Positions 1 through 38,787 of a stretch of 38,787 bases of DNA are shown here, piece after piece (position 1 is the first letter of the stretch; every line of letters starts with the position of its first letter). This DNA comes from an uncultured Bacilli bacterium. Its GTDB lineage: Bacteria > Bacillota_I > Bacilli_A > RF39 > UBA660. The translations under genes were made by a program, and so were the position numbers. A model generated the notes under the pieces. It had not been told where the DNA came from, did not search any database, and saw nothing but the letters and a program-made list of their open reading frames with translations. The stretch covers positions 1 through 38,787 of the forward strand of contig CASPVX010000006.1 of NCBI GenBank assembly GCA_949425575.1. Reading direction: 5' to 3'.

Positions 1-572
1 TTTATAGTAACATTTTCTCTTCTATATCTTCCTGCATTTTCATCATCAATATCTTTTAATACTAATTGATGAATACTTTTAATATTCCACTCAGTAATTG
101 GATTGTTCTCTTTTACCAAATCACTTAAATATAAAATAGCCTTTTCATGATTGATTGCTTCCAAATGCTCTTTTATTGATTTCCCTCCAACTGTAATTCC
201 TTCCAGCACTACTTGTGTTTCTCTAAGTGTTAAAGTGTTACCTTCTATACCGTTACTGTTATATGTCCATTCAAGATTAATCGATTCTTCTAATGATCTT
301 AAAGTTTCTTTCGGTATTGGTCTTTTATTATCTAATTCTCTCTTTAATTGATCAACTTCATTAAAATAATTATCCTCTAAATCAATAATAAATTCTATAG
401 AATCTGATTTGATAACTCGCTTATCCACAGGTTTTATTGCATCAACTGGAATATTCCAACTGTTTCCGTTTTTAACAGCTCCTTCAATCCTGCCATCTTG
501 TAATAATTGCCTTATTCTTCTTTCACTAATATTCCATTTTTTTACAGCTTCTTTAGTAGTCATAAAATCCAT
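1..572 (-). CDS. Fic/DOC family AMP-transferase with N-terminal HTH, partial (3' end off window)
   Basis: The reading frame is open from an ATG at 572 to the left edge, about 190 codons, and continues outside. Residues 1-50 form an excisionase/MerR-like helix-turn-helix (TTKEAVKKWNISERRIRQLL, then NGNSWNIP). Residues 106-112 read SNGIEGN, matching the (S/T)xxxE(G/N) inhibitory helix of class II Fic proteins, followed by the usual TLTLRET and, near the edge, AGRYRRENV. The catalytic HPFxxGNGR loop would lie off the window. Fic enzymes usually transfer AMP to hydroxyl groups of target proteins. The start is supported by AGAGGTG about 7 nt upstream and a strong promoter. Its place beside an integrase suggests cargo of an integrated element. 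Family call is firm; the target is unknown. Confidence 0.88.
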   Translation of the reverse strand, partial: MDFMTTKEAVKKWNISERRIRQLLQDGRIEGAVKNGNSWNIPVDAIKPVDKRVIKSDSIEFIIDLEDNYFNEVDQLKRELDNKRPIPKETLRSLEESINLEWTYNSNGIEGNTLTLRETQVVLEGITVGGKSIKEHLEAINHEKAILYLSDLVKENNPITEWNIKSIHQLVLKDIDDENAGRYRRENVTI

Positions 573-593
573 AACGCTTCACCTCTATATATT

Positions 594-622
594 ATTATAC
601 CGTTATCGGTAGTTTTAGTCAA
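594..622 (-). promoter_or_regulatory. Sigma-A promoter of the Fic gene with an embedded palindrome
   Basis: On the minus strand, TTGACT (617-622), a 17-nt spacer and TATAAT (594-599) form a near-consensus promoter about 20 nt upstream of the Fic ribosome binding site. The spacer holds an inverted repeat, TACCG-ATAA-CGGTA (598-611), placed where a bound repressor would block RNA polymerase. The HTH of the Fic protein itself is one possible ligand; that is inference. Confidence 0.7.
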
Positions 623-638
623 CTACATAAGACTAATT

Positions 639-1900
639 TTATCTATATTTAATAATTTCATCTATAATATCTGATTTAACTGTTTGTTCAAATTTTTCAC
701 TTGCTTCTTTAAGTGTTTCATCAGTTGTAGATATATAATAATTTTCAGTAGCCTCTATCTTGCTATGTCCTAAAATGTCAGCTACATCTCTAATTTCTAC
801 ACCATTTCTTAGACTCTTTGTTGCATAACTTCCTCGTAAGTCATAGAATCTGCAATTTTCTATTCCCAATTCTGTATGAACCACTTTATATGGATATTTC
901 ACGATATCAGTTCCACTATAAATACCATTTTCTTTTCTAAATACTAAATCAAGGTTTTTCAATAATTTAGATTTTCTAACTGTTTCAACAATTCTATATT
1001 CTATTATTTTTCCATATTTATTTTTAACTTCTTCCAAATGATAATAATGATACCTTTTACCAGATAACTTTTTAAAATTTTCTTGTTTCCTTTTATAATT
1101 TTTTAGAGCTACTAGCAAAGTATCACAAATATATACTTTTCTTACTCCATTTACTGTTTTTGTTGTTCCCAAAAACCATTTTCCTTTTTCATCTTTAACT
1201 TTACTATAAACATTATGCTCTATACTAATTATTCTCTTTTCAAGATCAATATTATCCCAAGTTAGTGCACAAACCTCGCCAGTTCTCATTCCAGTAAAAC
1301 ATGCGACTAGAAATGCACAGGTAAAAGTATCATTATTTTTAAATCTCTTTAAAATAATATCAATTTCTTCTTGAGTATAAATATGCCTTATAGTCTTTTT
1401 TTTAATTGTTCTATATGTGGCAAACTTATAGTTATTGCTGGATTATAATTAATAAATCCAAAGATATCAGTTGCTACTCTAAATGAACATTTTATTACTT
1501 TTACGAAATTTTTTAAATATCCATAAGAATAATCATATCTTCTACATACATCTATTAAATATTTATTTAACTGATAACTTGTAATTGCATTAAGTCTATA
1601 ATGACCTAAATAAATCTTTAAATACTTATTAACAATAACTGAATACTCTTCTATTGTTCTATATTTTAAATTCACTTTGCAATAATTATCTAGCCAATAG
1701 TCTAAATAATCTCCATACGACATATAGCTTTCCGTTTTACATCCTCCATTTTGATATTCTTCATAAGCTTTTTGTCCTGCAGTAAATGCTGCATTTTTTG
1801 TTTTAAACCCAGATTTTGAAATATACTTTCTCTTGCCATTTACTCTTGCTGTTTCAAATCGATACTGATATACCTTTCCCCTTTTTTGAATACTAATCAT
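639..1900 (-). pseudogene. Tyrosine recombinase/integrase, split by a -1 shift at an A8 run
   Basis: Two overlapping frames make one Tn916-like integrase of about 420 aa. The upstream part (start 1900, stop 1388) has the arm-binding domain (RGKVYQYRF) and the SAM-like core-binding domain. The downstream frame, open from about 1400 to 639, has the catalytic domain: GMRTGEV with the first Arg, a central Lys (TKTVNG), YDLRGSYAT with the second Arg, LGHSKIEAT, and the Tyr nucleophile in ENYYIST. The usual HxxR box reads YxxR here. The frames meet at eight As (1396-1403): one more A, or a -1 slip, restores a continuous protein. ATG at 1900 has GGGAG nine nt upstream. It may be a true inactivation, a homopolymer error or frameshifted expression. 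Confidence 0.85.
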
Positions 1901-1947
1901 TCTTATCATCTCCCTTTCATTTTCGATTAGTTTTACTAAAACAAAAA

Positions 1948-1980
1948 GAAATGTTATCATTTTATCTATGTTAACATTCC
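1948..1980. repeat. Imperfect inverted repeat upstream of the integrase
   Basis: Arms of 13 nt (1948-1960 and 1968-1980) match at 11 of 13 positions around a 7-nt spacer. The right arm contains the perfect 10-bp palindrome ATGTTAACAT. It lies about 50 nt upstream of the integrase start, in the 120-nt gap to secA, so it could be an operator or a recombinase-binding arm of an attachment site. No second att copy is visible in the window. Confidence 0.45.
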
Positions 1981-2081
1981 TTTATTTATCAATGTTTTAG
2001 TTATTTATTTTTAATTTATGGGAACAAATGTAAATTTCGCTACCACTTTGGATTTTTTCAAATTCTTCGAAAAGCCTTATT

Positions 2082-4580
2082 TTACTTAACTTTTAAGCAA
2101 CAATTTTTATACTTTTTCCCGCTACCGCAAGGACATAAATCATTGCGTCCTACTTTTTTAACTCTTTTTGGAGATTGTTTTTTTATTTTATTAGGGTCTT
2201 CTACAGCATTCCCTTTAATAACTTGTTCACGTTCAGTATTTTGTCTTACTTCAGCATTTACAAGAAGTCTAGTTACGTCTGTATCAATAACATCTAATAA
2301 ATTATCAAACATTTCATAACCTTCTGCAGTGTAAGCTCTAAGTGGATTTTCTTGTGCATATCCACGAAGTCCAATACCTTCTCTAAGCAATGACATAGAA
2401 TTAATATGTTCCATCCAATGTGTATCAATTACTTTAAGTGTAATAGCTTTTTCGAATTCATTTGTTATTTCTTCTGGAACATCAGAAATCTTAGCCTCAT
2501 ATTCTTTATTTACTTCTTCATAAATTCTATCAACTAAACTATCTGGATCTAATCCATCTAATTCATTTAATTCTAATTTATCTTTTAATAAATTACTATT
2601 TACTGATTCTAAAATTTCAGAAACATCTAATCCAGTTAAACTTCCATCTGGATTAACATGAGTTTTTACAATTAAATCAATATAATCTTTAAATGTATTT
2701 AAAATAGTTTCATGAATTGATTCATTATCTAAAATTTCATTTCTTTTACCATAAATAATATTTCTTTGATTATTAATTACATCATCATATTCAAGTAAAG
2801 TTTTACGAACATCAAAGTTATTTCCTTCAACTTGTTTTTGAGCTGATTCAATAGTTTTTGTAATCATTTTATTTTCAATTGCCATATCCCCAGCAAAACC
2901 AAGTCTTTCAAGCATGCCTTTAGCTCTAGAAGTTCCAAATCTAACCATTAATTCATCTTCAAACGAAACACAAAATTGAGTAAATCCTGGATCTCCTTGA
3001 CGACCAGAACGACCTCTTAATTGGTTATCAATACGTCTAGATTCATGTCTTTCACTACCTATAACACAAAGACCACCAAGTTCTTTTACACCATCACCAA
3101 GTTGAATATCTGTTCCACGCCCTGCCATATTAGTAGCTATTGTAACAGAACCCTTTTGACCTGCTTTTGCAATTATTTCAGCTTCACGAGCATTGTTCTT
3201 CGCATTTAAAACTTCATGAGGAATATGTGCTTTTTTAAGCATAGAGCTTAATAATTCACTTGTTTCTACAGCTACAGTACCAACTAATACTGGTTGTCCA
3301 TTTTTATGTCTTTCTTCTATTTCTTTAATAATAGCTTTATATTTTCCAGAAGCTGTTGCGAAAATTAAATCTGGTCTATCTTCTCTTATTACTGGTTTAT
3401 TTGTAGGGATAGTAATAACATACATATTATAAATTGATCTAAATTCTTCTTCTTCTGTTTTTGCTGTTCCTGTCATTCCAGAAATTTTATTATACATTCT
3501 AAATAAATTTTGGAAAGTAATTGTTGCTAGTGTACGAGTTTCTTCATTTATCTCTACACCTTCTTTAGCTTCAATTGCTTGATGAAGCCCATCTGAAAAT
3601 ACACGGCCTTTCATTAAACGACCAGTAAATTGATCGATAATAACAACTTGTCCATCAGCAACTACATAATCAAAATCTTTTTTAAATGAAAAGTTTGCTT
3701 TTAATGCTTGATTGATAAAATGAAGTAAATTAGCATGTTCTATATCATATAAATTTGGAATTCTAAAAAATTCCTCAGCTTTTTTCATTCCTGTTTCATC
3801 TAATGTAACAGCTTTTGTTTTTTCATCATAAACATAACCTTCATTTTCTTTTAATGTTTTAGCAAATTTATCTGTTTGCATATATAATCCAGCAGATTTC
3901 ATTTTTCCACCAGAAATAATAAGTGGAGTTCTAGCCTCATCGATTAATACTGAATCTACTTCATCGACTATAACAAAGTTAAGTGGTCTTTGAACTCTTT
4001 GATCAGCCTCAACAACCATGTTATCTCTTAAATAATCAAATCCGATTTCGTTATTTGTTGAATACATAATATCACAATTATAAGCTTCTCTTTTCTCTTC
4101 AGCATTATACTCACGATAATTAACACCAACAGTAAGACCTAAAAACCTATAGATCTCACCCATCCACTCAGCATCACGTCCAGCTAGATATTCATTAACT
4201 GTGATAATATGAACACCCTTACCTGTTAAGGCATTTAAATAAGCTGGCATAGTTGCAGTTAAAGTTTTACCTTCTCCTGTTTTCATCTCAGCTATGTTTC
4301 CATAATGAATAGCAAGTCCACCAATAATTTGTACTTTATATGGTTTTTGCTTAAGAACTCTAAATGCAGCCTCACGAGCTACTGCAAAAGCCTCTACTAA
4401 AATATCTTCTAATGTTTCCCCATCAGCTAATCTCTTTTTAAATTCTTCTGTTTTTGCAATAAGTTTTTTATCAGATAATTTAGTCATTTCATCATCTAAT
4501 GCCATAATCTTATCGGCAATTTTATCAAACTTATCTAATTCTTTATATTCATGATCAAATATTTTTTGTAAAAATCCCAT
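2082..4580 (-). CDS. secA: Protein translocase subunit SecA
   Basis: An 832-aa ATPase motor that drives Sec-dependent export through SecYEG. Visible features are the Walker A region (MKTGEGKTLTATMPAYL), the DEAD-type VIVDEVDSVLIDEAR, the helicase motif GRGTDIQLG followed by QLRGRSGRQGDPG, and a C-terminal zinc-binding SEC-C motif CPCGSGKKYKNCC. Length is normal for the family. ATG at 4580 follows GGAAAGGAAG. It lies 16 nt downstream of the last of three tandem paralogues and may be transcribed with them. The usual Bacilli order is hpf-secA-prfB; here the segment after secA holds an integrase. Confidence 0.98.
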   Translation of the reverse strand: MGFLQKIFDHEYKELDKFDKIADKIMALDDEMTKLSDKKLIAKTEEFKKRLADGETLEDILVEAFAVAREAAFRVLKQKPYKVQIIGGLAIHYGNIAEMKTGEGKTLTATMPAYLNALTGKGVHIITVNEYLAGRDAEWMGEIYRFLGLTVGVNYREYNAEEKREAYNCDIMYSTNNEIGFDYLRDNMVVEADQRVQRPLNFVIVDEVDSVLIDEARTPLIISGGKMKSAGLYMQTDKFAKTLKENEGYVYDEKTKAVTLDETGMKKAEEFFRIPNLYDIEHANLLHFINQALKANFSFKKDFDYVVADGQVVIIDQFTGRLMKGRVFSDGLHQAIEAKEGVEINEETRTLATITFQNLFRMYNKISGMTGTAKTEEEEFRSIYNMYVITIPTNKPVIREDRPDLIFATASGKYKAIIKEIEERHKNGQPVLVGTVAVETSELLSSMLKKAHIPHEVLNAKNNAREAEIIAKAGQKGSVTIATNMAGRGTDIQLGDGVKELGGLCVIGSERHESRRIDNQLRGRSGRQGDPGFTQFCVSFEDELMVRFGTSRAKGMLERLGFAGDMAIENKMITKTIESAQKQVEGNNFDVRKTLLEYDDVINNQRNIIYGKRNEILDNESIHETILNTFKDYIDLIVKTHVNPDGSLTGLDVSEILESVNSNLLKDKLELNELDGLDPDSLVDRIYEEVNKEYEAKISDVPEEITNEFEKAITLKVIDTHWMEHINSMSLLREGIGLRGYAQENPLRAYTAEGYEMFDNLLDVIDTDVTRLLVNAEVRQNTEREQVIKGNAVEDPNKIKKQSPKRVKKVGRNDLCPCGSGKKYKNCCLKVK

Positions 4581-4596
4581 TTGTTTTCTTCCTTTC

Positions 4597-5163
4597 CTAT
4601 ATTATTCTAAACGAACCAATTCTATTATCTTCAATTTGATTTTGTAATGTTAATGTTTTTGGCGCTTCTGGCTTATGTATTTTTTTGTATATTTCCATGT
4701 ACGCATTTATTTCTTCTCTTGACATTTCTGGTTTAATAGATAAAAGATATGCCAACAAAAGATCATTTTCCTTAACTATTTCATCCATAAGTCCACAAAT
4801 TTCTCCAGAAACACCAGGAATTTCATTAGAAAGAACAACAACATCTCCCTCACAATTATGAGTTTTACTTAATGTAGTAAAATATTCTTTAGATGTTAAA
4901 ACATCTTCATAAAAAAGCAAGCGAGGAATTACTACTGTAGGTTCTTTTACTTGTTTTAATTCAACCGTATGAAAAGTAGCATACTCTTCTTTTTCTTTAA
5001 TTTTTTCTAAACACTTTCTACTAATACTATGTTTAGCTTCAGTTAATCTTTGTTGTGCTTTTAAAATCCTAGAACTTGTTACTAATTTAGTAACTGTATC
5101 ATCATGCATAACTATCCAAGGTCTTGTAATTAATAATTTATCAGTAGGATATTTATTTTCCAT
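4597..5163 (-). CDS. Uncharacterised protein, tandem paralogue 3 of 3
   Basis: A 188-aa soluble protein with no signal peptide or membrane segment. I do not recognise a named family. It shares ordered blocks with the next two genes upstream: an N-terminal YPTDKLLITRPW, FHTVELKQ near residue 66, YEDVL, HNCEGDVVVL with a Cys conserved in all three copies, PGV, LLAYLLSIKPEMSREEI, and a C-terminal PKTLTLQNQI. It is the last gene of the trio, directly before secA. The mixed alpha/beta pattern with a fixed HxC or HC element suggests a compact globular protein of unknown job. Confidence 0.8.
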   Translation of the reverse strand: MENKYPTDKLLITRPWIVMHDDTVTKLVTSSRILKAQQRLTEAKHSISRKCLEKIKEKEEYATFHTVELKQVKEPTVVIPRLLFYEDVLTSKEYFTTLSKTHNCEGDVVVLSNEIPGVSGEICGLMDEIVKENDLLLAYLLSIKPEMSREEINAYMEIYKKIHKPEAPKTLTLQNQIEDNRIGSFRII

Positions 5164-5196
5164 TTTATCAACTCCTTATAAACTTTAGACTAATAT

Positions 5197-5754
5197 CTAA
5201 AATCTTTCAAATGTACCTTTCCCGTTTTCATATATAATATAATTTCTTAAAGTCATTGTTTTAGGTTTCGACTTTTTTTCTTGTTCCTTATACATTTTCA
5301 TAAATAATTCAATTTCCTGTTTCGTCAGTTTTAACTTAATATCTAAAAGATAATTTCTTAAAAAATCATTATCTAGAGATAAAAGATTTAAAATTGAGTG
5401 TATTCCTTCTTTTACTCCTGGGTGCTGATCATTTAAAACATAAACTTCTCCTTCAGCACAATGTGATAAACTAACATACTGATTGTATATTGTTCCATCT
5501 AAAACATCTTCATATCCATATAAAGTTGGAGTTACCACAATAGAATTAGGTAATTGTGATAAAACTACTGTATGAAGTGAAATAGTATCAGCATTAGGGA
5601 ATTTTTCATTAATTTCACTTGTAGTAAGTAATTGCTTAAGTCTAGTAGATTCTACTACCATCTTATCCATAACTGTACTATCTATAGAAAAATCTCTATC
5701 AACAACCCAAGGTTTTGCAACAAATAATTTATCTACTTCATAGCGTTTTTCCAT
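5197..5754 (-). CDS. Uncharacterised protein, tandem paralogue 2 of 3
   Basis: A 185-aa protein and the most divergent of the trio: the N-terminal block reads YEVDKLFVAKPW rather than YPTD(K/E)LLITRPW, and the central block is SHCAEGEVYVL. LHTVVLSQ, YEDVL, HPGV, NDFLRNYLLDIK and KPKTMTLRNYI are kept. It starts at an ATG after AGGAG and lies 33 nt before the next paralogue. The spacing and shared direction indicate one transcript. Function is unknown; nothing in it looks like a transmembrane, nucleotide-binding or catalytic motif that I can name. Confidence 0.8.
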   Translation of the reverse strand: MEKRYEVDKLFVAKPWVVDRDFSIDSTVMDKMVVESTRLKQLLTTSEINEKFPNADTISLHTVVLSQLPNSIVVTPTLYGYEDVLDGTIYNQYVSLSHCAEGEVYVLNDQHPGVKEGIHSILNLLSLDNDFLRNYLLDIKLKLTKQEIELFMKMYKEQEKKSKPKTMTLRNYIIYENGKGTFERF

Positions 5755-5802
5755 AATATCAACTCCTAAAAAGTACTATATTAAAAAGAATTTAAAAAAT
5801 AC

Positions 5803-6399
5803 TTATTTTATTTCTCTTGTTATTTTACAAATCCTTGTTTTTCCATACAAATTATATGGATTTATCAATTCATTTGTTAATGTTAAAGTTTTTGGCCTTA
5901 TCTCTTCGTTCTTTTTGTTATAAATTTTTAAATACCTAATCATTTCCTCTAAACTAAGTTCTGGTTTTGTTGCTAATAGATATGCAATTACATCCGCATT
6001 ATTACTACCAATCAATTCTATTAAAGGTACAAGGGATTTATCTACACCTGATTTTTCATCATCTAAAACTACTGTATCACCTGGACAATTATGAACAAAA
6101 CTCAAATCAAAATACTTCTTACCAGTTAATACATCTACAAAACCTAACGAAGATGCTGGAACAACCATAGTAAATAACTTTTTTTGTCTTAAAACTACTG
6201 TATGTATACATTTTTCAGACTGCTTTGCACGCTCTATCATTTTTTTTGACATTCCCCTTGGTGTCTGTCCTAAAGGAATTAAACTTTGACGCAATTCTAA
6301 CATATCAATTGGTGTTAGCTTTTTAGTAGCAGACTCATCACTAACAACTACCCATGGTCTTGTAATTAATAATTCATCTGTAGGATATTTTCTCTCCAT
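5803..6399 (-). CDS. Uncharacterised protein, tandem paralogue 1 of 3
   Basis: A 198-aa protein, first gene of the trio after the hpf terminator. It is close to the third copy at its start (YPTDELLITRPWVV), in HNCPGDTVVL and in PKTLTLTNELI, and carries an extra basic tail (KTRICKITREIK). The ATG at 6399 follows GGGAGTG. An extended -10 promoter lies about 20 nt upstream, so the trio can be expressed apart from hpf. The keeping of three diverged copies rather than one suggests separate roles or subunits of one assembly; that is inference. Confidence 0.8.
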   Translation of the reverse strand: MERKYPTDELLITRPWVVVSDESATKKLTPIDMLELRQSLIPLGQTPRGMSKKMIERAKQSEKCIHTVVLRQKKLFTMVVPASSLGFVDVLTGKKYFDLSFVHNCPGDTVVLDDEKSGVDKSLVPLIELIGSNNADVIAYLLATKPELSLEEMIRYLKIYNKKNEEIRPKTLTLTNELINPYNLYGKTRICKITREIK

Positions 6400-6418
6400 A
6401 ATATCACTCCCAACAAAT

Positions 6419-6427
6419 ATTGTAGCA
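6419..6427 (-). promoter_or_regulatory. Extended -10 promoter for the paralogue trio
   Basis: The minus strand reads TG-C-TACAAT just downstream of the hpf terminator and about 20 nt before the first paralogue. No good -35 box is seen, as expected for an extended -10 promoter. Confidence 0.45.
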
Positions 6428-6448
6428 AAAAAAGACTAAAAAGTCTTT
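6427..6448 (-). terminator. Intrinsic terminator of hpf
   Basis: AAAGACT-loop-AGTCTTT hairpin followed by a T run on the minus strand. The stem overlaps the hpf stop codon. Confidence 0.8.
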
Positions 6449-6980
6449 ATTTTGAACTAATTAAACCATAATTACCGTCTTTTCTTTTATATACGACTTC
6501 TACTTCTCCATTTTCTGAGTTCTTAAATACGAAAAATTCATGATCAATTAAATTCATTTGTAAAATTGCTTCTTCCTCATTCATTGGTTTTAATTCAATG
6601 CTTTTTCTTTTTACAATTTCAGATTTATCATTTTCTTCTTCTTTTTGTTCAAACTCTGTTATAAACTCTATAACTTTTTCTTTAGCATTTTTTCTATTAA
6701 TACGTGTTTTATTTTTACGAATTTGTCTTTCTATTTTATCAACAACTAAATCGATTGATGCATATACATCCTTGTTACTATCTTCGGCTCTTAATAAAAG
6801 TTTTGTTGCTGGAATAGTTACTTCAACAACATAATTAACACCGCTTTGTCTAATAACCACCTTAGCATTTAACTCCTCTGGATTATTGAAATATTTTTCA
6901 ATCTTTTTAAGCTTACTTTCAACATAACTTGATATGCTATCAGTAACTTCAAATTTTCTTCCATGTATTTCACATTTCAT
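6447..6980 (-). CDS. hpf: Long-form ribosome hibernation promoting factor
   Basis: A 177-aa HPF of the long type. Residues 1-100 are the RaiA/YfiA ribosome-binding fold (MKCEIHGRKFEVTDSI, then KIEKYF and VEVTIPATKLLLRAED). The C-terminal 55 residues are the dimerisation domain used to pair 70S ribosomes into 100S dimers (PMNEEEAILQMNLIDHEFFVF, then YKRKDGNYGLI). The ATG at 6980 follows GGAGGGATAAT. Placement upstream of secA is the usual Bacilli order, although three extra genes intervene here. It has its own promoter and terminator. Confidence 0.96.
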   Translation of the reverse strand: MKCEIHGRKFEVTDSISSYVESKLKKIEKYFNNPEELNAKVVIRQSGVNYVVEVTIPATKLLLRAEDSNKDVYASIDLVVDKIERQIRKNKTRINRKNAKEKVIEFITEFEQKEEENDKSEIVKRKSIELKPMNEEEAILQMNLIDHEFFVFKNSENGEVEVVYKRKDGNYGLISSK

Positions 6981-6998
6981 ATTATCCCTCCTATATTC

Positions 6999-7007
6999 AT
7001 TATATCA
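6999..7007 (-). promoter_or_regulatory. hpf: Extended -10 promoter of hpf
   Basis: TG-A-TATAAT on the minus strand, about 20 nt upstream of the hpf start; the -35 region is only A/T-rich. Confidence 0.5.
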
Positions 7008-7041
7008 CAAATCTTATTAAAAAATTATGTAATATTATGTG

Positions 7042-7067
7042 AAAAAAACTACACAAGGGTAGTTTTT
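7042..7067 (-). terminator. Intrinsic terminator of cspA
   Basis: AAAAACTAC-loop-GTAGTTTTT with a following T run on the minus strand. The last codons and the TAG stop of the cold-shock gene form part of the stem. Confidence 0.8.
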
Positions 7068-7261
7068 ATTTCAATAACATTTTTAGCTTGTAATCCTTTA
7101 TCTGTTCTCACAAGTTCAAATTCTACATATTGTCCTTCAACTAAAGTTTTATAACCTTCAGTTAGAATTGCTGAATAGTGTACGAATATATCTTCATGGT
7201 CTTTATATTCAATAAATCCAAAACCTTTGTCATTATTGAACCATTTTACCTTTCCGCGCAT
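7049..7261 (-). CDS. cspA: Cold-shock protein (CspA/CspB family)
   Basis: A 70-aa single cold-shock domain from the ATG at 7261 ([19 protein letters not shown]), with RNP1 (KGFGFIEY) and RNP2 (DIFVHYSAI), which bind single-stranded RNA or DNA. A second in-frame ATG at 7300 would add 13 residues and has the better SD (AAGGAGG, 5 nt spacing). The inner ATG has GAGAGGAG about 9 nt upstream and gives the family-typical N-terminus. Both could be used. The gene sits alone between a long leader and its own terminator. Confidence 0.93.
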
Positions 7262-7300
7262 TTTATCCACGCTCCTCTCTATTCCTTTAATGTCAAGCAT

Positions 7301-7453
7301 ACATACCTCCTTATGCTAATATAATTGACTACATATATCGACATATTTTGCTAGCAACGTATGTGTCGGATACGTTATTAATTCTATCACTAAATTTTGC
7401 AAATAAATGAATCTGGTCTAAATAATGGTTCTGGATGACTAAACGACGATTTT
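7301..7453 (-). promoter_or_regulatory. cspA leader/promoter region with inverted repeat
   Basis: No gene is seen here. The stretch contains AACGTAT-N7-ATACGTT (7356-7376), able to form a hairpin about 95 nt before the cold-shock start. Cold-shock mRNAs often have structured leaders. I could not fix a -35/-10 pair with confidence. The right end also holds GACTAAACG (7437-7445), the near-complement of a repeat found between agrB and agrD. Confidence 0.35.
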
Positions 7454-7573
7454 TTGAAAATATTTTTGTCAAAAATTGTCTTTCACGCAAATTTTAGGGT
7501 CAATCGAGCAAAGTTCAACAATAAAAATTTACAAAATGTTAGAATTAATCTCGTAATAAGGGGCGTAAGATAT

Positions 7574-8191
7574 ATGAAAAAATTATTTATTAATAATTCA
7601 CTAGGTCTTGTAAGAAAATACTATCCAGAATATTCTGAAGAAAAAATAGCTGAAATTGAATATGGATTACTTTCAATTTACCTAACAGTAACTAAGTTAA
7701 TTGTAATATCAATTATAGCATTTCTATTAGATATATTTATAGAAAGTCTAATTTTCACAATTCTATATAATATTATTCGAACTCCATCATTTGGATTGCA
7801 CGCAACCAAAAGTTGGATTTGCTTATTAAGCTCTGCAATAATATTCATTAGTATGCCATATTTATGTAAATATATAATTATTCCCAAAATAGTATTATTT
7901 ATATTTGGCACAATTGGAATATTTTTTATTTATAAAAATAGTCCTGCTGACACTGAAAAAAGACCAATAATAAACAAGCAAAGAAGAATGGCATTTAAAA
8001 TTATTTCTACAGTAATCGCCATTACAATGGTTGTAATCGCATTACTTATAAATAACTATTTCATTTCAAACTCACTTATTGCAGTAATTTTAATACAGAG
8101 TTTTATAATTTCACCATTTGCATATGAATTATTTCATTTGCCATATGACAACTATAAAAACTATATAAATAACTATTTAACTAGCGTTTAG
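7574..8191 (+). CDS. agrB: AgrB-family peptide-processing membrane endopeptidase
   Basis: A 205-aa membrane protein that trims and cyclises the AgrD propeptide. The catalytic pair is visible as His76 and Cys83 in SFGLHATKSWICLLSS, almost the same numbering as in staphylococcal AgrB. The family motif SPADTEKRPI follows near residue 125. At least four hydrophobic segments are present. I chose ATG 7574 because the N-terminus then matches AgrB length and follows AAGGGG; an in-frame ATG at 7454 would add 40 residues of no family likeness. agrD follows 47 nt downstream. Confidence 0.95.
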   Translation: MKKLFINNSLGLVRKYYPEYSEEKIAEIEYGLLSIYLTVTKLIVISIIAFLLDIFIESLIFTILYNIIRTPSFGLHATKSWICLLSSAIIFISMPYLCKYIIIPKIVLFIFGTIGIFFIYKNSPADTEKRPIINKQRRMAFKIISTVIAITMVVIALLINNYFISNSLIAVILIQSFIISPFAYELFHLPYDNYKNYINNYLTSV

Positions 8192-8212
8192 ACGAATGCG
8201 CATCGTTTAGAC
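8185..8212 (+). repeat. Direct repeat CGTTTAGAC between agrB and agrD
   Basis: CGTTTAGAC occurs at 8185-8193, covering the agrB stop, and again at 8204-8212, start to start 19 bp, with palindrome ATGCGCAT between. A near-complement is at 7437-7445 upstream of agrB. The core resembles LytTR half-sites, but the spacing is shorter than the usual 21-22 bp. Confidence 0.4.
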
Positions 8213-8238
8213 ATAAATTGTGAAAGGAGGCTGTATTT

Positions 8239-8361
8239 ATGTTCGCAATTGTTGCATCCGCTTTTGTTAAAGTAGGAGGGTGGGCAGCTCAGTTTGGAAG
8301 TCAAGCTTGCTTTACTTGGTATCTTGATGAACCTGAATGTCCAAAAAGTTTGTTAAAATAA
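8239..8361 (+). CDS. agrD: AgrD-type autoinducing peptide precursor
   Basis: A 40-aa ORF starting at ATG 8239 after a strong AAAGGAGG. It has the three AgrD parts: an amphipathic N-terminal helix (residues 1-22), a core ACFTWYL with the ring-forming Cys24, and an acidic tail DEPECPKSLLK that parallels the DE(V/P)EVPKEL tail of staphylococcal AgrD. By that alignment AgrB would cut before Asp30, leaving Cys24-Leu29 as a six-residue thiolactone ring; a cut after Tyr28 would give the common five. A second Cys (34) lies in the discarded tail. The mature peptide would be secreted and sensed by an AgrC-type kinase. Confidence 0.9.
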   Translation: MFAIVASAFVKVGGWAAQFGSQACFTWYLDEPECPKSLLK

Positions 8362-8368
8362 GATAATT

Positions 8369-8400
8369 AAAAGTGTAGAAAATTCTACACTTTTATTTTT
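8369..8400. terminator. Bidirectional terminator between agrD and the kinase operon
   Basis: AAAAGTGTAGAA and TTCTACACTTTT form a near-perfect long hairpin (8369-8394), T-rich on the plus side (ATTTTT). On the minus strand the TAG stop of the kinase gene lies in the stem. It ends both converging transcripts. Confidence 0.85.
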
Positions 8401-9695
8401 AATATTTGTTTAAATACATCTTTGCTTATTTCTGTTTCATTTTCTAACTTTGTATTTCTTTTTATTATTTTTTTTACAAGCGTTAACCCATACCCATGAC
8501 CTTTACCTTTTGTAGTATACCCTGGATTTGAAATTTCTTCAATTGAAATGTATCCTTCATAATTATTAGAAACACAAATATAAACAGAATTAACTTCTGG
8601 ATATATTTCAAGCGACACTTCTTTTTTATTTAATTTTTCAAGTGCTGCAATTGAATTTCCAAGAAATACACTTACAATGTCACAAATATCTAACTCGTCT
8701 TGCTTACCTAGTTTTAAAAATTTAGATTTTTTTAATCTGTTAGATATATCAATGTTAAATTTAACATTTAATTCTTTACTTTCTGTAATTCTATCTTTAA
8801 CCAAGTATCTTAATAACTTTAAAGGTATTTTTTCTATCTGTTTTTGGACATTATCCTCAATATTTATTTTTTTATTACGATCTTTAAGAGCTTGTACATA
8901 TTCTATCACTGAGGGGTCTTTATCTAATACCATTTGTTCAATAATTTGAAGTTCTTTTTTTATTTCATGATTATTAGACATATATTCATCCATTTCTTTT
9001 TCTGTACACTCCAATAACGCCTTACTCGTTTTATAGTTTTCAGCAGTTTCATCATATTTAGCCTCTGAATTAGACATTTTTATAGCTAACCAACAAAAAA
9101 ATACTATAGCAGTTGTGTTAATTGCTGCAACTATTTGAAAATTAGCTTTAATATAAATTGTTGAAGTAAAAATAGTTGCAAATAACAACATTACTAATGA
9201 ATATTTAATCAAATTATTATCTTTTATTTTTATAGTCAACTTAATGATTTTACCATAAATTGTTCTAACTTTATGTATACTAATTAAAAATATACTTACA
9301 AGTGAAATGCCAAAACTTACCAACAAATAATTTAAATCGTTTTTCATGAAACTTACAGCATCTTCTACAGAAAAAAACATATTTAATATCAAAGTTATAC
9401 CAATCTCAACAAGCATCGTAATTAACTGTAATAAAATTGTAGCTACTATTGCTTTTCTTTTATTATGAAAAACTAATATATCTGCTACAATAAACAATAA
9501 TATAGTTACTAAAAACATTTTTATAGAGCTATGTATATAAAAATTAATAATAGCACCCACCCCTACGAATACTATCATAGCAATATAATTCTTATAATTT
9601 TTAATATCAATTCTCTTGTTTACCAATTTGTGCCAACCATAAATATTGTAAATATAAAGAAATAATCCACCAATTAAAATTGTATAAAAGCTCAT
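8385..9695 (-). CDS. AgrC-like sensor histidine kinase, copy 1
   Basis: A 436-aa kinase. About six hydrophobic segments fill the first 200 residues, the AgrC-type sensor. The phosphoacceptor is probably His243 in NNHEIKKEL. The GHKL ATPase part has the G-box GYTTKGKGHGYGLTLV near residue 400. The N-box reads VFLGNSIAAL: Asn347 is kept, but the usual LDN(A/S)xEA has lost the Asp and Glu. The copy may therefore be weak or regulatory. It is the last gene of the minus-strand operon, 18 nt after copy 2, and its stop is in the terminator shared with agrD. Confidence 0.9.
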   Translation of the reverse strand: MSFYTILIGGLFLYIYNIYGWHKLVNKRIDIKNYKNYIAMIVFVGVGAIINFYIHSSIKMFLVTILLFIVADILVFHNKRKAIVATILLQLITMLVEIGITLILNMFFSVEDAVSFMKNDLNYLLVSFGISLVSIFLISIHKVRTIYGKIIKLTIKIKDNNLIKYSLVMLLFATIFTSTIYIKANFQIVAAINTTAIVFFCWLAIKMSNSEAKYDETAENYKTSKALLECTEKEMDEYMSNNHEIKKELQIIEQMVLDKDPSVIEYVQALKDRNKKINIEDNVQKQIEKIPLKLLRYLVKDRITESKELNVKFNIDISNRLKKSKFLKLGKQDELDICDIVSVFLGNSIAALEKLNKKEVSLEIYPEVNSVYICVSNNYEGYISIEEISNPGYTTKGKGHGYGLTLVKKIIKRNTKLENETEISKDVFKQILKIKV

Positions 9696-9713
9696 AATTT
9701 TTATCTATCCTTT

Positions 9714-11015
9714 CTACTTTGTTCTAACAATCAAAGTATTAGTAATCATATCATTATTTATAGTTCGTTTTGTTGAAAGATAAGGGTCAGATGATATAAC
9801 GTCGTGTACTAAGGTTAATCCATAACCATGTCCACGCCCCTTGGTTGTATATCCTGGTTTATCCATCAATTTAAAATCAATACTCCCTTTAAAGTTATTC
9901 GTTATACTAATTAATAAATTTCCACTATCTTTATAAATTTCTATTAAAATATCTTTTTTTTCTAAATTTTCTACTGCTTCTATTGCATTGTCTAAAAAAA
10001 CACCTAACACTTTACAGATATTTAAGACTACATTTTCATTCAATGATAATAATGCTGATACTTTTACATCTTTTGATATTAATAATTGATTATTAATCTC
10101 TTTATCTTCCATTATACACATTTTTGAATATATTGTTGCGCGAAGTCCACCAGAAGGAATTTTGGAAGTCATTTTCATTATTTTATCATTTTCTTTTATT
10201 CTTGTATTTAATACTGCTTCAATATGTTTAATTGTATCTGGATCATTATTTGAAACCATTTGTAAAATCCTATTTAATTCTGCTTTAGATTCATGATTTG
10301 AGATTTTATACTTCTCAATCATATTCTCATACTCATTTAAACTTTTTATACTAGAACTATATTTGTTAGATATTTTTTCATACTTATTTTGCGATTTTGA
10401 TAAACAAATCATAATGATTATATAAAGTATTACAAATGATGTATTAATAATTAAAATATATTCTTTCGATAATTTTGTGTAACTAATTGTGGTAAAAAAA
10501 CTTGCTACAATAATCATAAATAATGTATATTTAAATACTTTATTACCTTTTAAGCCATCACAAGATTTAATTAACAATATATATAATTTATTTGGTATTC
10601 TAAATTTCATAGTAGAAAAAGCCAATAAAGTTATACCTAAATTAAGGATAGTTTTTCCAATAATACTTTTGGTTAAGAAAACCCCATCGATTTGAAATAA
10701 TGATAATAACAAAACAAAAAGAGCCTCACTTACCATAACAATCAGCTGTACTACTAAAACAGAGCATAGAGCTTCCTTTATTCTATGAAAAACTAAATTA
10801 TATGAAATAAAAAATAATATAAATACCATTAAAATCATTTTAACAAAGGGTGGAAATATTATCCCAACTAAACAACCTATAATTATAAATATAAAACTAA
10901 ATAAATAAATCTTATAATTTTTAAAATCTATCTTTTTATTAATTAAATTATGCCAACAAATAATATAAAACCAATAAAGAAATAGTCCAACAAGCGCATT
11001 CCCTACAAATTCCAT
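9714..11015 (-). CDS. agrC: AgrC-like sensor histidine kinase, copy 2
   Basis: A 433-aa membrane kinase with the same layout as the neighbouring copy: multi-spanning N-terminus to about residue 205, probable phosphoacceptor His241 (SNHESKAEL), canonical N-box VFLDNAIEAV (Asp342, Asn343) and G-box GYTTKGRGHGYGLTLV. It is the better preserved of the two and the more likely receptor for the AgrD peptide. Its ATG directly follows the TAG of the LytTR fragment, with GGGGAG as SD, indicating translational coupling. The gene symbol is by analogy with agr systems. Confidence 0.9.
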   Translation of the reverse strand: MEFVGNALVGLFLYWFYIICWHNLINKKIDFKNYKIYLFSFIFIIIGCLVGIIFPPFVKMILMVFILFFISYNLVFHRIKEALCSVLVVQLIVMVSEALFVLLLSLFQIDGVFLTKSIIGKTILNLGITLLAFSTMKFRIPNKLYILLIKSCDGLKGNKVFKYTLFMIIVASFFTTISYTKLSKEYILIINTSFVILYIIIMICLSKSQNKYEKISNKYSSSIKSLNEYENMIEKYKISNHESKAELNRILQMVSNNDPDTIKHIEAVLNTRIKENDKIMKMTSKIPSGGLRATIYSKMCIMEDKEINNQLLISKDVKVSALLSLNENVVLNICKVLGVFLDNAIEAVENLEKKDILIEIYKDSGNLLISITNNFKGSIDFKLMDKPGYTTKGRGHGYGLTLVHDVISSDPYLSTKRTINNDMITNTLIVRTK

Positions 11016-11555
11016 CTAAATCAACTCCCCTTTAAAACGAGTAGATACTAAATCTATCGTTTGTCCATTATCAAATTTTATAATTCTTTTATTCTTGTTA
11101 TATTCAATTATTCTTTCTGTATTAACAATGCACGATTTATGCGTTTTTACAAACTCTTTTGGCAATAGTTTTGTTACCTTTGCTAGAGACATTCCCGTTT
11201 TAAATTCATTACAATCAGTTTTTATAACTGTTTTTCTATCCCCATTTTTAGTAACAAATAAAATATCATCGCTATTTAGCTTTATAGTACTTCCATTTTC
11301 TTGAAATCTAATAGTTTGTTTTTTCTCTATTTTTTTAATTGCAAGTTGCAAAGCATGTTCTAAATCTTTCATGCAATTATCAAACTTATTTATAAAAGCT
11401 AAATATTGAAGATGCCTCTTTAAAACAACTTGTCCAAGTTCCTCATGCCCTGTTAAAAAAATAATAATACTATCATCATCACGTTTTCTTATTATTCTAG
11501 CAATATCAATTCCGGATCTAGATGGTGCCTCTATATCAAGAATGTATACTTTACC
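11016..11555 (-). pseudogene. LytTR response regulator lacking its N-terminus (agrA-like fragment B)
   Basis: The frame opens right after a TAG at 11556-11558 and starts in mid-receiver at KVYILDIEAP, where the phosphorylated Asp lies. It runs through the rest of the receiver (FINKFDNCMKDLEHAL) and an intact LytTR DNA-binding domain (IRFQENGSTIKLN to the end). About 55 N-terminal codons are missing and no start with an SD is visible. ATG 11372 would give a 118-aa LytTR-only protein but has no SD. It overlaps fragment A by 25 nt. The pair looks like the product of one deletion between tandem paralogues. Confidence 0.85.
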
Positions 11556-12073
11556 CTAAATTCTGAATAGTCTGTCTTTATAATACATTTGCGATCAACG
11601 CTATCTCTTGTAATATACAGAATATCATCAAACGCTATTGTATACAAGATACCATTATCTTTAAACCTTAAATTTTTTCTTACTCCAAGAATTTTAAGAC
11701 ACTCTCCTAATGCGTTAATAAGTCTTTCTTCACAGTTGTCGAACTTATTAATAAATGACAAAAATAAAAAGTCATTTCTAATAACCGTTTCAGCTAATTC
11801 GTTATGACCAGTAAGAAAAATTAATACACTATTAACATCTCTGTTTCTAATAATTCGCGCTACATCTATACCCGACATACTTGGAGCTTCAATATCCAAA
11901 ATATAAACCTTAAAAGCAATTTTCTTTTTAACTAATTTTAAAAAAGTATCATCATAGTCATCAAATAAATGTTTTTCATAATGCAACTGATTTTTCATCA
12001 TAAATTTATCTACTATTTTTTCTACTTTTTCCCTATCTTTTCGATTATCATCGCATATTATAAAATTTACCAC
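11531..12073 (-). pseudogene. AgrA-like LytTR response regulator truncated in its DNA-binding domain (fragment A)
   Basis: Starts at GTG 12073 after AGGGGGAG (an upstream in-frame ATG at 12091 is less well placed). The receiver domain is complete: an acidic pair near the start (IICDD), phospho-Asp in VYILDIEAP, and FLTGHNELAE. LytTR begins with LRFKDNGILYTI, but the protein ends after TDYSEFR followed by six unrelated residues, so about 60 C-terminal residues are lost. It can be phosphorylated in principle but should not bind DNA as LytTR proteins do. It is the first gene of the regulator/kinase operon. Confidence 0.87.
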
Positions 12074-12122
12074 TTTTACTCCCCCTACCATTCTTTAAAT
12101 TCGCTATTTGCAAACAATACTA

Positions 12123-12151
12123 ATTTTACCATATTTTGGAAATATAGTAAA
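12123..12151 (-). promoter_or_regulatory. Promoter of the response regulator/kinase operon
   Basis: TTTACT (12146-12151), 17-nt spacer, extended -10 TGGTAAAAT with the hexamer at 12123-12128, on the minus strand about 50 nt before the GTG start. Confidence 0.6.
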
Positions 12152-12156
12152 TCAAA

Positions 12157-12179
12157 AAAATAGGGACATTCCCTATTTT
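12157..12179. terminator. Terminator of the lipoprotein gene
   Basis: AAAATAGGGA-N3-TCCCTATTTT hairpin with a seven-T run on the minus strand. The TAG stop of the lipoprotein gene is inside the stem. Confidence 0.85.
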
Positions 12180-12802
12180 CTAAAGCTTTCGATTTTCTTG
12201 TCTATCCCCTCTTCAGCTCTATCTAATAAATCACTGCCCAAATCTTTAATATTATTTTTCGCATTAATTGCGTCTTTCACTACTTCTTCTCCAAACAAAT
12301 TTGTTAAATCTTCTTTTAAATTTGGTGCAATCATTTGTAATGTATCATTAAGGCCACCGAAAATGCCATCAATAACCTTTTTACCATTTTCACTTAAGTC
12401 GCTATAATAAATCCCATGAATAGAAAACTTATTGTTTTTAAAATCCCAAACTTTAACAGCAATTTCCTTTGCTTTTTCTTCAAGTTCATGAGCTGATTCC
12501 ACACCATTTTGTTTAATATCATCCCATAAACCTTTAGCTTCTTTTCCCAAATCGTTAAAATAATCTATAGCAACCTGATCAATTTCTTCTTGTGTTATAT
12601 TTGATTTATCTTTAACTGAAGCATCTGTTATTTCTGATTTTATCGTATCAATCTCAGTTATTTCTTCATTAATAGCCATAGCCACACCTTTATCGATGTT
12701 ACCAGTTTCAACTTTTACTTCTTCTTTAGCACAACCACACATAGTTACCACTAAAGATCCAGCTAAAACCATTGATATTAGTGTCTTTTTATTTAAGGTC
12801 AT
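12173..12802 (-). CDS. Predicted lipoprotein of unknown function
   Basis: A 209-aa secreted protein. From the ATG at 12802 (SD AAGGAGGGG) it has a basic start, a hydrophobic stretch (LISMVLAGSLVVTMCGC) and a lipobox-like end with the lipidated Cys most likely Cys24. The mature part is acidic and mostly helical with repeated DI(K)xxG/N turns, for example LWDDIKQNGVESAHELEEKA and IFGGLNDTLQMIAPNLKEDL. No named domain is recognised. It lies just downstream of the P-type ATPase and has its own promoter, so co-regulation is possible but not shown. Confidence 0.8.
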   Translation of the reverse strand: MTLNKKTLISMVLAGSLVVTMCGCAKEEVKVETGNIDKGVAMAINEEITEIDTIKSEITDASVKDKSNITQEEIDQVAIDYFNDLGKEAKGLWDDIKQNGVESAHELEEKAKEIAVKVWDFKNNKFSIHGIYYSDLSENGKKVIDGIFGGLNDTLQMIAPNLKEDLTNLFGEEVVKDAINAKNNIKDLGSDLLDRAEEGIDKKIESFRK

Positions 12803-12825
12803 TTTCACCCCTCCTTAATATACGT

Positions 12826-12834
12826 ATTATAACA
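12826..12834 (-). promoter_or_regulatory. Extended -10 promoter of the lipoprotein gene
   Basis: TG-T-TATAAT on the minus strand between the ATPase stop codon and the lipoprotein start; the -35 box is poor. Confidence 0.5.
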
Positions 12835-12844
12835 CATATTAAGG

Positions 12845-15412
12845 TTAAACACCACCTATAATCCCTTTCTTTCTAAGCCAGATTTTTCTTGAAAAATCAA
12901 TCGGAACTACTGTAAATGCAAGCAAAATCATTACCTCAAATTCAAAGATACTAAGACCATAAGTTCTAAACAAATTTCCACCATAATAAATAAGATAAAC
13001 TTGAACAATTACAATTAAAATAATGACGCTTAAAAACACAGGATTTTTTCTTAAATGAGAAAGTAAATTTAATCTATGCGTTCTTGCATTAAAACAATTA
13101 AAAATACTTATAAAAATAAATAATCCAAAAAATGCTGTCATTAAATATTTGTCGTGATCTCCACTCCTAAATATACTGTGGAAAAGTGGAAATTTCAGAA
13201 AGAAAATACATAATAAAGCCGAGAAAATTCCCGTAAATAAAATTTCATCTTTCATATATTTGTTGATAATCGGTTCTTTCTTATTTTTAGGCATCTCTTC
13301 CATATATTCTTTTAAAGCAGGTTCAAAAGAAAATGCGATTGCAGCCAGAGTATCCATAACCATATTTATCCACAGCATTTGTACTACTGTAACAGGCGTA
13401 TCAACACCAATAAAAGGACCTATAATTGATAATCCTACCGCACAAATATTTACAGTAAGCTGAAAAATTATAAATTTCCTAATGCTTTTAAAAATTGTCC
13501 TTCCATATAAAACAGCATTAGAAATTGAAAGTAAATTGTCATCTAATATAACAATATCACTAGCCTCTTTAGCAACCTCAGTTCCACTTCCCATTGCAAA
13601 CCCTACATCAGCTTTTTTAAGAGCCGCTGCATCATTAACCCCATCACCAGTCATTCCAACAACTAAATCTAATTCTTGTGATAACTTAACAAGACGACTT
13701 TTATCTTGAGGTAAAGCACGAGCCACTATTTTAAGCCTTGGTAATAACTCTTTTATTTGATCATCAGTCTTAGAATTCAGCTCTTTACTTGTTAAAATCA
13801 CATCATTAGGATCATTTAATAATCCAACTTCTTTTCCAATTGCTGAAGCAGTATCTAAGTTATCGCCAGTAATCATAACTACATTTATATGAGCATTTTT
13901 TATTAGTTTAAGTCCCTCTATAGCCTCTTTTCTAACTTCATCTTTTATAAATAAAAGACCTATAAAAGTATACCTATCATAATCAGAAGTAGCTAAAGCT
14001 AAAACCCTTTTTCCAGCCATTGCCCCCTCTTTAATAACCTTATCTATTTTGTCCCTATGAAAAAAACCAGCCCTTCGTCCAAATTCATCATAATAATGAG
14101 TACATTTATCTAAAATAACCTCAGGCGCACCTTTTACTAAAGTCATTTTCTTACCTTGATAATTAATACTAGTTTTAGCCATTTTAGTTTTACTACTAAA
14201 TTCTTCTGAACTAATTTTTTTATAATCAATCCTAGTAGGGCCTATAAAAGAAAGAAGAGCCCTATCAGTAATATTACCCCCTACAATATTTAATTCAGCA
14301 TCAAAACCACTAGAATTATTACAAACTAAAGATAAATTTAAAAGCTCTAAAAACTTTTTATTGTGAATTTCCAATTTACTAGTATAATTATTTAAATTAC
14401 TATCAATAACATTTGTTACTTCTAATTTACCATTTGTTATAGTACCAGTCTTATCAGTAAATAAAATATTGATATTTCCAGAAGTTTCAATACCAGTCAT
14501 TTTACGAACTAAAACATTACTCTTAAGCATCCTTTTCATATTAGATGATAATACTAAAGTAATCATCATTGGAAGACCCTCTGGTACTGCAACTACAATA
14601 ATTGTTACACTTAAAGTAAGTGCATGTAATATATAACCAAACATTAAAGGAAAATTACTAATATCTTCAATAATTTTACTAAAATTAAAATTATTATTTA
14701 AAATTAAAACAGAAAACAAATAAGATACACTTACTAATACTGCACCTATATAACCTAGTTTACTAATTTGACCTGCAAGATGAGTTAATCTAAGCTTCAA
14801 AGGACTATCTTGAGTTTTTTCACTAACTTCTTCGGCTAAACGGCCATAATAAGTTTTTTTACCAACCTCTTTAACAAGCATATACGCTCTACCAGAATAA
14901 ACAACTGAACTACGATAAACTTTAGAATTAACCTCTTTTAGTATTTCTTTCATCTCACCATTTAAAGAAGACTCATTAACTTGAAGTGTCCCTTCCAAAA
15001 TAATACCATCGGCAGGTATTTCATCACCTGTTTCTAAAATAACAATATCTCCAACGACAATATCATCAATTTTAACAGTAGAAAGATTTCCATTCCTTTT
15101 TACCTTAGCATTTATTTTACTAGACTCCTCTTGTAATTTTTCAAACGCCTTTTCACTACCATACTCTGAAATAGTAGATACAAATGACGCTATAAATATA
15201 GCAACCACTATTCCTACAGTTTCATACCAATCAAAGTCACTAAACAAAAATATTGTTTTGATTGCCAAAGCAATAATTAAAATTTTAATTATTGGATCGC
15301 CTAATGTAGAAATTAATTTTTTAAAAAAACTATTTTGTGTGGAAAAATCAATTATATTAGTTCCATGTTTTCTTCTGCTTTCTGCTACCTCTTTTTCTGT
15401 TAATCCTGTCAT
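12845..15412 (-). CDS. Cation-transporting P-type ATPase, calcium-pump (PMCA) type
   Basis: An 855-aa P2-type ATPase. Seen in order: the N-terminal cation ATPase segment, TGDEIPADGI in the actuator region, PEGLP in M4, the phosphorylated Asp in DKTGTITNGK, the KGAPE nucleotide-binding motif, TGDGVNDAAALKKADVGFAM, and M6 with NMVMDTLAA. PEGLP together with NxxMDT is the signature of plasma-membrane Ca2+ pumps rather than SERCA. Likely role: ATP-driven Ca2+ export. The start is ATG 15412, seven nt after AGGAGG; the ATG two codons earlier is too close to the SD. Confidence 0.93.
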   Translation of the reverse strand: MTGLTEKEVAESRRKHGTNIIDFSTQNSFFKKLISTLGDPIIKILIIALAIKTIFLFSDFDWYETVGIVVAIFIASFVSTISEYGSEKAFEKLQEESSKINAKVKRNGNLSTVKIDDIVVGDIVILETGDEIPADGIILEGTLQVNESSLNGEMKEILKEVNSKVYRSSVVYSGRAYMLVKEVGKKTYYGRLAEEVSEKTQDSPLKLRLTHLAGQISKLGYIGAVLVSVSYLFSVLILNNNFNFSKIIEDISNFPLMFGYILHALTLSVTIIVVAVPEGLPMMITLVLSSNMKRMLKSNVLVRKMTGIETSGNINILFTDKTGTITNGKLEVTNVIDSNLNNYTSKLEIHNKKFLELLNLSLVCNNSSGFDAELNIVGGNITDRALLSFIGPTRIDYKKISSEEFSSKTKMAKTSINYQGKKMTLVKGAPEVILDKCTHYYDEFGRRAGFFHRDKIDKVIKEGAMAGKRVLALATSDYDRYTFIGLLFIKDEVRKEAIEGLKLIKNAHINVVMITGDNLDTASAIGKEVGLLNDPNDVILTSKELNSKTDDQIKELLPRLKIVARALPQDKSRLVKLSQELDLVVGMTGDGVNDAAALKKADVGFAMGSGTEVAKEASDIVILDDNLLSISNAVLYGRTIFKSIRKFIIFQLTVNICAVGLSIIGPFIGVDTPVTVVQMLWINMVMDTLAAIAFSFEPALKEYMEEMPKNKKEPIINKYMKDEILFTGIFSALLCIFFLKFPLFHSIFRSGDHDKYLMTAFFGLFIFISIFNCFNARTHRLNLLSHLRKNPVFLSVIILIVIVQVYLIYYGGNLFRTYGLSIFEFEVMILLAFTVVPIDFSRKIWLRKKGIIGGV

Positions 15413-15474
15413 GAGCATTCCTCCTATAAAAACTTATTAAGAGAAAATCATAACTATACAAAATACTCATCGAC

Positions 15475-15497
15475 AAAAAAAGACCTATTTAAGGTCT
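15475..15497 (-). terminator. Terminator of the HD-GYP gene
   Basis: AGACCT-ATTTA-AGGTCT hairpin with a T run on the minus strand. The stop codon TAA is in the loop. Confidence 0.85.
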
Positions 15498-16418
15498 ATA
15501 TGCATATTCACGTTTTATCATATTTTTTAAAGAATCAATAATTTGTCTATTTAACTTTGGATTATCTCCATCAGATAATTTATATAAAATTGCAAATGCT
15601 TCATCAAAATCATGAATGTCCTGATAACTGCATTTAGTAGTTAGGGCATCATAAGTATCTAAAACTGCTAAAATTTGTGCTTCTAAAGAAATTTCATCTC
15701 CACAAATTCTTTTAGGATAACCAGAACCATCTAATCTTTCATGATGTTCTAAAACCATATTTTTAATTAAAAACAAATATTCTTCTGGAATCAATTCAAG
15801 TGACATTGCCACATGTCTTTCCATAATTCCAATTTTTTCTTTAGGCATAGGATAACTAGTGTTAAATAGTACTGAATCTGGAAAACAAAGCTTTCCAATA
15901 TCATAAAGTTTTCCACCAATAACTAAACGATAAATAGTTCCCTCATCTAATCCCATTTCATTACCAAGCATTTCTGCATATCTAGAAACATTATTTAAAT
16001 GTTCAAAAGTATGAGGATCTTTTTTCTCTACTAAATCTAGTATTTTATCTATATTATTACCGCAAGCAGCAATTAAACATCTCATTTTCATAATATTTCC
16101 TTGTATTGCCGCATTTTCAATTTTCTCATAAGAAATTTGATTATTATTCCATATATTATTAAGCGAATCTGGCCAAATATCCAAAGCGGTAAATAAATAA
16201 TGATCATCAATCTCTAACAAATTTGATCCTTTTTTTCCAACAATAATTAGATCAGGTGAATCTAATAAGCTATCATTTACTAATTCACTTTCTTCATAAT
16301 AAGAATAAAACATTTCTCCCATTAGTATTTTAATTTCATTTTTAATTTCATCAGGGACTTTATAAAAACCAATTCTATAAGTACTGTTAAAATCTTGCGC
16401 TAAATCATTATATTTCAT
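15489..16418 (-). CDS. HD-GYP-like domain protein with a substituted HD motif
   Basis: A 309-aa protein. Residues 1-110 are an unrecognised N-terminal domain. From about residue 130 the HD-GYP fold is clear: HTFEHLNNVSRYAEML, then KLYDIGK where the family has LHDIGK, ERHVAMSLELI, LEHHERLDGSGYP and AVLDTYDALT. HD-GYP proteins hydrolyse cyclic di-GMP or related dinucleotides with a metal centre; here the His of the HD pair is Tyr while the GYP motif is intact. It may be catalytically impaired or act as a sensor. It follows the HTH gene by 9 nt and has an AAGGAGG SD. Confidence 0.87.
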   Translation of the reverse strand: MKYNDLAQDFNSTYRIGFYKVPDEIKNEIKILMGEMFYSYYEESELVNDSLLDSPDLIIVGKKGSNLLEIDDHYLFTALDIWPDSLNNIWNNNQISYEKIENAAIQGNIMKMRCLIAACGNNIDKILDLVEKKDPHTFEHLNNVSRYAEMLGNEMGLDEGTIYRLVIGGKLYDIGKLCFPDSVLFNTSYPMPKEKIGIMERHVAMSLELIPEEYLFLIKNMVLEHHERLDGSGYPKRICGDEISLEAQILAVLDTYDALTTKCSYQDIHDFDEAFAILYKLSDGDNPKLNRQIIDSLKNMIKREYAYRP

Positions 16419-16427
16419 AATACCTCC

Positions 16428-16757
16428 TTAAACCAAACCATTTTTCTTAAGAAGATTATAAATACATGAATAACTTCTTCTATTATAAAAGTTACAAAAT
16501 TTACGAATACTAACATTACTCTTTTTATATAAAGCAATTATCTTTTCCTGTTCCTCTTCACTCATAATATTAGAAGGTTTCCTATTTTTGTTTCCATGAA
16601 CCATTTTAATAGTACCCTCTGTCAACTCTTTTTTTAACTTTAATATGTACTTAGGATGATAACCAGCTATTTCAGCTATTTCATTATATGAAAGAAAACT
16701 TTTTCCCTCAAGCTTATCTTTAATAAGTTTTACTGCTAAAGTCTTATTGCTTTTCAT
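16428..16757 (-). CDS. Helix-turn-helix protein resembling a transposase N-terminus
   Basis: A 109-aa basic protein from ATG 16757 (SD GAGGTG). The first half is a helix-turn-helix (LSYNEIAEIAGYHPKYILKL), followed by HGNKNRKPSN, a linker also seen in ISNCY/IS1202-type transposase DNA-binding regions, and a second possible HTH (VSIRKFCNFYNRRSYSCIYN). No catalytic DDE domain follows; the next gene is the HD-GYP protein. It may be a domesticated DNA-binding module regulating that operon. Family assignment is tentative. Confidence 0.7.
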   Translation of the reverse strand: MKSNKTLAVKLIKDKLEGKSFLSYNEIAEIAGYHPKYILKLKKELTEGTIKMVHGNKNRKPSNIMSEEEQEKIIALYKKSNVSIRKFCNFYNRRSYSCIYNLLKKNGLV

Positions 16758-16783
16758 ATTAATCACCTCTTTTGTTTATAACA

Positions 16784-16792
16784 ATTATATCA
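16784..16792 (-). promoter_or_regulatory. Extended -10 promoter of the HTH/HD-GYP operon
   Basis: TG-A-TATAAT on the minus strand, about 25 nt before the HTH gene start. Confidence 0.5.
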
Positions 16793-16801
16793 TAAATAAT
16801 A

Positions 16802-16828
16802 AGAAAAAAACATATTTTTCAATATGTT
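16802..16828 (-). terminator. Terminator of the YhgE-family gene
   Basis: AACATATT-GAAA-AATATGTT on the minus strand followed by a T run: an 8-bp stem closed by a GAAA tetraloop, about 35 nt after the stop codon. Confidence 0.8.
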
Positions 16829-16861
16829 AATTTTCTAAAGTATTACCTTTTAAATATACTA

Positions 16862-18895
16862 TTACTTAGCTATTTTATTTTTAGTATTAAAACCTTGTTT
16901 TCTTTTTTCTCTTTTACTTTTTATAATACTGACAATAAATGTTAAGGCATTAAAGCCTACAAATATTGCGATTAAATAAGTAACATCTTTAATAAGTAAG
17001 CTACTATTAATACTTACAAGTGATTCCCTTAATAATTCAACCGAATAAGTCATTGGCATATATGGGAATATTGCTTGATATATTCCTGGTTCTGTTTGAA
17101 TTGGAAAAGTACCATTACAAGCAGCAAGTTGAGTTACTAATAAAACGATTGCTAAAAACTTACCAATATCTTTAAATGTAAAGAATAAGAACATAACCGC
17201 CGCTAAAAATGCACCTGAAATTAAAATGCAAGAGCCATAATATAATAATATATTTGTAACTTCAAACCCTAATAATAACTTCAATAAAAATGCTAAAATA
17301 ACAGCTTGAACTATACTTATTATATTGTAATACAATAAACGTTTACCACGATTCTCAGAATTTCTGCCAAGCACTTTAAACCTTTGATCTGGATCATAAT
17401 ATAATCCCATTAATACTAAAATTCCACCAACCCATAACGATAACGACATAAAATATGGAGCAAAGAAAGTTCCATAATCATGAACATTACCATAATTATC
17501 TTCTTCTATTTTAATTGGATCTTCAGCATAATTATCTAATCCTGTTAACTGATCAGTTTGTTTAGAAACTTCAGAAACCTTATCATCAATTTTTGTTTGC
17601 GCCTCGCCAACACCATTATTTAATGTATTAGTTCCATTTGTTAAAGTTTTAGTTCCATTACTTGCTGTATTAATTCCTGAATTAATTAAATCTGAATTTG
17701 TATTTAAACTAGAAAGACCATTTTTAATTTCGTCTATACCAGAATACACTTTACTTGAACCTGTTTTCAATGTAGAAAGACCATTTGCTAACTGATCAAT
17801 ACCACCTTTTAATTCGCCTAAACTTCCAGCACTAGAATTCATTAAATTAATTCCACCATTAATAACAGCATTACTGTTAACTAAATTATTTAAACCGCCT
17901 TGTAGTTGTTGCATACCATTATATCCACTAGCATCAGCAGTTGTATAACCAAGCGCAACTTCATAAGCCCCTTTTAAATATGGATTTGTTTGACATTCAA
18001 CATTGCCATTACAATATGCTTTTAATGCTTCATAAGCCTTAGTTGTATTACTAATCATTTCATTTGTTTTTGTCTGATATTCTTTAAGACCTGCAGTATA
18101 AGTATCACTACCCTTTTTAAGCTCATTTACTTTTCCTATTAATGTATCAAGGTTATCAGTTTTTTCTTTTAAAACATTTGCACCATTTGATGCTGTTACA
18201 ATTCCATTATTTAAATCAGCATAAGAATTATATAATGTATTCGCACCTATACTTAATTTCTCAACACCATTATTAAATAACCTATAATTAGTGTTTAATT
18301 TATTCATTCCTTGATTAAGTTCAAAAGCCCCATTATAAAGCTTATTTGTCCCTTCATGAATAGTGCCTAAAGCATCTCCTATTTGCATTGTTTGTTTTGG
18401 TACACTTTGTAAATTATCAGTCAATTTTAAAACGATTTCTTTGTTTACATTTGACTGTAATTGTGATTCTATTTGTTTAACTGCAGAAGTTATAATTTCT
18501 GTAGCTAAATAACTAGACTTACTATTTGGTTTAAAGACAATAGTAGCAGGCTCTCTATCAGAATTTTCTGCATTTTCTAATGTACTTGTAAAATCTTCAG
18601 GAATTTCCAAAATCGCATAATAATTCTTATCAATAAGACCTGCATCCGCATCTTTTTTAGACACCTCTTTAAAATCAAAAATATCTTTTTTCTTAAGAGT
18701 GTCTACAAGCTCATCACCCTTACAATCTTTTTCACATTTGTCTAAGTTAACTAAAGCAACTGGAACCCTATTTAGTTCATGGTATGGATCCCAAAATGCC
18801 TTTAGATAAAATAAACTATAAATTAATGGCAAAATAATTATTCCAAGTATAACAAGTAGTTTCATTTGCCAGCTGTCTCTTTTCATTTTTAACAT
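16862..18895 (-). CDS. YhgE/Pip-family membrane protein (ABC-2-type permease fold)
   Basis: A 677-aa protein: one N-terminal membrane segment (LLVILGIIILPLIYSLFYL), a long outside region, and five to six C-terminal membrane segments from about residue 480. The outside part has phased repeats of the kind LNxGIxxLxxGxxxL (NNGIVTASNGANVLKEK, LANGLSTLKTGSSKVYSG), typical of YhgE/Pip. The family includes phage infection proteins and putative exporters; the substrate is not known. ATG 18895 lies 6 nt after TAGGAGG. The TetR gene lies 14 nt upstream in the same operon, which fits efflux-type regulation. Confidence 0.9.
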   Translation of the reverse strand: MLKMKRDSWQMKLLVILGIIILPLIYSLFYLKAFWDPYHELNRVPVALVNLDKCEKDCKGDELVDTLKKKDIFDFKEVSKKDADAGLIDKNYYAILEIPEDFTSTLENAENSDREPATIVFKPNSKSSYLATEIITSAVKQIESQLQSNVNKEIVLKLTDNLQSVPKQTMQIGDALGTIHEGTNKLYNGAFELNQGMNKLNTNYRLFNNGVEKLSIGANTLYNSYADLNNGIVTASNGANVLKEKTDNLDTLIGKVNELKKGSDTYTAGLKEYQTKTNEMISNTTKAYEALKAYCNGNVECQTNPYLKGAYEVALGYTTADASGYNGMQQLQGGLNNLVNSNAVINGGINLMNSSAGSLGELKGGIDQLANGLSTLKTGSSKVYSGIDEIKNGLSSLNTNSDLINSGINTASNGTKTLTNGTNTLNNGVGEAQTKIDDKVSEVSKQTDQLTGLDNYAEDPIKIEEDNYGNVHDYGTFFAPYFMSLSLWVGGILVLMGLYYDPDQRFKVLGRNSENRGKRLLYYNIISIVQAVILAFLLKLLLGFEVTNILLYYGSCILISGAFLAAVMFLFFTFKDIGKFLAIVLLVTQLAACNGTFPIQTEPGIYQAIFPYMPMTYSVELLRESLVSINSSLLIKDVTYLIAIFVGFNALTFIVSIIKSKREKRKQGFNTKNKIAK

Positions 18896-18909
18896 ACATT
18901 TCCTCCTAA

Positions 18910-19476
18910 CTAAGCTATCCAATTATTTAAAATAGTGGTAAGCGCATCAGCTAATTCATCTTTATCAATCGGCTTTTCTAAATCATCCCATTCAAATAGC
19001 GCAGCAACATAAATCTTATAAATAATAAATGACATAAGTTCAATATTACATGTTTTTAATTCACCACTTTCAGCAGCCTTTTCAATCTTATCCTTAATTG
19101 CATTTCGAATGCTTTTATTTATAATATCTGTACATTTTTTTACTGATGGTGATGGAATATCTTCAGCCTCACATGCCAGAGTAACTAAAAATCTGTTATT
19201 TTGTTTATAATCAAGCAAGGTATATATCATTTCGTGAATTCTCTCAGAAAAAGGAATTTGCTTTTTTTCAATTTTTTCCACAGCCTTTTTCATATTATCT
19301 AACTCTTCATAAACAAAATATTTTAATAATTCATCTTTATCTTTAAAATAAGTGTAAATTGTTTTTTTAGTCACTAAAGATTTTTTTGCAATCGCATCCA
19401 TACTAACCTTTTTATAACCATATCTACTAAAAAGTTCACGCGCTGCGTTTATTACTTTAATCTTCTTTTCTGTCAT
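18910..19476 (-). CDS. TetR-family transcriptional regulator
   Basis: A 188-aa regulator. Residues 8-55 are the TetR HTH (AARELFSRYGYKKVSMDAIA, then TKKTIYTYFKDKDELLKYF); the remainder is a helical ligand-binding domain with no clear motif. ATG follows GGGGGTG. It is the first gene of the operon with the YhgE-type protein and is preceded by a consensus promoter followed by paired GTATAC palindromes, so self-repression relieved by a ligand is the likely mode. Confidence 0.94.
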   Translation of the reverse strand: MTEKKIKVINAARELFSRYGYKKVSMDAIAKKSLVTKKTIYTYFKDKDELLKYFVYEELDNMKKAVEKIEKKQIPFSERIHEMIYTLLDYKQNNRFLVTLACEAEDIPSPSVKKCTDIINKSIRNAIKDKIEKAAESGELKTCNIELMSFIIYKIYVAALFEWDDLEKPIDKDELADALTTILNNWIA

Positions 19477-19490
19477 AAATGCACCCCCAA

Positions 19491-19552
19491 GTATACTGTT
19501 TCACTAATTCGGTATACAGGTGTAGTATATGCTTTTTGTCATTAAATGTCAA
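19491..19552 (-). promoter_or_regulatory. TetR/YhgE operon promoter and likely operator
   Basis: TTGACA (19547-19552), 17-nt spacer, TATACT (19524-19529) on the minus strand. Two GTATAC palindromes follow at 19512-19517 and 19491-19496, 21 bp apart (two helical turns), inside the expected early transcript. They are good candidates for TetR binding. Confidence 0.75.
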
Positions 19553-19624
19553 CCATTTTCATTAAATTTTTCAACCATATTTTCCCACAATTTATAAAAA
19601 TAAGGTAATATTTATGATAGATAA

Positions 19625-19652
19625 CAAAAAAACAAGTATAAAAATCACTTGT
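19625..19652 (-). terminator. Terminator of the UvrD-like helicase gene
   Basis: ACAAGT-loop-ACTTGT hairpin with a seven-T run on the minus strand, about 17 nt after the stop codon. Confidence 0.75.
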
Positions 19653-19668
19653 CTTTTACCTGACACAT

Positions 19669-21342
19669 TTAATCAATTTTAATATAATTTGAGTAATCTT
19701 TTAAAAGTTCCTTTACAAAAATTGATGGATTATTTTTGTTTACTAATAAGTAAACATCATTTTTAGTTCTAGTAAGCGCCACATAAAATAAACGCCTTTC
19801 TTCTTCATATGGATAATTGTCCTTATCACTCAAAACATATTTTAAAATATTATTTTGTATAATCTTATTTGGAAAACCCAAAATTGAATCATCAAGACCT
19901 ACTAAAATAACATTATCTGCTTCTAAACCTTTTGATTTATGAACTGTCATAATTTTAATATCTTTTCTGCCTTTCAAAATAGACATTGATTTTCTAATAT
20001 CTTTATTATTTCGTCCTAAAACAAGCTTTTCTCCTTTAATTTTATTTACTACTTCAAATAGTTTATTTTCATAATCATTTTCATAATAATATATTTTTAC
20101 TGGTTTTTTATTTACTTTAAAAGAATTTAGTTTTTTTCTTATTTGATTTTTATTTTTCATAATAAAGCTAGAACTTATTTTTAAAAGCTCTTTTGAATTT
20201 CTATAAGTATTTTTTATAATTACCTCTTCAGAATAAGAAAAATAATTTTTAAACTTTAAAAAATTATTAATATCGCATCCTGAAAATCTATAAATAGATT
20301 GCCAATCATCACCTACTGCAACTATTTTTGCTTTAGTCTTTTTCTGAATAGCTTTAATCAAATTAATTTTGCTTAAAGAAGTATCCTGAAATTCATCAAT
20401 AATAATATATTTATAATTTTTAATACCTTTTGAATTAACTAAATAAATAGCCTTATTAACCATATCATTAAAGTCTATTTCATTATTAAAATTTAGATTA
20501 TCTTCATATTCTTTATAGATTTTTCTAATATAAATTAATATTAATCTATTTTTATAAGGTGCTTTTTTAATAAAAGTATTAAATGCTTTAATGTTAAAAT
20601 TATTACTTTTAAACAAATTAATGAAACTTAAAAATAAATTATAATAACTCTTATACTCTTCTGTATAAATAAACATTTCTTTAGTTAGAATATTATCATT
20701 AGTAATTTCATCGCCATACTTATCCACAGTAATAAAGTTTGTTTTCAAAAACTTTTTCATTTCACTATATATCAAGTTTTTCTCTATTATATTTTCTAAT
20801 AAACATGTATTTATAGAAACTTTATAACCATGGCTTTTTAAAATATTTATTCCTAACTTATGAAATGTTAAAACATCCATTTCAATATTGTTTTCCTTTA
20901 ATTTATTTTTTAAACTTTGAGCTGCCATATTAGTAAATGAAAGACATAAAATTTCAGATGGTTTTATTTTTTTATGAAGCAAATAAATGATTTTACCAAT
21001 AATAGTAAGTGTCTTACCACTTCCTGCTCCAGCAACTATAAGTAAATTATTGGGATCTTTAATAATTGCTACTTTTTGATTATGATCAAGTGCATAACCA
21101 GATACATTAAACAAATAATCATATTTATTTATATTATCATTTACTATTATTTCATTATAAAAACAACTAATCTTTTCTATATTTTTATAAACCTTTATAA
21201 ATTTATAATTTAATAATTTATTAATTCCTTTCTGTTTTTTATAAATTTTGTTATATTTTCTTTTTAAGTAGTTTATTTTATAACCACTATTATAATCTTT
21301 TTTTAAGTCTTTTATTAATTCTTTGTATAATTCATTTTTCAT
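19669..21342 (-). CDS. Short UvrD/Rep-type (SF1A) DNA helicase
   Basis: A 557-aa helicase, shorter than PcrA/UvrD (about 720). Motifs seen: Walker A VAGAGSGKTLTIIGKI, motif Ib-like LSFTNMAAQSL, Walker B IIIDEFQDTS, motif III GDDWQSIYRFSG, motif V MTVHKSKGLEADNVILVGL, and motif VI EERRLFYVALTRT. The 2B region looks reduced. The long basic N-terminus (residues 1-70, Lys/Tyr/Asn-rich) is unusual. I prefer ATG 21342: the earlier in-frame ATG at 21411 lies inside the terminator hairpin of the upstream gene. The SD is weak. Likely DNA repair or 3'-5' translocation. Confidence 0.88.
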   Translation of the reverse strand: MKNELYKELIKDLKKDYNSGYKINYLKRKYNKIYKKQKGINKLLNYKFIKVYKNIEKISCFYNEIIVNDNINKYDYLFNVSGYALDHNQKVAIIKDPNNLLIVAGAGSGKTLTIIGKIIYLLHKKIKPSEILCLSFTNMAAQSLKNKLKENNIEMDVLTFHKLGINILKSHGYKVSINTCLLENIIEKNLIYSEMKKFLKTNFITVDKYGDEITNDNILTKEMFIYTEEYKSYYNLFLSFINLFKSNNFNIKAFNTFIKKAPYKNRLILIYIRKIYKEYEDNLNFNNEIDFNDMVNKAIYLVNSKGIKNYKYIIIDEFQDTSLSKINLIKAIQKKTKAKIVAVGDDWQSIYRFSGCDINNFLKFKNYFSYSEEVIIKNTYRNSKELLKISSSFIMKNKNQIRKKLNSFKVNKKPVKIYYYENDYENKLFEVVNKIKGEKLVLGRNNKDIRKSMSILKGRKDIKIMTVHKSKGLEADNVILVGLDDSILGFPNKIIQNNILKYVLSDKDNYPYEEERRLFYVALTRTKNDVYLLVNKNNPSIFVKELLKDYSNYIKID

Positions 21343-21388
21343 CTCTACTAATATGATACGAGAAAAGTTTAAGATTTCCTTTTTTATC

Positions 21389-21419
21389 AAAAAAATACTA
21401 TGCAAATTCATAGTATTTT
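21389..21419. terminator. Terminator of the metallophosphoesterase gene
   Basis: AAAATACTATG-CAAATT-CATAGTATTTT hairpin with seven Ts on the minus strand, about 40 nt after the phosphoesterase stop. Confidence 0.8.
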
Positions 21420-21460
21420 AGTATAGTTTTACTGGCGATAATAAGGGTAAATCCTTTTTA

Positions 21461-22297
21461 TTAAATATCGTTTTTATCTATGCCTCTGATTTCAAAGCTT
21501 TGATAAATTCTCTCCATATCCCTATATTTTCCATTCATTATTTCTTCCTTATATGAAGACATTTCAATATTATCTATATTAGATGCTAATTCTTTTTCAA
21601 TATCATATGGAATACTTACTAATTCATATGATATTTTTTCATTAATATTTTGCGAGTTATAATTTCCACAAATAATTAAATAATTTGCAACTGTAGTATT
21701 TCTAACATTACCATCTTTCTTATCATTTCTAAAAACATCTATTGAGTTTCCTACTGATCCAGTATTAATTATAGTTCTATTATAAATTTTTTGTATAAAT
21801 TGTGTATGAATATGTCCATATATAACAATATCAGCCACGTTGTTTGTCTTAGTGTTATTACTAGGTAAAAACAATTCATATAGTCTATCTATTTTATCAA
21901 TATTTCCAACATAACCATCTATTTTTTCAGGCGTAGAATGAAAAAGTCTAACTAATCTTCCACTCATATAGAATTCAAAACAATAAGGTAAACCCCTTAA
22001 ATATTCAACATCTTCTTTCGTTAATTTGTTTTTATTCCATGTTATCCTTTTAATATCCTGCTTACTTTTATTTGATAAATCTATATCTCTTGTAAAATAC
22101 TCATCACAATTTCCCTGTAAAACAACATTACAATTATTTTTAATTAATTCTATACACTGATGTTGATTCGTCCCTTTTGCAATTATGTCACCAAGACAAA
22201 TGACTTTATCTATACCTCTTTCTTTAATATCATATAATACAGCTTTTAATGCTTCTAAGTTACCATGTATATCAGAAATAATTGCCAATTTTTCCAT
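21461..22297 (-). CDS. Calcineurin-like metallophosphoesterase (YfcE/MJ0936-like)
   Basis: A 278-aa phosphoesterase with the full set of metal ligands: SDIHGN (Asp8, His10), CLGDI, QGNCDEYF in place of GNHD, a middle His (LFHST), IYGHIHTQ and NTGSVGNS. This order matches the Metallophos_2/YfcE-type phosphodiesterases. Compared with small YfcE proteins (about 180 aa) it carries a longer cap and a C-terminal extension of some 60 residues. The substrate is unknown. ATG follows AGAGGTG. It stands alone with its own promoter and terminator. Confidence 0.92.
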   Translation of the reverse strand: MEKLAIISDIHGNLEALKAVLYDIKERGIDKVICLGDIIAKGTNQHQCIELIKNNCNVVLQGNCDEYFTRDIDLSNKSKQDIKRITWNKNKLTKEDVEYLRGLPYCFEFYMSGRLVRLFHSTPEKIDGYVGNIDKIDRLYELFLPSNNTKTNNVADIVIYGHIHTQFIQKIYNRTIINTGSVGNSIDVFRNDKKDGNVRNTTVANYLIICGNYNSQNINEKISYELVSIPYDIEKELASNIDNIEMSSYKEEIMNGKYRDMERIYQSFEIRGIDKNDI

Positions 22298-22330
22298 AGC
22301 AAAACACCTCTACTTTCATTTATTTAATAT

Positions 22331-22339
22331 ATTATATCA
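22331..22339 (-). promoter_or_regulatory. Extended -10 promoter of the phosphoesterase gene
   Basis: TG-A-TATAAT on the minus strand, about 35 nt upstream of the start; TTTATG 17 nt further up is a weak -35. Confidence 0.5.
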
Positions 22340-22429
22340 TAACCATATTTTTTCATAAATAATAAGAAGAAAAATAGTTAGTTATTAGTAAAAATTTGCG
22401 CATAGATACTAAAATAAAATCTTCATATT

Positions 22430-22455
22430 AAAAAATACTCAAAAATGAGTATTTT
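22430..22455 (-). terminator. Terminator of clpB
   Basis: AAAATACTCA-AAAA-TGAGTATTTT hairpin with T-rich tail on the minus strand, touching the clpB stop codon. Confidence 0.85.
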
Positions 22456-24538
22456 ATTTTAAAACTATTTCTCCCTCTTTAACATCAACTGTAACCACAT
22501 CACCAAACTTTACTTCACCAGCAATTATTTTTTTAGCAAGTAAAGTTTCAATTGAACTTGTTACTAATCTTTTTAAAGGGCGAGCTCCATAAGCCACATC
22601 ATATCCTCTTTCAATCAAATAATCTTTAGCTTCTTCTGTTAATTTTAATTTTAAGTGCTGAATTTCAAGTCGTTTTTCTATTTCCCTAATAATCTTATCT
22701 AATACATTATATAAAACGTCTTTAGAAAGTTCATTAAAAATAATTATTTCATCAATACGATTAATAAATTCTGGTTTAAAATAAATTTTTAATTCATCCA
22801 ATACTTTATCATCTTGACCATCTAAAACATACTGACTACCAATATTTGACGTCATAATAATAATTGTATTTTTAAAATCAACTGTACGTCCATTTGAATC
22901 TGTAATACGGCCATCATCTAATATTTGAAGAAGTAGATTTAAAACTTCTGGATGTGCTTTTTCTATTTCATCAAATAATACTATACTATATGGATTACGT
23001 CTTACAGCTTCAGTTAACTGTCCACCTTCTTCATATCCAACATATCCTGGAGGCGATCCAATTAATCTAGATACGCTAAATTTTTCCATATATTCGCTCA
23101 TATCAATACGAACCATATGTCTTTCATCATCAAATAATTCATAAGCAAGACTGCGAGCTACTTCGGTTTTACCTACACCAGTAGGTCCTAAAAATATAAA
23201 TGAACCAATTGGTTTATTAGGATCTTTTATTCCGCTTCTAGCACGAATGATAGCTTCACTAATTAATTTTAAAGCATTTTCTTGACCTTTAACTCTTTTA
23301 GCTAAATTGCTTTCTAGATTCATTAATTTGTCTTTTTCACCACTTACTAATCTTGTTGTTGGAATATTTGTCCATCTTGAAATAATTTCTGCGATCGACT
23401 CATCAGTTACTGTGTCACTAAGAAGTCTATTTTCACTTTGTTTAAATTCTTGTAACTCTTTTTCTAATCTTGGAATTTCGCCATGTCTTAATCTAGCTGC
23501 TGCTTCTAAATCATAATTGTTTTCAGCTTGCGCTAAATTAAATTTTGCTTTTTCTAAGGCTTCCTTCTTATCTTTTAATTCTTTATTTAAAGATTTTTCT
23601 TCTTCCCATTTATTTTTAAGTTCTTTTTCCTCTGATTTTAAATCATTTAATTTTTCATCTATTTCTTTTAAACGTTGTTTTGAAAGTTCATCTTTTTCTT
23701 TTTTTATAGCTGCCCTTTCAATTTCTAATTGCATTATTTTTCTTGTTAAAGCATCTAAGTTTGTAGGTACAGAGTCCATTTGAACTCTAATAGTAGCACA
23801 TGCTTCATCAATAAGATCAATGGCTTTATCAGGAAGATATCTATCAGTAATATATCTATCTGACAGATTAGCAGCAGCGACTATTGCTTTATCTGTAATT
23901 GATACTCCATGATGGATTTCAAATCTTTCCTTAAGTCCTCTTAGAATAGTGATTGTATCAATAACTGTTGGTTCACTTACTTTTATTTTTTGGAAACGTC
24001 TTTCAAGAGCTCCATCTTTTTCGATAAATTTGCGATACTCATTTAATGTAGTGGCACCAATAACATGAATTTCACCACGAGCAAGCATTGGTTTTAAGAT
24101 ATTAGAAGTATCCATAGCGCCTTCCATACCACCTGCTCCAACTATCATGTGAATCTCATCAATAAACATGATAATTCCGCCTTCACTTTTCTTTATTTCA
24201 TTTAAAACATTTTTAAGTCTTTCTTCAAATTCACCACGGTATTTAGCCCCTGCTATTAAAGCAGCCATATCTAATTCCCAAATGGTTTTATCCTTTAAGC
24301 TGTTTGGAACATCCCCACTAATTATACGAAGAGCAAGGCCCTCTACGATCGCTGTTTTTCCGACACCTGGCTCACCAATTAAAACGGGATTATTTTTAGT
24401 CTTTCTAGATAATACTCTTGTAATCCCACGAATTTCTTCATCACGTCCTATTACTGGATCAATTTTACCATTTTTAGCATCTTCAGTAATATTACGGCCA
24501 AATTTTTCTAATACATTGGTGTTATCCTCCATTTGCAT
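22454..24538 (-). CDS. clpB: ATP-dependent chaperone ClpB lacking the N-terminal domain
   Basis: A 694-aa disaggregase (full ClpB is about 860). The protein begins at the linker and first AAA+ module: [15 protein letters not shown] (Walker A), MFIDEIH (Walker B). A ClpB-type middle coiled coil follows (about residues 270-395, rich in Lys/Glu), then the second AAA+ module with [17 protein letters not shown] and [13 protein letters not shown], and a ClpB C-terminus. The Clp repeat domain is absent, as in mycoplasmas. It works with DnaK to dissolve aggregates. ATG 24538 follows AGGAGGG. Heat control by HrcA is shown by CIRCE at its promoter. Confidence 0.95.
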
Positions 24539-24568
24539 AGTATCCCTCCTGTTCATTAAACTATATTA

Positions 24569-24609
24569 ATTATACTACTTTTTTAGCACTCGTCAACATC
24601 GAGCGCTAA
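24569..24609 (-). promoter_or_regulatory. CIRCE element (HrcA operator) overlapping the clpB promoter
   Basis: TTAGCACTC (24583-24591), nine nt, GAGCGCTAA (24601-24609): CIRCE with one mismatch. On the minus strand TTGACG (24591-24596), 16-nt spacer and TATAAT (24569-24574) form the promoter, so HrcA binding would cover the -35 region. In Bacillus subtilis CIRCE controls groESL and dnaK; clpB under CIRCE is known in some mollicutes and lactic acid bacteria. Confidence 0.93.
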
Positions 24610-24652
24610 AATAACACATTTTTACATATTGTCCCATAATTAATAAAATCGT

Positions 24653-24681
24653 TTTACAATATAAAATAATGCTGATATAAT
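24653..24681 (+). promoter_or_regulatory. Promoter of mscL
   Basis: TTTACA (24653-24658), 17-nt spacer, TATAAT (24676-24681) with an extended TG. CIRCE lies about 45 bp upstream of the -35 and faces the other way. Confidence 0.7.
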
Positions 24682-24703
24682 ACGAAAGTGAAGGAGGTTA
24701 TTT

Positions 24704-25096
24704 ATGATAAAGGAATTTAAAGAATTTATTTCAAGAGGTAATGTTATCGATTTAGCTGTTGGTGTTATTATTGGTGGTGCCTTTGGAAAAATTGTTTCTT
24801 CTTTAGTCAATGATGTTTTAATGCCTCTAATAGGAATCTGTTTAGGTGGTCTTGATTTTAAAGGACTATCTTTAAGCATTGGTAATGCCAGTATTAGCTA
24901 TGGTGTATTCATCCAAAATATTGTTGATTTCCTAATAATCGCATTTTGTATTTTTATATTCATTAAATTAATTAACAAAATTACTAGAAGAGAAAACAAA
25001 AAAGAAAAAGAAGAAGTAAAAGAAGAAAAACAAAAATCTGAAGAAGTTATTTTATTAGAAGAAATAAGAGATTTACTTAAAAAGAAAAACCGTTAA
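24704..25096 (+). CDS. mscL: Large-conductance mechanosensitive channel MscL
   Basis: A 130-aa channel subunit that opens under osmotic downshock. It starts with the conserved [20 protein letters not shown], has TM1 ([23 protein letters not shown]) and TM2 ([22 protein letters not shown]), and ends in a charged Lys/Glu-rich cytoplasmic helix ([14 protein letters not shown]). Length and topology are typical. ATG follows AAGGAGG. It is the only plus-strand gene in this part, divergent from clpB and convergent with the YgjV gene. Confidence 0.97.
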
Positions 25097-25108
25097 TTTA
25101 AAACGGTT
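25081..25108 (-). terminator. Terminator for the five-gene operon (minus strand)
   Basis: AACCGT-loop-ACGGTT followed on the minus strand by TTTCTTTTT. It lies across the mscL stop codon. Confidence 0.65.
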
Positions 25109-25118
25109 CAAACTGTAC

Positions 25119-25153
25119 GAATAGAACTGCATAGTTCTATTCATTTTTATTTT
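25119..25153 (+). terminator. Terminator of mscL (plus strand)
   Basis: GAATAGAACT-GCAT-AGTTCTATTC, a perfect 10-bp stem, followed by ATTTTTATTTTT. It includes the stop codon of the convergent YgjV-like gene. Confidence 0.85.
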
Positions 25154-25658
25154 TAACATCATAACGAATTATTGAAATCACATTTGAAACAATTATGCAT
25201 AAACATGTAAATAAATTAGCATAGGCCATAAATATTATATAATATGGTATCCACAATACTAAGCTACCTAAATTAATTAATCTAATACGTTTTTCTTGCA
25301 TTTGAATAATTGTAATTGTATGTAAAATTGCACTACATAAAGGGATTATATCAATTAATGATTTAAATGTGATTATTGATGCTATCACAGATAAGCATAG
25401 ATAAAAACATATCAATTTCCATGTGATTGGTTTTCCCTTTAAAGCATAAATGTAATTGATAAGCGTTTGTATTCCAAACACGAATTGAATAAGTGCCCCT
25501 GCATATGCTCCTAGTAATAGTAATCCTGTAGCTCCGACCGCATTAGCCAACAAGAAAAATAATAAAATCTTTTTTCTTGTTTTGCATTGCATACTGATAA
25601 CATTTAATCCGCATGCTATTAGTGCTAAAATTTGTGCTAATATAAATGTAAAACTCAA
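25137..25658 (-). CDS. YgjV-family membrane protein
   Basis: A 173-aa protein of about six membrane segments with short loops (ILAQILALIACGLNVISMQ, LLLLGAYAGALIQFVFGIQT, NYIYALKGK). The pattern fits the YgjV inner-membrane family of unknown function. It starts at a TTG (25658) after GGAGG with 7-nt spacing. It is the last gene of the operon, 21 nt after the Nudix gene, and may be the membrane component of the pathway or only a passenger. Confidence 0.78.
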   Translation of the reverse strand: MSFTFILAQILALIACGLNVISMQCKTRKKILLFFLLANAVGATGLLLLGAYAGALIQFVFGIQTLINYIYALKGKPITWKLICFYLCLSVIASIITFKSLIDIIPLCSAILHTITIIQMQEKRIRLINLGSLVLWIPYYIIFMAYANLFTCLCIIVSNVISIIRYDVKNKNE

Positions 25659-25679
25659 TCTATCGCCTCCAAATTATAA

Positions 25680-26123
25680 TTATCTTAACTTATAACCGAA
25701 CTTTTCTATTTCTACTATTGCAATTTCAGATAATTTAGATCTCGTTAACTGGTTAATATCATAAAATTCAGCCCCTAATGAATCATCATTATTTTCATCT
25801 AATTCCATGTGATTCTTAATTTCATTATTATATGATTCTACTTTGTAAAAAACACCTTGATGATGTATTTGTTGAAGTTCTCCTTTATGTTCCCATTCTA
25901 TTGTTACGGAATTTGCATCAAATAACGTATATTTTGTAACATCAACCCCTACTTCTTCTTGTAATTCTCTAATTAAAGTTTGTTCAGGTGTTTCACCAAA
26001 CTCAATAGTTCCTCCTGGTAAATCTAGTTTATTTTTATACGGACCATTAGCTTTTTTTATTAAAACTATCTTGTCCTCATTTAAAATCAAGCCATATGCT
26101 CCTAAATGTCTAATTTGCTTCAT
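25680..26123 (-). CDS. Nudix hydrolase
   Basis: A 147-aa protein with a full Nudix box, GGTIEFGETPEQTLIRELQE followed by EVGV, near residues 36-58, which binds Mg2+ and cleaves a nucleoside diphosphate linked to another moiety. Substrate cannot be read from the sequence. It lies 16 nt after the radical-SAM gene in the same operon, so an activated nucleotide intermediate or by-product of that pathway is a plausible substrate (inference). ATG follows GAGGGG. Confidence 0.92.
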   Translation of the reverse strand: MKQIRHLGAYGLILNEDKIVLIKKANGPYKNKLDLPGGTIEFGETPEQTLIRELQEEVGVDVTKYTLFDANSVTIEWEHKGELQQIHHQGVFYKVESYNNEIKNHMELDENNDDSLGAEFYDINQLTRSKLSEIAIVEIEKFGYKLR

Positions 26124-26139
26124 ATAAATTTCCCCTCTC

Positions 26140-27279
26140 TTATCGTTTCAATTTTAACACATAATCATTCAGTCTAGCAACTTTTTTACTCGCAGTTGAC
26201 CATTCAAATTCTTGATAATTAACTCTACAATATTCACAAAATGGAATATCGCCATTCATAGCATCTATTGCTATCCATCCATCTATTATTTCATTTAATT
26301 CTATGTAATCGTCATCAGTGATTTCAAATTTTGTTCCATATTCATCATTTAATATTTCTATTAATAATGGGTAATAGCATTTTGAAATTTTTCCATTTCT
26401 TAAAAATCTACAAAATCTTCCCCCACATTTTTTATTAGCCTCGTAGCCCTCTTCATTTTTTAAGGTAGAAAGTGCTGTATGGAACTGATGAATAATAGTA
26501 GGTTCTTTAAAATAATCATCATTTATAAAATATTTTATGTGGTTTTCCTCAAGTCGATTAATAATTAAAGATAGTCTTTCCATCATTGGTTCATATAATG
26601 ATATGGATACAATTATATTATTTTCCCTTATGGCGTCCATCACTTTTTGACTAATTTGAGGTATTAAAATACCATTTGTAACTATTATTAATTCAGTGTC
26701 TGGCAAAGATGCTCTTGTCTTATTAAATATATTTACTATATCAGGATGAATTAATGGTTCACCACCTAATAATCTAAAACAAAGTAAAGTAAAATGCTTA
26801 TTAATTTTATCGAGATCTTTCTCCAAGTCAATAACATTTATAAAAGACGATTTGCATATATTAGAAAAATGTGAACATCCCTTACAATTCAAATTACAAT
26901 GATCAGTTATATTAGTTTCTAAATAATTTAAAATTGGTTTCCTATTTAAATCTAACATTACTAAAAAAGAATGTAAGTCTTCTAATGTTTTTATTTTTTC
27001 AAAGAAAATCTCCTCTCTAACCCAAAATACATTATTATATCCTTTTTCCTTCAAGTATTGGATTGCCGACCCTAAAAACATCGGTTTTTTGGCAATAATA
27101 ATATTAACTCCACAATCCAAGTCTATTTCATCTATATGAAAAATTGGTTTATGATTATACACTTCACTCGGAAGTTCAGCTTTATTATTCACAAAGGCGC
27201 TAATAGAGATTCCTTGCGATTCTAGGATTTTAGCTGCTTCACGAGCAAAACTACCTGTTCCAAAAATAATATTTTCCAT
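26140..27279 (-). CDS. Rossmann-like domain fused to a radical-SAM enzyme
   Basis: A 379-aa two-domain protein. Residues 1-100 begin ENIIFGTGSFAREAAKIL, a PglD-N-like nucleotide-binding fold. Residues 110-379 are a radical-SAM domain with CNLNCKGC (Cys128, 132, 135) binding the 4Fe-4S cluster and LLGGEPLIHPDI as the SAM-contact motif. More Cys occur at CGGRFCRF, ISKCYYPLL and PFCEYCRVN, like an abridged SPASM region for an extra cluster. It likely performs a radical modification of a metabolite or peptide. ATG 27279 has AAAGGTG six nt upstream and lies 11 nt after the preceding gene. Confidence 0.88.
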   Translation of the reverse strand: MENIIFGTGSFAREAAKILESQGISISAFVNNKAELPSEVYNHKPIFHIDEIDLDCGVNIIIAKKPMFLGSAIQYLKEKGYNNVFWVREEIFFEKIKTLEDLHSFLVMLDLNRKPILNYLETNITDHCNLNCKGCSHFSNICKSSFINVIDLEKDLDKINKHFTLLCFRLLGGEPLIHPDIVNIFNKTRASLPDTELIIVTNGILIPQISQKVMDAIRENNIIVSISLYEPMMERLSLIINRLEENHIKYFINDDYFKEPTIIHQFHTALSTLKNEEGYEANKKCGGRFCRFLRNGKISKCYYPLLIEILNDEYGTKFEITDDDYIELNEIIDGWIAIDAMNGDIPFCEYCRVNYQEFEWSTASKKVARLNDYVLKLKR

Positions 27280-27290
27280 TTGTCTCACCT

Positions 27291-28289
27291 TTAAATTTCC
27301 AATTTTTCTTGTTTATCCGATAATCTCTTAATTTCATCATAAAACTTAACATATAACCACTCATATTCATTTAAATGTTTCTCGGAAACCTTATATTCCT
27401 TTTCTACAATCATTTTTAATAAAGTCCAAATTCTATAAATAATAGTCCTTATAGTTTCATTTTCCGTTAATTTTTTATCATAACCTTTTAAAAAGCCTGA
27501 ACTTATATTTGGTGATATAGAATGAAAATAAAAAGTCATTAATTCATCACAATAATATAAATCAGAAAAGTCAACTATACCAACCACCTTATCATTATCA
27601 ATTATAAAATTTCCTTCCCATGCATCTACGTTAGTTAATGATGGTTGCAACACTTCATTCAAAATATTTTTAAATTTTTTTATTAGATTTAAAAGGTCGT
27701 CATAGGAAACATTATCAATTATAATATTCTTTTTTTTCGCTTCACAAATTAATATTTCAAAAAGTTTATTTACAAAATCATAGTTGCTATTAAACTGTAA
27801 TTCTGGCTTGCAAGGTAAAAAATAATTATCACTTTTTATCTTACATATTTTAGCACATATTTTTCCGATTTCCTCCTCAATTTTTTTCCGTGATGATTCA
27901 CTCATTTCTTTTTTTACATGTTCAAAAGATTGTCCCTTTATATAAGTCATTAAAAAATATGGTGTTTGATATATTTTCTTGCTATCGTCAAATAAAAGTA
28001 ATTTAGGAGATGGGATGTCTAATCGTTCTAATTTCTTTAACATCTTAGCTTCCCAAGAAATATTATTATTTTCAAATATCAACATTGTTTCGTTTTGCAA
28101 AGGAGCCACTTTTAAAACCATTTTATCTGTATTCGTTTCAATCAAATAAATGACACTTTTCATTCCCACATAAAGAATACCCACTTTAAAATCTTCTGAA
28201 TTTGGCGAAAAATAATTAGTTACTATTTTTTTTACCTCACTAATAGTAGGATAGCATTGCTGAAAATTATATAGTTTATTGTTGTTCAT
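27291..28289 (-). CDS. APH-fold phosphotransferase
   Basis: A 332-aa kinase of the aminoglycoside/choline-kinase fold. The N-lobe has MVLKVAPLQNE with the ATP-contact Lys and YFLMTYIKGQSF as hinge. The catalytic loop is NVDAWEGNF: Asp and Asn are kept, but the usual HGD His is replaced. Metal-binding DFSD follows in VVGIVDFSDLYYCDEL. The substrate is probably a small alcohol or sugar, not a protein. Its start overlaps the end of the upstream glycosyltransferase gene by 14 nt, so translation is coupled. Other readings are antibiotic kinase or LicA-like choline kinase; context favours a biosynthetic role. Confidence 0.85.
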   Translation of the reverse strand: MNNNKLYNFQQCYPTISEVKKIVTNYFSPNSEDFKVGILYVGMKSVIYLIETNTDKMVLKVAPLQNETMLIFENNNISWEAKMLKKLERLDIPSPKLLLFDDSKKIYQTPYFLMTYIKGQSFEHVKKEMSESSRKKIEEEIGKICAKICKIKSDNYFLPCKPELQFNSNYDFVNKLFEILICEAKKKNIIIDNVSYDDLLNLIKKFKNILNEVLQPSLTNVDAWEGNFIIDNDKVVGIVDFSDLYYCDELMTFYFHSISPNISSGFLKGYDKKLTENETIRTIIYRIWTLLKMIVEKEYKVSEKHLNEYEWLYVKFYDEIKRLSDKQEKLEI

Positions 28290-30309
28290 GAGTTTTAACC
28301 ATTACCTTTGGTTTTTGTTCTGGTTCCCAAACATATTTTTCACAAATTTGTTTTGTGAATTCATATTCTTCCATATCAACTGTTAGGTGGAATACGTTAT
28401 CAAAAGCATATTCATCAATTTTATTCATGAAATATTCTCTTATCCAATCTTTTATTTCAGCTATTTCTTTGTACATATAACCTTTTTTCTGACTATAGTG
28501 TATAAATCTTGAAATATCAATATTCATTTGCACTATCGCTATTGTATTGGTGGCATATCTGTCAATCAACACATTTGCCTTAAAAATTGTTACTCCAATT
28601 TTTTCGTTATTATAAAGGTAAATTTCATCCAAAAATGGTCTATATTGATCCCCCAAGTCAACAAACGTAATATCTTTTATAATAGCTTTTGTTGATAGCA
28701 TCTCAATTGCTTCGTCCATTAAACCTCCCTGTAATGAATTCCATAAAATTCCTATACAAGGTAATGTTATTTTTGGAAACTGTTCTTGATCTATTACTTT
28801 ATCTTTTAATAGCAGTTCTATTATTTTTAGCACATTGTCAATATCATGAAACTGACTAATATCGTCCGAAATAAATAATAGATTGATTATTTTATTAACT
28901 ACTCTTTGAATATCATCACAATAATAATTTTCTAAAATCCCTGTACTATAATCTCTCGCATATGTTTTTAAAACATGTGAAAGACTATTAAAAAATACTT
29001 TCTCCGCTTCGCTTTTATATTCAGTACCTAGGTTTAAAATTTGTTGATATACATCTTCTCCCCATATTTCAGTGCTAAAAAATCTTTCATCAAACTTTCT
29101 TCCAGTTAATGACATACCCCTTCTTTTAATATAATGATAATATTGGTTAGTGTCACAAACAAAACTATTAGATTTCAAACATAAATCCATCATAAACCCA
29201 GCATCTTCGTTGAACAGGCTTTCATTAAACCTAATACCCCTAATAGCATCCAACTTAAATAATTTGTCCCATACTGCTGTTGTAATCATTCCACTTAAAT
29301 GAGCGTTTAAAATTCCCTTTCTGCTGGTTGGTGTAGTAATAAGTCTTTCGTCATCTGATAAATTAATAATTTTACCATCTCTAGAGTGAACAAATGCATG
29401 TCCGCAGGAAATATCTGCACCGCTATTCAATGCGTTTTTTAACAAATTCTCATACATTGTATTGCAAATATAGTCATCCGCATCAACAAATCCTATATAA
29501 TCTCCTGTTGCCACATCTATACCTTTATTTCTAGCGTTAGATAAACCACCATTATTTTGACTTATAACTTTAATCCTTTTATCCTTCTTGGCTAATTCTT
29601 CGCATATTGTTAAAGAACCATCTGTTGATCCATCGTTTACTAAAATTATTTCTAAATTTTGATAACTCTGATTTTGGATACTTGTAACACACTTATTTAA
29701 ATATTCCTCAGCATTATATATAGGGACAACTACTGAAATCTTAATTCTATTTTGAACATTTAAATCTATAAATTGCGACAATTTTTCTTTCCATGGTTTA
29801 GCTGTATCAATGACCAAATGATACTTTTCGCTTAAATTATCATCATGGACATCATCAAGGTGGCAAAATTTAGCCATATCAATTTTACCAGCTCTTTCAA
29901 TATATCGTCTTTTCCTTAAATCATAATCTACTTCACTTTTTATAAGAATATCGCACTGAGAAAAAACCGCAGATTTTTCTAAAAAAAACCAATCAATCAC
30001 AACTGTTTCATCTGGATATTTTTTTACTTCATTTAAAATGATATTATCTATTTCTCTTTTAAAATTAAGATCCATTAAATGATTTTCTATACCTCTTCCG
30101 AAAAACGATTCAACAATATCTATATCTTTTTCAGGTTCAATGCCTAACTCATCACTCAAATATCGTTTTATTTTTGCTAATTTTCCATCTGCAATATATT
30201 TCTCGATAATTTTATCAACTTCTATATGTCTGAAGTTATATTTACCATTTAAATATCTTGAAATCTCTGTTTTACCAGAACCCACTTTACCTGTTATACC
30301 TATTATCAT
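28276..30309 (-). CDS. CoaE-like P-loop kinase fused to a GT2 glycosyltransferase
   Basis: A 677-aa fusion from ATG 30309 (SD AGGAGGG). Residues 1-185 look like dephospho-CoA kinase: IIGITGKVGSGKTEISRYL with the P-loop, VVIDWFFLEKS, and RKRRYIERAGK. From about residue 190 a GT-A glycosyltransferase starts (KISVVVPIYNAEEYLNKC), with LVNDGSTDGS and the DxD-type VDADD near 274, ending near 400. Residues 400-677 are unrecognised, mostly helical. The kinase half could phosphorylate an acceptor that the GT half extends; that is inference. I know of no standard enzyme with this order. It is the first gene of a five-gene operon. Confidence 0.88.
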   Translation of the reverse strand: MIIGITGKVGSGKTEISRYLNGKYNFRHIEVDKIIEKYIADGKLAKIKRYLSDELGIEPEKDIDIVESFFGRGIENHLMDLNFKREIDNIILNEVKKYPDETVVIDWFFLEKSAVFSQCDILIKSEVDYDLRKRRYIERAGKIDMAKFCHLDDVHDDNLSEKYHLVIDTAKPWKEKLSQFIDLNVQNRIKISVVVPIYNAEEYLNKCVTSIQNQSYQNLEIILVNDGSTDGSLTICEELAKKDKRIKVISQNNGGLSNARNKGIDVATGDYIGFVDADDYICNTMYENLLKNALNSGADISCGHAFVHSRDGKIINLSDDERLITTPTSRKGILNAHLSGMITTAVWDKLFKLDAIRGIRFNESLFNEDAGFMMDLCLKSNSFVCDTNQYYHYIKRRGMSLTGRKFDERFFSTEIWGEDVYQQILNLGTEYKSEAEKVFFNSLSHVLKTYARDYSTGILENYYCDDIQRVVNKIINLLFISDDISQFHDIDNVLKIIELLLKDKVIDQEQFPKITLPCIGILWNSLQGGLMDEAIEMLSTKAIIKDITFVDLGDQYRPFLDEIYLYNNEKIGVTIFKANVLIDRYATNTIAIVQMNIDISRFIHYSQKKGYMYKEIAEIKDWIREYFMNKIDEYAFDNVFHLTVDMEEYEFTKQICEKYVWEPEQKPKVMVKTHEQQ

Positions 30310-30546
30310 AATAAACCCTCCTATTTTCAAGTATATACCATAACCAATTACCCAATATTTAATTTAGTTGTTATACTAACATAAAAAACAAAGGAAATCA
30401 ATTATTATTAAATAGAATTATTATAAAATAATATAGTAATAGACCAATTATTTTATATTTTTTTGAAAGAAACATACTAACTTTAATCATTTTAAAAAAA
30501 AATATTAAAATAAAGAGAAAAATGTTATAATGTTTAAGGTGGTTTT
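30310..30546. promoter_or_regulatory. Divergent intergenic region with helD promoter
   Basis: A very A/T-rich gap between the glycosyltransferase operon (minus) and helD (plus). The plus-strand extended -10 TG-T-TATAAT is at 30523-30531, about 15 nt before the helD start. On the minus strand only TGGTATATA near 30335-30345 is a candidate. No ORF or RNA gene is visible. Confidence 0.45.
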
Positions 30547-32625
30547 ATGGAACAAATAAATGTGGAAAAACAACATTTGAATGAAACGTTACAAAAATAT
30601 GATGAGTTTTTGTCTGATACCAAATTAGAATTTAAAAATGTATATAATTTGAATACAAGTAAAGAGGAGGCTCAAAAACGATACAATTTTTTAAAAAACA
30701 AAATAAAAACATTAGAAACCAACATTAATAGACCCTATTTTGCCAGAATTGATTTTGAATCAAACAAGGGAGAGAAAGATGTTTGCTATATAGGAAAAGT
30801 TGGTGTCTCTAATTATGATAATGAAATCGTTGTTGTAGATTGGCGCGCTCCTATTTCTTCGTTATATTATGATTCCAACATAGGAAATACTGAATATTTG
30901 GTCGACAATCATGCTATTACTGGTAAATTATTATTAAAAAGGCAATTTGAAATACAAAATAGAAAATTAATTAATTATACAGATGTTGATACAGTTAGTA
31001 ACGATGAAATGTTAAAGCCATATTTATCTAATAATGCCGATACTAGAACAAAAAACATCGTATCCACAATCCAAAAAGAACAAAATGAAATTATAAGGCA
31101 CAGTATTGCTAAAAATCTAATAATACAAGGTGTTGCTGGTTCTGGCAAAACTACAGTGGCATTGCATAGAATTGCATATTTAGCATATACATATAGAAAT
31201 ATTATAGATAATAATCAATATATGGTTATTGGACCAAATAAATTTTTTGTAAACTATATTTCTAATATTTTACCAGAATTAGATGTTAATGATGTTAAAC
31301 AATTTGATCTAGTTGAACTAACTGAAAACTTTATTGAAGAAAAACTAATACTAGAGGATGAAGATAATACTATCAATTTTTATTTAAATGGAAATCACTC
31401 TGATCTACCAAAAATAAAGACAAGTTTGAAATATAAAAAAATTATAGATAGTTTTTTTTATAATTATTACAAAGAAATTAAAAGTAAAAAACCTATAAAA
31501 ATAAATGATTTTACAATTATAGATTATTCAACAATAAAAAAATTATGGGATGAATGTTTAACAAGAAATTATGATAATTTAAATGCAATTGTACAAAGAT
31601 GCACCATTTTGCTACAAAATCATTTTGATGAACAAAAAGATTCTATTCTTACTAAACTTAATAAATTTATAGATGATAAGATTGATAGTGGAATAGATAT
31701 TAATGAATGCCGTAAAGAAAGAGAAAATATAAAAACAAAAATATTATCAAATAATAAACAAATTATTAAAAACTACTTTAAAAATATGTTTAAAAAAACC
31801 ACTGTCATATATTCATTATTAAAAAAAGAAATCAAAAATTATACCACTGATAATACTCTGATCTCAAGTTTAGATGATAAATTGTATTATGAAGATTTAA
31901 GTGCACTATTATATATCCATTATAAAATCTATGGCTTTGGAGATAATGATAAATATAGACATATTGTTATCGATGAAGCGCAAGATTATAACGACTTTAC
32001 TTTTTATGCATTAGCTACAATCTTTCCTAAAGCAAGTTTTAGTATATATGGCGATTTGGCACAATCAATCTATTCATATCGTAGCTTAAACGATTGGGAA
32101 AGTGTTAAAGAAAATGTTTTCAAACAAAATATGGAAATTAAAAAGCTTAACAAAAGCTATCGTACTACTATTGAAATTATGGAGGAAGCTAATAAAATTA
32201 ATAATTTTTTAAATCTTGAAGCCGCAAATGCTGTTATAAGACATGGCGAAAATGTACAATATATAAAATTAGATAATACAATCTCTATTCAAATACTCTT
32301 AGATGACTTACAAAAAAAAGGGTATAAAAATATAGCAATAATTTCAAAGGATCTTAAAAAATCAAAAGATATATATGACCAGCTTAGTAATGAATCAAAA
32401 ATAATTAATATTGTTTCTAAAAACTTTGAATATTCTGATGGTATTTATTGTATACCTTGCCATCTGTGTAAAGGTCTAGAATTTGATGCAGTTATTATAA
32501 ATGAAATTGACACATATAATATTGATTCTATACTTGATATGAAATTACTTTATGTTGCTATGACAAGAGCACTACATAATTTAGTAGTCACATATAAAAA
32601 TAATTTAATAAGCATATTACGCTAA
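30547..32625 (+). CDS. helD: HelD-type RNA polymerase recycling ATPase
   Basis: A 692-aa SF1 ATPase. The N-terminus is a coiled coil (to about residue 60) used by HelD to enter the RNAP secondary channel. HelD marks follow: RPYFARIDFES, CYIGKVGV and VVDWRAPISSLYYDS. Helicase motifs are GVAGSGKTTVALHRIAYL (Walker A), IVIDEAQDYNDF (Walker B), GDLAQSIYSYRSL, and KLLYVAMTRALHNLV. It releases stalled polymerase from nucleic acid. Slightly shorter than Bacillus HelD (about 775). ATG follows AAGGTGG. Confidence 0.9.
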   Translation: MEQINVEKQHLNETLQKYDEFLSDTKLEFKNVYNLNTSKEEAQKRYNFLKNKIKTLETNINRPYFARIDFESNKGEKDVCYIGKVGVSNYDNEIVVVDWRAPISSLYYDSNIGNTEYLVDNHAITGKLLLKRQFEIQNRKLINYTDVDTVSNDEMLKPYLSNNADTRTKNIVSTIQKEQNEIIRHSIAKNLIIQGVAGSGKTTVALHRIAYLAYTYRNIIDNNQYMVIGPNKFFVNYISNILPELDVNDVKQFDLVELTENFIEEKLILEDEDNTINFYLNGNHSDLPKIKTSLKYKKIIDSFFYNYYKEIKSKKPIKINDFTIIDYSTIKKLWDECLTRNYDNLNAIVQRCTILLQNHFDEQKDSILTKLNKFIDDKIDSGIDINECRKERENIKTKILSNNKQIIKNYFKNMFKKTTVIYSLLKKEIKNYTTDNTLISSLDDKLYYEDLSALLYIHYKIYGFGDNDKYRHIVIDEAQDYNDFTFYALATIFPKASFSIYGDLAQSIYSYRSLNDWESVKENVFKQNMEIKKLNKSYRTTIEIMEEANKINNFLNLEAANAVIRHGENVQYIKLDNTISIQILLDDLQKKGYKNIAIISKDLKKSKDIYDQLSNESKIINIVSKNFEYSDGIYCIPCHLCKGLEFDAVIINEIDTYNIDSILDMKLLYVAMTRALHNLVVTYKNNLISILR

Positions 32626-32645
32626 AAAACGTAATATGTTTTTTT
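32613..32645 (+). terminator. Terminator of helD
   Basis: CATATTACG-loop-CGTAATATG plus a seven-T run. The helD stop codon is in the loop. Confidence 0.88.
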
Positions 32646-32660
32646 ATAAAGGAGAAATAT

Positions 32661-32936
32661 ATGAATAAGTTGCCTGATTTACCACCAGAAATATACTCTT
32701 TAAGTGCTTGTATTGTCGGATTTTTATTAATTGATGATATGGATGCTAATGAACAAAATGCTTTAGGAAACTGGCTTATGTTAGTTGCTCAGGTTCTTTG
32801 TACAAATGCTTACTTCCAGCAACTACAAGATTCAAAAAAATCTAATAATATGACCAATGAAGATGTTGTAAATATGATGAATAAAATGGCAAATGCCTTA
32901 CATCAAGAAATCAATGATTTAAAAGCGAATTTATAA
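32661..32936 (+). CDS. Small conserved protein of unknown function
   Basis: A 91-aa protein with a hydrophobic segment (SLSACIVGFLLID), the phrase DANEQNALGNWLMLVAQVL, then a charged helical C-terminus (VVNMMNKMANALHQEINDL). From memory, similar short proteins with a DANEQNxLGN phrase are common in Clostridia and Bacilli without known function. ATG follows AAAGGAG. It sits after the helD terminator, and its TAA shares TTATAA with the stop of the convergent DUF1003 gene. Confidence 0.8.
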   Translation: MNKLPDLPPEIYSLSACIVGFLLIDDMDANEQNALGNWLMLVAQVLCTNAYFQQLQDSKKSNNMTNEDVVNMMNKMANALHQEINDLKANL

Positions 32937-33431
32937 GTCATTATTTTGTTCATATATTTCTAATATCTTTTTTTGATTTTTAAGTAGTAAAATTATTTTA
33001 TCATGTAAATCTTCTAGTATTAATTCACTTTTTAAATCTATTTTATAGTCATTTTGATTTCGAAGGCTATCCTTCTTAGCTTCTCTATTTTGACTCATCA
33101 TAATAATTGGGGCTTGAATAGCACTTATACAAGATAAAGCAAGATTAAGAAGAATAAATGGATATGGATCTATTTGTTTATCTTTTAAAACAACCACATT
33201 TAGAATAATCCAAAATATAAGCATTACAATAAATATAAAAATAAATAACCAGCTACCTACTATATTAGATATTTTATTTGCTAATTTTTCACCAAACTTT
33301 AAATCACTCTCAGCTTTTTTATCTACATTTATAGCTATAGGCTTTTCCATAAGTATATTTAATAATTCTTCCTCACTTTCTTTATCTATTTTTTCATTTA
33401 AAAGCATTCTAACAATTTCTTTTTTATTCAT
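32931..33431 (-). CDS. DUF1003-family membrane protein
   Basis: A 166-aa protein. After a soluble N-terminus (EIVRMLLNEKIDKESEEEL) come two membrane segments (IVGSWLFIFIFIVMLIFWII, PFILLNLALSCISAI) and the DUF1003 signature DPYPFILLNLALS followed by QAPIIMMSQNR, then a charged tail. The function is unknown. ATG 33431 follows AGGTG. It is preceded by a roughly 200-nt leader carrying its own terminator hairpin, which points to attenuation. Confidence 0.88.
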   Translation of the reverse strand: MNKKEIVRMLLNEKIDKESEEELLNILMEKPIAINVDKKAESDLKFGEKLANKISNIVGSWLFIFIFIVMLIFWIILNVVVLKDKQIDPYPFILLNLALSCISAIQAPIIMMSQNREAKKDSLRNQNDYKIDLKSELILEDLHDKIILLLKNQKKILEIYEQNNDL

Positions 33432-33476
33432 AGAATCACCTATCATTTAGTATGTGACAAAAATTAAAAACAACAC

Positions 33477-33664
33477 AAAAAAAGCACTTATCCGTGCCTT
33501 ATAAAGTTTTATTTACATTTTATTTAAAACATTATTTTGTTTGAGTGTATATTAACTTACTTAAAATATTTTATGTGGGATTTATAATTTTCCCTATCAC
33601 CTCCGATTTTTATTCTTTGTACTAGCACTATATTCATGATATCATTGCCGATTTAGGAAGTCAA
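33477..33664 (-). ncRNA. Candidate structured leader (attenuator) or small RNA upstream of the DUF1003 gene
   Basis: A gene-free stretch. On the minus strand TTGACT (33659-33664), 17-nt spacer and TATCAT (33636-33641, extended TG) form a good promoter. The transcript would begin near 33629 and reach a hairpin with T run (GCAC-GGATAA-GTGC, tail 33477-33483), about 150 nt later and 50 nt before the DUF1003 start. Inside are GGAGGTGATAGGG and a GGGA..TCCC hairpin, but no ORF of useful size. The early AGTGC could pair with GCAC of the terminator arm, giving an anti-terminator. It matches no riboswitch class I can recognise. Confidence 0.45.
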
Positions 33665-33702
33665 TATTTTTGCGAACAAATTTTCGTGTTTTACAAATTT
33701 GT

Positions 33703-34380
33703 TTACAAATTAATTTTATAAGTATTATTAATTGTACCTTTACCTACTAATTCAATATTATTTTTCAAATACAAGGTAGGGACTACCCCATAATCATTAA
33801 AAAATGGTTCATTATCTCCAAAATAAATATTACCAAAATGATATATACCTACACTATCTTTTGTTTTAGTCCAGGCAATATTATTTTTATTATTTATAAC
33901 TTTATTTAAATATGAGCTATTCAAACATAATTCATTATTTTTAAAATATGATTGTTCTTTTATGCACAATCTATTTGAATTAGATTTTAAATAATCATCA
34001 AAACTAATTAATTCAATATCCCCATCAATTAGTGATTTATATTTATCATCTATACTTTGATAATAATCATTATTTAAATAGTCTTTTAAACTAGAATTAT
34101 CCCAATCATTTGAAACTTCATCAAAAGGCATATTGCTTATACTTTCATTCCTTATTATTTTAATTCTACCATCAGCTTCAAAAGAAATAACTCTCCAAAT
34201 TTCATTATTAAAATAAATGTAATTATCAGGATTATTTCCTTTATAGATATATTTATCTTTTTCTTCATATAAACCAGAACCATTTGTTATTACATCAATT
34301 TTTAATCCATGCATTTCTACAGTATTAAAACTGAATAGAGATGATACTGTCATTATTATTTTTAAAATTATATTATTCAT
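33703..34380 (-). CDS. Exported protein with a WR(V/I)I-type domain
   Basis: A 225-aa protein with an N-terminal hydrophobic signal (NNIILKIIMTVSSLFSF) and no further membrane segment. The mature part has YIYFNNEIWRVISFEADGRI, KIIRNESI, a WDNSSLKDYLNNDYY segment, paired Cys (RLCIKEQ, NELCLNS) and a final GVVPTLYLKNNIEL. This layout resembles exported or pilin-like proteins common in uncultured gut Bacilli, sometimes listed near DUF6273. The function is unknown; surface display is likely. ATG follows GGGAGG. A 9-bp inverted repeat (33675-33703) touches its stop codon. Confidence 0.75.
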   Translation of the reverse strand: MNNIILKIIMTVSSLFSFNTVEMHGLKIDVITNGSGLYEEKDKYIYKGNNPDNYIYFNNEIWRVISFEADGRIKIIRNESISNMPFDEVSNDWDNSSLKDYLNNDYYQSIDDKYKSLIDGDIELISFDDYLKSNSNRLCIKEQSYFKNNELCLNSSYLNKVINNKNNIAWTKTKDSVGIYHFGNIYFGDNEPFFNDYGVVPTLYLKNNIELVGKGTINNTYKINL

Positions 34381-34458
34381 TTTTTTACCTCCCTACTAAT
34401 ATGATAATTTGTAAATACCCCCATTTCCTTTTTATTTAGAAAATTTTTAAATTTATTA

Positions 34459-34467
34459 TGATATAAT
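34459..34467 (+). promoter_or_regulatory. Extended -10 promoter of the nuclease gene
   Basis: TG-A-TATAAT, about 28 nt before the start codon. Confidence 0.5.
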
Positions 34468-34494
34468 TAGATAGTAAATAAGGTAGGTGATAAT

Positions 34495-35220
34495 ATGAAT
34501 AAAAATAAATTTTGTAAAATACTTCTTTCATTAATTGCTATTGTTATTATTTTTACACTAAGCTACTATAGTGAAGAAATAGAAAAAGCATATAATGATA
34601 TTTTCCTAAAAGAAGAAGTTAGATCATATGATATAGGTGAAATTCCAGAATACACTGGAGAAGATTACATAATTATAAATGATAATAAACCTAACTTTAG
34701 TGATGAAGAATTAACTACTGAATCTTTTGAAAAGTATAGCGATTTAGATTCTTTAAACAGATGCGGAATAGCATACGCAAATATTAGTAAAGATACTATG
34801 CCCACAGAAAAAAGAGGATCAATTGGAATGATTAAACCTTCAGGATGGCATACTATTAAATATGATAATGTTGATGGCAAGTATCTTTATAATAGATGCC
34901 ATTTAATTGGATATCAATTAACAGGAGAAAATGCCAATGAGAAAAATTTAATCACATGTACAAGAAATATGAATGCAAGTACTATGCTTAAATTTGAAAA
35001 TCAGGTTGCTGATTATATAGATGAAACAAATAATCATGTTCTATATAGAGTTACACCAATATTTGAAGGAACAAACTTATTGGCAAATGGCGTACAAATT
35101 GAGGCTAAATCAGTTGAAGATAATGGTAAAGGAATTTCTTTTAATGTTTATATTTATAATGTTCAAGACGGTATTGAAATAGATTATAGTAATGGTGAAA
35201 GTAAATTAAAAAGCGCATAA
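34495..35220 (+). CDS. DNA/RNA non-specific endonuclease (EndA/streptodornase-like)
   Basis: A 241-aa protein. An N-terminal membrane anchor or signal (ILLSLIAIVIIFTLSYY) is followed by a linker and the beta-beta-alpha-metal nuclease core: YLYNRCHLIGYQLTG, where the usual DRGH is NRCH with catalytic His136, then NEKNLITCTRNMN with the metal-binding Asn. EndA relatives degrade DNA outside the cell for uptake, nutrition or escape. The replaced Gly (Cys) before His is seen in some relatives. ATG follows AGGTAGGTG. The stop codon lies in its terminator. Confidence 0.9.
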   Translation: MNKNKFCKILLSLIAIVIIFTLSYYSEEIEKAYNDIFLKEEVRSYDIGEIPEYTGEDYIIINDNKPNFSDEELTTESFEKYSDLDSLNRCGIAYANISKDTMPTEKRGSIGMIKPSGWHTIKYDNVDGKYLYNRCHLIGYQLTGENANEKNLITCTRNMNASTMLKFENQVADYIDETNNHVLYRVTPIFEGTNLLANGVQIEAKSVEDNGKGISFNVYIYNVQDGIEIDYSNGESKLKSA

Positions 35221-35234
35221 TTAATGGCGCTTTT
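35209..35234 (+). terminator. Terminator of the endonuclease gene
   Basis: AAAAGCGC-loop-GCGCTTTT; the TAA stop is in the loop. The T tail is short. Confidence 0.75.
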
Positions 35235-35238
35235 ATTG

Positions 35239-35247
35239 TGCTATAAT
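35239..35247 (+). promoter_or_regulatory. Extended -10 promoter of the DUF3883 gene
   Basis: TG-C-TATAAT directly after the preceding terminator and about 19 nt before the start. Confidence 0.5.
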
Positions 35248-35265
35248 ATATTTATAGGTGATGTT

Positions 35266-36783
35266 ATGAGAAAACTAGAAGAATTAAGTAACTTAAAAGA
35301 ATATGCAAAAACAAAAAAATTTGATGAATTAAACTCTGAAGAGATTTTAAAAATAATGTCTCGTGACATTATTGATGATATTTGTGATGCATTTAATATA
35401 AGTAAAAAAGAATTTGAACAAACAAGAAAGAGAATGGGAATTAAAAACATATATATTTCCAATCCTTATAGAGATATAATTTGTCTTTTATATTATACAA
35501 ATTATAAATATCCAAATTTACAAAAAGAAAGATTTAATAAATTTTTACATGAATATCTTAATGACCGTTTTATATCTGTAGCGAACAAGCAATCATATAT
35601 TAAAAGATTGAATAATATTGATTGGTTTAGTTTAGACTTAAAAAATATTATTAAAGAAAATAATATTGATTTAAATTATCGTTTTAATAATTTAAAATAT
35701 GAATTGTCTGCCATTAACTATTTAGCAAAGCAAGAAAAAGAAGAAAGACTTAATGATTTTATTAATGCTAGCAAAGATTTTTATAATACACGAGTATACA
35801 CCAAACTCAAAAACTTAAAAGAAAATGGACAATGTTTTTCAAAAGATGATTTGACTTATGATCTTTTATATCAACTTTCAATTGTAGAAAATACACCCGA
35901 TAATCTTATTGGCGGATTATTTGATTTAACAAAAGAGCAAATTAGAAATATAAGAATTAAAAATGACTTACAAAATGTATTCGCTAAAAAATTAATAAAC
36001 CACCCTGAATTTATAAGATATCACTATACAAAAGATGGGATAGACTACTCACTATTTTCTGATAAAGAATTAGTTAAGTATACTTACAATAAACATTTGA
36101 AACAACTGGCAGAAGAAAAAAAATGGAGATTAGATGTTATTGATCATTATTTTGAAGAAAAAATGAAAGAATATGATAGTTTAGAAAAAATTTGTGAATC
36201 AGTAAATATGCTAAATTTAGAAAATGAAGAATATAAAGTTGAAACAAAAGAGCTAAAGCATAAAGGACATAACAATAAGGAAAAAAGAAAAAATAATAAA
36301 AATGGAAAAAGAATTAATCAAAAAAAAGCAAATGAAAATAAAATTGATTCAGGAACACTTGGTGAAGAAATCATTTACAAAGATGAAATCCAAAAATTAA
36401 AATCATTAGGTCTAGATCATTTAATTAATAATGTTAAATGGATAACTCAAACAGAAGATAAAAATATTACATTAGATGGTCTAGGATATGACATTATTAG
36501 TTTTAATGAAAAAAAAGAAAAAATATACATTGAAGTAAAATGTTCTACAACAAATAATTCTGATGAGTTAATTACATTTAATTTATCTGATAAAGAAGTA
36601 AAATTCATGAATGGCGAGCTTGATGAAATTGATAAAAACCACTGCTTTATATATTATGTTTACAACATTGATAAACAAAAGAAAACAGCAAATAAATATA
36701 TTATTGATCACAATGAATTTTCAAAATTTAATCTTATTCCCACAAATTATAAAATTGAAGAACGATATGAAAAAACACCATAG
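35266..36783 (+). CDS. DUF3883 protein with C-terminal PD-(D/E)xK-like nuclease fold
   Basis: A 505-aa protein from ATG 35266 (SD AGGTG). Residues 1-320 are helical and match no family I recognise, with Lys/Asn-rich stretches and a very basic linker (KRKNNKNGKRINQKK). From about 365 the DUF3883 domain begins (GTLGEEIIYKDEIQKLKSLG) with the core GYDIISFNEKKEKIYIEVKC near residues 407-426, giving the Asp and ExK expected of a PD-(D/E)xK site. DUF3883 is often found in restriction and other defence proteins. No methylase or partner gene is adjacent. A lone anti-phage nuclease is possible but unproven. Confidence 0.8.
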   Translation: MRKLEELSNLKEYAKTKKFDELNSEEILKIMSRDIIDDICDAFNISKKEFEQTRKRMGIKNIYISNPYRDIICLLYYTNYKYPNLQKERFNKFLHEYLNDRFISVANKQSYIKRLNNIDWFSLDLKNIIKENNIDLNYRFNNLKYELSAINYLAKQEKEERLNDFINASKDFYNTRVYTKLKNLKENGQCFSKDDLTYDLLYQLSIVENTPDNLIGGLFDLTKEQIRNIRIKNDLQNVFAKKLINHPEFIRYHYTKDGIDYSLFSDKELVKYTYNKHLKQLAEEKKWRLDVIDHYFEEKMKEYDSLEKICESVNMLNLENEEYKVETKELKHKGHNNKEKRKNNKNGKRINQKKANENKIDSGTLGEEIIYKDEIQKLKSLGLDHLINNVKWITQTEDKNITLDGLGYDIISFNEKKEKIYIEVKCSTTNNSDELITFNLSDKEVKFMNGELDEIDKNHCFIYYVYNIDKQKKTANKYIIDHNEFSKFNLIPTNYKIEERYEKTP

Positions 36784-36796
36784 TGGTGTTTTTATT
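36771..36796. terminator. Terminator of the DUF3883 gene
   Basis: AAAAACACCA-TAG-TGGTGTTTTT; the three-nt loop is the stop codon itself. A and T runs flank the stem on both sides, so it may work in both directions. Confidence 0.85.
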
Positions 36797-36844
36797 TTAC
36801 ATTTGACATTTTCTTTTACAGAAAACAATTATCTTTCTAATTTA

Positions 36845-38242
36845 TTACTTTTGACTATCATTAATTATATCTCTAGCTGCAACTAAACCTGTTGCTGCTG
36901 CTGTTACAATATTTCCTGCTTTTCCTGCTCCATCACCTATGAAATATACATCAAAATCTTTTAATTTAAAATTATTATCAGTTTCTATTTCATTACTGAA
37001 AAATTTTATTTCAGGTCCATATAGTAATGTTTCTCCATTACTAACTCCTGGAATAATTTCATTTAATTTATCCAATCCTTCAATGATATTTGTAATAATT
37101 CTATGCGGCAATACTAAAGCTAAATCTCCCGCTACGCAATCCTTTAAAGTTGGTGTTATAAAACCTTTATTAATTCTATGCCACTCACTACGTCTTGCCG
37201 TTTTTAAATCCTTAAGTGTTTGGATAATAGGTTTGCCATCGCCTAATACATTAGCTATTCGCGCAATACTTTCTCCATATTCTCTTGTATTTGTCACTGG
37301 TTCAGTTAATGTTACTTTACTAATAAAAGCAAAATTACTATTATTTGATTTTATTTCTTTTAAAGCGTGGCCATTAACACATATATATCCATAATAATTT
37401 TCTTTTGCTACAAATCCTCCTGGATTAGTACAAAATGTTCTTATTTCATCACCATAAGTATCTGTTTTAATAAAAATTGTTGGATCATAAATAACATTGC
37501 AAATTTTCTTTAATATTTCTTTACGAACCTCTACTCTTACTCCAATTTCTATGCTTTGAGAAACATATGGTATTTTATATTTATCTGCAAGTTCTTGAAC
37601 CCATTTAGCGCCTGTTCTTCCAGGGGCTACTACAACTTTAGCTGATTCATATGTTTTTGCTTCTCCTTTATAAATACATTCAACTTCATGCATGTCTTTA
37701 GTTTTACTGTGGATATCTAATACTTCTGTTTCATCTACTACCTGAACACCTTTTTCAATTAAATAATTAGTGAAGTTTTGAATATATGTTGGTAAATGAT
37801 CACTTCCTAAATGTTTTTGTTTGATTAAAAGAAGTCTTGCACCTACCATAGCCACTTTGCTTTTAATTTCCATAGCTTCATCCATATTAGATGGATATAT
37901 ATCACTATCCATACCAAATCTTGTGAAAATTTCTTCACAATCATCTATTAATTTATTAGCTAAATCTTCGTCCATATATTTAAATAAATCACTTTTTCCA
38001 AGTTTAGGGACAAAATTTAGTTTGCCATCTGAAAACGTCCCAGCTCCTCCATATCCTGATAAAACATGACAATGTTTGCAATTAGCGCACTTTTTAGTTC
38101 TAGTCATTGGACAAAATCTTTTATCAGCAAATTTACCTTGATCAATCAACAAAATATTTAAATCTTTGTTATTTGTTATTAATTCATAAGCTGTAAATAA
38201 CCCCGCTGGACCTGCTCCTATAATTATTACATCATACTTCAT
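36845..38242 (-). CDS. FAD-dependent dehydrogenase of the COG2509 type
   Basis: A 465-aa flavoprotein. The N-terminal dinucleotide fold is VIIIGAGPAGLFTAYEL. A Cys cluster follows (CPMTRTKKCANCKHC) and then GYGGAGTFSDGKLN. The C-terminus has the second FAD contact YFIGDGAGKAGNIVTAAATG. This layout matches the uncharacterised COG2509 FAD-dependent dehydrogenases. The four clustered Cys may hold metal or take part in redox chemistry (inference). ATG 38242 lies 8 nt after AGGAGG. Substrate unknown. Confidence 0.9.
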   Translation of the reverse strand: MKYDVIIIGAGPAGLFTAYELITNNKDLNILLIDQGKFADKRFCPMTRTKKCANCKHCHVLSGYGGAGTFSDGKLNFVPKLGKSDLFKYMDEDLANKLIDDCEEIFTRFGMDSDIYPSNMDEAMEIKSKVAMVGARLLLIKQKHLGSDHLPTYIQNFTNYLIEKGVQVVDETEVLDIHSKTKDMHEVECIYKGEAKTYESAKVVVAPGRTGAKWVQELADKYKIPYVSQSIEIGVRVEVRKEILKKICNVIYDPTIFIKTDTYGDEIRTFCTNPGGFVAKENYYGYICVNGHALKEIKSNNSNFAFISKVTLTEPVTNTREYGESIARIANVLGDGKPIIQTLKDLKTARRSEWHRINKGFITPTLKDCVAGDLALVLPHRIITNIIEGLDKLNEIIPGVSNGETLLYGPEIKFFSNEIETDNNFKLKDFDVYFIGDGAGKAGNIVTAAATGLVAARDIINDSQK

Positions 38243-38261
38243 ATAATGACCTCCTATAATT

Positions 38262-38270
38262 ATTATATCA
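38262..38270 (-). promoter_or_regulatory. Extended -10 promoter of the flavoprotein gene
   Basis: TG-A-TATAAT on the minus strand about 20 nt upstream of the start; no clear -35. Confidence 0.5.
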
Positions 38271-38302
38271 TTATTTAATCTCTTTTTTACATTTACCAAA
38301 GA

Positions 38303-38330
38303 AAAAGATATATTTAAAAATATATCTTTT
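38303..38330 (-). terminator. Terminator of addA
   Basis: AAAAGATATAT-loop-ATATATCTTTT followed by a T-rich tail on the minus strand; it overlaps the addA stop codon. Confidence 0.75.
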
Positions 38331-38787
38331 AATTTAGTTTAACAAGTTTTTCATCCATAATTGAATATAAATAAATATCTACTGTTTTATCACTAATGCT
38401 CATAATATAATCACGATAACCATTTAACTGTTTCATATAAACCTCATCTGCAGTATTTTTAAGTTTATAATCAATAATTGTAAACCTATCCTCATACTCA
38501 ATTAATAAATCAATAAACCCATGCATAAGCATACCATCTACTTCATAAATAAATTCATATTACTTATACAAATTAATAAAATCATCTAAAATATCAGAAT
38601 TAATAAAACGTTCCAATTTCCTTTTCTTAAATTCATCTATACCACTATAATCAGGATTAGAAAAATCTATAAGTTCAAATAATGAATGCATCTGTAAACC
38701 TAACTTAATATCCCTAACATACTTACCTATATAATCATATACCGAAGACAGAATATCATTAAAGGATAAATACTTTGTGCAGACTTT
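38329..38787 (-). pseudogene. addA: AddA (ATP-dependent nuclease subunit A), C-terminal part with internal TAA
   Basis: Reading from the right edge, one frame holds the RecB-type nuclease domain of AddA: LGLQMHSLFELIDFSNPDY with the first His, HGFIDLLIEY with catalytic Asp, FTIIDYKLKN with Asp-x-Lys, and KQLNGYRDYI with the Gln/Tyr motif. The frame is interrupted by TAA at 38533-38535, in LYK-stop-YEFIYEVDG, where AddA proteins have Glu or a similar residue (KEYEF); one base change from GAA explains it. The stop falls between the His and the catalytic Asp, so the product would lack nuclease activity. The helicase part lies off the window. Confidence 0.85.

Follow-up and report, generated by a model that had tools for sequence, protein, structure and literature searches.

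The radical-SAM enzyme BtrN (4m7t) belongs to butirosin making, and SpeY (7wzv) is, in line with the title of its PDB entry, the spectinomycin dehydrogenase. Among systems of another kind, the lic-type phosphocholine loci, which serve to decorate the cell surface, bring together an APH-fold kinase and a small membrane protein. Analyzing a 38,787-nucleotide stretch of DNA from an uncultured, small-genome Bacilli bacterium (hereafter, the window), we find a five-gene operon that shares features with both. Its third gene (gene C) encodes a protein with the predicted radical-SAM and Twitch fold, the CX3CX2C motif and four further invariant cysteines of SpeY and BtrN. Unlike these two, it has an extra N-terminal Rossmann-like domain, and we recognized no aminocyclitol pathway genes nearby. 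The kinase and membrane protein are also present, as in the lic-type loci, but we recognized no cytidylyltransferase or LicD with them.

Layout and conservation of the operon

Five complete ORFs (A to E) lie on the minus strand of the window. Gene A (28276..30309; 677 aa) starts with an ATG behind the Shine-Dalgarno sequence AGGAGG and encodes a P-loop (CoaE-like) kinase domain, a GT2 domain, a helical linker and an NDK-like domain. Gene B (27291..28289; 332 aa), encoding an APH-type small-molecule kinase, overlaps gene A by 14 nt. Gene C (26140..27279; 379 aa), encoding the Rossmann-like domain and the SpeY-like Twitch radical-SAM enzyme, starts with an ATG at 27279 or, alternatively, with a GTG at 27288. 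Gene D (25680..26123; 147 aa) encodes a Nudix hydrolase with a complete Nudix box, and gene E (25137..25658; 173 aa), starting with a TTG behind GGAGG, a YgjV-family membrane protein. The intergenic gaps are 2-11, 16 and 21 nt. Scanning for hairpins, we found one that resembles a terminator and ends in a T tail behind gene E (25087..25109, minus strand); the region holds three such hairpins on both strands against 1.2 by chance. The ORF and hairpin check thereby bore out an earlier note on this DNA, which had described five genes on one strand, spaced by no more than 21 nt, with one overlap and one terminator.

The flanks carry ClpC-type, MscL-type (by eye), HelD, DUF1003 and nuclease genes, and the chromosomal site is between the mscL (by eye) and DUF1003 genes. 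In or next to the operon, we recognized no initiating transferase, flippase/exporter, polymerase, ligase or NDP-sugar pathway gene, so that a surface-glycan product would have to draw on the pathways of the host for all of these steps. Short repeats that could serve as element ends were weak and chance-like around the operon. Searching for an empty site at the mscL flank, we noticed that the genes beside mscL vary strongly among relatives.

The closest relative is an uncultured Bacilli MAG (L021, contig CALVIX010000002, also listed as L140 and G674), in which each of the five genes is present, with identities of 60-82%. Its operon is accompanied by the same divergent HelD gene and is located between ftsZ and spoIIGA/sigE (named by eye). 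Genes A to D occur together in L142 (G588) and in L022/L023, two MAGs of near-identical sequence whose gene C is 42-44% identical to that of the window. L143 (G861) has a truncated gene C, and L144 (G704) has none. L021, L142, L143 and L144 represent four genera of the host's family. Comparing the window with L021 (NG86), we obtained dN/dS values of 0.11 (A), 0.13 (B), 0.19 (C), 0.13 (D) and 0.10 (E), figures that are rough because dS (1.5-2.5) is near or above saturation. Judged by these alignments, the operon genes are under purifying selection. The grouping goes beyond chance, since gene order is kept in relatives (gene C 42-61% identical) and dN/dS stays at 0.10-0.19.

The genes are therefore neighbors in relatives: all five in L021 and A to D in others, with intact orthologues of gene E only in L021 and in another, related operon that the host carries (L111). 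The loci of this five-gene type are not capsule or teichoic-acid loci and vary in their surroundings. Hence neither of the two outcomes that the earlier note had named as speaking against its reading came true. In the literature, we found no publication matching the full component set as a described pathway. A phage origin was rejected, as no operon-bearing relative occurred in viral contigs or phage records; a plasmid origin was rejected as well, as only the GT2 part matched plasmids. Divergent copies of the NDK-like domain had no plasmid matches.

Predicted enzymes of the operon

The P-loop domain of gene A (residues 1-180; 29770..30309, minus strand) scored below the CoaE cut-offs (PF01121, 23 bits vs 27; TIGR00152, 36.3 vs 65.55). 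Its Walker A motif, GITGKVGSGKTE, is intact in the window and in L021 and is altered in L023, L142, L143 and L144 (e.g. GNNKENKEK). The P-loop being degraded in several orthologues, the two kinases of the earlier note are no constant of the system. Outside its two kinase-GT2 fusions, we found no separate CoaE gene in the host assembly (G000), an absence that may be an assembly gap because the assembly is 79% complete. The GT2 domain (residues about 190-420; 29050..29742, minus strand) matched PF00535 over the cut-off (5.5e-40). The earlier description of a kinase-glycosyltransferase fusion omitted the third, C-terminal domain.

Gene B matched the APH family well above the cut-off (PF01636, 5.1e-13; 49.8 bits vs 23.2), and its catalytic D and N (TNVDAWEGN) are kept in all orthologues. 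The Pfam matches of gene D (Nudix, 4.2e-16, box pattern present), gene E (Imp-YgjV, 4.6e-20) and gene C (radical SAM, 1.8e-10) were also over the cut-offs. The first 114 residues of gene C matched a Rossmann-like domain (Z 11.7 to 3nkl, a UDP-quinovosamine dehydrogenase entry), with a PglD_N score of 15.8 vs a cut-off of 23.4. As the CoaE and PglD_N scores lie under their cut-offs, "CoaE-like" and "Rossmann" denote resemblances and not memberships. At the fold level, the family names given by the earlier note (CoaE-like, as a resemblance only, GT2, APH, radical SAM, Nudix and YgjV) were right.

The AlphaFold2 model of gene C (52 sequences) reached a pLDDT of 93.7. Its best structure match was SpeY (Z 23.9, 251 residues, rmsd 2.4), followed by SuiB (Z 13.7), BtrN (13.2) and viperin (12.2). 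The alignment of the 52 sequences has 17 invariant columns. These include C128, C132 and C135 of the CX3CX2C motif as well as C285, C301, C348 and C351, a C-terminal four-cysteine auxiliary cluster site whose spacing resembles that of BtrN. On this model, gene C is a Twitch-type radical-SAM enzyme closest to SpeY; oxidation of a sugar or cyclitol hydroxyl is its predicted activity.

The C-terminal domain of gene A (28330..28761, minus strand; about 145 residues; motif DNVFHLT) had no Pfam match, including none to NDK (PF00334) at E 10, and a sequence search against solved structures gave no PDB match. The AlphaFold2 model, built from four sequences, is of moderate confidence (pLDDT 66.3, pTM 0.67). 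Foldseek and VIA-align both assigned the model to the fold of nucleoside diphosphate kinases, with a top Z of 12.3 over 123 residues; the best 50 VIA rows were all NDKs or NDK-domain proteins, and the predicted fold is like that of the Mimivirus NDK 3gpa and other NDKs. Profile comparison without structure (hhalign) aligned only the catalytic stretch, matching IR...NxxHxTD to IRGD...NLIHGSD (P 0.016; motif IR...NxxHxT/SD). It puts the histidine of the window's DNVFH, which is kept throughout the family alignment, on the catalytic histidine of NDK. In contrast to NDK, the domain is fused to GT2 or other enzymes, and the lysine of IKPD in the first strand is replaced, the strand reading ILWN when aligned by eye on the predicted fold. 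Because the structure is predicted, the profile aligns the catalytic stretch only and the lysine strand differs, we consider the NDK fold likely and the activity a candidate. The host also encodes a canonical NDK gene.

Other loci with the NDK-like domain

Within the genus, 7 of the 44 genomes searched carry the NDK-like domain, and within the family 15 of 386; it is rare outside. In L101-L103 and L141, it forms a protein of its own, and the P-loop kinase, the GT2 and the radical-SAM enzyme are likewise encoded by separate genes. The second operon of the host (L111; G000:C13, 7377-11381) comprises a Nudix gene, a standalone NDK-like domain, a 306-aa protein, a kinase-GT2 fusion that passes the CoaE cut-off, and YgjV. 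The 306-aa protein is HipA-like by eye only, and Pfam and NCBIfam gave no match; L125 encodes a fusion of the NDK-like domain with a related protein. In L124 (4905-8644), the fusion partner of the domain is a radical-SAM enzyme, and a YcaO gene adjoins, possibly as part of a peptide-modifying cluster. It adjoins a carbamoyltransferase gene in L147 and lies within a capsule-type cluster in L113.

In four further loci (L112, L126, L145 and L146), which occur in small-genome Bacilli, the domain lies beside NeuB/NeuA-type CMP-nonulosonate genes. Besides the NDK-like domain, these cassettes share with the operon a Nudix gene (L112, L126, L146) and HelD (L112, L126), and they have another radical-SAM enzyme in L112, L145 and L146. 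They differ in their sialic-acid type pathway, in a different putative transferase and in lacking a kinase-GT2 fusion. A protein of about 490 aa, a possible transferase, is encoded in L112, L126 and L146.

A domain that is partly standalone, partly fused and found with so varied a set of partners may serve as a module for phosphotransfer or for nucleotide binding. Outside any Pfam family, it turns up repeatedly in small-genome Bacilli, in the company of glycan, radical-SAM and YcaO genes, and together with the SpeY-like enzyme it provides a handle for finding such cassettes.

Possible products and the HelD neighbor

We tentatively favor, at somewhat less than even probability, the reading that the five genes form a mobile accessory cassette by which a single sugar is attached to a host glycan and modified there, most likely at the cell surface. 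Serotype-changing or sialylation cassettes would be the model for such a role. The GT2 domain of A would move a sugar from an NDP-sugar to an acceptor, and C would oxidize (or epimerize) one hydroxyl of the sugar or acceptor by Twitch radical-SAM chemistry like that of SpeY and BtrN. B, joined in this lineage by the P-loop domain of A, would phosphorylate this sugar or one of its precursors. The NDK-like domain could move phosphate via its histidine or handle the nucleotide freed by the glycosyltransferase; D may hydrolyze an NDP-linked intermediate or by-product, and E may carry a small molecule, either precursor or product, across the membrane. The building of a sugar compound suggested by the earlier note, together with phosphorylation, would fit; the modeled radical-SAM enzyme is closest to a sugar-alcohol dehydrogenase.

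The surface-sugar reading draws on the conserved gene set under purifying selection, on the SpeY-like gene C with its invariant cysteines, and on the NDK-like domain in NeuB/NeuA-type cassettes and the capsule-type cluster L113. It also draws on the more distant relatives of gene C (23-34% identity), which often adjoin GT2, other glycosyltransferase and polysaccharide genes: their direct neighbors (n=63) include 10 radical-SAM, 9 GT2 and 6 other glycosyltransferase-like genes. Mobility is suggested by the differing positions, mscL/DUF1003 in the window vs ftsZ/spoIIGA in L021. Against a surface glycan stand the missing envelope and NDP-sugar pathway genes noted above. Moreover, one glycosyltransferase with several kinases fits a soluble product as well, and the contexts of L124 and L147 are not obviously those of surface glycans.

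Next after this reading, and rather unlikely in our estimate, the operon would make a small soluble glycoside, such as an aminoglycoside-like or phospho-sugar natural product. GT2 would join two units, the SpeY-like enzyme would make a ketone, the APH kinase would phosphorylate the product, as a pathway step or for self-protection, and E would export it. That C is closest to an enzyme of the spectinomycin pathway, and that BtrN follows among the nearer matches, is consistent with this, as are the APH kinase, the lack of envelope genes around and the finding of the cassette as a unit in different places. However, we recognized no aminocyclitol synthase, aminotransferase or dedicated exporter with the operon, and the distant relatives of C lie in polysaccharide loci.

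The gene divergent from the operon (30547..32625, plus strand) encodes a HelD-like RNA polymerase recycling motor (NF041464, 404.1 bits vs a cut-off of 419; 7.5e-88 to the HelD chain of 6wvk), whose membership in the system is uncertain. We know of no place for HelD in surface glycans. HelD adjoins or lies inside seven related loci (L021, L101, L102, L112, L125, L126 and L141). A close HelD is present in 9 of the 44 genus genomes, and 5 of these are among the 7 that carry the NDK-like domain (Fisher p 0.002; family sample p 0.003), values that are a guide only because the genomes are related and the sets small. Checking HelD genes not chosen by the NDK-like domain, we found a Nudix gene near 8 of 25 loci (6 of 23 after merging near-identical ones), with p between 0.0002 and 0.009 according to how dense Nudix genes are taken to be. 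HelD genes of this family (window 30547-32625, L164-L168, L202-L221) often lie by Nudix, CYTH, radical-SAM, MTA-phosphorylase-like and ITPase-like genes, named by eye except for Nudix.

These data bear on an improbable third reading, in which the operon makes a nucleotide-like molecule acting on RNA polymerase and the neighboring HelD protects the host polymerase. The P-loop and NDK-like domains would build the di- and triphosphate, and the Nudix hydrolase would clear toxic by-products. HelD protects RNA polymerase from rifampicin (PMC12802891, in B. subtilis; PMC8655204), and in many organisms HelD is present in more than one copy, with a link to antibiotic resistance for some of the copies (PMC8655204). 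The co-occurrence of HelD with the NDK-like domain and the radical-SAM and nucleotide-type neighbors of other HelD genes point the same way. Yet this reading leaves the GT2 domain without explanation, and the degraded P-loop and absent NDK lysine count against it. The orthologous operons L022/L023 and L142-L144 have no adjoining HelD, many HelD genes of the family adjoin housekeeping genes, and the related genomes are not independent. More improbable still is the wider proposal that cassettes with the NDK-like domain and a resident HelD form a mobile class making nucleotide- or sugar-based RNA polymerase inhibitors, with HelD as built-in immunity; it is this proposal, and not the likeliest reading, that the HelD data feed.

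An anti-phage defense system with viperin-like chemistry and nucleotide kinases is very improbable: weak matches of C to prokaryotic viperin profiles and some neighbors named by eye (a TrlF-like gene by L111, a solo cytosine methyltransferase by L022/L023, conjugation genes by L102) would fit, but C scored 34.2 bits vs a cut-off of 180 (NF038283), its Z is 12.2 to viperin vs 23.9 to SpeY, and no other component convincingly reaches a defense family.

The neighborhoods described above raise the possibility, open to experiment, that HelD is connected with biosynthetic operons of the accessory kind. The N-termini of the HelD proteins are short throughout this family.

Follow-up and report, generated by a model that had tools for sequence, protein, structure and literature searches.

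A protein joining a CoaE-type kinase domain, a GT2 glycosyltransferase and a predicted NDK-fold domain in an uncultured Bacilli bacterium

We describe a 677-aa fusion protein, encoded in the 38,787-nucleotide stretch of DNA analysed here (the window), which is best read as a three-domain enzyme at the head of a small accessory operon. All three domains have folds already described, and for two of them the link to an established family is clear. The protein consists of a P-loop kinase domain of the dephospho-CoA kinase (CoaE) type, a GT2 glycosyltransferase domain with a C-terminal extension, and a domain predicted to have a divergent nucleoside diphosphate kinase (NDK) fold. No published description of this fusion was found among open-licence PMC papers. 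The features of the locus are as follows.

28276..30309, minus strand: fusion protein of 677 aa, kinase-GT2-NDK-fold (ORF, Pfam; architecture repeated in six other loci)
29749..30309, minus strand: CoaE-type P-loop kinase domain, aa 1-187, with Walker A, Asp32, Arg135 and Arg139 intact (Pfam, hhalign, PDB profile, model, fold search, alignment)
29110..29748, minus strand: GT2 glycosyltransferase domain, aa 188-400, with Asp276-x-Asp278 and Glu368-Asp369 (Pfam, alignment)
28774..29109, minus strand: C-terminal extension of the GT2 domain and linker, aa 401-512
28318..28773, minus strand: predicted divergent NDK-fold domain, aa 513-664, with Tyr564, Lys577, Lys620, Arg624 and His641 invariant (model, Foldseek, VIA-align, hhalign, alignment)
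27291..28289, minus strand: APH-like phosphotransferase
26140..27288, minus strand: radical SAM protein
25680..26123, minus strand: Nudix hydrolase, MutT-like (family scan)
25137..25658, minus strand: YgjV-type inner membrane protein, last gene of the run
30547..32625, plus strand: HelD-like RNA polymerase recycling motor, divergent neighbour

The reading frame of the fusion is open from TTG 30330 or ATG 30309 down to the stop at 28276. AGGAGGG, a good ribosome-binding site, lies directly upstream of ATG 30309 when the reverse complement is inspected by eye, and this start gives the 677-aa product. The preliminary description of this DNA, made from the letters alone, had placed a kinase and a GT2 domain in one frame at 28276-30309, which the ORF confirms. 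In Pfam, Glycos_transf_2 is matched over its cut-off at aa 192-321 and CoaE below its cut-off at aa 1-141. The complete triple fusion, with the same order of domains, is present at seven loci (the window, L065, L066, L067, L156, L157 and L158), which excludes an assembly error, a caveat raised in the preliminary description, as the source of the join. Invariant columns among the seven number 60 of 213 in the GT2 domain, 49 of 152 in the C-terminal domain and 16 of 187 in the kinase, the last figure being lowered by deletions in five rows.

The kinase had been called dephospho-CoA kinase type, and profile comparison, PDB search and fold agree on this assignment, while a single-sequence scan stays under both curated cut-offs (Pfam CoaE, PF01121, 23 against 27 bits; TIGR00152, 36.3 against 65.55 bits). 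A profile of the domain aligned full-length with eight canonical CoaE proteins (hhalign probability 99, E 2.4e-18), and with two uridine kinases over 48 columns only. The best eight matches of the PDB profile search were dephospho-CoA kinases (2grj, E 1.9e-12). A model built from nine rows (mean pLDDT 82.8) also gave dephospho-CoA kinases as its best fold matches (Z 17.8, rmsd 3.2, 177 aligned), followed by UMP/CMP and adenylate kinases (Z about 15.8). The likeness to CoaE covers the fold over all 187 residues, Walker A, Asp32 and the LID arginines, and when the domain is aligned together with the canonical enzymes it shares Gly7, Gly12, Lys13, Asp32, Arg135 and Arg139 with them. In a study on mycobacterial CoaE, Lys14, Asp32 and Arg140 are critical donor or catalytic residues, with Leu114 in the lining of the dephospho-CoA cleft (PMC3019153); the window kinase has Lys13, Asp32 and either Arg135 or Arg139, both arginines being candidates, in the places of the first three. 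The acceptor side differs. The His-Pro pair, the Phe-Glu of Pro-Leu-Leu-Phe-Glu and a Gln are near-invariant in eight canonical CoaE proteins of the same class, whereas the window kinase has Lys-Arg for His-Pro and Glu-Lys for Phe-Glu, and the Gln is absent. Judged from these alignments, the ATP-side and catalytic residues appear to be kept and the CoA-acceptor motifs lost. Because the CoA-side motifs are replaced or absent while the donor and catalytic residues are kept, another acceptor is probable, as had been proposed at the outset. The domain is probably a CoaE relative that is not placed to be a CoaE enzyme, being fused to a GT2 domain, accessory, and encoded in a genus in which coaD was not found.

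No separate coaE was found in the same genome, which is 79% complete, so that absences in it alone are weak. The lack of a separate coaE together with a full CoA-binding site had been named as the pair of findings that would speak against another acceptor; the former agrees with this incomplete genome, and the latter is contradicted by the loss of the acceptor motifs. Among 24 genomes of the genus, including this one, the sole protein to pass the CoaE cut-off is a second fusion in the same genome, on contig C13, and no canonical CoaE was detected; sub-threshold matches are the window fusion and those in G015, G017 and G019. CoaE passes in 14 of 15 other members of the class. Similarly, CoaD passes in none of the 24 genus genomes and in 12 of the 15 other class members. 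The lack of coaBC in all 24 is weak evidence of absence, since coaBC also stays below its cut-off in all but three of the 15 other relatives. The earlier premise that CoaE is normally a free housekeeping enzyme is hence inapplicable in the sampled genus. Five of the 24 genomes have acpS over the cut-off, which suggests that CoA is probably used by some members. Two relatives in which TGA is a sense codon (G026 and G038) keep coaE with no coaD over the cut-off, so the class does include salvage that relies on coaE alone.

The GT2 domain matches PF00535 with an E of 5.5e-40 (137.5 bits, cut-off 23.3), and its closest families are polysaccharide GT2 enzymes. Its Asp-x-Asp and Glu-Asp residues, which we take to be the GT2 motif and the catalytic acidic residue, are kept in all eight aligned proteins. 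It resembles PRK10073 but scores far under that equivalog cut-off (144.5 against 423 bits), and differs from other GT2 glycosyltransferases in having a phosphotransfer-type domain on each side. Stand-alone GT2 genes match the protein up to about residue 500, on which the assignment of the extension to this domain rests.

The C-terminal region had been described as 280 residues of unknown nature. It can now be divided into the GT2 extension (about 401-512) and a domain (513-664) that is, according to its model, a divergent NDK fold. The model was built from 17 rows (mean pLDDT 82.4). In Foldseek against the PDB, 48 of the 50 matches listed are named NDK or NME (best E 3.7e-4), the remaining two being unnamed chains of ciliary complexes, and VIA-align gave a Z of 12.6 (rmsd 2.8, 123 aligned). 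Tyr564, Lys577, Lys620, Arg624 and His641 are invariant in all 16 rows of a wider alignment. By sequence, the resemblance is weak: two hhalign comparisons with NDK (E 0.13 and 0.013) pair Arg624 and His641 with the Arg and His in the active-site stretch of NDK, no meaningful alignment came out of a global hhalign with the profile, a PDB profile search with the domain returned no match, and Pfam NDK (PF00334) matched none of the six members scanned. Among five further relatives, the best is a divergent one (L162), whose best Pfam family is NDK (E 0.063; 13.6 bits against a cut-off of 27). Its residues 68-127 lie collinearly on profile positions 65-124, and it carries Asn-Ile-Ile-His-Gly-Thr-Asp-Ser. 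Beyond being missed by Pfam and fused to other enzymes, the window domain departs from NDK at the lysine of the KPD motif, whose apparent counterpart is Trp523 (Trp523-Asn524 at the end of strand 1, placed by eye without superposition of coordinates), which makes the standard NDK ping-pong reaction doubtful. Elsewhere the genome has a gene for a canonical NDK, and thus the domain is not the only NDK of the cell.

The kinase looks catalytically dead, to judge from its residues, in five of the seven triple fusions. The Ser/Thr of Walker A is replaced by Lys in L066 and L067, Leu in L156, Gln in L157 and Glu in L158. All five have lost Arg135, and only L067 among them has kept Arg139. The full ATP site is kept in the window, L065, L052 and the stand-alone kinases, and Asp32, Asp106 and Glu111 are present in all eight aligned proteins, including the fusions with a degenerate P-loop. 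The degenerate P-loops suggest that the kinase step is dispensable or optional in part of the family. The kinase need not be a working part, and if these five are as dead as they appear, the purpose conserved across the fusions cannot lie in its reaction.

The genome contains two CoaE-family matches, the window fusion and the 510-aa kinase-GT2 fusion on C13, which passes Pfam CoaE (46.1 bits) but not TIGR00152 (57.7 bits). At the C13 locus, a separate gene encodes 166 residues that share 34% identity with the C-terminal part of the fusion protein encoded in the window, and a YgjV-type gene lies beside this second copy as well. In four relatives (L069, L070, L071 and L072), the C-terminal unit, kinase and GT2 are three separate overlapping genes downstream of a radical SAM gene. 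Since the three units are adjacent as separate genes in these relatives, they appear to form one functional set that belongs together, fused or not. Genome-contig searches with a single protein gave no match, and those with an alignment gave 14 loci. The NDK-fold profile matched seven of 44 genomes in the genus, 13 of 386 in the family and two of 392 in the phylum, and an earlier profile matched three of 395 in the class, the genome itself being counted in each; these low counts indicate that the domain is rare and patchy. The neighbourhoods covered comprise 26 loci, 18 in a first set and eight in a later one, with the near-identical loci L069-L072, L066/L067 and L077/L078 counted separately in raw counts. 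NeuB- and often NeuA-type genes accompany the domain in L074-L078, L080, L159 and L160. It is fused to a radical SAM domain beside a YcaO gene in L068, fused to a HipA-like domain beside GT2 and another P-loop kinase in L073, and preceded by an N-terminal extension in a capsule-like locus in L079. L161 is an operon-like run with GTP cyclohydrolase, radical SAM, QueC, GT2, carbamoyltransferase and methyltransferase genes. L162 and L163 are weaker relatives. A phage or plasmid origin was rejected: no NDK-fold relative was found in viral contigs with either of two query alignments, nor in plasmids or phages, and the whole fusion had no match covering 80% in phages or plasmids, where the matches listed correspond to the GT2 region.

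The fusion heads a five-gene run on the minus strand (fusion, APH-like kinase, radical SAM, Nudix and YgjV; spacings of -14, +2, +16 and +21 bases), the APH-like gene overlapping it by 14 bases. An APH-like gene adjoins the fusion in all seven triple-fusion loci, and a Nudix gene is present in all seven, the L067 copy being cut by the contig end. The radical SAM gene is full-length in five of the seven, a fragment in L156 and missing in L157. A viperin-type defence role was rejected, because the radical SAM protein scores just 40.4 bits to PADLOC pVip, a weak score of the sort that generic members of its superfamily give; neither the fusion nor the APH-like protein matched PADLOC convincingly.

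The HelD-like gene is divergent and upstream of this operon. Its product resembles B. subtilis HelD, although it falls just under the equivalog cut-off (NCBIfam HelD_BACSU, 404.1 bits against 419) and such genes are patchy, being found in 17 of 59 genomes searched, all 17 within the genus. HelD-like genes are present in 11 of the 18 first NDK-fold loci and none of the eight later ones (11 of 26 in total). As a control, one of 117 GT2 matches listed, leaving out those inside NDK-fold loci and in genomes without a HelD search, lies within 9 kb of a HelD match; removal of one row from such a genome (G057) makes the denominator 116. In genomes searched for both NDK-fold and HelD, five of seven loci have HelD. 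Within the genus to which the window belongs the link is strong, but it is not general.

We propose, with about an even chance of being right, that the fusion is a phospho-glycosylation enzyme for a probably soluble acceptor, and that its NDK-fold domain has a phosphate or nucleotide intermediate as its substrate; the identities and linkage of the domains are computed, and we infer the reactions, their order and the acceptor. The GT2 domain would take a sugar from a nucleotide-sugar and attach it to an acceptor that is probably soluble and intracellular. In proteins with an intact kinase, such as the window fusion, the kinase would use ATP to phosphorylate a hydroxyl of the acceptor or of the new sugar, a step that may be optional in the family. 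The NDK-fold domain may handle a phosphoryl or nucleotide intermediate via its conserved His, and the APH-like kinase, radical SAM and Nudix proteins of the operon would modify the same product. The occurrence of the domain elsewhere with NeuB/NeuA, YcaO and carbamoyltransferase makes a common substrate class uncertain.

The polysaccharide affinity of the GT2 domain is also consistent with a role in decorating a polymer of the capsule or teichoic-acid type, whose repeat unit would be phosphorylated by the kinase and NDK-fold domains. The most divergent early relative (L079) is in a cluster that appears capsule-like by eye and adjoins a sulfotransferase gene, and other relatives occur with NeuB, NeuA and a glycosyltransferase-like gene. 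However, the Pfam scan of the window operon genes revealed no flippase, polymerase or exporter family, nor was any recognised by eye beside the fusion in L065-L067, where the starts of the translations were inspected, and we consider a surface-glycan role rather unlikely. The HelD neighbours raise the idea that the GT2 domain and kinases inactivate, or help to make, an RNA polymerase inhibitor against which HelD protects the polymerase. The excess over control GT2 matches argues for it, and one study reports that HelD shields B. subtilis RNA polymerase from rifampicin and that its two-promoter control is common to glycosyltransferase family A and phosphotransferase genes (PMC12802891). Such an inhibitor island nonetheless seems unlikely, given that the later loci lack HelD, as do the stretches examined around the five degenerate-kinase fusions, that the NeuB/NeuA-type loci point to sugar synthesis and not inactivation, and that the loci are not independent.

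The decay of the kinase permits another reading, in which GT2 alone is catalytic and the other two domains are binding modules, the kinase relic serving to present the acceptor and the NDK fold to bind its nucleotide portion. The persistence of Asp32, Asp106 and Glu111 behind broken P-loops and the apparent loss of the NDK Lys fit binding modules of this kind, but the full ATP sites of the window, L065, L052 and the stand-alone kinases do not, and the several charged invariant residues of the NDK-fold domain would rather suit an active site; we regard this reading as quite improbable. A salvage dephospho-CoA kinase with GT2 merely fused on would agree with CoaE being the closest family by profile and fold, with the lack of another coaE in the genome and with the pattern in G026 and G038. 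Salvage is very improbable and a housekeeping CoaE role was rejected, in view of the lost acceptor motifs, the P-loop broken in five fusions and the absence of the gene from most genus members (NDK-fold in seven of 44; CoaE over the cut-off in this genome alone, n = 24).

Beyond the proposed phospho-glycosylation, one may speculate, though we consider it unlikely, that the C-terminal domain founds an unrecognised NDK-fold phosphotransferase family, around which gut Bacilli with small genomes build a modular biosynthetic system. The partners of this constant domain would be interchangeable by fusion or operon (CoaE-type kinase, GT2, HipA-like and APH-like kinases, radical SAM, YcaO, NeuB/NeuA and one 7-deazaguanine-type operon with carbamoyltransferase), its products would be nucleotide-like or phospho-sugar, and the HelD-like protein would shield RNA polymerase from them in many islands.

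The fusion offers a direct case in which a dephospho-CoA kinase fold would have left housekeeping for another acceptor and then, apparently, lost its catalytic site in sister proteins while still fused. It also brings to light a predicted NDK-fold family, missed by the Pfam library and found combined time and again with glycosyltransferase, kinase and radical SAM genes. One tractable protein of 677 aa makes a set of pathways in uncultured gut Bacilli testable.

Of the 26 loci with an NDK-fold domain (near-identical loci being counted separately), 11 also carry a gene for a HelD-like RNA polymerase motor, compared with 1 of 117 control GT2 matches (clean denominator, 116) scored for a HelD match within 9 kb. 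The 11 loci are the window, L065, L069, L071-L074, L076-L078, and L080, and the window contributes the following gene:

window 30547-32625, HelD-like gene

Four genomes of the window's genus (loci L126, L127, L128, and L129) contain a double-HelD arrangement: between two HelD-like genes lies one resembling a radical SAM/SPASM peptide maturase, together with two others. PP2C-like and APH-like genes are among those between the pair in L126, and a scan found a PP2C-like gene there in L127. This arrangement looks like a separate island repeated across genomes.

The following were also seen in or near NDK-fold loci:

L161:8293-17487, tightly spaced gene run including the NDK-fold gene
L052:11447-12367, HipA-like gene flanked by the NDK-fold gene and a kinase-GT2 fusion
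L068:3764-9453, radical SAM-NDK-fold fusion and neighbours
L073:12301-14238, gene of about 650 residues, PfkB-like with a SIS-like half
L156:2282-4276, similar gene, PfkB-like
L159:1497-3458, similar gene, PfkB-like

The partners in L161 are GTP cyclohydrolase I, radical SAM, QueC, GT2, carbamoyltransferase, methyltransferase, and sodium:alanine symporter genes, and the product of the run is possibly derived from 7-deazaguanine. The HipA-like label in L052 was assigned from reading the motifs of the gene, which matches the PADLOC candidate PDC-M03A (86.3 bits); in L073, the NDK-fold domain is fused to a half similar to this gene. Beside the L068 fusion are genes for a SagD-like YcaO and for a C39-like peptidase, as well as one that may encode a nucleotidyltransferase. 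The similar genes recurring near L073, L156, and L159, each of about 650 residues, are candidate PfkB-like sugar kinases; both this assignment and that of the SIS-like half in L073 were made by eye.

Neither coaD nor a canonical coaE was found in the 24 sampled genus genomes, including that of the window, nor was coaBC, whose absence weighs little as only 3 of 15 other relatives reach its cut-off; acpS is present in 5 of the 24. Coenzyme A synthesis therefore seems to be beyond the window's genus.
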